37,016 nucleotides of DNA. It comes from a virus. The stretch's first letter is position 1. Every line of letters begins with the position of its first letter. A program made the position numbers and the translations under genes. The notes under the pieces are model-generated. The model was not told the DNA's origin. It did no database searches and saw only the letters and a list, made by a program, of their open reading frames with translations. Where the stretch lies: positions 1-37,016 of the IMG/VR virus record IMGVR_UViG_3300035666_000084, one strand, 5' to 3'. This document shows, one piece after another, positions 1-37,016 of this stretch.

Positions 1-1749
1 TGTTTGGACATAACCATTGGCATCATATCCACGACCGCTAAATCTTAGTCCGTCACCAATAGAATATCCGCTACCACCGTTGTTAATAAACACGTGAGCA
101 ATTAAACCAAGATCTTTAAATGTTTGCCAGTATGTTTTCTTTAATACTTTTTGCGAAGCATAACTATACTGTTCAGACAAATGCGTATCATAGTGAGATG
201 TAATCTCAATCGCAGGCTCAGCTCTAAATCCTGCGCCACCATTTAATACAGATACAAGAGCAACACCACCTGTATTCACAGTGTCGAAGTCCAAGCATTG
301 AACAATCATGCTATTCGAATTTGCGGGAACGCTTGCATTCGTTATACTGTTAAACACAAAAGATTTAGCAGTGTTTCTTGTGTTTATTTGAGCACCAGTC
401 AATACTGTGGCTAATGGTCCTGTGTTAGAAACATCGTACACCAATAGATCGCCAGTATTTGCACTAACACCACCCATACCGAAAATAGTATTATTCGGTG
501 TTGCTATCTTAGCAGTAAATAGTGCATCGAAGAAATTAGTTCCGTTTGCCCACACTTCTTCGTAATTGTTGTATCCGTCGTCTTTATCATTTTCAGTGAC
601 ATTGATTAACGAATTTCTAGTATTCGTTGTAAAGGCAGCGTAGTTAGCATTTCCTATATCAGTGTCAGCCAAATAGTCAATTACTGTTTTATCATAAGTA
701 ATTGACTCTATAAAATTTCGCTGACTATTTGATGTGCATGCAGTTGAGTTTAATTGTAGAACACGCAGATCTGTTGATAGATTTGCGTTTGGATCATCAC
801 CAGCTGAACGATAGACAATTGTTTCAGTATTCGAATATAGACGATATCCATATCCAGGGAAAACCATCGTCACTGCTTCAATAGAACCAAGAGTAACATT
901 GCCAACAATTGCTGCAGCGTCGTTTGCTTCTGCGGAATTTCCAAGACCACCAGTAATTACAACAGGGTCGCCGATGTTGTATAACAATCCACGACGTCTT
1001 TGTTGTGGATCTGTGCGAATATTCGAATCTACTCTAATATTCGAGAGAGTACCAATAATTCTTTCGTTGAATACCTTTGATACACCATTGGCATCAACGT
1101 AGTTGATTTCGATTAATTCGCCGTTGTTGAAATACTTTTTGATATTGGAGATATAAATCTCCATGATCTCGCGACCATTTGTTGGGTCGATATTTCTATT
1201 TGCTGATTCAATAATACAAGTCGCACCAGACTGAGTGCCATATACAAGTCGTTTCTCGAGAAGGTTTACATCAATATTTTTATTAAATTCATTGACAGTA
1301 ATTCTAAATGCTCGTGGTTTAATCCATTTACCATCTGATGTTTTCAGAATTTCTTCTTTTGGATAGGTGATTTCAATATCTTCATCAAACAGTGCCTTGA
1401 ATAACCAACGAATTGACTCGTCACTACCTTTCTTGCTATAAAATTCTCTTGCGCTCTTAAGAATTTTTTCCGTGCTGAGAGCAGTGTTTTCTGGGAAATA
1501 AGGTAGCAATTCTTCTTTAAAGTATTTGACAAACTCTGCTGGAGTTTGATCAATATCTCTATAGTTCTCAATGCCCATAGCATGATAAACTGTGTTACCT
1601 GCTGTGTTTGAGATTCCATTGGCTGAATTATTCTCAAGCCAAGTATAATATAGTTCGATGAACCTTTTAAATTTTGGATAATCAGCATTAATAAAGTCTG
1701 GTAATTGAGACTCAACTAATCCTGAAATTGTTTTTGGAGTTGCAGTCAT
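1..1749 (-). CDS. Baseplate wedge-type virion structural protein (partial, runs off the left edge)
   Basis: An open frame of 583 codons runs from an ATG at 1749 to the window edge without a stop, so the C-terminus is missing. The start follows the gp6 stop directly (TAATATG), which implies coupled translation. The N-terminus (residues 8-40, LVESQLPDFINADYP and a Trp/Tyr-rich helix) is of the kind seen in large structural proteins downstream of gp6 in marine T4-like phages. The visible C-terminal part has Gly-rich GGAGF and GGSGY modules like those in gp6. T4 gene order would suggest a gp7/gp8 position, but I cannot align it to either, so the specific identity is inference. It probably sits at the baseplate periphery. 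Confidence 0.75.
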   Translation of the reverse strand, partial: MTATPKTISGLVESQLPDFINADYPKFKRFIELYYTWLENNSANGISNTAGNTVYHAMGIENYRDIDQTPAEFVKYFKEELLPYFPENTALSTEKILKSAREFYSKKGSDESIRWLFKALFDEDIEITYPKEEILKTSDGKWIKPRAFRITVNEFNKNIDVNLLEKRLVYGTQSGATCIIESANRNIDPTNGREIMEIYISNIKKYFNNGELIEINYVDANGVSKVFNERIIGTLSNIRVDSNIRTDPQQRRRGLLYNIGDPVVITGGLGNSAEANDAAAIVGNVTLGSIEAVTMVFPGYGYRLYSNTETIVYRSAGDDPNANLSTDLRVLQLNSTACTSNSQRNFIESITYDKTVIDYLADTDIGNANYAAFTTNTRNSLINVTENDKDDGYNNYEEVWANGTNFFDALFTAKIATPNNTIFGMGGVSANTGDLLVYDVSNTGPLATVLTGAQINTRNTAKSFVFNSITNASVPANSNSMIVQCLDFDTVNTGGVALVSVLNGGAGFRAEPAIEITSHYDTHLSEQYSYASQKVLKKTYWQTFKDLGLIAHVFINNGGSGYSIGDGLRFSGRGYDANGYVQT

Positions 1750-1750
1750 A

Positions 1751-3820
1751 TTATGACTCTACCACCGCATTAATTGTTGTAGCAATTGCACTTGGATCAG
1801 TTGTATCCAAAGTCACAATTCTATTTCGAACAGAGGAGAAAATCTTTTTCGCAGGAATTGCTTTTAGAATCAAAGTTCCAAATGGATCAGAAACTCCCAC
1901 AGGAGCAAAACTATTTAATGTTACAATGCCATTTAGATAATCAATAGAACCGATGTTATCGTTTAAAGTTTTCTTGACGTTTTGGGTGTCGAAGTAATAA
2001 ATCTTCAAGCGACCAATACGACCTTGCAAACTTGCTCTAATTACTGCGCCCGATCCACCACCGCCACTGATTAAAACAGTTGCAGAAGTATACCCAACAC
2101 CAGGATTGGTGATTTCAACACGCTTTACTGCACCATTTACAATTAATGCACGAGCAGAAGCACCTGTGCCATCACCGTCGATTGTAACTGTTGGTGTTGT
2201 AACGTAGCCACTGCCACCAGTTAACACTTCAATCGACTCTACGCCAGTAAATGACTGCAATACTTCTTCAATAAAGCAATTTCTAGCAATTCCAGCGTCG
2301 TCATTATAGGTGAATGACGGTGTCGAAATAAGTCTTTCGGCTGTTGTGCCTTGTTTTAACTCTGTTCCAAAGTCAAGAGAGTAACTTAATGTGCGAGTTA
2401 CATCGGGAGCAAAACGTTTTTCCAAATAAACCTTAATATCGTTACTTGTAATTGATGGATCAGCGTCATCTACTGCTCTTGACAACTGAGAAATCTTGAA
2501 AGATGAATTAAAAGTGTCAAGATTATTGATTGCGAATGATTTAATCGCAGAAATGACAGCTGCATCAACTTCATTGGCAGTTTTATTTGTTTTTGTTGGG
2601 TCAAAATTGACGTCAACAGCAAGATTGATGTAATTATAGTCTGCTTCAACGTATTCAGGTGTCACGGTAAGCATAGAAAATGGCTTAATGACTGAATTTT
2701 TTACATATTCAATCTCAGTTACAGTAATTTCATAGCCACCAAGTGGTTTTGCAGTGAAAAATACCTTGCCATATACTGGTGGAACGTTTTCTTCACCACC
2801 CCAGACATTGACAGCCTCAAAATATGGGTATTCACGGTTGATTAGAGCGATATAATCGTTCTTTGTTACTGCTCTATTTTGCGCAATGAATGCTTTTGGT
2901 GCTGTGAAGCGAATTTTCTCAATATCTTCTTCTGCGGCACCTGAAGTAGACGCGCTGACCAGTGTCACGGCAACGTTTGCGTTTGTTAAAATTGTATCTA
3001 AAGGTCTAAATTCGCGTAAATTGTTTCCTGTTAAACCAGATGTGAGCAAATAAGAAACGATAACGATATTCCCCTCAACTAATGCCTTACCGACGACGTT
3101 ATCTCCGAAGTAAATTTGATACTTTCCGTTCTTATTTTCTTCTAGATAATACACGGTGGCGTTTTCATCAACGTCAGTTGCGTCTTGAGCAAGGATGTAC
3201 GTCTCTTGATTGGCGTTTTGCGCTGATCTTTGAACCTTAACTTGAAGTGTTGAAGTGTCGATACCAACATCAGGCAGTTCGAATATTTGTTTTGGATTGG
3301 TTTGTGAATCATATGTAAATGTTATGCCGTTTGGTTGCCCTTCTTTGATTTCTAAATTCTCAACGACGAACAATCCAGAACTTAAATTTTTAGAAACAAC
3401 TCTAGCGGATGGGTTCACAAAAACATAATTGACGCCATCTTTCGATTCAGAAACGAATCGAGTAAATCTTGGAATTGCAATCGCACTGTTTGAATCGTTT
3501 GCAACTGGAGTAATTGTCAAATTGACCAATGCGCGTGCAGCAATACGTGAGCGAGGAACATATCCAAGCAATTTAGCATGAGAGACTACTGATGCACGTT
3601 TAATCGCAGTATCAATAAACATCTCATTTGAGACCATGTTAAGATAATAGCCCATGTAATGAGTGTTATAAGCGAGAACATCAAGCAATACAGAAAGACC
3701 CGAGCCTTCGAAATCATAATCGCTAAACTCAGATTGAGCTCTTAGAAAATCTTTAAGATTAGATTTGATTGTATCAAAATCTAATTCAGCGACTTTTAAT
3801 TTTGAGTCAACATTTGCCAT
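1751..3820 (-). CDS. 6: Baseplate wedge subunit gp6 (baseplate J-like)
   Basis: This 689-residue protein is close to T4 gp6 in length (660). Residues 1-95 contain the characteristic wedge N-terminus with FEGSGLSVLLDVLAYNTHYM and an FIDTAIKRASVV helix, as in baseplate J/gp6 proteins. Gp6 forms the inner ring of the wedges around the hub, next to gp25 and gp53. Around residues 535-595 there is a Gly-rich insertion with GGSGYVTTPTVTI and a second PGVGYTSATV unit, a beta-repeat module not typical of T4 gp6. It follows gp25 by 1 nt and is followed immediately by the next structural gene, so the unit is clearly an operon. Confidence 0.93.
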   Translation of the reverse strand: MANVDSKLKVAELDFDTIKSNLKDFLRAQSEFSDYDFEGSGLSVLLDVLAYNTHYMGYYLNMVSNEMFIDTAIKRASVVSHAKLLGYVPRSRIAARALVNLTITPVANDSNSAIAIPRFTRFVSESKDGVNYVFVNPSARVVSKNLSSGLFVVENLEIKEGQPNGITFTYDSQTNPKQIFELPDVGIDTSTLQVKVQRSAQNANQETYILAQDATDVDENATVYYLEENKNGKYQIYFGDNVVGKALVEGNIVIVSYLLTSGLTGNNLREFRPLDTILTNANVAVTLVSASTSGAAEEDIEKIRFTAPKAFIAQNRAVTKNDYIALINREYPYFEAVNVWGGEENVPPVYGKVFFTAKPLGGYEITVTEIEYVKNSVIKPFSMLTVTPEYVEADYNYINLAVDVNFDPTKTNKTANEVDAAVISAIKSFAINNLDTFNSSFKISQLSRAVDDADPSITSNDIKVYLEKRFAPDVTRTLSYSLDFGTELKQGTTAERLISTPSFTYNDDAGIARNCFIEEVLQSFTGVESIEVLTGGSGYVTTPTVTIDGDGTGASARALIVNGAVKRVEITNPGVGYTSATVLISGGGGSGAVIRASLQGRIGRLKIYYFDTQNVKKTLNDNIGSIDYLNGIVTLNSFAPVGVSDPFGTLILKAIPAKKIFSSVRNRIVTLDTTDPSAIATTINAVVES

Positions 3821-3821
3821 G

Positions 3822-4214
3822 TTATCTTATCCGTTCTAGGAAAAAAGAGACCGTGATGGGCTCGAGACTGTTATTTAAAAAGAATGTGATGTACACATCA
3901 TAGCGTTCGTCGTCATAGTTAGGAGCCGCCACGACTTCTTCAATGGTTACTCTTGGCTCATAATTCTTGATAGTTTCGAATATCATGTCCTGTATAATAG
4001 AGGTGGTCACATTATCGATTGGTTCGAATAGTAGTTTTTTAAGATTCGAGCCGATATCTGGATTGAACAAACGCTCGTAGTGTGAGGTTAGCAATAGATT
4101 TCGAATAGAGGCTGCAATCGCATTCTCGTTTAACTTTTTCGTCACATCCTTCGTCACAGGATGAGCTGTAAAGTTCAAATCGATGTCGGAATATTTACGA
4201 GCGAATAGTGACAT
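3822..4214 (-). CDS. 25: Baseplate wedge subunit gp25
   Basis: This 130-residue protein matches the gp25/GpW family in size (T4 gp25 is 132) and pattern: N-terminal SDIDLNF, then TSHYERLFNPDIGSNLKKLLFEP, the usual conserved centre of gp25-like sheath-initiator proteins. It contacts gp6 and starts sheath assembly. It is separated from gp6 by one base. A CATAAATA box, one mismatch from the T4 late promoter TATAAATA, lies about 30 bp upstream at 4244-4251. Confidence 0.94.
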   Translation of the reverse strand: MSLFARKYSDIDLNFTAHPVTKDVTKKLNENAIAASIRNLLLTSHYERLFNPDIGSNLKKLLFEPIDNVTTSIIQDMIFETIKNYEPRVTIEEVVAAPNYDDERYDVYITFFLNNSLEPITVSFFLERIR

Positions 4215-4243
4215 TTTTCTATTTTAGGCTGGATATTTGATTT

Positions 4244-4251
4244 ATTTATGT
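4244..4251 (-). promoter_or_regulatory. Possible T4-type late promoter box upstream of gp25
   Basis: Read on the minus strand this is CATAAATA, one change from the T4 late consensus TATAAATA, about 30 bp before the gp25 ATG and at the end of the preceding gene. The phage encodes gp33, so late promoters of this type are expected. No other late-promoter element is needed, but one 8-mer is weak evidence. Confidence 0.35.
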
Positions 4252-5424
4252 TTCGACATAGGAAGCATCTAGGCTAACTGATGCTTCACCTTGAGTTAAA
4301 TCTATGTTAAAATCAACATTCACAGTAATAGAAGTTGGCATCCCAATAAGTTTTAAGAACTTGCAAAAATCAAAATTAATCCACTCGGTGAGAGCAGATA
4401 ATCCGATAGCGTTAAAGAAACTGGTAATTTTTTGCATCCACTTTTTAAGTAAAAACTCTGGCCAGTCTTCACCGAAATCTCTCGCTGCTTCGACGTAACG
4501 ATTGATCTTTTCCTCTGGACTACGAATGAAGTCGTCGATATCTCCGCCGATAATATCTAATAAACTATACCCTGCGATATTAATCGATTCCAGTTTATCG
4601 ATGATTTCTTGATAGATTCTCAATCTAACTTCCTCCGCTGCACCCTCCAGCTGAGCCTTCAGAGAACCAATCAATGAGTTGATAATACCTTCTACACCCA
4701 AATCTAACAAAACTGGTAGCGGCGGCAGTCCAAGAGTATCCCAGATCGTCTTGAACTTATTGATAAGTCCAGCCATTGATTGGTGGATTAGTTTAATCGC
4801 GCCCTTTTTGACCATTGACATAATATATGACCACACACCCTGCGCCTTAATTTCTTTCGAATAAACTCCAAGTTTACCCTCATACGACTGGTATGCATCT
4901 GGAATTAATGCAGCCAGTGAGTCGACCTCGTCAACGACTTGTTGCTTTAAACTGGCTCTATAACTTGCGTTTGCAAATAACTGTACGATATCGACACTAA
5001 TTCCGAGAACAGGTATTGTAAAACTTACAGGCAAAACATTATTAATAATCTCTAGAAGTTTAGCCTGAACATAAAGATGATACTCCTGAGTTAGAGCAGT
5101 CATCTTTCTTTCCCACTCGTCGTCAGGAATCTTTAAACTCTTATAGTATGGCTTGCTCGCAGATATTGGGAAATTCCCAAGAGCCTTGTCGACCTTTTCT
5201 AAAATTTGTCGAACTTCTTCAGCTTGCGCCTCGATTGGAGCAATCTTTTCTCTTAATGCCTCGCGAACTGCTTGCTCTACATTAGGTCCATCAATTTGCG
5301 CTCGGATTTTTTCTGCTTCAACTTGCAGTTGTGATGGAATGTCAGCGATCTTAACGAATATATTCGCCAGATCAGCCTTTGTTGGCAACAATGTTCCATT
5401 ACATGGTATAGAAAATTCAGCCAT
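4246..5424 (-). CDS. Virion structural protein between gp5 and gp25, unknown function
   Basis: The protein is about 392 residues and I do not recognise a named T4 homologue. It lies in the baseplate operon between spike gp5 and wedge gp25. The N-terminal 100 residues are rich in Glu/Gln/Ala helices (likely coiled coil: VEAEKIRAQIDG, IEAQAEEVRQILEKV). The centre has amphipathic and hydrophobic helices (VLPVSFTIPVLGISVDIVQL) and the C-terminus turns beta-like (ITVNVDFNIDL). I chose the ATG at 5424 rather than the GTG at 5427; it overlaps the gp5 stop. From position it is probably a baseplate component. The specific role is not known. Confidence 0.75.
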   Translation of the reverse strand: MAEFSIPCNGTLLPTKADLANIFVKIADIPSQLQVEAEKIRAQIDGPNVEQAVREALREKIAPIEAQAEEVRQILEKVDKALGNFPISASKPYYKSLKIPDDEWERKMTALTQEYHLYVQAKLLEIINNVLPVSFTIPVLGISVDIVQLFANASYRASLKQQVVDEVDSLAALIPDAYQSYEGKLGVYSKEIKAQGVWSYIMSMVKKGAIKLIHQSMAGLINKFKTIWDTLGLPPLPVLLDLGVEGIINSLIGSLKAQLEGAAEEVRLRIYQEIIDKLESINIAGYSLLDIIGGDIDDFIRSPEEKINRYVEAARDFGEDWPEFLLKKWMQKITSFFNAIGLSALTEWINFDFCKFLKLIGMPTSITVNVDFNIDLTQGEASVSLDASYVET

Positions 5425-7009
5425 CACCAGTTGTCTTTGTTTCAGTTAGTGGATAGATGCGTTTACCAATTACAGTCTTGATGGTATTCACCGCCTTCTG
5501 AGGCAGTAACTCTGAATCAACATTAAATTCAAGATTTCTTGCAATAGCGTTGTCGCTAACTTCGCCAAGTTTATTTGTGACAGTATTTTTAAGATTGTCT
5601 TTGAGCGATAGGATTTCGCCCTTCGTTTGATTTGCCATATTCTCAAGGTTTGTGAGTTTCTGTTGAATTTCACCGAGTGGAGTTTTGCCAGCAAAGTCTT
5701 TAAGAACGCCATCTGCAGCAGCAGTAACTTTACTGAATACATTGCTAACTGTTGATGTTAATTGACCAGCCAATCCTTTACCAGTAGTTGATCCAGCTGT
5801 AGATTCTGCGGCACGTTTTCCAGTTACAGTGACTTCCTCAAGTGCAGCTGCAGCAGCGGCATCAGTAGCGGCAGCTGCGGCAACTGTATTTGCAATATCT
5901 TGATTTGCCAATGCTGCATCAGCAACATCTTCAGAGTTACCAATAACTCCACCGCCAGTTAATCCTGCGCCAGAAGCAGAGGTTGCAGAACCTGATTGCA
6001 TGTTAATTTGAGCAGCAGGGAGATCAATAGTTGCACCCTGAAGTGCAGCATTCTGACCTTTGAGACTGAGTTTCTTGGCTGACGTCATGTTGCCAACGCC
6101 ACCCGATTTAATGTTCAGATCAGATGTAGATTCAACAAAGACTTTCTTGCCTTTCATACGAATATCACCACCAGCTGACATATTAATGCCGCCAGCAACT
6201 TCAACATTCATATTGCCGCCAACTTTCAAATTGCAATCACCACCAACGGTAACTGAACACTTGCCACTGATGTAAACGTAATCAGAACCCATCACAAGTT
6301 CATAATTGTCTTTCACAACTTTATGAACTTCGCTGCCGTCTTTATCAATTTCAACAAATGTGCCTTTGCGATGCGCCAATTGAATACGCTCTTGACCTGG
6401 AGTATCATCGAACTCTAGTGCGTGCCCAGATTCAGTTTCAAGAGCATTGTTATATGGATACTTTGGCGCAAACGCAGGAGGTGGTTCGCTCCAAGAAACC
6501 CCACCTGCTGAAACGATGTTCTTCTTGAGATTCTTTTTTCTTGTAGCAATTACAGTTGAATCTGCTTTGCCGCGAGCAAGACGATTTGTGGTTTGTTCTT
6601 TAAGATACTTACCCTTTGGATATGCTTCTGCAGGATCATCTGGTTTATTTGGCGCTGAACCAAAACTCGTTCTTGGATCACTAAATCCTTTTGTATAGTT
6701 CGGCTTGCCATCAGGCTTTCCTGGAAGCACACCCATAATTGCTGGATTTTGTGCATTGCCACCATCAATAAAAAATCCAAATACCATGTCACCTTCTTTA
6801 GGTGTGTACATATTTGGGCTGTTTACTGGAAGAACAGGATGCGCCCAAGGTAAAGCACTAGTTGGGATTAATTCTTTTTGATCTGTGTGCCAACCAAAGC
6901 AACGAACGCGAACACGACCAAGTTGCTCTGGATCTTGGCGATCTTCTACAACGCCAACCCACCAGATAAAACCTTCAAGTCCAATAAAATTCTTTTTTGC
7001 GCCTGGCAT
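5417..7009 (-). CDS. 5: Baseplate central spike gp5, OB-fold plus beta-helix, no lysozyme domain
   Basis: About 530 residues. Residues 10-100 form a gp5/VgrG-type OB-fold (WWVGVVEDRQDPEQLGRVRV, then PKEGDMVFGFFIDGG and PAIMGVLPG). Residues ~185-300 carry the repetitive beta-helix typical of spikes (SVTVGGDCNLKVGGNMNVEV). The rest is Ala/Ser-rich. T4 gp5 has a lysozyme domain between the OB-fold and helix, and there is no such domain here. The gene starts at ATG 7009, overlapping the gp27 stop (ATGA). The C-terminal region (residues ~350-530) is low-complexity and probably helical. Confidence 0.9.
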   Translation of the reverse strand: MPGAKKNFIGLEGFIWWVGVVEDRQDPEQLGRVRVRCFGWHTDQKELIPTSALPWAHPVLPVNSPNMYTPKEGDMVFGFFIDGGNAQNPAIMGVLPGKPDGKPNYTKGFSDPRTSFGSAPNKPDDPAEAYPKGKYLKEQTTNRLARGKADSTVIATRKKNLKKNIVSAGGVSWSEPPPAFAPKYPYNNALETESGHALEFDDTPGQERIQLAHRKGTFVEIDKDGSEVHKVVKDNYELVMGSDYVYISGKCSVTVGGDCNLKVGGNMNVEVAGGINMSAGGDIRMKGKKVFVESTSDLNIKSGGVGNMTSAKKLSLKGQNAALQGATIDLPAAQINMQSGSATSASGAGLTGGGVIGNSEDVADAALANQDIANTVAAAAATDAAAAAALEEVTVTGKRAAESTAGSTTGKGLAGQLTSTVSNVFSKVTAAADGVLKDFAGKTPLGEIQQKLTNLENMANQTKGEILSLKDNLKNTVTNKLGEVSDNAIARNLEFNVDSELLPQKAVNTIKTVIGKRIYPLTETKTTGDG

Positions 7010-8304
7010 CACTTACCCTTCTTAGTCAAAACATTTATTCCGTTCTTCGCTTCAGGTAGTGCCTCAGAGAAAGAATCAGAGGCAAGTTCTACAATCGATT
7101 CAAATGTATCACCATTAAATTTATGGTTAATTGATGCGACTAGATATCTACCAGTGCGTGTTTTATCGAGTGCTTTACCACTAGATTTTGCACTCTCAAA
7201 CATAGGAAACTCATAATCAACAATATCGCCAGCCTTCATTTCAATATCACCAGGAACTGTGATTTGAATTCTAAAGTGATTCAATAACGACATATGCATT
7301 GCTCTTGGTTGCATCCAAAACTTAATGTCATTGCTTTTCTCAGAAGCCGTGTCATTAATTGATAGATATGTTCTAAAAAATGCATATGGAGAATTAAACA
7401 ATGTCTCGTTCTTAGAATTCTTAAAGGTGTTGACTGGTTTAAATTTGTTAATTAGATTTCCTTGCGCCTCAGCAGTCAATAAATTGTAATCAATATTCTC
7501 AAACTTTTGCGAGAATATATCGATAGAAAGTAAACGTGAAGAGAACGATCCATTTGAAACAGAAGTTAACATATCAAAATCATTTATAATATTAAAGTTG
7601 TCAATAGAGTCTTTGTTCAACGCAGGATCGCTTTGTGTGTTCTTAAGTTCATATTTAAGTTTTTTATATGGCTTTTGTTTAATCATCGTTTGTAACGACA
7701 TTAAATTAAAACCATTTTTATTTTCAAAAAAGAAGTAACAAAATTTCTTCTGATCATAACCACGCGCTGTCACCCATTGAATTGCTTCAAATGGACGATA
7801 TCCTGGAATAATTAAATCAAAAGATCCAGAGGTATCTTCTAAACTTGCAATTCGTTGTGGATCAACATTTAATTCTTTGAGCAGAATATCAGAAACAACA
7901 TCTTTAATTTTAGTGGATTTATAAGCCTTGCTCACATTTAATGATTCGGATGATAACATCTCATCAGAACAAAAGTGAAGAAGATAAACTTGACCTGAAT
8001 CAGTAGAAGGTCTTCGATCTGTGGTCTTATAGATTCTAAAGAGTCTTTCTAATGGTCGATTTAGTCCAGGTTTGTCTATTTTGACTTTAAGATACTCATT
8101 ACCACACATATAGAAGTTGGCAAACGTATCATTACCGTCTTGAATCAAAATATTTCCATTCATCACAGATGAATAGATGTCCTGAAAAATTTGCATCTCA
8201 ACAAAAATATTGCGCAAATCAATCGTTTGTCCACCAGAATTTATTAACTCAAGATTGACTATTTTATAGTCTTTTGAGTTATAGACACCATTATTATCAG
8301 CCAT
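7009..8304 (-). CDS. 27: Baseplate hub subunit gp27-like
   Basis: A 431-residue protein of the gp27/gpD-type hub family that would form the trimeric ring joining spike gp5 to the tail tube. Supporting features are the N-terminal beta-rich block (LINSGGQTIDLRNIFVEMQIFQD), the IPGYRPFEAIQWVTARGYD segment shared by phage hub proteins, and the C-terminal beta barrel with IVDYEFPMFE and GRYLVASINHKF. It lies between gp53 and gp5, with an 8-nt overlap upstream and an ATGA overlap downstream, so the three are cotranslated. T4 gp27 is shorter (391). Confidence 0.82.
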   Translation of the reverse strand: MADNNGVYNSKDYKIVNLELINSGGQTIDLRNIFVEMQIFQDIYSSVMNGNILIQDGNDTFANFYMCGNEYLKVKIDKPGLNRPLERLFRIYKTTDRRPSTDSGQVYLLHFCSDEMLSSESLNVSKAYKSTKIKDVVSDILLKELNVDPQRIASLEDTSGSFDLIIPGYRPFEAIQWVTARGYDQKKFCYFFFENKNGFNLMSLQTMIKQKPYKKLKYELKNTQSDPALNKDSIDNFNIINDFDMLTSVSNGSFSSRLLSIDIFSQKFENIDYNLLTAEAQGNLINKFKPVNTFKNSKNETLFNSPYAFFRTYLSINDTASEKSNDIKFWMQPRAMHMSLLNHFRIQITVPGDIEMKAGDIVDYEFPMFESAKSSGKALDKTRTGRYLVASINHKFNGDTFESIVELASDSFSEALPEAKNGINVLTKKGK

Positions 8305-8971
8305 CAGCCATTAAACTCCTGAACTCATCTTCAACTCTTTGAACGAACTTTTCGCTAAGAATTTTGATTGTTCGTTTGGATTCATTAATATTAAATTCAT
8401 TTGTATAATTTGAGATTGCTTTATTTACTGTGGTGATCTTCAAGATGTAATCTGGATATGCAACAGTTTCTGTGCTCACTGTTAATGATGTATCGGCAGT
8501 ACCAGGAAGTGTGGCTGGTGTGATAGAATTATCAGAATAATCAACGTCATATTCGCCAATAATATGCGTTTCAACTGATTTATCGATTAACAATCCGTTG
8601 TAAATTGATTCTTTGGTTATCTCTTTCTCGTAGTGATGAATCGTTGTAAGTGCTTCATTAATCGTTTGATTGTATTTGTTTTGAATATATGAATCTAACG
8701 CATCAGTTGTTAGCGGAAAATCGTAAAATGGATTAATAATTTGATTGTAAAGAAGAATAATCCAGCTGCGATACGCATCGCCATAAAGTTTATGAGCAAT
8801 AATTTCTGGAGTGTCGGTTTCTTTTACATTATACTCATATGCGAGAGATGTATTGTTCGCCACCTCTCGCAAAAAAGTAGAACGAGCAAGAATATTTGTA
8901 ACAACTTGGTTGTTTAATGTATTCTTGTCGAATGTATAGATTGTTCCAGGAAAACTTTCGAAGTATTTCAT
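8297..8971 (-). CDS. 53: Baseplate wedge subunit gp53
   Basis: The 224-residue protein shows the gp53 signature: an N-terminal YFESFPGTIYTFD strand, then DTPEIIAHKLYGDAYRSWII followed by LLYNQIINPFYDFPLT, a LysM-like fold that clamps adjacent wedges. T4 gp53 is 196 residues. The start ATG overlaps the stop of the upstream tube gene (TAATG). Confidence 0.9.
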   Translation of the reverse strand: MKYFESFPGTIYTFDKNTLNNQVVTNILARSTFLREVANNTSLAYEYNVKETDTPEIIAHKLYGDAYRSWIILLYNQIINPFYDFPLTTDALDSYIQNKYNQTINEALTTIHHYEKEITKESIYNGLLIDKSVETHIIGEYDVDYSDNSITPATLPGTADTSLTVSTETVAYPDYILKITTVNKAISNYTNEFNINESKRTIKILSEKFVQRVEDEFRSLMADG

Positions 8972-10170
8972 TAGTAACCCTGTTTAACGAGATCTTTGTG
9001 CATGATTTCGACTTCCTTAAATCGAAGCTGCATTGAAATTTCAACTGGCATACCATCTTTAAATGCAGTCCACTGTCCTGCGCTTCCGTAGTTTATATCG
9101 ATACCCTGAAGAACACAAGTTGATATGTTTGGAAGATTTGGATTTCTCGAAGAACCTAGCATAAAAACAATATCAAATTCTGACGGTGGTACGAAGTAAC
9201 GACCAAGACCCGTTGAAGGAATTTCAGGTGCAGCAAAAAATCTAAATGCTTGAATAATCTTAATTATCGTTTCTGCTTCTTTTTTGTTTCGTGGAACAAA
9301 TTTAAAATCGAAAAGAAACTCTCTATTTTGAATTGATTTGAAGAGCAATTCTACTTGAGGATTTTGTGCATAACCCGCAGAGAACAAAAGAACATCTGTG
9401 ATACCTTGACCAAACGCTCCTGTTTTTTCTGCAAAAAAGCCTGCCGCTTCAGATGCTGCAGCAGAACCAGCAGTTTGACCAAAACTTATTTGTTCACTTA
9501 GTGCAGCCTCAGACATTGATTTAATAGCTGACTCTCCAGCTTGCATAATCAAGCCAGCATTCCCCAATGCCTGTGTTAAACTTACCTGATCATAATCATT
9601 TACTACCGTCTGATTCACTGTATCAGGCATGTAAAGACCAATTGACCCCGCAGCGCGTCGAGTTTTGCGAGTTAAGTCAATAGAGCCAATAATAGCTCCT
9701 GCAAACGCACCACCTATAAAACCTTTAACTGCGCCTCCAGCACCTTCACTTATCACTTCTCCCAAATTATCTGCGCCCAATACACCCTCAACCCCTCTTA
9801 TAACTCCAAGAACAGCTCCCAATCCAGCAATTGATGCAGCATTGTTAAATGGATCTGTGGATCGCCCAAGTTGATTACCGCCAATTCTATTTCCGTCTGC
9901 CGTGCTATACTGCTGAAGACCACCCGTAACAGCCTTCTTTACATTATAACTAGACTTGTTTTGAACAGTCGGAATAAATTTAATCCAGTGAAGATGTTTT
10001 TCTACTGTACCCACATTTAAAGGGAATCTAAGATCGTTAAACTCATAAGAAGAACCTTCTGCTTTACTTTGCGGACCAGTTGTCTGTCGTTGGCTCCCGT
10101 TTGTCGGCGAGGGCGTTTGCGCATTTGATCGTGTGACAGTTGGTTGGCTTACAGGTGATTGTTGAGCCAT
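8971..10170 (-). CDS. 48: Baseplate tail-tube cap protein, gp48-like
   Basis: 399 residues. After a polar Ser/Gln/Thr-rich N-terminus the protein has LRFPLNVGTVEKHLHWIKF, then a Gly/Ala-rich hydrophobic stretch (residues ~115-175) and a C-terminal tube-like domain with FDFKFVPRNKKEAETIIKII, RYFVPPSEFDIVFML and ISMQLRFKEVE. This is the arrangement of gp48/gp54 proteins that cap the hub and start the tube. Because a second, different tube-like protein lies at 11175-12053, I call this one gp48 and the other gp54; the two names could be exchanged. The start has a GGAAC ribosome site and only 22 bp separate it from the divergent gp4. Confidence 0.72.
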   Translation of the reverse strand: MAQQSPVSQPTVTRSNAQTPSPTNGSQRQTTGPQSKAEGSSYEFNDLRFPLNVGTVEKHLHWIKFIPTVQNKSSYNVKKAVTGGLQQYSTADGNRIGGNQLGRSTDPFNNAASIAGLGAVLGVIRGVEGVLGADNLGEVISEGAGGAVKGFIGGAFAGAIIGSIDLTRKTRRAAGSIGLYMPDTVNQTVVNDYDQVSLTQALGNAGLIMQAGESAIKSMSEAALSEQISFGQTAGSAAASEAAGFFAEKTGAFGQGITDVLLFSAGYAQNPQVELLFKSIQNREFLFDFKFVPRNKKEAETIIKIIQAFRFFAAPEIPSTGLGRYFVPPSEFDIVFMLGSSRNPNLPNISTCVLQGIDINYGSAGQWTAFKDGMPVEISMQLRFKEVEIMHKDLVKQGY

Positions 10171-10180
10171 TAAATGTTCC

Positions 10181-10188
10181 TATAAATA
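10181..10188 (+). promoter_or_regulatory. TATAAATA late-promoter-like box between divergent gp48 and gp4
   Basis: This is an exact match to the T4 late promoter core TATAAATA, in the 22-bp gap between divergent virion genes. Its end is only 4 bp before the gp4 ATG, so a transcript starting the usual distance downstream would be leaderless or start within the gene. No clear Shine-Dalgarno precedes the gp4 ATG, which would agree with leaderless translation, or the match may be chance. Confidence 0.4.
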
Positions 10189-10192
10189 AGTG

Positions 10193-10627
10193 ATGGCATA
10201 CAGCGGTAAATTTAGTCCTAAAAATACCAATAAATATTTAGGTGATCCCACAAACATCTGGTACAGATCGCTTTGGGAACGCCGAGTCATGGTGCACTTG
10301 GATACAAACTCGAGTGTTGTAGAATGGTCTAATGAAGAGATTGTAATACCGTATTTATCCCCAGTAGATAATCGTTGGCATCGTTATTTTCCAGACTTTT
10401 TCGTGCGAGTTCGGAACAAACAAGGGATCCTCGAGGCGATGATTCTCGAAGTTAAGCCAAAAAGTCAGGCTAAACCTCCAGAAAAGAGAAGCAAAATAAC
10501 TAAACGATACATCAATGAGGTTATGACTTGGGGCGTAAATGAGGCGAAATGGAAGGCTGCTGTCGAATATTGCAAAGACAGGAGCTGGCAATTTAAAGTT
10601 ATCACCGAAGAAAATTTAGGTATCTAA
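10193..10627 (+). CDS. 4: Head completion protein gp4
   Basis: 144 residues from ATG 10193. The start MAYSGKFSPKNTNKYLGDP is very close to T4 gp4 (MAYSGKW.PKN..KYRGDP), which fixes the start and rejects the GTG at 10190. Further family features are YRSLWERRVM, YFPDFFVRVRNKQG and MILEVKPKSQAKPP, a nuclease-like fold (PDF...EVK) shared by gp4/gp50 proteins. The protein completes the filled head before tail joining. It ends in a TAATG overlap with the next gene. Confidence 0.93.
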   Translation: MAYSGKFSPKNTNKYLGDPTNIWYRSLWERRVMVHLDTNSSVVEWSNEEIVIPYLSPVDNRWHRYFPDFFVRVRNKQGILEAMILEVKPKSQAKPPEKRSKITKRYINEVMTWGVNEAKWKAAVEYCKDRSWQFKVITEENLGI

Positions 10628-11175
10628 TGCCATCACTATTTGATAAACTGAATAAAGAAATGACTGCTGATGGGATTAAACCCAGAACAGCACAGGCTCG
10701 CGCATGGATACAAAACAAGTTTTTTAAACTTCGAATGCCATCCAATCGATCTAACATCCTCAACGATTCAAGTAGAGTCTCGCCTCAGGCATTTATCGGA
10801 AAGATGTATCTGTATCACTACGATCCGAAACTTAAAGACGAACTGCCAGTTTGGGATAAGTTTCCGCTTGTGATTCCTATGGACATCTACAGCGATGGTT
10901 TCCTCGGATTAAATCTTCATTATCTCGACCCATACAATCGCCTATTGCTTCTGGATCGATTACATGACTTTATAAACAACGATAAATATGACGATACTAC
11001 AAGATTTAGAATGTCGTATGATTTGCTCTCTAAATCACGAAGGTATCGATTGATTGAACCATGCATAAAGCGATATCTATTTTCCCATATCATGTCGCCG
11101 ATTATTTACGTTGAACCAGATAACTGGGAAACAGCAATATTTCTTCCGTTCGAGAAAATGGTGTATAATAACTAA
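10627..11175 (+). CDS. Probable DNA-end protector / head-terminus protein, gp2-like
   Basis: 182 residues. The core FPLVIPMDIYSDGFLGLNLHYLDPYNR followed by a Leu/Asp-rich helix, and later IEPCIKRYLFSHIMSPI and WETAIFLPFEKM, is a conserved pattern in a T4-like marine phage protein usually labelled DNA-end protector (gp2). T4 gp2 is longer (274), so the equivalence rests on recollection and on position next to gp4 (genes 2-4 are adjacent in T4). It overlaps neighbours at both ends through TAATG junctions. It could be another head or neck protein. Confidence 0.55.
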   Translation: MPSLFDKLNKEMTADGIKPRTAQARAWIQNKFFKLRMPSNRSNILNDSSRVSPQAFIGKMYLYHYDPKLKDELPVWDKFPLVIPMDIYSDGFLGLNLHYLDPYNRLLLLDRLHDFINNDKYDDTTRFRMSYDLLSKSRRYRLIEPCIKRYLFSHIMSPIIYVEPDNWETAIFLPFEKMVYNN

Positions 11176-12053
11176 TGGCATTTAATGTAGACACATTTCG
11201 TTCACATTTCGCAAAACATGATGATTTTGCAAAAACTTCCAAGTTTGATGTTCGAATCATCGCTCCACCAGGATTGGGGATAAATGCGTCTGATCTTCGC
11301 TTTCAGTGTGAAGCCACAGAATTACCAGGTTACACAGTTAATACGGTTGATGGTCGTTACTATGGCGTTGCAAATCCTGTGGCTTCATTTCCAACATTTG
11401 CTGATTTAACACTCACCTTTGTTTGTTCTGGTGACTTTTGGGAAAAGAAGTTATTCGACAAGTGGATAAATCTTGTAATTCCAATCAATAATTACAATCC
11501 AAATTATAAAGATTCTTATACGTCTCCTAAAATTGAGATTAATCAATTCTCTGAAGTTTCTATAGAAAACGCAGGTTTAGGTATCGCACGAGATTCAAAA
11601 ACAGCTGCACCTGGAAGCCTTGGCATTGCTCGAGATACATCAGCTGCTAATTTTGGAAGTCTTGGAATAGATGAAAAAGCAGCGCGTGCGAGAGCAGCTG
11701 TGCCAATTTATGAACCTACTTCTGTCATCTATAAAGTTTCTTTTTTCGGAGCATTTCCGACAGCGATCGCTCCAATGAATATGAATTGGGCTGATGATAG
11801 CATTCATCGCCTCGCTGTGACTTTTAGATATGAATACTGGATAACTGGTGAATTAGAACAATCATCAAGACCTAGATTAGAAAATCCAATGCCTGCACCA
11901 CGACCACAACAAAATAGAACACCAACTGCTTCTGGTTCGACACCTCCTGTTATTGATCAACGTCCAGCATCATTACCGCAAACCACTCCACCACCTTTCC
12001 GAGGTGGCGGAGGTGGAAGATTTGCTGGTGGTGGTGCAAGTGGTGACTTTTAA
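11175..12053 (+). CDS. 54: Tail-tube initiator, gp54-like, with internal peptide repeats
   Basis: 292 residues with a tail-tube-type beta fold: KFDVRIIAPPG, LRFQCEATELPGYTVNTVDG, a central LTLTFVCSGDFWEKKLFDKW, and at the C-terminal end of the fold HRLAVTFRYEYWI. This layout is shared by gp54/gp19 tube proteins; the gp54 label follows gene context. Residues ~134-175 hold three near-repeats of about 14 residues (GLGIARDSKTAAP, GSLGIARDTSAANF, GSLGIDEKAARAR) inserted between strands. The last 60 residues are Pro/Gln-rich and end in RGGGGGRFAGGGASG. T4 gp54 is 320 residues. Confidence 0.68.
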   Translation: MAFNVDTFRSHFAKHDDFAKTSKFDVRIIAPPGLGINASDLRFQCEATELPGYTVNTVDGRYYGVANPVASFPTFADLTLTFVCSGDFWEKKLFDKWINLVIPINNYNPNYKDSYTSPKIEINQFSEVSIENAGLGIARDSKTAAPGSLGIARDTSAANFGSLGIDEKAARARAAVPIYEPTSVIYKVSFFGAFPTAIAPMNMNWADDSIHRLAVTFRYEYWITGELEQSSRPRLENPMPAPRPQQNRTPTASGSTPPVIDQRPASLPQTTPPPFRGGGGGRFAGGGASGDF

Positions 12054-12075
12054 TTTTTAAAATATGGAGTAAATT

Positions 12076-12795
12076 ATGCCTTTGCCAAAAATTGAACATC
12101 CTATACATGAAGTGTATTTGAAGTCCTTAGATAAGAACGTTCGTTTTCGACCATTCCTTGTAAAAGAAGAAAAACTTCTTTTAATGGCGAAAGAATCAGA
12201 GGATTTAAAAGAGATTACATCGACGATTAAACAAATTATCACGAATTGTTGTTTAGATGAGATCGACGTAGATAATCTTCCAACATTTGACGTTGAGATG
12301 TTTTTTCTCCATCTACGAATCAACTCAGTTGGTGAAACGGCTCAAATGGTCTACACATGCAATAATGTTGTAGAAGATCAGCCATGTGGTCACAATACTG
12401 AGTTTGAACTATTACTTAAAAACATTAAGTATGTAGAAACAGAAAATCACTCAAGCATTATTAAATTGACGGAAAATGTTGGCGTTAAATTTAATTATCC
12501 ATCAATCACGATTCCTCAAGCTGCACTAGATGACAAATTCGAAGATGGTGGCTATGAGGTTATTGCAGAATATCTCGACTACATCTATGATGAAAATCAG
12601 ATATACAAAAAAGAAGATATTATCAAAGAAGAACTCATGACGTTTTTCGATAATCTAACAATCGATCAGGTACAAAACATTAAACAATTCTTCTTAACCA
12701 GCCCTCGTGTTGTTCTAGAACAAGAATTAGCATGCGGTAAATGTGGGTTTGTACATAATGTTAACGTGGAGGGTATTCTAAGTTTTTTCGATTAA
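12076..12795 (+). CDS. 26: Baseplate hub / tail assembly protein gp26-like (0-frame product)
   Basis: 239 residues of the T4 gp26 baseplate family (208 in T4). Family features are FRPFLVKEEKLLLMAKES, the Cys pairs CNNVVEDQPC and a C-terminal CGKCGF, together a likely zinc site. A GGAG ribosome site lies 8 nt before ATG 12076. The stop at 12793-12795 follows a T6 run. A slippery heptamer at 12783-12789 would carry ribosomes into the -1 frame and add 65 residues (separate entry). Gp26 acts in hub assembly, and the two-product layout resembles lambda G/GT tail chaperones. Confidence 0.82.
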   Translation: MPLPKIEHPIHEVYLKSLDKNVRFRPFLVKEEKLLLMAKESEDLKEITSTIKQIITNCCLDEIDVDNLPTFDVEMFFLHLRINSVGETAQMVYTCNNVVEDQPCGHNTEFELLLKNIKYVETENHSSIIKLTENVGVKFNYPSITIPQAALDDKFEDGGYEVIAEYLDYIYDENQIYKKEDIIKEELMTFFDNLTIDQVQNIKQFFLTSPRVVLEQELACGKCGFVHNVNVEGILSFFD

Positions 12796-12986
12796 TTTTT
12801 GGTTATGACGATTTGAAAAATTATTATACAACGAATTTCTCGTTGATGCAGCATCACAAATATTCTTTAACTGAACTAGAGAATATGATACCTTGGGAAA
12901 AGCAAATTTATATAACTATGCTGCAGGAAATGATAAAAGAACAGAACGAAAAGATGAAGATGTTAGAAATGCAACGCAAAAGATAA
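12783..12986 (+). CDS. Probable -1 frameshift extension of gp26 (gp51-like assembly-chaperone domain)
   Basis: The heptamer T TTT TTC at 12783-12789, in phase with gp26 codons, is a classic -1 slippery site 3 codons before the stop. Slipping opens 65 more codons to a TAA at 12984-12986, including MQHHKYSLTELENMIPWEKQ. That is the motif found in the C-terminal part of frameshifted tail-assembly chaperones and in gp51-like proteins. As a separate gene the only ATG is 12846 (46 residues) with no ribosome site, and in-frame coding begins well upstream of it, which favours the fusion (about 303 residues in total). The stop lies just before the tape-measure start, the lambda-like order. Confidence 0.68.
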   Translation, partial: FFRLIFGYDDLKNYYTTNFSLMQHHKYSLTELENMIPWEKQIYITMLQEMIKEQNEKMKMLEMQRKR

Positions 12987-12991
12987 AATAA

Positions 12992-15766
12992 ATGGCAATA
13001 GATCCAAAAGAATTAGCAAAACTCAAAAAAGGCATTCTTAGTGATATTAATAAAAATATCAAAAATGAAGCCTTTGAGAAAGTCGCAGCTCAAGAAGCTG
13101 CTAAAGCCAGAGAAGGAAAAGGCTTTATTCGCGGTAGTATCGCAGAAGCAAAAGCCAGATCTAGAGTGGCTGATGAATGGAAAATTGCTACAGAAGGGAC
13201 CAAAGGTCGCCGATCAGCATTCTTCAAAGGTTTGCTTGGAAGAGATGTTAGCACACTGGTTAAGCAATTAGGCTTAGAGAAATATGAATCTTTAGAATCA
13301 GTTAAAGAAGCCAGAGCAAAATTTGGTCTTGATAAAAAGCAGAAGGGTGAGCGCGGCGGTGGTGGTGTAGGTAAACTAGCGAAACCACTCTCACTGATTC
13401 TTCGCAACGTGCTTGTTACGCAAAGAATGGTTCAAAATATTGAGCGAGCTCTCACAAAGCCATCTCTTAAATCGGGATATACTTTTGATCCACGCATGTC
13501 TGGTGGCGGTCGATATAGAAATCTTGATACAAACAAACTGGCTTCGGCAAAGGAAGCCACCACTGGCGGAAACGCAGCCAGAACAGCAGCACTTACAGCA
13601 GCAATCGGTGCAGATGAACAACCATTAGTTAAACTCAAAGAATATCTGGAAGATAAACTTGATGACCTAGATTCTAAGAAATTGATGAAGAGAACTGGTG
13701 ACGCCGTTTCTTCATTAAACGGTATGACACCAACGCTTGGTCTACTTTCTGTTCACGATAAATTGAACATGCTACTCGCAAGAAGTGCATTAGGAGGACT
13801 GGGAGGACTGGGTGGAGGTGGAGGTGGTCGTGGAAGGGGTCGTGGTCGTGGAAGAGGTCGTGGCAGAGGCGGTGGAAGAGGATTTGGTGGAATTGGTGCA
13901 CTGGCAGGAGCAGCTGCAGGTGGATTCCTCGCATATCAAGCAGTTGATTCATTGCGTGATCCAAATTTAGAAATTCAAGGCGGCGAGGCTTTGAAAGAGC
14001 AAGCAATGGCGGCAAAGACTCCAGAAGAAAAGAAAATAGTTGGTGATCAAATTGCTGCTGAAAAGAAAGATATTAAATTACAAGCAGCAGCAACAGGTGC
14101 TGGTGGTGCAGGCGCAGTTGCAGGTGCAGTTGCCGCAAAGAAAATTGCACAAACTGCAGTTGTAAAGAACGTTAAATCAAAAGCATGGGATTTATTTGTC
14201 GGCTTCGTCAAGAAAAGAGCACCAAAACTATTCGCCAAAATCGGAGCCAGACTTGCACTTGCGGGTGGAATGGCGACTGTGCCAGGCATTGGTTGGGTAA
14301 GTGCTGCTGTCACGATCGTTGGCAGTTTATGGCTGGCTTATGATCTTTATCAATTATGGCAAGAATTCTCTGCATTATCAGATGCTGAAAAACAATTATA
14401 TGATGAGAAGGCTCAGAAACAAAAAGGCGCTGGAGCAGCAAAACCTACTCCTGTAAAAGAAAAAATGGCACCAGTTGCTGCAGCAGATAAAAGCGCACTT
14501 CCAGGCGCAGGCACTGTGGCTGCAACAACTGCAACCGCAGCAACAATCCCAGCAGCCGTGGGTGGAGCAGCAGCACCAGTTGCACCAACACCACCAGCTG
14601 CGCGACCAAAAACATTCCTTGAAACTGCAGTCGATAAAGCCAAAGAGATCGGTGCGGGTGTGGTTTCTGGTGCAAAACAAGTTGCAAGTGCAGTTTCGAA
14701 TTTATTCTCGGGACCATCACCAAAACTAGATCAAGTTACAACGAAACAAAACGCTGGTGTCGATACTTCTGGACTTCAAGGTGGAATGCAAGATCGTCTT
14801 GCTCGAATGTCAAAGGCATTCCAAGAAGTCACTGGAAAGAAACTTATGCTTACATCTGCATATCGATCAGATGATAAGCAGATGAAGTTGTGGACTGCAA
14901 AATACAATGAACTTAAAGCAGCCAATCCAAATGCCACTGAAGCGCAACTAATTAAAATGACTCGCAAGTGGGTTGCGCTACCAGCAGCATTGGGTGGCAA
15001 GGGCAGCGCACACGGTCGTGGTACTGCTGTTGATATTAATAGTAAAGGTGCAGCAGGTATTGATACAATTAATGGTATGACCTTCAATGGTCAAAAGGTC
15101 ACAACAGATTCATTCTTAGCAATGTTTGGATTGAAGAGACCATTAAGTCATGAGCCATGGCACATTCAGCCACTAGAGGGTTCACCTACTCCAGATAATC
15201 CTGATCCAAATGCCAAGCCATTGGTTGCTGATGCAAAAGGTAACATGGTCAATTTGGAGACTGGTAAGTCTGAATCATTACCACCTCCAGCTCCAATTAC
15301 TGCTCAAACACAAAAAGAATCATTACCTTCTGTGTCTGACTCTGTTGCTGCAGCTCCTTCTACTACTGATCCACTAGCAACAAAATCAGATGGAACAGCA
15401 ATTGATGCTCAACCAATGGTCGCTGCAGCTCCTGCAGCACCACCTTCCATGGTTGCAGCAACACCTCCTGCAGCAGCAGCACCTTCTTATAATAGTGCGC
15501 AATTAACTCCTGTGGCAAGTGCAACAGGAAATCAAGTTGCCCAAGGTTCTGCTCAACTCGCATCATCACAAATGACTGCACAGGCGGCACCAGCACCAGC
15601 ACCAGTAGTGGTGAATAATAACAATGCTGGTTCTCAAAAACCAATTGAATCGCCAAAACAAGGATTATTAAAAGCATCTTCGCGTTCAAGCGAAAACTCT
15701 TTTGTCAGAGCAATATCAAAAGACTTCTCTCATCCAACATCATTCACTTCGTCAATTATTGTGTGA
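12992..15766 (+). CDS. Tail tape-measure / hub length-determinator protein with M15 peptidase domain
   Basis: 924 residues, the largest gene here, in the place of T4 gp29/gp28. Residues 1-150 are Lys/Ala/Glu-rich helices. Residues ~266-300 contain a run of GGLGG followed by RGRGRG repeats (DNA 13793-13890). A hydrophobic region at ~413-457 (LALAGGMATVPGIGWVSAAV, then a Trp/Leu-rich segment) fits membrane insertion. Residues ~590-725 form a D-Ala-D-Ala carboxypeptidase-type M15 domain with LTSAYRSDDKQ, the zinc motif GSAHGRGTAVDIN and EPWHIQP. The last 170 residues are Ala/Pro/Gln-rich. Family knowledge indicates that the peptidase would cut peptidoglycan cross-links during injection, replacing the lysozyme missing from gp5. 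No clear ribosome site; probably coupled to the upstream frame. Confidence 0.8.
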   Translation: MAIDPKELAKLKKGILSDINKNIKNEAFEKVAAQEAAKAREGKGFIRGSIAEAKARSRVADEWKIATEGTKGRRSAFFKGLLGRDVSTLVKQLGLEKYESLESVKEARAKFGLDKKQKGERGGGGVGKLAKPLSLILRNVLVTQRMVQNIERALTKPSLKSGYTFDPRMSGGGRYRNLDTNKLASAKEATTGGNAARTAALTAAIGADEQPLVKLKEYLEDKLDDLDSKKLMKRTGDAVSSLNGMTPTLGLLSVHDKLNMLLARSALGGLGGLGGGGGGRGRGRGRGRGRGRGGGRGFGGIGALAGAAAGGFLAYQAVDSLRDPNLEIQGGEALKEQAMAAKTPEEKKIVGDQIAAEKKDIKLQAAATGAGGAGAVAGAVAAKKIAQTAVVKNVKSKAWDLFVGFVKKRAPKLFAKIGARLALAGGMATVPGIGWVSAAVTIVGSLWLAYDLYQLWQEFSALSDAEKQLYDEKAQKQKGAGAAKPTPVKEKMAPVAAADKSALPGAGTVAATTATAATIPAAVGGAAAPVAPTPPAARPKTFLETAVDKAKEIGAGVVSGAKQVASAVSNLFSGPSPKLDQVTTKQNAGVDTSGLQGGMQDRLARMSKAFQEVTGKKLMLTSAYRSDDKQMKLWTAKYNELKAANPNATEAQLIKMTRKWVALPAALGGKGSAHGRGTAVDINSKGAAGIDTINGMTFNGQKVTTDSFLAMFGLKRPLSHEPWHIQPLEGSPTPDNPDPNAKPLVADAKGNMVNLETGKSESLPPPAPITAQTQKESLPSVSDSVAAAPSTTDPLATKSDGTAIDAQPMVAAAPAAPPSMVAATPPAAAAPSYNSAQLTPVASATGNQVAQGSAQLASSQMTAQAAPAPAPVVVNNNNAGSQKPIESPKQGLLKASSRSSENSFVRAISKDFSHPTSFTSSIIV

Positions 15767-15768
15767 TG

Positions 15769-15794
15769 AAAAAAGGGGGACACGAAGTCCCCCC
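15769..15794 (-). terminator. Rho-independent terminator for gp32 (between convergent genes)
   Basis: On the minus strand a GGGGGAC stem with a TTCGT loop and GTCCCCC is followed by TTTTTT (15769-15774). It lies 28 bp beyond the gp32 stop. The tape-measure gene converges from the other side and ends at 15766, so the hairpin may also slow plus-strand transcription, though there is no T-run on that side. Confidence 0.88.
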
Positions 15795-15821
15795 GAAAAC
15801 ACCTACCGTTTTCTAATCAAA

Positions 15822-16721
15822 TTACTCAGCAGCAAGTTTCTCGAAGAACGCCATGTCGTCATCTTCGACGCTAACATTCTCAGCAGTCACCTTCTTGGCT
15901 GGAGCAGAGCGAATGACAGGAGCGGCTGCTTCCTCATCATCAACTCGCTTGGCAGTTGCACCAGACACACCACCAGCACCAAGAACCTTGTCCAACTTCG
16001 CCTTCAATTCATCATAGGACTTGAAGTTTTCAGGCTTCAAGAAATCCTTGAGTGAATAAGCAGACTTCCAAACTTGTTCAATCTTCGCATCGTCGCCATT
16101 CAACAATGCAGCAGGAGCCTCAAACTCCGACTTGTCATAGTTGCGATAGCCTTCAACGTTGCGAATCTTGATCTTGAAGTTTGCACCCTTCCAGAAGTCA
16201 AAGGGATTCATTGGAGTCTCATCAGCAAACTGAGGTTCGAGTTGCTCCTTGATCTTGTCGAAAATTTTCTTTCCGAACTTGAACAAGAATACCTTACCTT
16301 CATTTTGCGGACGCTTGGCGTCAGAGATCACAAGAACGTTTGCAATGTAAGTCAACTTGCGCTTTTGCTTGCGAGCAATTTCTTTGTTTGCTTCGATACC
16401 TGAGTTCCACAGAACAGTGTTGTACTCAGAAACAGGATCGGTCTTGCCAAGAGTTGTGAGAGAATTCTCAATGTACCAACCACCTGGACCTTGGAAACCG
16501 TGTGACCAGATTTGTACCCACGGCAGACCATCTTCACCATCGACGGCTGGCGTATCGAGGAAGCGGATAACTGCGTATCCGTTGCCAGCAGCGTCAACTT
16601 CTGGTTGCCAAAAACGCTCATCAACGTTCTTGCCACCACCGTTACCAGCAGAGGATTGCTCAACTGCCTTCTTCAACTTATCAAGAGAAGAACTCTTGTT
16701 CTTTAGATTTGCTAGACTCAT
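15822..16721 (-). CDS. 32: Single-stranded DNA-binding protein gp32
   Basis: 299 residues (T4: 301). It has the basic N-terminal cooperativity region (LANLKNKSSSLDKLKKAV), the OB-fold core (GNGYAVIRFLDTP, PWVQIWSHGFQGPGGWYIEN, PVSEYNTVLWNSG) and an acidic tail (VEDDDMAFFEKLAAE) that recruits replication partners. The protein has no cysteine at all, so the zinc site of T4 gp32 is absent, as I recall for cyanophage-type gp32. The start has a CGGAGAA ribosome site. A sigma70-like promoter lies 70 bp upstream and a strong terminator follows, so gp32 can be made as a separate highly expressed unit. Confidence 0.95.
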   Translation of the reverse strand: MSLANLKNKSSSLDKLKKAVEQSSAGNGGGKNVDERFWQPEVDAAGNGYAVIRFLDTPAVDGEDGLPWVQIWSHGFQGPGGWYIENSLTTLGKTDPVSEYNTVLWNSGIEANKEIARKQKRKLTYIANVLVISDAKRPQNEGKVFLFKFGKKIFDKIKEQLEPQFADETPMNPFDFWKGANFKIKIRNVEGYRNYDKSEFEAPAALLNGDDAKIEQVWKSAYSLKDFLKPENFKSYDELKAKLDKVLGAGGVSGATAKRVDDEEAAAPVIRSAPAKKVTAENVSVEDDDMAFFEKLAAE

Positions 16722-16789
16722 TTGTATTCTCCGTATAGCGTAGTATTAATGTATATCGACTTGTCCACTTTTTTCATCATCACAACATC

Positions 16790-16818
16790 ATTATATAGTA
16801 TTTTCGTCAGCAAGTAAA
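16790..16818 (-). promoter_or_regulatory. Sigma70-like promoter for gp32
   Basis: Minus strand: -35 TTTACT (16813-16818), 17-bp spacer, -10 TATAAT (16790-16795). A TTGCTGA stretch about 11 bp before the -10 also resembles a MotA middle-promoter box, and T4 gene 32 has a middle promoter. Located at the 3' end of gp59, 69 bp before the gp32 ATG. Confidence 0.65.
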
Positions 16819-17399
16819 GTTTCCTTTGTCAATTGCTTATACTTATCAACGTTCACCGCAAGAAAAGCACCATACTTGCGCACCTTTCTTGACACTTTGG
16901 GATAGATGATGTCATCTGAAATCTTCTTGTCCCAAATTTGTATAAAGTTGAAGATGTTATTCAGAATCACAAGAGTCTCAATCGTTACATCTTTTTGGAG
17001 AAATGCCACTAACAGTTTTGGAAACTGCCCATCTTCAACTTTAAATAAATTGTTAAACTCTTTTGGATCTGGGCATATCTTTTGCAGATCTTCCAGATAT
17101 ACTTTGGTCATCGAATCCGTGGTTCGTTTCCAATCCCGATAAGTTTCTTCAGCCTGGTCTTCAAGCAATGACTTGGTCCAGTTATCATCACTGTGAACGA
17201 AATTAGCAACCAAAAATGGAACCATCTCATCGTCGCGATACTTACGCGCAAGGCGGTGGAATAGAAACTTGTCACGACGTTTTTGAAATGCATCTACAGA
17301 TACTCGAGTCTTGCCATCATATTGAAAGAAGTTATAACTCTCTGAAGTGAAGTGCAACTTGATGGCTTGATAGATGCAATAAAGATCGTATCCATTCAT
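16791..17399 (-). CDS. 59: Helicase loader gp59
   Basis: 202 residues (T4: 217). It shares the gp59 pattern near residues 30-52, RVSVDAFQKRRDKFLFHRLA, which lines up with T4 RVSDAAYQKRRDKYFFQKL, followed by helical ARKYRDDEMVPFLVANFV. Gp59 binds forked DNA and gp32 and loads replicative helicase gp41. The ATG overlaps the gp33 stop (ATGA), and the gene precedes gp32 as in T4 (33-59-32). Confidence 0.92.
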   Translation of the reverse strand: MNGYDLYCIYQAIKLHFTSESYNFFQYDGKTRVSVDAFQKRRDKFLFHRLARKYRDDEMVPFLVANFVHSDDNWTKSLLEDQAEETYRDWKRTTDSMTKVYLEDLQKICPDPKEFNNLFKVEDGQFPKLLVAFLQKDVTIETLVILNNIFNFIQIWDKKISDDIIYPKVSRKVRKYGAFLAVNVDKYKQLTKETLLADENTI

Positions 17400-17617
17400 A
17401 GAGGCAGTCGACTTCCTCGCGGCAAGAACCTCAACTCCATTGCTTCACCTTCAATGATACTCTTCAACGAGTCATTGATCAAACTTGCAGCAACTTCAAT
17501 TTCAAGATTATTACGTTCACAGTATGAAGTGATTGCATCCATGTGATCAATCTTTTCTTGAATCGCCAGATTCATGATCATCATAGAAAAGTTATTTTTT
17601 TCTTCGCGGCTTGCCAT
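17396..17617 (-). CDS. 33: Late-transcription coactivator gp33
   Basis: 73 residues from ATG 17617, which has GAG 7 nt upstream; GTG 17635 is the longer alternative. The pattern IDHMDAITSYCERNNLEIEV and ELRFLPRGSRLPL at the C-terminus is that of short gp33 proteins of cyanophage-type T4-like viruses (T4 gp33 has 112). Gp33 bridges the sliding clamp and host RNA polymerase at late promoters. The order 33-59-32 supports the call. The start is 1 bp before the guaC stop. Confidence 0.87.
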   Translation of the reverse strand: MASREEKNNFSMMIMNLAIQEKIDHMDAITSYCERNNLEIEVAASLINDSLKSIIEGEAMELRFLPRGSRLPL

Positions 17618-17618
17618 A

Positions 17619-18641
17619 TTAGATCTCATATTCACTCAAGGAATTGTTCAACTGCTGAGTCACACGAACAAACGTTGTGCGCTTACTCAACTCTTTCAAT
17701 TCACTTGCCCCCACATAAGTACATGCCGAACGTAATCCACCCAAAATATCTTGCATAGTTCGTTTTACCTCACCGCGATATGGAATCTCTACAGTCTTGC
17801 CCTCAGATGCTCTGTAATTGGCAACACCACCATTATGCAGATCCATTGCAGTATCAGAACTCATTCCGTAAAATTTATTTCCGCCCAGTGCACTTGCTCC
17901 ACCTTCCTTGTGACCAGCCAACATTCCACCAAGCATCACGAAATCGGCTCCCGCAGCAAATGCTTTCACTACGTCTCCAGGAACGGAACACCCTCCATCC
18001 GCTATGATATGACCCTTGAGACCATGAGCAGCATCCGCACACTCGATAACTGCACTCAACTGCGGGTAGCCGACGCCTGTCTTTTTGCGTGTAGTGCAAA
18101 CAGAGCCAGGACCAATACCAACTTTCACGATGTCAACACCTGCGAGAATTAGTTCTTCTGTCATTTCTGGTGTAACAACATTACCTGCCATCAGTACCGC
18201 GTTAGGATACTTCTCACGAAACCTTTGAATAAAATTAACAAAGGATTGTGTATAGCCATTCGCAACGTCAACACAAACTCTCATCGATGGGGAATTGAAA
18301 TTGCCATAAACAAATGCAAACTTCACAAGATCACCATCACTAATCCCCAATGAATAAATGCTGCTATTCAGTTTGCGCTGAAATTGTTCGACAAGTTCAT
18401 TTGAACTATAATGTTTTGTGAGCGCCACTAAACATCCATGTTTGTTCAGTTCAGCGTCCATCTCAAAGGTGCCAACACCATCCATGTTGGCAGCAATAAT
18501 CGGAACACCTTTCCAACTATTACCACTTCTAAAAGTAAATGTTCTTTCTAGATTTACTTCGCTTCTTGAAGAAAGGTTAGAACGCTTCGGGATAATGAGG
18601 ACATCTTTATAGTCCAACTTAACATCTTCAATGATTCTCAT
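17619..18641 (-). CDS. guaC: GMP reductase (IMPDH/GMPR family)
   Basis: 340 residues, full length for bacterial GuaC (about 345). It catalyses NADPH-dependent deamination of GMP to IMP. Features: N-terminal [13 protein letters not shown], catalytic loop [20 protein letters not shown] (Cys near residue 181), substrate site [17 protein letters not shown] and [16 protein letters not shown], and a C-terminal [20 protein letters not shown]. The catalytic loop and following segment match GuaC more than IMP dehydrogenase and no CBS insertion is present. It sits in the replication operon directly before gp33, with a GAGG ribosome site. In a phage it would shift purines from G toward A; that purpose is inference. 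Confidence 0.92.
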
Positions 18642-18647
18642 AGAACC

Positions 18648-19286
18648 TCAATGATAAAAAATATGCTGACCAATCTTCTTGATGAAACGTTTGCGTTCAG
18701 CCCAAGCAGGATCAACATAGTCTGCGTGAAAATATTTTGCAGATCCAATTATACCGTACTGTCTGTCAAAAATCAATATAGTCTCAGCAATTTGCAAGGA
18801 CTCTTTCCATGCCGAACGATTGCGGATTACTTTCTTGTCTTGACATACCCAAGAGAACTGGCACGTGCCTCTAGTCTTTTGATAGACGACACCGCAAACA
18901 GAACGAGGAAATTGATTGCTCTTGACGCGATTCATCGTCACTTCAGCAACAGCAATTTTGCCAGCACGTGGTTCACCCTGCGCTTCGAAGTAGATGTTCT
19001 TTGCAAGACAATCAACTTCGCGCATAACCTTTTGCTTGTCATCATAACTGAGTTGCAAGAACTTCATTTCTTGAGACATGTCATTGACTTGTGTGGCAAG
19101 ATATGAGTTTTGCATTTGATATGCTGACAGTTGAGCAGTTAGATTTGCTTCTTGTATTGACAGCATTCTGTATGGGATAAAGATTCCAAAAAATATGAGT
19201 GAGAAGAGCCCACCCCACATACAGAACAAATTGTGATTGCGATCAAAATATTTTTCAACATTATGTAGTATATCTACTGCATTCAT
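18648..19286 (-). CDS. SleB-type cell-wall hydrolase with N-terminal membrane anchor (endolysin candidate)
   Basis: 212 residues from ATG 19286, chosen over 19301 because GGAGA lies at the right distance. Residues ~20-42 are a membrane segment (LFCMWGGLFSLIFFGIFIPY), followed by a short coiled coil (residues ~45-85). The C-terminal ~120 residues are a Hydrolase_2/SleB domain: CLAKNIYFEAQGEPRAGKIA with the conserved Glu, VTMNRVKSNQFPRSVCGVVY, and AKYFHADYVDPAW. This family cuts peptidoglycan glycan strands. The uncleaved N-terminal anchor is like signal-anchor endolysins. It starts right after the tmRNA terminator. Confidence 0.88.
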   Translation of the reverse strand: MNAVDILHNVEKYFDRNHNLFCMWGGLFSLIFFGIFIPYRMLSIQEANLTAQLSAYQMQNSYLATQVNDMSQEMKFLQLSYDDKQKVMREVDCLAKNIYFEAQGEPRAGKIAVAEVTMNRVKSNQFPRSVCGVVYQKTRGTCQFSWVCQDKKVIRNRSAWKESLQIAETILIFDRQYGIIGSAKYFHADYVDPAWAERKRFIKKIGQHIFYH

Positions 19287-19310
19287 GTTTAGAGTCTCCA
19301 TTATTGCAGT

Positions 19311-19344
19311 GGAAAGAAAAGGGTGGTGGTTCGCACCACCACCC
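19311..19344 (-). terminator. Rho-independent terminator of the tmRNA
   Basis: Minus strand: GGGTGGTGGT, GCGA tetraloop, ACCACCACCC, a perfect 10-bp stem (19321-19344), followed by TTTTCTTTCC. It separates the tmRNA from the hydrolase gene. Confidence 0.9.
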
Positions 19345-19610
19345 CAGACCTTTCTGTTACCGAGCGGTCAACTCTTTGTGCGAAATGGGTTTTTACGCCG
19401 CCATCGCCATAGGTGTAAATGAATCATCGTTTGCATTTACGTTTTTTGCGCTGATTAAGTCAGTCGCCTCACTGGTTGCTGTCAGGTTATTACTTGCCCT
19501 GTCGAAGCCAAATTCATCCCCATAAGATAGCCACCACGTACATTGCTGCAGAGGTGATGGGCATTTGGTGGAGATGTCGGGGGTCGAACCCGAGTCCAGA
19601 ACACCTTTAA
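19345..19610 (-). ncRNA. ssrA: Circularly permuted (two-piece) tmRNA
   Basis: The acceptor piece comes first on the minus strand: T-arm TCGGG-TTCGACC-CCCGA and an encoded 3' CATCTCCACCA ending at 19566. After a spacer of about 44 nt the coding piece begins at 19521 with GGGGATGAATTTGGCTTCGA, the classic tmRNA 5' end. GGGGATG pairs with CATCTCC over 7 bp, with G3-U70, the alanine identity pair. The resume codon is probably GCA at 19432-19434, preceded by CGCAAAAAACGTAAAT, which resembles the E. coli CGCAAAAAATAGTC context. The tag then reads ANDDSFTPMAMAA and stops at 19393-19395. An earlier GCA (19449) would give AKNVN-ANDDSFTPMAMAA. The order acceptor-then-coding is the permuted form. Ends of the mature pieces are approximate. 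It would rescue stalled ribosomes with SmpB, which I do not see here. Confidence 0.93.
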
Positions 19611-19630
19611 TTGTCAGTTTACAACCATTA
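19611..19630. repeat. 20-bp direct repeat, copy 1
   Basis: TTGTCAGTTTACAACCATTA, repeated at 19803-19822 with one difference. The two copies flank the 52-residue gene at 19628-19786. This copy includes the stop codon of that gene and lies just upstream of the tmRNA acceptor piece. Confidence 0.85.
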
Positions 19631-19786
19631 TTTTTTATTTAATAATTGATCTTGTCGACCAGACAAACCCTGTTCAATACCTTGTTGAATTTCTTTGTCA
19701 ACATCGATGCCAAGTTCAGTTAAACCTTTCCTGACTTCTTCGTCAACATGCACTTCAACAGTATTTCCATTCACTTCAATCTTCAT
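19628..19786 (-). CDS. Small hypothetical protein (52 aa) flanked by direct repeats
   Basis: Reads MKIEVNGNTVEVHVDEEVRK and on to DQLLNKK, with an AGAGGA ribosome site 6 nt before the ATG. The first 16 residues look like a beta hairpin and the rest a charged helix. No family recognised. It lies between the AhpD-like fragment and the tmRNA and is bounded by a 20-bp direct repeat. Confidence 0.7.
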   Translation of the reverse strand: MKIEVNGNTVEVHVDEEVRKGLTELGIDVDKEIQQGIEQGLSGRQDQLLNKK

Positions 19787-19802
19787 AATATGATTCCTCT
19801 GG

Positions 19803-19822
19803 TTGTCAGTTTACAGCCATTA
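19803..19822. repeat. 20-bp direct repeat, copy 2
   Basis: TTGTCAGTTTACAGCCATTA, 19 of 20 identical to 19611-19630. It lies between the end of the AhpD-like fragment and the ribosome site of the 52-residue gene. Confidence 0.85.
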
Positions 19823-19836
19823 AATCGGTCTATTAT

Positions 19837-19899
19837 TTAGCCGTTTAACACTTTTGCATATTCTGGCAATGAATCTTTAATTGTATCAACCCAACTCAT
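19837..19899 (-). pseudogene. AhpD-like N-terminal fragment (20 aa)
   Basis: A 20-codon frame reads MSWVDTIKDSLPEYAKVLNG and stops. The pattern MS-hydrophobic-LK-LPEYAK matches the N-terminus of alkylhydroperoxidase AhpD (usually about 175 residues), after which AhpD normally continues DIKLNL. Its ATG overlaps the rubredoxin stop (ATGA), and AhpC, the usual partner, lies 0.4 kb upstream on the same strand. I read it as a remnant of ahpD. It could instead be a short functional peptide, and 20 residues is a small basis. Confidence 0.55.
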
Positions 19900-20048
19900 A
19901 ATTCATCCTCTTCGATTTCTTTCTCTTCAAACATATCCTTTTCTGATCCGCAATGAGGACACGCCCAATCCTCATGCAGATCTTCAAACCGTCCGTATTG
20001 GTTTTCTTCATAGACGTAACCACAAACTTCACAGACGTTCGCTTTCAT
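19896..20048 (-). CDS. Rubredoxin
   Basis: 50 residues, a typical rubredoxin size. The iron site is complete: CEVCG (Cys6, Cys9) and CPHCG (Cys30, Cys33), with the usual Tyr (GYVYEE) and Trp before the second pair and KDMFE after it. The tail is acidic. Rubredoxins are one-electron carriers, in many bacteria for peroxide or superoxide reduction. It sits between the exported EF-hand protein and the AhpD-like fragment, downstream of AhpC, which suggests a redox role. The ATG is 4 bp after the EF-hand stop. Confidence 0.88.
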   Translation of the reverse strand: MKANVCEVCGYVYEENQYGRFEDLHEDWACPHCGSEKDMFEEKEIEEDEL

Positions 20049-20052
20049 AATA

Positions 20053-20301
20053 TTATCCGTTCTTTGGTACTTCCGTGCAGCGTGAAAACAAATAGGCTCT
20101 TGATTGACGCATTTCTGAGTTGCTCAAATAGCCATCGCTGTTCTTATCTGCTCTTTCGAACAAACCACTTGTTACTGTGCAATAACGATTTACATCTTCA
20201 AATGAAACTTTGCCATCCTTGTCAAAGTCATACTGTGCCACACGGTCTTGAGCCATTGCTGGCGCAGATAACATAATCAATCCAATGATTAATTTCTTCA
20301 T
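20053..20301 (-). CDS. Exported EF-hand protein
   Basis: 82 residues. A signal peptide (MKKLIIGLIMLSAPAMA, cleavage after AMA) is followed by two calcium-binding loops: DFDKDGKVSFED (DxDxDG with Glu) and DKNSDGYLSNSE. Two Cys residues in the mature part could form a disulfide in the periplasm. The ribosome site is weak (GGAAAAC). It lies 13 bp after ahpC on the same strand. The role in infection is unknown; calcium binding is well supported by the loops. Confidence 0.82.
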   Translation of the reverse strand: MKKLIIGLIMLSAPAMAQDRVAQYDFDKDGKVSFEDVNRYCTVTSGLFERADKNSDGYLSNSEMRQSRAYLFSRCTEVPKNG

Positions 20302-20313
20302 TTAAGTTTTCCT

Positions 20314-20886
20314 TTATTTTGATAGAGTTGCTTCACCAACCTGACGATTGCACTGGCAAAGTTCACCCGTCTGCAAAGCATCGAGGATACGAAGTGTTTC
20401 CTCTGGATTGCGTCCGACGTTTAGATTATTCACAGTGACATGCTGAATGATTCCATCTGGATCAACGATAAACGTTGCGCGAAGAGCAGCACCTGCTGGC
20501 TTGTAGAACACACCGAGTTGCTCAACAAGGCTGAAGTTGTCATTGTAGTAAGCATCATCACCACGAGCAGTATCAGCAAAGAACCAGCAAGTGGTTTTCT
20601 TGAGATCTTCATGAGCATTCTTCCATGCCAACTTACAGAACTCGTTGTCAGTTGAACCGATCAAAAGAACCGCATCGCGGTCAGCAAAATCTTTGTTCAA
20701 CTTATCATAAGCAACGATTTCCGTTGGGCACACGAAAGTAAAATCTTTTGGATAATAGACAATAACCTTCCACTTGCCTTCGAATGATGTTTCAGTAATA
20801 TCTTCAAAAGCATTGTCAGGTGTAAGAGCACCAGGCTTCACACCAGTGATACGAAATTCTTCTAACTTTTCTCCAACTGTCTTCAT
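20314..20886 (-). CDS. ahpC: Peroxiredoxin AhpC (AhpD-linked type)
   Basis: 190 residues from ATG 20886, which has AGGAG 8 nt upstream; the TTG at 20892 is less likely. The peroxidatic motif is YPKDFTFVCPTEI (Cys53), then GSTDNEFCKLAW, ALRATFIVDPDGIIQHV and NNLNVGRNPEETLRILDALQ. The C-terminal ELCQCNRQVGEATL has the CxC resolving cysteines (177, 179) of the AhpC type that is reduced by AhpD rather than AhpF. This fits the AhpD-like fragment found downstream. It reduces peroxides to water or alcohols in the cytoplasm. Complete and apparently functional. Phage-borne AhpC is uncommon and probably came from a host. Confidence 0.94.
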   Translation of the reverse strand: MKTVGEKLEEFRITGVKPGALTPDNAFEDITETSFEGKWKVIVYYPKDFTFVCPTEIVAYDKLNKDFADRDAVLLIGSTDNEFCKLAWKNAHEDLKKTTCWFFADTARGDDAYYNDNFSLVEQLGVFYKPAGAALRATFIVDPDGIIQHVTVNNLNVGRNPEETLRILDALQTGELCQCNRQVGEATLSK

Positions 20887-20907
20887 TTTCAAACTCCTGT
20901 ATAACTA

Positions 20908-20928
20908 AAACCTATACGAAACCTATAC
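20908..20928 (-). promoter_or_regulatory. Tandem 10-bp direct repeat in the ahpC leader
   Basis: AAACCTATAC occurs twice, starting at 20908 and 20919, 11 bp apart (one DNA turn), between 22 and 42 bp before the ahpC ATG. It may be an operator or part of promoter elements (minus strand GTATAGGTTT twice). No good -35/-10 pair is visible here. Confidence 0.35.
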
Positions 20929-20961
20929 ACAAGGGTATATATGCAAAATATTCCCTGAATC

Positions 20962-20977
20962 TATCGCTTCAGCGATA
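20962..20977. other. Perfect hairpin between the 54-aa gene and ahpC
   Basis: TATCGC-TTCA-GCGATA forms a 6-bp stem and tetraloop. No T-run follows on the minus strand, so it is not a clear terminator; it may be a pause or processing site. The rest of the 126-bp gap (20887-21012) is AT-rich. Confidence 0.4.
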
Positions 20978-21012
20978 AATTAATTTAATCGAAATGATTG
21001 AGAGAGACTATA

Positions 21013-21177
21013 TTATGCGACGAGATTATATTCTTCGCGGAGAATTTTCTTGTATGGCTTGCCTTCTTTCATCAACTGCTGCACAAGCAAAAGACGATCA
21101 CGGAGTTCCCATCGACCATCACGTTGAAGTGTTTCAATGATCACACTCAACTCATATTCATTAATTGGCAGGTCCAT
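21013..21177 (-). CDS. Small phage protein (54 aa), unknown function
   Basis: Reads MDLPINEYELSVIIETLQRD and ends ILREEYNLVA. It is an amphipathic, mostly helical protein with no recognised family. The start is well supported: a GAGGAGG ribosome site lies inside the 3' end of the preceding gene and the two overlap by 17 nt. Confidence 0.75.
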   Translation of the reverse strand: MDLPINEYELSVIIETLQRDGRWELRDRLLLVQQLMKEGKPYKKILREEYNLVA

Positions 21178-21562
21178 TCAATGCCTCCTCAAATGCTTGT
21201 TGTTCAAGTTCAGCCTGACGTTGCTCAAGGCGAGCAACACAACCTTGTACCCAAGAACGGGCAACACCAGCATTGTTTCGATACTCAGCAGGGATTTTAT
21301 CTTTACAAATAGACTCGAACCGACGACCAACATAGCGATAGCCATGGCTTTGCTCATTGCTATTTCTTGCCATATTGGCACCAATCAACCCACCAACAAC
21401 AGTGGCAATCTTACGACCATCACCGTCGCCGATCGTAGAACCAATTGCGGCTCCAGCAGCGGCACCCAGCAATACGTCGATATCTCCCTGACTCTGCGCG
21501 GCGGCATTTTGTGAGCCAAGCAGGAGGACTGCACTCATAGCAACTAAACTTACGCATTTCAT
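21161..21562 (-). CDS. Exported glycine-zipper protein
   Basis: 133 residues from ATG 21562 (GGAGAAG upstream; TTG 21574 is the alternative). A signal peptide (MKCVSLVAMSAVLLLGSQNAA) precedes a glycine-zipper segment (LLGAAAGAAIGSTIGDGDG, then VVGGLIGANMA), as in 2TM-glycine-zipper outer-membrane proteins. The C-terminal half is polar and has two Cys. There is no lipobox. The expected location is the host envelope, so it may alter the membrane or resist superinfection; the role is inference. Confidence 0.75.
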   Translation of the reverse strand: MKCVSLVAMSAVLLLGSQNAAAQSQGDIDVLLGAAAGAAIGSTIGDGDGRKIATVVGGLIGANMARNSNEQSHGYRYVGRRFESICKDKIPAEYRNNAGVARSWVQGCVARLEQRQAELEQQAFEEALNGPAN

Positions 21563-21590
21563 TTGCTTCTCCAACGTAACGGACAGATAT

Positions 21591-21619
21591 ATTATACTAC
21601 AGAATCAAAGCAAAGGCAA
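21591..21619 (-). promoter_or_regulatory. Sigma70-like promoter before the glycine-zipper gene
   Basis: Minus strand: -35 TTGCCT (21614-21619), 17-bp spacer, -10 TATAAT (21591-21596). A TTTGCTTT stretch within the spacer resembles a T4 MotA box. It shares TTGCCTTTGC and ATAATATATCT with the promoter at 26096. Confidence 0.65.
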
Positions 21620-22288
21620 GTTATTCTTGGTTCTGTAGGCTTCGATATATTTAAGCAATTCTTGCTTGTGTAGTTCCAACTCATCCTCTTTTACGACAAG
21701 AGTTTGGCAAAAGTTCGCTGTATCTACACCGATGAGAATGATGACTTGTTTGGCATCAAGACCAGTCATCTCGTAGAACATCTGTCGATATGCTGCTGCT
21801 TGCATAAAGTAGTTGCCGATGTTCTCTTTTTTCTTGAGACGAACGGAAGTCTTAAAGTCGATCACAGAGAGAATGCCATTATGCTCGGCAATACAATCTA
21901 CAGTTCCTGCAAGTTTAAGTTCATGAGAGAAGAGACGATCTTCAAGACAATGAATGTTATTGACCTTGGCATCTATTTCTTGCTTCATTCGAACAAACAA
22001 AGACTTGACGTTCGGTAGCATTTCTAGAGAAGAAACATCCTCATTACTGAGATACATTTCTAATGCTTTATGGACACTGGTTCCACGAGTGGTGGCTTTG
22101 CGAGAGACTTCGTTTGCTTTTGCTTCGCCGACTCTTTTGCGCCATTCTAGAATTGCTTCTTTCCCATAATCGGAAAGAACTGTGGTGACAGAAGGATATC
22201 TCTCGCCAGTCGGAGTCACGTAACAGCGAGTGCCGTCGACGTTCTCTTGCAAGAGTTTGGGAAAGTCATGACGAATACGATTAAACAT
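21605..22288 (-). CDS. PD-(D/E)XK nuclease (RecB/MGME1-like exonuclease)
   Basis: 227 residues from ATG 22288; the TTG at 22303 is possible. Features: PSVTTVLSDYGKE near the N-terminus, TTRGTSVHKALEMYL, then the catalytic LAGTVDCIAEHNGILSVIDF followed by KTS, giving the D...(D/E)xK core, and MQAAAYRQMF after it, typical of RecB-like nucleases and Cas4-type enzymes without the iron-sulfur cysteines. T4-like cyanophages carry similar proteins next to PhoH. It probably trims DNA ends in replication or recombination. A strong promoter lies 33 bp upstream. Confidence 0.85.
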   Translation of the reverse strand: MFNRIRHDFPKLLQENVDGTRCYVTPTGERYPSVTTVLSDYGKEAILEWRKRVGEAKANEVSRKATTRGTSVHKALEMYLSNEDVSSLEMLPNVKSLFVRMKQEIDAKVNNIHCLEDRLFSHELKLAGTVDCIAEHNGILSVIDFKTSVRLKKKENIGNYFMQAAAYRQMFYEMTGLDAKQVIILIGVDTANFCQTLVVKEDELELHKQELLKYIEAYRTKNNLPLL

Positions 22289-22320
22289 AACAAGAATTCT
22301 CAATCAAACCAGACATAGTT

Positions 22321-22349
22321 ATTATATACCAAAGGCAAGTAAAAGTCAA
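22321..22349 (-). promoter_or_regulatory. Sigma70-like promoter for the PD-(D/E)XK nuclease gene
   Basis: Minus strand: -35 TTGACT (22344-22349), 17-bp spacer, -10 TATAAT (22321-22326), close to consensus. The -35 overlaps the phoH stop. Confidence 0.75.
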
Positions 22350-23101
22350 GTATCTTCTTGCCTTTCGTACTTCTCAACAGCCACCAAGAAGTCTTTCACA
22401 AGACTACTGCGAACGATATCTTCGGTTGTAAATTCAATATTCGTAAATGACTTCATAGTCTTGGCGACTTCGTGAAACTTCCAAAGTCCAGATTTATCTC
22501 CAGCCTTACGATATAGATCTGTTTGGCGATAATCACCGCAGAAGATAATCTTCGAACGATGACCAACACGAGTCATAATTGTTGTCAATTCTTCCCAAGT
22601 CATATTCTGACATTCGTCGACGATGATGACAGCATCATCGAAACTCATACCGCGAATGAAACTGGTAGAAATGAATTCAATACGACCACATTCCTTCATC
22701 GCATCATAAGCATCACGGCGACCGAACAACGTATGACAGATCTGCATATAAGGTTGTTCATACAAACTCATCTTTTCTTCTACAGATCCTGGAGTGAATC
22801 CAAGATCACGAGACTGAACAGCAGAACGAACAATGATTATGCGATGAAATGGTGATGTTTTATCTAAGACTTCTTCAATTGCTTTGTAACAAGCAATGAA
22901 TGTTTTACCAGTACCTGCTGAACCGCAAAGCATGGTAAAGTAATCACCCCTTGCATAAGTTTCAAAGAACTTTGCTTGGTTTGGAGTGAGTGGTTCGAAC
23001 TTCTTGAGTTCCGCTGCTTTGATTCGTGGCGGCTTTTTCTCAATAGTTTCTGGAGTGATCTCTATGTAACTGTTTGAATTTCCGTTTTTCTTTTTTGACA
23101 C
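22346..23101 (-). CDS. phoH: PhoH-like P-loop ATPase
   Basis: 251 residues. Walker A CGSAGTGKT (residues 59-67), IIIVRSAVQSRDLGFTPGS typical of PhoH, Walker B AVIIVDECQN (near 157), and IIFCGDYRQTDL. PhoH proteins are ATPases of the RNA/nucleic-acid helicase-like group and are common in marine phages; the exact role is unsettled. The start is GTG with GGGAG just upstream, 6 bp after the preceding gene. Confidence 0.93.
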   Translation of the reverse strand: MSKKKNGNSNSYIEITPETIEKKPPRIKAAELKKFEPLTPNQAKFFETYARGDYFTMLCGSAGTGKTFIACYKAIEEVLDKTSPFHRIIIVRSAVQSRDLGFTPGSVEEKMSLYEQPYMQICHTLFGRRDAYDAMKECGRIEFISTSFIRGMSFDDAVIIVDECQNMTWEELTTIMTRVGHRSKIIFCGDYRQTDLYRKAGDKSGLWKFHEVAKTMKSFTNIEFTTEDIVRSSLVKDFLVAVEKYERQEDT

Positions 23102-23107
23102 GACTCC

Positions 23108-23434
23108 CTACTTCCCAGCACGTGCTGCGGCTTGCTTTTTGTGATACTTATCGAGCACTTGGCGAGTCTTAATGTCTTTTGTTTTCTTCTTCAAGACTTT
23201 ATCTGCGAGTTGACTTGCTGGATGGTGTTCAGCAATCTTACTCATCACTTCTTTCCAAGTGTTATCGGTTTTTGTATTGAAGTCTTTGGCGCCAGAATAA
23301 CTAAACATTGGCGCTTCACTGTAATATCTTTCTAGGTGCGGGTTGTCTGCCTTAAACTGATCGTAGGCAGAAACAGACATGCTATATTCTTCAATCTTCT
23401 TCGTTTTTGTATTCACAAACTCATAAATCGGCAT
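23108..23434 (-). CDS. FmdB-like small protein without zinc cysteines
   Basis: 108 residues. The N-terminus MPIYEFVNTKTKKIEEYSMS resembles the FmdB regulator start (MPxYEY), and NPHLERYYSEAP follows, as in a protein often seen in marine T4-like phages. The zinc cysteines of FmdB are missing. The C-terminal third is Lys-rich. Ribosome site AGGTGA. Function unknown. Confidence 0.68.
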   Translation of the reverse strand: MPIYEFVNTKTKKIEEYSMSVSAYDQFKADNPHLERYYSEAPMFSYSGAKDFNTKTDNTWKEVMSKIAEHHPASQLADKVLKKKTKDIKTRQVLDKYHKKQAAARAGK

Positions 23435-23437
23435 ATA

Positions 23438-24055
23438 TCACCTAGTGTAACGTTTAGATTTTCCATCAGGCTTCACGTGATGCGCATTAAAATTAATGTG
23501 CGGAAATTCTTTCTTTAAGTCTAAGAATGACTTGAGATTTTGTTCGCTGTCATCATAAAGAGAAACATGTTTGTAATTTCCCTTTTGAATCTGATTGCGA
23601 ATGATCGATGCTTTCTTATCGGCAACAGTGCCTTTGGTTTTTAAATTGCCAGCGCGATGAACATGAATGTTATCAATGTCAACATCATGCTTACGGAATG
23701 CATCAAGGAAACGATCTTTGTTATCGAAATCTGCTCTTGCGGTATTGATGATCACTTTACCGCCGACCTTCTTGGTCTTATCGTGCAATTGCTTCATCTT
23801 CTGAATCATACGCTGATTTGGTTTTGATTCAGTGTCGAACTTTTCTGCAGAACGAAACTCAGAATAGTCGTAATGATGATCTGCAGGGAGTTCATGCGTG
23901 TTATATTCTGAGTTGGAAAGAGAGGCGACTTGTTTCTTTCCTTTCATTACACGGATCTTGGCAGTCGTGTGAAAGAGAGTATCATCCACGTCGAAAACGT
24001 GAAGCCCTTGGGATCTAGATACTTCTTCTTGTAAATAATCGAGGAATTTCTTCAT
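23438..24055 (-). CDS. HAD-like phosphatase
   Basis: 205 residues from ATG 24055; the open frame extends upstream only into the neighbour. Motif I is HVFDVDDTLFHT (DxD), then a Ser/Thr motif near VIINTARAD, a conserved Lys (TVADKKASIIRN) and acidic motif YDDSEQN. This is a HAD-superfamily hydrolase of the small phage group that includes polynucleotide-phosphatase-like proteins; the substrate is unknown. AGAGG directly precedes the ATG, unusually close. Confidence 0.78.
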   Translation of the reverse strand: MKKFLDYLQEEVSRSQGLHVFDVDDTLFHTTAKIRVMKGKKQVASLSNSEYNTHELPADHHYDYSEFRSAEKFDTESKPNQRMIQKMKQLHDKTKKVGGKVIINTARADFDNKDRFLDAFRKHDVDIDNIHVHRAGNLKTKGTVADKKASIIRNQIQKGNYKHVSLYDDSEQNLKSFLDLKKEFPHINFNAHHVKPDGKSKRYTR

Positions 24056-24059
24056 CCTC

Positions 24060-24605
24060 TTATTTATACCACGAAGGCACCTCGCGATCCTTCCAAGTAG
24101 CAAAACGAGTCTTGTACATCCGATAATAGTTTCGATATGCAGTGATCGAATCGCCAGGAACCTTGGCATCCTCAGGCATGGCTTGTGGTGGTTCTGAGAA
24201 CAATCCATTTCTTGGAATGTTGTTCGGAGCGAAACTTAGATTCTGAATCACTAGCGAAGTTTTGTGCTGCTTATCTTTCTCACCACCGTAGCGATGGCGA
24301 TACTCCTGACAAAGTTCAATCGCTAGATTCCAGAGCCACTGATAATGATCTAGTGACTGCCGAACCCAAACGGCACTCGGATGATTCCAACTTACAGGTT
24401 TGTAGACTGTTTGTTCGCGTTGGTCTGGAAGAGTCCAAATGCGGCGGTTGCGATTATTAATTTTCGCAACTGATTGAGTTCCATCTAAAAGACGATGAGC
24501 AGTTGACATTAACTGCGCATACTCTAGAATCATCTTGACAACATGCTTGTCGCAATGATACTGCGCAGCGATTTTAGGATCCGTATCCAGGTAGAAGATG
24601 TTCAT
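24060..24605 (-). CDS. Conserved phage protein, unknown function
   Basis: 181 residues. The N-terminus MNIFYLDTDPKIAAQYHCDK and VKMILEYAQLMSTAHRLLDG are typical of a family frequent in T4-like and other environmental phages. A later WNHPSAVWVRQS and YRNYYRMYKTRFATWKDREVP are also conserved in memory. It faintly resembles pyrimidine-dimer glycosylase-type proteins, but I cannot confirm that. Good AGAGGTGA ribosome site. Confidence 0.7.
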   Translation of the reverse strand: MNIFYLDTDPKIAAQYHCDKHVVKMILEYAQLMSTAHRLLDGTQSVAKINNRNRRIWTLPDQREQTVYKPVSWNHPSAVWVRQSLDHYQWLWNLAIELCQEYRHRYGGEKDKQHKTSLVIQNLSFAPNNIPRNGLFSEPPQAMPEDAKVPGDSITAYRNYYRMYKTRFATWKDREVPSWYK

Positions 24606-24840
24606 GTATCACCTCTAAAGTTCGATCTTTCTCTTCCCAATATTCTTCAATCGCGCGTTTGGCATATTCAAGTTCAACGTACTGACCGAGAATTAATTCC
24701 TCAGCAGCATTGATTGGAATCTTGGCACCCCAAACAATTGTATGAACAACATTGTACGCATGACCTACAATCAATCCATTATATGATTGATGATAGTAAT
24801 GATTGTTTTTATCGGCAAGACGCCATTGACGGTTTATCAA
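24574..24840 (-). CDS. Hypothetical phage protein (88 aa)
   Basis: The frame begins with TTG 24840, whose last base overlaps the upstream TGA (TTGA), with GGAAGA upstream. It overlaps the next gene by 32 nt. Mixed alpha/beta, Tyr/His-rich N-terminus (NNHYYHQSYNG), acidic C-terminus (KRAIEEYWEEKDR). No family recognised. Confidence 0.62.
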   Translation of the reverse strand: MINRQWRLADKNNHYYHQSYNGLIVGHAYNVVHTIVWGAKIPINAAEELILGQYVELEYAKRAIEEYWEEKDRTLEVIHEHLLPGYGS

Positions 24841-25088
24841 TTTAATCTTCCTGCGCTTCCATATTCTTCAAACGACTTGATCTCATCTCGATTGTCTGAG
24901 ATTGTATTGATCATCGCATCATAATCCTCAGCGTTCAATGAAGTCTTGTAAATCATAAACGCGATCTTGGTCATGATTGCAGCACAAGCAAACGGACTTA
25001 TTCCCTGCTCTGCAAACTTGCGCGTGAGTTCACCATACGCAATCTCAATCGCAAGCAATTCATCATCATTCGTATTAATCGTAGTCAT
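24837..25088 (-). CDS. Hypothetical phage protein (83 aa)
   Basis: MTTINTNDDELLAIEIAYGE start, a helix with GISPFACAAIMTKIAF and an acidic C-terminus. The AGGTGAAG ribosome site supports the start. First gene after the terminator at 25102. No family recognised. Confidence 0.68.
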   Translation of the reverse strand: MTTINTNDDELLAIEIAYGELTRKFAEQGISPFACAAIMTKIAFMIYKTSLNAEDYDAMINTISDNRDEIKSFEEYGSAGRLN

Positions 25089-25101
25089 ACTTCACCTGTA
25101 G

Positions 25102-25126
25102 AAAAAATGGGGACCGAAGTCCCCAC
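25102..25126 (-). terminator. Rho-independent terminator after the winged-helix gene
   Basis: Minus strand: TGGGGAC-TTCG-GTCCCCA stem with a UUCG tetraloop, followed by TTTTTT (25102-25107). It lies 17 bp past the gene stop. Confidence 0.92.
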
Positions 25127-25142
25127 TTTGTTAGCGCGAATC

Positions 25143-25565
25143 TTACTCCGAATAAGACTCACCCAGACCCAACTCAGCCTTCAGCGAGGCGAGTTCATCA
25201 AACTCAACCTCCTCAACCTCGACTGTCGGGGTCTCATCAGTCGCAACTGCAGCAGACTTACGAGTTACCGCAGTCTTGGTCTTCAGCACAGCAACCTTCG
25301 CAGCCTTCGGTGCCTTGGTCGCCTTTGCCGAACCAACCATCTTGCTCGCAATCGCAAGAGCATTATGCAACTGGTACGATTCAACCTTACGACCATCGCG
25401 GATCGTCTCAATATTCGCACCACAGTCACGCTTCAGTGCGCAAATCAAGACCATCGCAGTCACAGGCTTGCAGCCAAGACGCTTCACAAGAGTGTCAAAC
25501 TTCAGCGGCTTGCCGTCCTTCAACATCTCATACACTTCAATCATCTTACGAGTAGGATTAGCCAT
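25143..25565 (-). CDS. Winged-helix-like DNA-binding protein with Lys/Ala-rich linker
   Basis: 140 residues. Residues 1-70 look like a winged helix (MANPTRKMIEVYEMLKDGKP, LVKRLGCKPVTAMVLICALK, DGRKVESYQL). Residues ~80-112 are a histone-H1-like Lys/Ala/Thr-rich linker (KATKAPKAAKVAVLKTKT), and the tail is acidic. It is flanked by its own promoter and a strong terminator, so it is expressed as a single gene. It may be a regulator or DNA-packing protein; that is inference. Confidence 0.72.
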   Translation of the reverse strand: MANPTRKMIEVYEMLKDGKPLKFDTLVKRLGCKPVTAMVLICALKRDCGANIETIRDGRKVESYQLHNALAIASKMVGSAKATKAPKAAKVAVLKTKTAVTRKSAAVATDETPTVEVEEVEFDELASLKAELGLGESYSE

Positions 25566-25605
25566 TTTTCAAAACTCCATAATAAATTAACAACGGACAA
25601 GAACA

Positions 25606-25634
25606 ATCATACTATAGACAACCACAAAAGTAAA
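25606..25634 (-). promoter_or_regulatory. Sigma70-like promoter for the winged-helix gene
   Basis: Minus strand: -35 TTTACT (25629-25634), 17-bp spacer, -10 TATGAT (25606-25611), 41 bp before the ATG, which has GGAG. Confidence 0.65.
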
Positions 25635-25665
25635 GCAGGGGGAAATCCTCTGCTCTATCAACGGC

Positions 25666-26040
25666 TTACGCATTCAGAGCAGCAATTTCTTCAGCCGACC
25701 AAACCTTCACAGGGCTGGCTTTTCGCTGATTCTTGCGAATCGTCTTGGGGGCAGTCGCCTTCAGGCGCAACTCAGCAAGACGCGCCTCCGCTTTCGCGAT
25801 CCGATCAGCCACTCGCTGGGCTCGCTTCGCCGCACGTGCTTCCTTCACAGCGCGACGATGATCTTCCTTCACGACGCGATTAATCTGCGTCTCGCGACGA
25901 ATCTCAGCGCGCAGAGCACTCTGCATCGCACGCGATGCTTTAATCGCTTCTCGCGTCGCCTTCATGGCGCCGATCATATCCTTCACAACCTGACGCTCAC
26001 GAGCCAGATTCGCCTTCATTTGATTTAATGTAAGACCCAT
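25666..26040 (-). CDS. Highly basic coiled-coil protein
   Basis: 124 residues, extremely rich in Arg, Lys and Ala, with long predicted helices (MKATREAIKASRAMQSALRA, EARAAKRAQRVADRIAKAEA). The gene is visibly more GC-rich than its neighbours. No family recognised. The charge suggests nucleic-acid binding (histone-like or packaging). Ribosome site AGGAAGGAA. The predicted mRNA starts with a GC-rich hairpin (26065-26089). Confidence 0.65.
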   Translation of the reverse strand: MGLTLNQMKANLARERQVVKDMIGAMKATREAIKASRAMQSALRAEIRRETQINRVVKEDHRRAVKEARAAKRAQRVADRIAKAEARLAELRLKATAPKTIRKNQRKASPVKVWSAEEIAALNA

Positions 26041-26064
26041 AATCTTATTCCTTCCTATATCGGG

Positions 26065-26089
26065 GTGGGGACCAATTTCCCCAACCCAT
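26065..26089 (-). promoter_or_regulatory. GC-rich 5' leader hairpin of the basic-protein mRNA
   Basis: Minus strand: GGGTTGGGG-AAATTGGT-CCCCACCCC, a 9-position stem with one mismatch, immediately at the predicted +1 of the promoter at 26096. It would protect the 5' end or act as an attenuator. No T-run follows. Confidence 0.5.
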
Positions 26090-26095
26090 AGATAT

Positions 26096-26124
26096 ATTAT
26101 GCCCTAGACCTGCTGCAAAGGCAA
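26096..26124 (-). promoter_or_regulatory. Sigma70-like promoter for the basic-protein gene
   Basis: Minus strand: -35 TTGCCT (26119-26124), 17-bp spacer, -10 CATAAT (26096-26101) followed by ATATCT. Highly similar to the promoter at 21591 (shared TTGCCTTTGC and ATAATATATCT). Confidence 0.62.
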
Positions 26125-26161
26125 TAGTAAAAAACTGAAGGAAATCAATAACTTACGTGCT

Positions 26162-26208
26162 CCCCGAGAGACCGAGGGAGAGCCTCGGAGAGCGGCGCTC
26201 TTTCGGGG
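26162..26208. other. GC-rich three-way-junction structure
   Basis: Plus strand: outer stem CCCCGA (26162-26167) with TCGGGG (26203-26208). Inside are two perfect hairpins: CCGAGG-GAGAG-CCTCGG (26172-26188) and AGAGC-GGC-GCTCT (26189-26201). The complement folds the same way. It lies between the glutaredoxin stop and the basic-protein promoter in otherwise AT-rich DNA. No T-run follows, so it is not an ordinary terminator. Confidence 0.7.
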
Positions 26209-26232
26209 AAGGGATAGGGGAGGGAGGAGGGG
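26205..26232 (+). other. G-quadruplex-type G-run cluster
   Basis: Plus strand GGGGAAGGGATAGGGGAGGG (26205-26224), then GAGGAGGGG. This satisfies the four-G-tract rule with loops of 1-3 nt. The minus-strand transcript would carry the C-rich strand. It directly adjoins the three-way junction and shares its last four G with that stem. Confidence 0.65.
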
Positions 26233-26254
26233 CGAGAACCGCCGATTCGGGCTT

Positions 26255-26527
26255 CTATTTCGAGACGATATCCCACTGCTGCTGGACGGAAGTCTTCACG
26301 ATGTTTTTCTCGAAGTGCTTCACCAAATCATCGTATCCACCAACATACTCACCGTCTAGGAAAATCTGCGGAACAGTACGAGCCATCGGGACTTCTTCTT
26401 GCAATTGCTCTTTGCTGAATCCATTTCCAATCACACGTTCTTCGATTTCGTAACCTTTTTGCACGAGAAGATTCTTTGCATTGACGCAATAGGGGCAAGA
26501 TGTTTTTGACCACACGATTGCTTTCAT
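26255..26527 (-). CDS. Glutaredoxin
   Basis: 90 residues with SKTSCPYCVNAKNLL (Cys11, Cys14, dithiol CPYC), the cis-Pro segment ARTVPQIFLDGEYVGGYDDL. A complete thioredoxin-fold glutaredoxin, presumably donating electrons to ribonucleotide reductase or other phage enzymes. The ATG overlaps the stop of the small membrane protein upstream (ATGA). Confidence 0.93.
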   Translation of the reverse strand: MKAIVWSKTSCPYCVNAKNLLVQKGYEIEERVIGNGFSKEQLQEEVPMARTVPQIFLDGEYVGGYDDLVKHFEKNIVKTSVQQQWDIVSK

Positions 26528-26637
26528 AGTATCTCCAGAAATCTTAAGATTTTTGGACTATAAAATGCTAATGGAAGACCTATTAGTAATCCTACTAAAA
26601 TATGTTTAGCCCAATAGTTTATTTTACTTGTCATCAT
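26524..26637 (-). CDS. Small membrane protein (37 aa)
   Basis: Reads MMTSKINYWAKHILVGLLIG and ends FYSPKILRFLEIL. One membrane helix (HILVGLLIGLPLAFY). GGGAA ribosome site upstream and 4-nt overlap with glutaredoxin. No family recognised. Confidence 0.62.
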   Translation of the reverse strand: MMTSKINYWAKHILVGLLIGLPLAFYSPKILRFLEIL

Positions 26638-26647
26638 ATTCCCAAAA

Positions 26648-26723
26648 TGGTAGCGGGGGTTGGATTCGAACCAACGGAAACTGGATTATGAGTCCAGTGA
26701 CTTGACCTCTAGTCTACCCCGCA
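26648..26723 (-). tRNA. tRNA with CAT anticodon (Met or lysidine-type Ile)
   Basis: Anticodon stem CTGGA / TCCAG, loop CTCATAA. T-arm GTTGG-TTCGAAT-CCAAC, encoded CCA. Acceptor pairs 2-71 to 7-66 are good but position 1:72 is a T:T mismatch. The 5' 10 nt overlap the stop of the small gene at 26714. Confidence 0.9.
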
Positions 26724-26836
26724 GTTTTCTGTTTCGGTTGCTTCTTCTGTCCGAAGATGCGATCCCAATTATCCTCAAATTTTTTTCTTGGAATGCTCAA
26801 TGGACGAGGCTTACTTCCTTTTCCACCAGTGCTCAT
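26714..26836 (-). CDS. Small conserved phage protein (40 aa)
   Basis: Reads MSTGGKGSKPRPLSIPRKKF, then EDNWDRIFGQKK. The GGKGSxPRP start and FxxxWDxIFG pattern is common in a small protein of marine phages. The stop TAG is inside the tRNA (positions 8-10). The start directly follows the glycosyltransferase stop (TAATATG). Function unknown. Confidence 0.75.
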   Translation of the reverse strand: MSTGGKGSKPRPLSIPRKKFEDNWDRIFGQKKQPKQKTAG

Positions 26837-26837
26837 A

Positions 26838-27533
26838 TTAAAATCTCACTTTGTTTACTCCAAATGCTGCGTCTTGATCAGCAATTTGAATCTCAGTATA
26901 AATTCTTGATGTTTCGCTGTTTGCCGCAAGAGAGTCTACCGTAACATGCCATGGAGTATCACATTCACAGTTAGTGATGATGTAATTTTCTTTTGCTGTT
27001 GCAATTCTTTTCCAAAGCATCACTTCACCATGAAAAATCTTCACTCCAGGGATTGGTGTATAGTCGCTTCTGTTAACAAAGAACAAACATCCAATACCAA
27101 CTGGCGGTGGGCGCTCTTCAGCAACAGGATGATTCATACTCACAAAATTGATTGTATTGTCAGTTAGAAATCTTCTGTATGAATGTTCTTCGCGATCGTC
27201 AACTAGAAGAGCAACCATTCCAATTTCTGGTTTGAGAAACTCATCTGCTCTATTGAATACATCGATGTTCACATCTAAGTCATCTGAAAGAAAACAAAAC
27301 TTATCGAATCTTGCCAACTCTGCTCCCAGATTCCATGCTGGTGCAACATAGATGTTCTTTTCGCAATTATGCATTCGAATCTTTTCATGATTCAAAACTT
27401 CAGATTCAGGAGTTGATGCAACATCATTATTAATGATGATAACTTCTCCAACTGATTCTTGCTCTAGAACCAATTCTAAGAAATCTAGAAATGGCTCGTA
27501 ACGCCACATTGTTGGTACGATAACTGATAGCAT
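26838..27533 (-). CDS. GT2-like glycosyltransferase
   Basis: 231 residues from ATG 27533, which overlaps the HNH stop as TAATG and has GGAG; the alternative is 27545. N-terminal LSVIVPTMWRYEPFLDFLEL and EVIIINND, then the nucleotide/metal motif CFLSDDLDVNID (DxD), and VAPAWNLGAELA before it, as in GT-A family 2 enzymes. The target could be a virion sugar, a modified base or a host glycan. Confidence 0.8.
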   Translation of the reverse strand: MLSVIVPTMWRYEPFLDFLELVLEQESVGEVIIINNDVASTPESEVLNHEKIRMHNCEKNIYVAPAWNLGAELARFDKFCFLSDDLDVNIDVFNRADEFLKPEIGMVALLVDDREEHSYRRFLTDNTINFVSMNHPVAEERPPPVGIGCLFFVNRSDYTPIPGVKIFHGEVMLWKRIATAKENYIITNCECDTPWHVTVDSLAANSETSRIYTEIQIADQDAAFGVNKVRF

Positions 27534-28099
27534 TAATTTCTCCAAACTCGCGATGTTTTAGGAATACTTGCCTTTAGATATTCCATTTGATCAGCGAGAA
27601 CCTTACGATTCTTCAATAGAATCCGCTCATGCACAGTTGGTGCGTACGGAACATATAACAGATGCATCTTTGCTTCTTCTGGGGTCTTGTTACCCTTTTT
27701 ATGATTGCATGGGCGACATGCAGTAACGCAGTTTGCCCATTGATTGCCACCACCACGAGACTTTGGATGCACATGATCAATGGTTAATTGACTGGTGCTA
27801 AACTCATTTCCGCAATAAGCGCAGATGTGCCAATCACGAGCATATAATGTCATGCGATCAGCGAATTTAGTTTGTTTATTATAGAACTTGTCGCCAAGTA
27901 ATGGACCACTTACACCAATGATACAGGAGATGTCAATGCGTGACTGCTCTCCATGCTCATTGTGTCCACCAAGCATGGTTTTCATCTTCGCGCCTAATTC
28001 CCAGAGAACCTTATCCTTGGCATAGTAACATGATGCCATTTCGAAGTTCACCCAGTCTTTGGGCATCCCACCTTTGTCTACAACTAATACTAGACTCAT
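27533..28099 (-). CDS. HNH endonuclease
   Basis: 188 residues. Zinc pairs CAYCGNEF and CRPCNHKKGN surround LTIDHVHPKSRGGGNQWANC, a complete HNH core (D-H ... N ... ). The N-terminal half (residues 1-85) is a conserved extension seen in similar marine phage HNH proteins. It may be a homing or packaging-related nuclease. A GATAAATA box (late-like) is just upstream at the end of the preceding gene. Confidence 0.9.
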   Translation of the reverse strand: MSLVLVVDKGGMPKDWVNFEMASCYYAKDKVLWELGAKMKTMLGGHNEHGEQSRIDISCIIGVSGPLLGDKFYNKQTKFADRMTLYARDWHICAYCGNEFSTSQLTIDHVHPKSRGGGNQWANCVTACRPCNHKKGNKTPEEAKMHLLYVPYAPTVHERILLKNRKVLADQMEYLKASIPKTSRVWRN

Positions 28100-28105
28100 A
28101 ATGTA

Positions 28106-28948
28106 TTATTTATCTTCAACCACTTGAAGTTTAACAAAATTTTCACCACGAATTTCTTCGTTGATATAAGTTGCTTCAGTCAGCAACCACAATGCGGTTC
28201 CAATCTCATCTGCATAAGATAACAATGCAGAAGTGTCTTTCGGAAAGCAACTGCCGCCGAATCCAAAATGTCCGTCTGGTCCTGGAACACGCCAGTGTGT
28301 ATGACCCAATCGTTTATCAAGAACAGCAAGTTCAGCAATGCGACCATAGTCAACGTCGACCTTGTCGCAAAGAATCTTAAACTCATTTGCGAAAATAACT
28401 TTAGTTGCCAAGAAACTGTTTGCAAGATATTTAAACAACTCGGCTTCTTTGGTTGTGCGCTGAATTACATGAGCAACGTTATCAACTGCTGAATTAAATT
28501 CATAATACAACTGAGTCATCACCGTTGCAAGACCTGGATCGTCTGCACCAATAACAATCAATGGCTGAGTGCGAAAATCATTGTGAGCATTGGCTTCTGT
28601 GAGAAACTCAGGATTGAATCCGATTGTCATATTGAAATCAGATGCAAGTCGCGAAGTTGTTCCTGGAGTCACTGTTGACTTGATTACGACATACTTACGA
28701 CGATCGATCTGAGCAATATCGTCAATCACACTGCTTACGATAGAAACATCGCACTCTCTACTAACTCTCATCGGAGTTGGGACGCAAACAAAAATAATAT
28801 CTGATGTTTCTACAAATTCTCTAAAAGTCGCAACGGTGCGCTTTGTCTCATCAGTATCCCAAACGAGTGTATTGAAAACGTTTTTAAAGTTTTCATACAT
28901 TGCGCCGCCGACAAATCCTTTGCCGATAATTCCAACTGTGTAACTCAT
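28106..28948 (-). CDS. Nucleotide-sugar (UDP-glucose/GDP-mannose) dehydrogenase, short form
   Basis: 280 residues from ATG 28948, which has GGAGG; the open frame upstream is tRNA. Rossmann motif VGIIGKGFVGGAM, then IIFVCVPTPM, KSTVTPGTTSRL, GFNPEFLTEANAHNDF and catalytic Cys in HFGFGGSCFPKD (near residue 234). It ends about 45 residues after the catalytic Cys, so the C-terminal nucleotide-sugar domain of full Ugd (about 390-450) is missing; this short form is common in phages. With the nearby glycosyltransferase it suggests sugar-acid chemistry. Confidence 0.86.
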   Translation of the reverse strand: MSYTVGIIGKGFVGGAMYENFKNVFNTLVWDTDETKRTVATFREFVETSDIIFVCVPTPMRVSRECDVSIVSSVIDDIAQIDRRKYVVIKSTVTPGTTSRLASDFNMTIGFNPEFLTEANAHNDFRTQPLIVIGADDPGLATVMTQLYYEFNSAVDNVAHVIQRTTKEAELFKYLANSFLATKVIFANEFKILCDKVDVDYGRIAELAVLDKRLGHTHWRVPGPDGHFGFGGSCFPKDTSALLSYADEIGTALWLLTEATYINEEIRGENFVKLQVVEDK

Positions 28949-28961
28949 ATAACCTCCAAAT

Positions 28962-29045
28962 TGGTGCCCAGGAGAGGACTCGAACCTCCATGCCTTTCGA
29001 CGGTGGCTTCTAAGACCACTGCGTATACCATTCCGCCACCTGGGC
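28962..29045 (-). tRNA. tRNA-Leu (TAG)
   Basis: Acceptor GCCCAGG / CCTGGGC, anticodon arm GTGGT-CTTAGAA-GCCAC, long variable arm (class II), T-arm with GGTTCGAGTCC, encoded ACCA. Confidence 0.95.
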
Positions 29046-29058
29046 ATAAAACAAATTT

Positions 29059-29148
29059 TGGCGGATCAGGTAGGATTCGAACCTACGGTTCCCGTGAAGG
29101 AACGACAGTTTTCAAGACTGGTGCAATCAACCGCTCTGCCACTGATCC
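29059..29148 (-). tRNA. tRNA-Ser (TGA)
   Basis: Acceptor GGATCAG / CTGATCC, anticodon arm CAGT-CTTGAAA-ACTG, long variable arm, T-arm GTAGG-TTCGAAT-CCTAC, encoded GCCA. Confidence 0.95.
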
Positions 29149-29150
29149 AA

Positions 29151-29510
29151 TTATTTCCTCAAACTGTGTCGAGTTGGTTTCCCATTTTCATCGACACAAA
29201 CAAAAACCATTTCCTCAATATTTACAATTATCTTTTGTGATGTTAAGTCGCGCACCTGCACCTCTAAAGTGATGCTGGTGTTTCCGACTTTCTTTAAAGC
29301 AACTCCAATTTCAACAACATCACCCTTACGAGCAGGAGCAACAAAGTTGATCTCTGAGATGCTCTTTGTTACAACACGCTTATGACGAGTTTCAATGGCT
29401 GCGTAAATTGCAGCCTCTTCGTCAATCCACTCCAAGCACCGCCCACCGAACAACGTATCATTCGCGTTCAGATCTTCAGGCTTGACCAACTTTCTTGTTA
29501 GAAATCTCAT
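29151..29510 (-). CDS. Acyl-CoA thioesterase (YciA-like hotdog fold)
   Basis: 119 residues. LNANDTLFGGRCLEWIDEEA is the YciA/BACH-type active-site region (N-D near the start of the central helix), followed by EINFVAPARKGDVVEIGVAL and TSITLEVQVRDL. It would hydrolyse acyl-CoA thioesters. It overlaps the upstream gene by 35 nt, and a perfect consensus promoter lies just before the ATG. A thioesterase is an unusual phage gene. Confidence 0.87.
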   Translation of the reverse strand: MRFLTRKLVKPEDLNANDTLFGGRCLEWIDEEAAIYAAIETRHKRVVTKSISEINFVAPARKGDVVEIGVALKKVGNTSITLEVQVRDLTSQKIIVNIEEMVFVCVDENGKPTRHSLRK

Positions 29511-29826
29511 TCATCACCTTATTATACTCTTTAGTAATAAAAATGTCAAGTGCCTCGACGATCTTGTCAATTCTATGGAATTGATTGTTCTTGGCGGCTT
29601 CTCGCGTGTGATTATTTAGATATGCTAAATCAAACAAAAGATTCTCAACAGTGATTTCATTATCTCGCACACGCCGCAAGATTTCGCGATATGTGTGAGC
29701 GTTCTGAATCACTTTTCTATCATGAGGGATGCCAGAGGATGACGCGCCTTTATTCTCAAGAGCATCACAAAGCATATCTACATGCGGCTGGAGATCTTCG
29801 AATTTTAATTGTTTTGCTTGACTCAT
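29476..29826 (-). CDS. Hypothetical protein (116 aa)
   Basis: Mostly helical (VDMLCDALENKG, REILRRVRDNEITVENLLFD). No family recognised. The ATG is 5 nt after the CCA end of the tRNA-Gly gene with no ribosome site, so a tRNA-processed mRNA would be nearly leaderless. Confidence 0.65.
   Translation of the reverse strand: MSQAKQLKFEDLQPHVDMLCDALENKGASSSGIPHDRKVIQNAHTYREILRRVRDNEITVENLLFDLAYLNNHTREAAKNNQFHRIDKIVEALDIFITKEYNKVMNEISNKKVGQA
29521..29549 (-). promoter_or_regulatory. Perfect consensus sigma70 promoter before the thioesterase
   Basis: Minus strand: -35 TTGACA (29544-29549), 17-bp spacer, -10 TATAAT (29521-29526). It lies inside the upstream coding region. The start would be only a few bases before the thioesterase ATG. 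Confidence 0.8.
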
Positions 29827-29831
29827 AAAAT

Positions 29832-29905
29832 TGGAGCGGGCAGCGAGAATCGAACTCGCACGATAACCTTGGCAAGGTCACAGGCAACCATTACATCATG
29901 CCCGC
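29832..29905 (-). tRNA. tRNA-Gly (GCC)
   Basis: Acceptor GCGGGCA / TGCCCGC, anticodon arm ACCT-TTGCCAA-GGT region, T-arm GCGAG-TTCGATT-CTCGC, encoded TCCA. Confidence 0.94.
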
Positions 29906-29910
29906 ATTAA

Positions 29911-30525
29911 TTATTCATATTCCTGGTATATATTTCCTGCGATAGAGATTCTTTCTTCATCGCTGGTGAAAAATGGATACACACAATGAGTCATCGATGA
30001 TGGGAACATAGTTACTGTTCCTTCCATACCCTTATCAACATAAACAGGATTGCTTACAATTCTGCCATCGAATGTAGTGTATGTAAACTCAAAGCAAGAG
30101 TTCTTCGGAGGATATTGAGGATTGTTGTATCCGTTATGAGCAATTTCATCTTGCAAATTGTATGGAATTGTGATCCAGATTACAAAGACTGCAAGTGCAT
30201 TTGGGTGAGTATGATTCGGATTAAACTCACCAGCCTTCATATAGTTGGTCCAAATTGGATCGAGACGATATGGAACATCTGGAGTTTTATAGAGATTCTT
30301 CCATGCATCGTACATATCATGCAGATATTCTCTCAATCCAGGAACCTCTGGCGTCACATATTCTTCGCGAATACTTCCAACCAAATCTTTCGTCATCGCT
30401 TTGTTCTGACGAGCACTTGGATCATTGACTGCCTTCTTCACTTTCTTTAAAAGATGATTCGGAAGTCTGCCTGCAAGAATACCAGGATTAAAAAGATATG
30501 GAACGTTAAACGTATTTTTACTCAT
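29911..30525 (-). CDS. 2OG-Fe(II) oxygenase-like protein
   Basis: 204 residues. NPNHTHPNALAVFVIWI supplies the first metal His pair, and SSMTHCVYPFFTSDEERISI with the second His and the 2OG-binding Arg completes a pattern seen in phage putative 2OG-Fe(II) oxygenases. The substrate is not known. It starts 13 nt before the radical SAM gene stop with an AGAAATAATT leader. Confidence 0.78.
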   Translation of the reverse strand: MSKNTFNVPYLFNPGILAGRLPNHLLKKVKKAVNDPSARQNKAMTKDLVGSIREEYVTPEVPGLREYLHDMYDAWKNLYKTPDVPYRLDPIWTNYMKAGEFNPNHTHPNALAVFVIWITIPYNLQDEIAHNGYNNPQYPPKNSCFEFTYTTFDGRIVSNPVYVDKGMEGTVTMFPSSMTHCVYPFFTSDEERISIAGNIYQEYE

Positions 30526-30537
30526 AATTATTTCTCA

Positions 30538-31542
30538 CTAAAACATCAATTTCGCAGAATAACAATTCGTACAAATTTCTTTGTATGCCTTCTCTACTGT
30601 ATTAATATGTAGGTCGCTGAGCCAGACATCTCTAATAGACTGTGTTGTTAAATCACCAAACTTATAATCAAAGTTGTAATCATTGCAACATAGAAATACA
30701 GAACCAGCAGAGTTTACGTTCAACCATTCTGTAGATCGATCGCCCCAGTTATTGCAACCAATGACTTGCTTGTTCCCTTGCTGCTGTTTACGCAGATATG
30801 GCTTATTGGTAACTAGGTGATCAATTGTTCCTGCGCGATCATATATCGCATCTTTGTGAATATTGATTCCTGGAAATAAACTCCGAGCCAGTTCAAATTG
30901 TTTCTGATGTTCGCCAGTTCGAGGATTGAGATCGTATTCGAGAGAATTAAACTCTGGACCCTTTGTAAGATATCCACCATCAACTGGACCCTGATCAAGT
31001 CCATTAATGCCAATCTGAAATTCAGAGCCAAGATGTTTTAATTCTTGAGAAGCATATTGAACATTATTAATCAATCTGTCAAACTGCTCTGGTGAGAAAC
31101 CAGTGCGTTTCGACCATAAGTTTCTCTCAAATGCTGGAATGTTTAGACCAACGTGAATCACAACATCGCTATAACTCTTGATCAGATCAACGCGTGACTT
31201 TGTGAGCGACACACCATTGCTTAGAACATAGCAATTGAACTTGTAAATTCTCAAGAGTTCAAACAGATGATCCAGTTGCTTGTAAAGCAGAATCTCATTA
31301 TAGTGAGAGAGTGTGATTGTCTTGAAGTTTGGATCGATGACGCTATCAGGTTTTTTCATTTCTTCGCGAATGTCAGAAAGAATCTTTTCGATCAAACTTG
31401 GATGCATTGTTCCACTGCCTTCTTCAGGCTGCGGGATATACTTGACTGGACAAAACCAACATTTGGCGTTGCAGAAACCAAACGGATCTAATTGTAGATG
31501 TTTGATTTTCGTATTTCTGATTTTATTCGCAACAAATGACAT
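30538..31542 (-). CDS. Radical SAM protein with SPASM-like C-terminal domain
   Basis: 334 residues. The cluster motif is LDPFGFCNAKCWFCPVKYI (Cys24, Cys28, Cys31). The C-terminal region has further Cys groups (VIGCNNWGDRSTEW, VFLCCNDYNFDYKFGD, ICTNCYSAK) like SPASM auxiliary cluster domains. These enzymes modify peptides, sugars or cofactors by radical chemistry. The substrate is unknown. It starts after tRNA-Arg with an AGGTGA ribosome site. Confidence 0.87.
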   Translation of the reverse strand: MSFVANKIRNTKIKHLQLDPFGFCNAKCWFCPVKYIPQPEEGSGTMHPSLIEKILSDIREEMKKPDSVIDPNFKTITLSHYNEILLYKQLDHLFELLRIYKFNCYVLSNGVSLTKSRVDLIKSYSDVVIHVGLNIPAFERNLWSKRTGFSPEQFDRLINNVQYASQELKHLGSEFQIGINGLDQGPVDGGYLTKGPEFNSLEYDLNPRTGEHQKQFELARSLFPGINIHKDAIYDRAGTIDHLVTNKPYLRKQQQGNKQVIGCNNWGDRSTEWLNVNSAGSVFLCCNDYNFDYKFGDLTTQSIRDVWLSDLHINTVEKAYKEICTNCYSAKLMF

Positions 31543-31556
31543 ACATCACCTATAAT

Positions 31557-31632
31557 TGGCACGCTCGGCAGGAATCGAACCTGCGACCCACAGCTTAGAA
31601 GGCTGTTGTTCTATCCGCTGAACTACGAGCGC
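31557..31632 (-). tRNA. tRNA-Arg (TCT)
   Basis: Acceptor GCGCTCG / CGAGCGT (G1-U72 wobble), anticodon arm ACAGC-CTTCTAA-GCTGT, T-arm GCAGG-TTCGATT-CCTGC, encoded GCCA. First 10 nt overlap the upstream gene. Confidence 0.94.
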
Positions 31633-32153
31633 AAATCCTCAGAACCAAAAGAGAGACCTACGCGTGGAGTCATGGGCTTTGTATCATGCCACATTCCACG
31701 CGGAACATAAATCAACTCTCCTGGTTCTAAAACCTTTTCAAAGTTTCGTTTTCGACCTTCAACTTTCCACAGAGTGTATCCAGTCATTTGCCAACACCAA
31801 ACATCCATCACATCATGATGGCGTCCATATGTGGCTGACTCTGCACTCAAACTTATATATGCGAGCGCAGTGAAGTTCTGTGGGCGACGACGAACATTAT
31901 GTGTTCGAGAAATCTGTTTTAAAAATTCACCAACAACTGGAATTTGTTCGACACGATGAAGAACAAATCCAAGTTTATCTTGAAATTTGAAGATATCCTT
32001 GTAATCTGTTTTTAAATGTATCTGATATTCACGATCAAACTCTAATAGAATTTCATCCCAACTCGGAGTTGGGATTTTTACGTGCCCGAAATGATAATAG
32101 TCTTCATTGTTGCGAGCAGCAATATAGTTTGTATCGTATAGAAAATGAAACAT
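31623..32153 (-). CDS. JmjC/cupin-like oxygenase
   Basis: 176 residues. ATYGRHHDVMDVWCWQMTGY holds the His-x-Asp-type metal pair and LWKVEG follows, then LEPGELIYVPRGMWHDTKPM with the distal His and RVGLSFG, as in JmjC-type Fe(II) hydroxylases. The start is 9 nt downstream of the tRNA-Gly 3' end with no ribosome site. The stop TAG is inside tRNA-Arg. Confidence 0.78.
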   Translation of the reverse strand: MFHFLYDTNYIAARNNEDYYHFGHVKIPTPSWDEILLEFDREYQIHLKTDYKDIFKFQDKLGFVLHRVEQIPVVGEFLKQISRTHNVRRRPQNFTALAYISLSAESATYGRHHDVMDVWCWQMTGYTLWKVEGRKRNFEKVLEPGELIYVPRGMWHDTKPMTPRVGLSFGSEDLRS

Positions 32154-32161
32154 AATTAAAT

Positions 32162-32235
32162 TGGAGCGGTGTGCGAGAATCGAACTCGCTTAACCAGCTT
32201 GGAAGGCTGGGACACAACCAATATGCCAACACCGC
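32162..32235 (-). tRNA. tRNA-Gly (TCC)
   Basis: Acceptor GCGGTGT / ACACCGC, anticodon arm CCAGC-CTTCCAA-GCTGG, T-arm GCGAG-TTCGATT-CTCGC, encoded TCCA. Confidence 0.95.
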
Positions 32236-32236
32236 A

Positions 32237-32962
32237 TTATTCGAATAAAGTTGAGTGTGAATCCATCATTGCCAGATATGCGTTCTCTTCACCAACGTTG
32301 TAATAGTACAAAGCCAAACTCTTTCGAGTCACACCATCAGGAGTATTTAACGGATGAGGATGACCGTGCCATGGCTTTCCGTTTGTATTGAACAGCACAC
32401 AACGATTGAAGATTGGAGCAATCTTCTGTACACATTCAGTCTTATCTGCGTTCCACAATTCTAAATGACCACCCCATTCATCTTGCCAATCTTTGTTTAG
32501 ATACAACAGAAGATTTAATTGACGATGCAGACGAGTATGATTTTCAATATTGAAATCAATATGAACGCCAAGTTTACCACCACGTTCGATATTATGAAGA
32601 CCACCACCATACAGACGAGTATCAGCAACGAGTCCAGGAACTCGAGTCAAATGTTCGAGCCAATTTAGAACATACCCTGAATTCAACTCATGTAAGACAT
32701 GACGAATGAATTGCGGAATAAAGAACTCGCTCTTTGACATGAGTTTTAACTCATGTGTGCCGTCAAACTTATGCCAATAGTCTTTGTTGTAACTATCGAA
32801 ATGAATTAGAACTTCATCGAGGACTTCAGGTGGAAGAAAATCATCGATCACAATATGCGGAAATGGATTTGCTTGCGCATATTGAACTTTTGCAGAATTA
32901 AGCCATTCTGGATTATAGTATTTTTGAACAAACCATTCTCGAAAGTCTGTCAGATCTTTCAT
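32237..32962 (-). CDS. 2OG-Fe(II) oxygenase, prolyl-hydroxylase type
   Basis: 241 residues. FPHIVIDDFLPPEVLDEVL is the usual N-terminus, GVHIDFNIE the HxD metal pair, LLYLNKDWQDEWGGHLELW the core strand, and PWHGHPHPLNTPDGVTRKSL the distal His and Arg. A complete P4H-like domain. Target may be protein, nucleotide or sugar. GGAG ribosome site after tRNA-Leu. Confidence 0.88.
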   Translation of the reverse strand: MKDLTDFREWFVQKYYNPEWLNSAKVQYAQANPFPHIVIDDFLPPEVLDEVLIHFDSYNKDYWHKFDGTHELKLMSKSEFFIPQFIRHVLHELNSGYVLNWLEHLTRVPGLVADTRLYGGGLHNIERGGKLGVHIDFNIENHTRLHRQLNLLLYLNKDWQDEWGGHLELWNADKTECVQKIAPIFNRCVLFNTNGKPWHGHPHPLNTPDGVTRKSLALYYYNVGEENAYLAMMDSHSTLFE

Positions 32963-32975
32963 ATTGACTCCAATT

Positions 32976-33060
32976 TGGTGCGACTGGTCGGACTTGAACC
33001 GACATGGCTAACGCCGACAGATTTTAAGTCTGTTGTGTATACCGATTCCACCACAGTCGC
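32976..33060 (-). tRNA. tRNA-Leu (TAA)
   Basis: Acceptor GCGACTG / CAGTCGC, anticodon arm CAGA-CTTAAAA-TCTG, long variable arm, T-arm GTCGG-TTCAAGT-CCGAC, encoded ACCA. Confidence 0.95.
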
Positions 33061-33065
33061 GAAAA

Positions 33066-33626
33066 TTACTTCAACGTACTCATGATGTCATTGTATACTT
33101 GATCCTGTTTGTCGTGCACAAGATCCCAAATATTTTCACACCAAAGATCGAAATATTCTTGACTGTCTTTTTCTGACGAATTGAGTTCAGGAACCATTTC
33201 GTGCATCATCTCTTCGATCTCACCCTCTTCGCCCCATTCACATCCATCAATCATACCATCTTTATTGTAAATATAAACACCAAAGAAATTTGGCATTTCG
33301 TCTTCATACATCACAGAAGCGATGAAGTCAGGATCAACAGAAGCAATCTGCTCAAAGAGCCACTCTAATCCTGATTGTGGAAAACTCCATGCAGAGATTG
33401 TATTGAAATAATCTTCACCGCGATCTTCGAAGTGACACCACTTCGGACCAACGTTTTCTAGATTCCATTCATATAATTTGGTGATTTCTGGATCAATTCC
33501 AAAGATGTCGCTGAACCACTCATAGCCATCTCCAGTTCGAACTCGAGAATAGAGTTCTTGCAACTTTGCTTTGCCAGCATCGTTGAGTTTGTCAAAACGA
33601 ACCGAAGTATTCACATGATTTGCCAT
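33066..33626 (-). CDS. Conserved phage protein, possible Api92-like ferredoxin-fold
   Basis: 186 residues. MANHVNTSVRFDKLNDAGK and YEWNLENVGPKWCHFEDRGE are reminiscent of the Api92/DUF1281 ferredoxin-fold group, but I cannot be certain. The C-terminal half is strongly acidic with aromatic residues. GGAG ribosome site. Function unknown. Confidence 0.68.
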   Translation of the reverse strand: MANHVNTSVRFDKLNDAGKAKLQELYSRVRTGDGYEWFSDIFGIDPEITKLYEWNLENVGPKWCHFEDRGEDYFNTISAWSFPQSGLEWLFEQIASVDPDFIASVMYEDEMPNFFGVYIYNKDGMIDGCEWGEEGEIEEMMHEMVPELNSSEKDSQEYFDLWCENIWDLVHDKQDQVYNDIMSTLK

Positions 33627-33647
33627 AACAATCTCCAGTTATAAAAT

Positions 33648-33724
33648 TGGTCGGACAGAGAGGATTCGAACCTCCGACCCTCTGCTCCCAAAGCAGATGC
33701 ACTACCAGGCTGTGCTACTGTCCG
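33648..33724 (-). tRNA. tRNA-Pro (TGG)
   Basis: Acceptor CGGACAG / CTGTCCG, anticodon arm TCTGC-TTTGGGA-GCAGA, T-arm GGAGG-TTCGAAT-CCTCT, encoded ACCA. Confidence 0.95.
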
Positions 33725-33735
33725 ATTGTTCATCT

Positions 33736-33764
33736 ATTCTACTATATCTAGTCGTAAAAGTAAA
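33736..33764 (-). promoter_or_regulatory. Sigma70-like promoter before tRNA-Pro
   Basis: Minus strand: -35 TTTACT (33759-33764), 17-bp spacer, -10 TAGAAT (33736-33741). It begins one base after the CCA of the upstream tRNA and drives the tRNA-Pro end of the array. Confidence 0.62.
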
Positions 33765-33765
33765 G

Positions 33766-33841
33766 TGGTGGGACCACTTGGATTTGAACCAAGACTCAAC
33801 GAATTATGAGTTCGCTGCATTAACCGTTATGCTATAGTCCC
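33766..33841 (-). tRNA. tRNA-Met (CAT)
   Basis: Acceptor GGGACTA / TGGTCCC, anticodon arm CGAA-CTCATAA-TTCG, T-arm CTTGG-TTCAAAT-CCAAG, encoded ACCA. Full 1:72 pair, so elongator Met or Ile-CAT. Confidence 0.93.
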
Positions 33842-33842
33842 A

Positions 33843-34070
33843 TCATTCTATAATTTCAATTTCACTTTCTGTAACTACAGCAACTCTTGCACCACAAGGC
33901 AAGAGTGTTTTCTCATTTCCAGAATATACGACTTCACTTGGTCCATGAATCTTCACACGGTGACAATAAGTATTCTTCCTGCCTTCCTTGATGGTAAGCA
34001 CAGGATTATTTTCGTTGTTCTTTTTATTTGCACGAATGACGTGCTGATTGACATGAATATACTTTTTCAT
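33843..34070 (-). CDS. Conserved small phage protein (75 aa)
   Basis: MKKYIHVNQHVIRANKKNNE and NTYCHRVKIHGPSEVVYS, then CGARVAVVTESEIEI, form a small beta-rich protein common in environmental phages and bacteria. Three possible starts in a row (GTG 34076, ATG 34073, ATG 34070) follow GGAG; 34070 has the best spacing. Function unknown. Confidence 0.72.
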   Translation of the reverse strand: MKKYIHVNQHVIRANKKNNENNPVLTIKEGRKNTYCHRVKIHGPSEVVYSGNEKTLLPCGARVAVVTESEIEIIE

Positions 34071-34084
34071 CATCACTCCAAAAC

Positions 34085-34159
34085 TGGTGCGGGATGAGAG
34101 GGTCGAACTCCCGACATTTGCCGTGTAAAGGCACTACTCTACCACTGAGTTAATCCCGC
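34085..34159 (-). tRNA. tRNA-Val (TAC)
   Basis: Acceptor GCGGGAT / ATCCCGC, anticodon arm TGCC-TTTACAC-GGCA, encoded ACCA. Confidence 0.94.
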
Positions 34160-34165
34160 ATAAAC

Positions 34166-34240
34166 TGGAGTTGCGGACTGGACTCGCACCAGCATAAAAG
34201 AGTTTTGCAGACTCTTGCATAACTTTTCTGCCACCGCAAC
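34166..34240 (-). tRNA. tRNA-Cys (GCA)
   Basis: Acceptor GTTGCGG / CCGCAAC, anticodon arm AGAGT-CTGCAAA-ACTCT, T-loop reads GTGCGAG where TTC-type is usual, encoded TCCA. Confidence 0.92.
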
Positions 34241-34244
34241 AAAA

Positions 34245-34330
34245 TGGTGGGTGAAGTAGGATTCGAACCTACTCAGCCAATGGCAGCGGATTTACAGTCC
34301 GACGCGACTCTCCAACTTCGCCGTTCACCC
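34245..34330 (-). tRNA. tRNA-Tyr (GTA)
   Basis: Acceptor GGGTGAA / TTCACCC, anticodon arm CGGA-CTGTAAA-TCCG, long variable arm, T-arm GTAGG-TTCGAAT-CCTAC, encoded ACCA. Confidence 0.94.
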
Positions 34331-34334
34331 AATA

Positions 34335-34408
34335 TGGCTGAGGAGCATGGATTCGAACCACGATAAGCAGGATCAAAACCTGCTGTCCTGCCGTTAGACG
34401 ACTCCTCA
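34335..34408 (-). tRNA. tRNA-Gln (TTG)
   Basis: Acceptor TGAGGAG / CTCCTCA (weak 1:72 pair usual for Gln), anticodon arm GCAGG-TTTTGAT-CCTGC, encoded GCCA. Confidence 0.94.
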
Positions 34409-34675
34409 AAAAGTGCTGGATGGGATAGTTGGGTTTGCTCACTCCAGGCATCCGATGAAGGCGACACATTACTGCTCGCCACATCCAGCGAAAAAGTTGC
34501 TTCCTCTCTGCGGTGGTCACTATAGCGCATAAAAAGTCGCGCCTCCATCCACTTCACGACCCAGAGAGGATTTTCGCATTGCCAGCGCCAGTTCGGTTAG
34601 ACTGGAACCACCCTACGGACATCACGCCGTTTCTCATCATCTGGGTAGACTAGCCGTTGACTAGACGGCACGTTT
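34409..34675 (-). other. 267-bp GC-richer spacer with small hairpins in the tRNA array
   Basis: No tRNA and no convincing gene. Two short overlapping frames exist on the minus strand but both run through the tRNA genes. Two 5-bp hairpins with tRNA-arm-like loops occur: GCCGT-CTAGTCA-ACGGC and CCAGT-CTAACCGA-ACTGG (minus strand). It may be an ncRNA or remnants of tRNA genes. Confidence 0.4.
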
Positions 34676-34750
34676 TGGTGGAGGATGAGAGAATCGAACT
34701 CTCAACTCTGCGATGCAAACGCAGCGTGTTCCCATTAGCACTAATCCCCC
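34676..34750 (-). tRNA. tRNA-Ala (TGC)
   Basis: Acceptor GGGGGAT / ATCCTCC with the G3-U70 alanine identity pair, anticodon arm CTGCG-TTTGCAT-CGCAG, encoded ACCA. Confidence 0.95.
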
Positions 34751-34757
34751 AAAACAG

Positions 34758-34802
34758 GCGTGGGCTACCATTTAAGGTTCGTTCTTATCTATGCCCCCAC
34801 GC
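34758..34802. other. 7-bp stem with 31-nt loop between tRNA-Ala and tRNA-Asn
   Basis: GCGTGGG (34758-34764) pairs with CCCACGC (34796-34802). The loop contains ACCATTTAAGGT. The 162-bp gap (34751-34912) otherwise holds no gene or tRNA I can identify. Confidence 0.45.
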
Positions 34803-34912
34803 AACATAGAATGCATTCCGTTCTGCCTCATATATCAATCAGTGCTCCCGAAACGGAAAAGCCTCAACACTGATAGGATGAACCCGACAGATGCATCTGC
34901 AGGTCACCAAGA

Positions 34913-34987
34913 TGGCTGGCACGGGTGGGATCGAACCACCGACAGGCTGATTAACAGTCAGCTGATCTACCGCTGATCTACGCGCCA
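34913..34987 (-). tRNA. tRNA-Asn (GTT)
   Basis: Acceptor TGGCGCG / CGTGCCA, anticodon arm GCTGA-CTGTTAA-TCAGC, T-arm with GGTTCGATCC, encoded GCCA. Confidence 0.94.
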
Positions 34988-35003
34988 AAACATTTTCACA
35001 AAT

Positions 35004-35078
35004 TGGTGAGACCACTGGGACTCGAACCCAGAACTTACTGGTTAAAAGCCAGTTACTCTACCATTGAGTTATGGTCTC
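35004..35078 (-). tRNA. tRNA-Lys (TTT)
   Basis: Acceptor GAGACCA / TGGTCTC, anticodon arm CTGG-CTTTTAA-CCAG, T-arm CTGGG-TTCGAGT-CCCAG, encoded ACCA. Confidence 0.95.
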
Positions 35079-35099
35079 AAAAATCACATAACAAAAATT

Positions 35100-35174
35100 T
35101 GGTGAACCCAAGGGAATTCGAATCCCTATTCCAGCCGTGAAAGGGCTGTGTCCTGACCGTTAGACGATGGGTCC
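35100..35174 (-). tRNA. tRNA-Glu (TTC)
   Basis: Acceptor GGACCCA / TGGGTTC, anticodon arm CAGCC-CTTTCAC-GGCTG, T-arm AGGGA-TTCGAAT-TCCCT, encoded ACCA. Confidence 0.95.
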
Positions 35175-35175
35175 A

Positions 35176-35251
35176 TGGTGCCGCCGATAGGACTCGAACC
35201 TACAACCCCCTGATTACAAATCAGGTGCACTACCAGTTGTGCTACAGCGGC
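35176..35251 (-). tRNA. tRNA-Thr (TGT)
   Basis: Acceptor GCCGCTG / CGGCGGC, anticodon arm CTGA-TTTGTAA-TCAG, T-arm GTAGG-TTCGAGT-CCTAT, encoded ACCA. First tRNA of the array in the direction of transcription. Confidence 0.95.
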
Positions 35252-35310
35252 AATAATATTTTTAAACAGCAAGAGCAATCGCGAAGGACGCTCATCAACC
35301 TTATACATAT

Positions 35311-35339
35311 ATTCTAACGTACAAGGCTGCAAAAGACAA
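35311..35339 (-). promoter_or_regulatory. Sigma70-like promoter leading the tRNA array
   Basis: Minus strand: -35 TTGTCT (35334-35339), 17-bp spacer, -10 TAGAAT (35311-35316), preceding tRNA-Thr by 60 bp. The TTGTACG-TAGAATAT core recurs at 35732. The 254-bp gap 35252-35505 holds this promoter and no gene I can support. Confidence 0.65.
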
Positions 35340-35505
35340 CAGCTAAAAACCTTTTAAAATCAACACCTTAAAAAGATCGCAGTTTTCGGTGCGGGAGGGG
35401 AAATTCATAGGCACCGTGGAACTCTTGTCCCACCTCAAGAAGATGAGGGCGTCGCGAATCACGCAGGAAATCATACAACTAGTATATAGCGCAATTCAAA
35501 ATAAA

Positions 35506-35658
35506 TCAAGGATGTTCTCTATAAAATTTCACCAAATTCCAAACTTGCCAAATGACCAAAAATGTACACATCCAACCAATCAATGTTCCACGATTGACAA
35601 AGGCAGCAAAACTTGTTGCAGCAAGAAATACCAAATCAACAATAGGAATAAGCATCAT
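35506..35658 (-). CDS. Small membrane protein (50 aa)
   Basis: Reads MMLIPIVDLVFLAATSFAAF, short loop VNRGT, second hydrophobic stretch LIGWMCTFLVIWQVWNLV, ending KFYREHP. Two membrane helices. The ATG overlaps the stop of the upstream gene (ATGA). No ribosome site of its own, so probably coupled. Size and topology would fit a small holin-like or envelope protein, but there is no direct evidence. Confidence 0.6.
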   Translation of the reverse strand: MMLIPIVDLVFLAATSFAAFVNRGTLIGWMCTFLVIWQVWNLVKFYREHP

Positions 35659-35858
35659 GCGTATTCAGTCACTTTATCAAGACGCTTCATCGGGAACGCA
35701 CACTTACCTTCCTTGCGCATCTTGACTTGATATTCTACCGTACAATCAAAACAAATGTCAAGTGTTTTGCTGTTCTTGACTGTTTGCAATTCTATCTGAT
35801 ACAACTCCCACTGAAAGTCGGTGAAACATTGCGGTTTACTGATCGAGAGTTTTGCCAT
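35655..35858 (-). CDS. Hypothetical protein (67 aa) with Cys pair
   Basis: MAKLSISKPQCFTDFQWELY start and a CFDC motif with two further Cys residues, possibly metal binding. It overlaps neighbours by 23 nt upstream and 4 nt downstream. A consensus-like promoter lies inside it. No family recognised. Confidence 0.58.
   Translation of the reverse strand: MAKLSISKPQCFTDFQWELYQIELQTVKNSKTLDICFDCTVEYQVKMRKEGKCAFPMKRLDKVTEYA
35732..35761 (-). promoter_or_regulatory. Sigma70-like promoter inside the 67-aa gene
   Basis: Minus strand: -35 TTGACA (35756-35761, perfect), 18-bp spacer, -10 TAGAAT (35732-35737). It would transcribe the small membrane protein and tRNA array. Confidence 0.55.
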
Positions 35859-36099
35859 GTTGATTCACCAGTTGTTCAAATGTTCTAAACAGTTTGTCAA
35901 ATCGAATTTCATATAGTTCTTGCATTCCCATCAATGCATTCGCTATTTGATCTGGACTCATGTCATATTCTAAAACACCTTCAGTCAGATCTTTAAGATC
36001 TGATGTAATGTTCCAGCAAGACATGATCTGCGTTTCCATTTCAAGTCGATCGAACTTTATTCGAATTCGACCATTCTCATCTACATATGCTTCTGTCAT
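35836..36099 (-). CDS. Conserved phage protein (87 aa)
   Basis: From ATG 36099 (GGGAGAG upstream), overlapping the preceding stop as ATGA. LEMETQIMSCWNITSDLKDL and QIANALMGMQELYEIRFDKL resemble a small helical protein frequent in T4-like cyanophages. Function unknown. Confidence 0.68.
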   Translation of the reverse strand: MTEAYVDENGRIRIKFDRLEMETQIMSCWNITSDLKDLTEGVLEYDMSPDQIANALMGMQELYEIRFDKLFRTFEQLVNQHGKTLDQ

Positions 36100-36332
36100 G
36101 TTCTCTCCCATACATGTTCACAATCTGGACACTTCCAAGCAACAGTTCGGTCTTGATCGCGATCATATAGTCCAATTGCGCGACCAAACCTTCCACGTTC
36201 ACGAGTTGCACCATACATGTCAGCAATTCTTGTTGCTTCTCGCTCATCTCTAGTTTCCTTGAAGAAGTGTTCCCAAATAGAACCACCATCAAGATCAGCA
36301 TTGCAGTTTGGGCAATTACCGTGTTCGCTCAT
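36096..36332 (-). CDS. Small zinc-ribbon protein (78 aa)
   Basis: CPNC near the N-terminus (Cys7, Cys10) and CPDC near the C-terminus (KCPDCEHVW), a complete four-cysteine ribbon. Middle part charged and helical. Both ends overlap neighbours as ATGA. May bind nucleic acid or protein. Confidence 0.7.
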   Translation of the reverse strand: MSEHGNCPNCNADLDGGSIWEHFFKETRDEREATRIADMYGATRERGRFGRAIGLYDRDQDRTVAWKCPDCEHVWERT

Positions 36333-36550
36333 TATTTTACTCCAAAATGAACTTTGATATGTGCTATAGGATCAACACCTACGAGATTGCATTGAGATAC
36401 AACATCAATACATTCCCGAACAATCAACTCGGCAAACTTGTCTGAATAATAGTCAACCCATTTGTTACTGTCTTTTTCAAAATAATCAGTATCCAAATTG
36501 GTCGTGATTCCAGCCTGTTCAGCAAGTTGTTTGATTCGTTCGTTCATCAT
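36332..36550 (-). CDS. Conserved small phage protein (72 aa)
   Basis: MNERIKQLAEQAGITTNLDT, then FAELIVRECIDVVSQC and HIKVHFGVK at the C-terminus. The ERIxxLAEQAG ... FAELIVRECxxxx pattern is common in marine T4-like phages. Overlaps both neighbours. Function unknown. Confidence 0.74.
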   Translation of the reverse strand: MMNERIKQLAEQAGITTNLDTDYFEKDSNKWVDYYSDKFAELIVRECIDVVSQCNLVGVDPIAHIKVHFGVK

Positions 36551-36906
36551 ACCACCCGATAAGTCTGTGCGGTCTCACGAACCCAAAACACAATGTTGTC
36601 TGCATCTTCATCCCAATGCGCATTCGGCGCATGTTCTGCAAGAATCGATTCAGTTGTTTGAAGTCCACCCAAATACGATTCGCCGAAAGAAGCAAGACGT
36701 GTTTGGTAGTCGGCTTCCTCTGCAGCATCCCAACCAAACTCTGCTTCAAATGCATCGCAGTGATCGCAAGAGCCAAATGAACCTTGCACCCAACCACGCT
36801 CACCACGATACTCAACAAGGGCAACCCATGAGCCTTGCCAATCTCCAAAGTGTTCGAACGCAATCACGTTTGCACCAGCAGCAATCAATGCAGATTGATA
36901 TGACAT
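36547..36906 (-). CDS. Hypothetical protein (119 aa)
   Basis: Acidic, Trp-rich (FGDWQGSWVALVEYRGERGW, CDHCDAFEAEFGWD). Stop overlaps the next gene's ATG. No good ribosome site and no family recognised. Confidence 0.68.
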   Translation of the reverse strand: MSYQSALIAAGANVIAFEHFGDWQGSWVALVEYRGERGWVQGSFGSCDHCDAFEAEFGWDAAEEADYQTRLASFGESYLGGLQTTESILAEHAPNAHWDEDADNIVFWVRETAQTYRVV

Positions 36907-36911
36907 TATCG

Positions 36912-37016
36912 TTACCTTTTACAGGTTGCTGACACATGATCCCAATAATACTGATCCATGTGTTCCTTTGCAACTACACAGTTTTCACCACCTTCCCAAA
37001 ACCAATCCATGAAGCC
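36912..37016 (-). CDS. C-terminal part of a gene entering from the right edge
   Basis: 34 codons to a TAA at 36912, ending HVSATCKR, with MDWFWEGGENCVVAKEHMDQ before it. An ATG at 37010 could be the start, but the frame is open to the edge, so it may be partial. No family recognised. Confidence 0.5.
   Translation of the reverse strand, partial: GFMDWFWEGGENCVVAKEHMDQYYWDHVSATCKR

Follow-up and report, generated by a model that had tools for sequence, protein, structure and literature searches.

Evidence for a probable programmed -1 ribosomal frameshift joining gp26 to a gp51 domain in T4-like phages

Background

Tail chaperones of T4-like phages are reportedly the subject of a 2022 article by Vladimirov, Gautam and Davidson (Virology 566:9-15). 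Two papers cite this work: in the citing statements, some T4-like phages are said to have a separate fused gene in place of frameshifting (PMC10885494), and poly-T frameshift signals are described as known in T4-like TAC-N genes (PMC12846349). Because of these two citing statements, we regard the core idea, namely that both arrangements occur among T4-like phages, as probably already published by Vladimirov et al. (2022). It was also noted in 2010, and left unexplained, that the gp51 proteins of cyanophages and marine vibriophages are without their first ~200 residues (PMC3037559). If the arrangement proposed below is correct, these residues would only seem to be missing, since gp26 would supply them through the frameshift.

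In phage lambda, the frameshift site is G_GGA_AAG. The lambda gpG/gpGT pair is described as a short form accompanied by a rarer, -1 frameshifted long form (PMC5009743; Xu, Hendrix and Duda 2004, via PMC8785237). A TAC frameshift with a GTTTTT motif is reported for the Vandenendeviridae and Andersonviridae (phage Adele; PMC12846349). In Escherichia coli, the dnaX site A_AAA_AAG yields a shortened DNA polymerase subunit with about 50 % efficiency, and dnaX serves as the example of Shine-Dalgarno (SD) stimulators of -1 frameshifting, which act at a spacing of 9-14 nt (PMC5009743).

Layout of the locus

The window (a 37,016-nt stretch of viral DNA, positions 1 to 37,016 of IMG/VR record IMGVR_UViG_3300035666_000084) encodes gp26 (239 aa) in the zero frame at positions 12076-12795 of the plus strand. 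The product matches PF12322 T4_baseplate (E=1.2e-56) and phrog_150 baseplate hub (E=9.3e-63). The 3' end of the gene reads ...GTG GAG GGT ATT CTA AGT TTT TTC GAT TAA, and the heptamer T_TTT_TTC (12783-12789, plus strand) lies one codon upstream of the TAA stop (12793-12795, plus strand) in the X_XXY_YYZ phase, a register that suits a simultaneous -1 slip of two tRNAs. A TAA at 12762-12764 bounds the -1 frame upstream and another at 12984-12986 closes it; between them the frame is open, and 65 codons (12789-12983) would be added after a slip, giving a predicted gp26-gp51 fusion of 303 aa. Both the in-phase heptamer before the gp26 stop and the open -1 frame of 65 codons had been claimed in the original prediction and were found as described. 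With its stop codon, the extension (12789-12986, plus strand) represents the gp51 C-terminal domain (match to phrog_634, 'baseplate hub assembly catalyst', E=1.5e-24). A stretch of it had been called a chaperone motif; it is properly the conserved motif of gp51.

The next gene (12992-15766, plus strand, 924 aa) begins 6 nt past the -1 stop. A VanY peptidase domain, of the D-Ala-D-Ala carboxypeptidase type, was detected in its product (PF02557, E=2.1e-8), and comparison of the open reading frame with tape-measure families gave no significant match. Judged by size and position only, it is a probable tape-measure gene. The second frame had been predicted to lie directly before the tape-measure gene; a long adjoining open reading frame is there, and the tape-measure part of that claim is a probable assignment. 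In phage DLP6, the corresponding gene gave a match to an endolysin family and a weak one to a tape-measure family.

When gp26 was compared with the PDB by sequence and by fold, nothing significant was found, and an AlphaFold2 model of the protein (pLDDT 86) gave structural matches to viral gp26 proteins only. With no fold match in the PDB, gp26 is identified as a chaperone by the T4 family and by gene order.

The locus resembles lambda gpG/gpGT in the proposed pairing of a short form with a frameshifted long form, followed by a long open reading frame in the tape-measure position. It differs from lambda in that no sequence relationship was found, in that it belongs to the PF12322 family of a contractile-tail T4-like phage, and in its slippery site, T_TTT_TTC, which follows an SD-like element. 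The Vandenendeviridae and Andersonviridae, as far as they are presented in PMC12846349, likewise have a poly-T -1 site conserved at the TAC-N end and, ahead of the tape measure, a -1 frame without interruptions; they are different phage families from that of the window, and an SD-like stimulator is not mentioned in that presentation. The dnaX cassette is similar in its upstream SD at 9-14 nt and its slippery heptamer, and a downstream hairpin is present in some relatives of the window; dnaX differs in having an A_AAA_AAG site and a shortened polymerase subunit as its product.

Conservation of the heptamer and of the -1 frame

Relatives were gathered from IMG/VR in sets of 75, 80, 2 and 80 (some found twice) and combined with annotated isolate loci. 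Loci whose gp26 stop could be read, 253 in all, made up the conservation set and formed 129 lineages after clustering at 80 % DNA identity. An in-phase xxT TTT TTN at most four codons from the gp26 stop was present in 250 of the 253 homologous loci (126 of the 129 lineages), and in 220 loci TTT TTC stood exactly one codon before the stop. In each of the 250 heptamer loci, the -1 frame leads into the gp51 domain. Isolates with the heptamer include P-SSM2, S-RSM4, S-RIM14, S-BM3, S-CRM01, ACG-2014b and j, S-CAM8, Melnitz, phiM19, phiM9, RL38J1, RHph_Y68, DLP6, pf16, R10Z, V07, K566, EniLVp02 and CC2. Alignment of homologues had been proposed as a check, and it agreed with the original prediction on both the heptamer and -1 frame coding; loss of the slippery site with retention of the second frame, named beforehand as contrary evidence, was limited to three loci, those of the distant relatives Vibrio D508, Salmonella phage maane and Vibrio phage Kuja.

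Instead of the heptamer, Vibrio phage D508 has a TAATG overlap at the gp26 stop, and the Ackermannviridae phages maane and Kuja have ATT TTC / CTT TTT close to the stop. A scan for relatives of the D508 gp26 found none, and the same scan for DLP6 gp26 found two.

Across the 126 lineages, the codon ahead of the Phe pair was AGT, AAT, GAT, TCT, GGT, GCT, ACT or TTT; the residue thus varies (Ser, Asn, Asp, Gly, Ala, Thr, Phe) while the final T of the codon is invariant. The first Phe codon of the pair was TTT in every lineage with the heptamer, compared with a background of 69 % TTT. The naive probability is near 1e-20 for each of these two invariant features, a value that is overstated because the lineages are related, although the direction is clear. 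The T run was exactly T6C in 100 of the 126 lineages.

Coding in the -1 frame was analyzed with 24 distinct sequences from the clade of the window. For the -1 frame, the ratio of nonsynonymous to synonymous counts came to 0.32; the remaining frames gave 4.96 and 13.56. The variable columns at the three -1 codon positions numbered 31, 18 and 56 of 60. These substitution patterns indicate that strong purifying selection acts on the -1 frame. In six lineages, the -1 frame is open solely from the heptamer onward, which leaves the heptamer as the only possible place for the shift.

Shine-Dalgarno-like element and downstream RNA structure

An internal SD-like element, GGAGGG (12768-12773, plus strand), which was absent from the original prediction, ends ~9 nt before the heptamer and is proposed as a 5' frameshift stimulator. 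Its spacing fits the range reported for -1 stimulators. Predicted pairing of the element with the 16S rRNA 3' end reached <= -5 kcal/mol in up to 76 % of the 126 lineages, compared with a background of 2.8 % at the same threshold elsewhere in gp26. At the Glu position of the element, GAG exceeded GAA by 60 to 28 against a background of 23 % GAG (naive P 1e-19, with the lineages being related), and the Leu and Val codons preceding this position were enriched in a final G. At the level of codon usage, the SD-like element is thus under synonymous-codon constraint, which is possibly new to the literature.

Downstream of the heptamer, RNA stability peaked at 6-45 nt, with a mean z of -0.94 compared with about -0.1 in flanking windows. 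Clear, strong hairpins, likewise absent from the original prediction, were observed in P-SSM2, S-RSM4 and others, and in the clade of the window no significant downstream hairpin was found (z about -0.1). The stability signal is real on average across the set; the paired register differs between lineages. A cross-sequence synonymous shuffle of folding energy gave z -12, which may be inflated by mixed G+C genomes; because this shuffle mixes genomes of different G+C, we relied on dinucleotide shuffles. Comparison with synonymous-codon shuffles over 119 lineages gave no support to a specific 8-bp hairpin, whose arms in S-RIM14 lie ~15 nt past the heptamer (4.82 pairs vs 4.73 +/- 0.05).

Proposed mechanism and alternative explanations

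We consider it very probable, from the comparative sequence data, that the T4-like tail-assembly chaperone gene undergoes a programmed -1 ribosomal frameshift. The majority of ribosomes would terminate at 12793, yielding gp26. The others, a minority, would pause with GGAGGG (12768-12773) paired to the 16S rRNA 3' end and with tRNA-Phe in the P and A sites on TTT TTC; the tRNAs would slip one base back and re-pair on TTT TTT, and the shifted ribosomes would then read the gp51 domain to 12984, producing the fusion. By analogy with lambda gpG/gpGT, the short and long forms may recruit and coat the tape measure and initiate tail-tube formation. In this scheme, we infer the slippage, its efficiency, the role of the SD-like element and the assembly function. 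Some observations count against frameshifting. U_UUU_UUN shifts less readily in E. coli than A_AAA_AAG, the tested forms being UUA and UUU, not UUC (PMC5009743); the clade of the window is missing the hairpin, and three relatives have no heptamer.

Instead of a fusion, termination-reinitiation (translational coupling) past the gp26 stop could yield gp51 as a small protein of its own. An ATG occurs in the -1 frame near the gp26 stop in 52 of the 126 lineages, the heptamer-less Vibrio D508 carries TAATG, and in the GenBank records that we examined, gp51 is annotated as a separate gene or omitted, and the fusion is annotated in none. However, the first -1-frame start codon is conserved neither in identity nor in position, which ranges across the 126 lineages from -148 to +95 as counted from the gp26 stop, and a start near the N-terminus of the gp51 domain with an SD-like sequence at initiation distance was found in only four of these lineages. 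In the window, none of the first start candidates (TTG 12813, TTG 12843 and ATG 12846) is preceded by a Shine-Dalgarno sequence, and the sole start upstream of the conserved NYY..NF motif is a TTG of this kind. The second frame had been predicted to lack a ribosome site of its own, and homologues with a conserved separate start and ribosome site had been named as contrary evidence; the start survey bears the prediction out on both points. Moreover, the SD-like element is at least about 19 nt from any such start, too far for initiation, and reinitiation leaves the invariant T's at synonymous positions of the heptamer unexplained. We therefore judge reinitiation to be improbable.

Transcriptional slippage on the T run, rather than a ribosomal shift, would give the same -1 product, and the junction does carry a run of six, seven or more T's. 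The bacterial cases described involve stretches of ~9 A or T residues (PMC5009743), whereas T6C predominates here, and slippage of the polymerase needs neither a fixed codon register nor a constrained SD-like element at ribosomal spacing; this explanation is less probable still. The remaining one, that a chance T run or a sequencing error lies at the junction and the second frame is merely the next gene, has in its favour that TTTTTTC is common in the AT-rich window (16 copies seen, 20 expected) and unremarkable by itself. The weight of the heptamer as sequence evidence is thus in its phase and conservation, not in the mere presence of TTTTTTC. In-phase conservation over the 126 lineages, from unrelated assemblies and isolates, contradicts a chance origin, to which we give hardly any credence.

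Comparison with T4 and gene copy number

In T4 gp51, residues 1-201 match PF12322 (E=3.9e-52) and residues 147-246 match phrog_634; T4 gp26 has the PF12322 match alone. T4 gp51 is therefore the same gp26-gp51 fusion, encoded in one frame. The two domains are the same as in the window, where the gp51 C-terminal domain likewise matches phrog_634. T4 differs in that its long form has a fused gene to itself, located on the opposite strand, in place of one gene with a proposed frameshift. The end of T4 gp26 reads TTC TTT GAG TTA CTA TAA, in which Phe-Phe is retained and the slip site is absent.

When PF12322 genes were counted in 28 genomes, five had two copies (T4, Aeromonas 25, IME13, Ursula and SonariX), none of them with the heptamer. 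The other 23 had one copy, and the heptamer was present in 20 of these 23, the exceptions being Vibrio D508 and the Ackermannviridae phages maane and Kuja. The window, a genome fragment, also has a single PF12322 copy, as do all 20 heptamer-bearing genomes searched, unlike T4 with its two. The frameshift arrangement is kept within the Straboviridae too, in KVP40-like phages and CC2. The link to T4 that had been suggested at the outset was thus supported, both by the in-frame fusion in T4 gp51 and by the lack of the slippery site in two-copy genomes. The copy-number contrast is possibly new to the literature. These comparisons suggest that frameshifting is the usual arrangement in T4-like phages and that T4 and its close kin have a second, fused gene copy.

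We lean towards the view that gp26-gp51 frameshifting is ancestral in the T4 superfamily, covering the Kyanoviridae, Pootjesviridae, Emdodecavirus, Schizotequatrovirus, Emmerichvirinae and the lineage of the window. Duplication and in-frame fusion would then have followed in T4/Tulanevirus and a stop/start overlap in D508, and an SD-like stimulator would drive the frameshift, with a hairpin taking its place or joining it in some lineages. As a natural experiment, the set would let three routes to the same protein pair be compared and the required ratio be tested.

As gp51 was separate or omitted in all records examined, many T4-like genomes would need the fused product added. A frameshift would also explain how a related gp51 gets overlooked, for example in CC2. 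In Aeromonas phage CC2, an unannotated gp51-like -1 frame was observed at 1480-1670, after AGT TTT TTC GCA TAA.

Elsewhere in the window, a phage-encoded permuted tmRNA was detected at 19302-19675 on the minus strand (RF04321, 138.6 bits; also beta_tmRNA), with the tag ANDDSFTPMAMAA. Eighteen tRNA genes are located on the same strand at 26648-35251.
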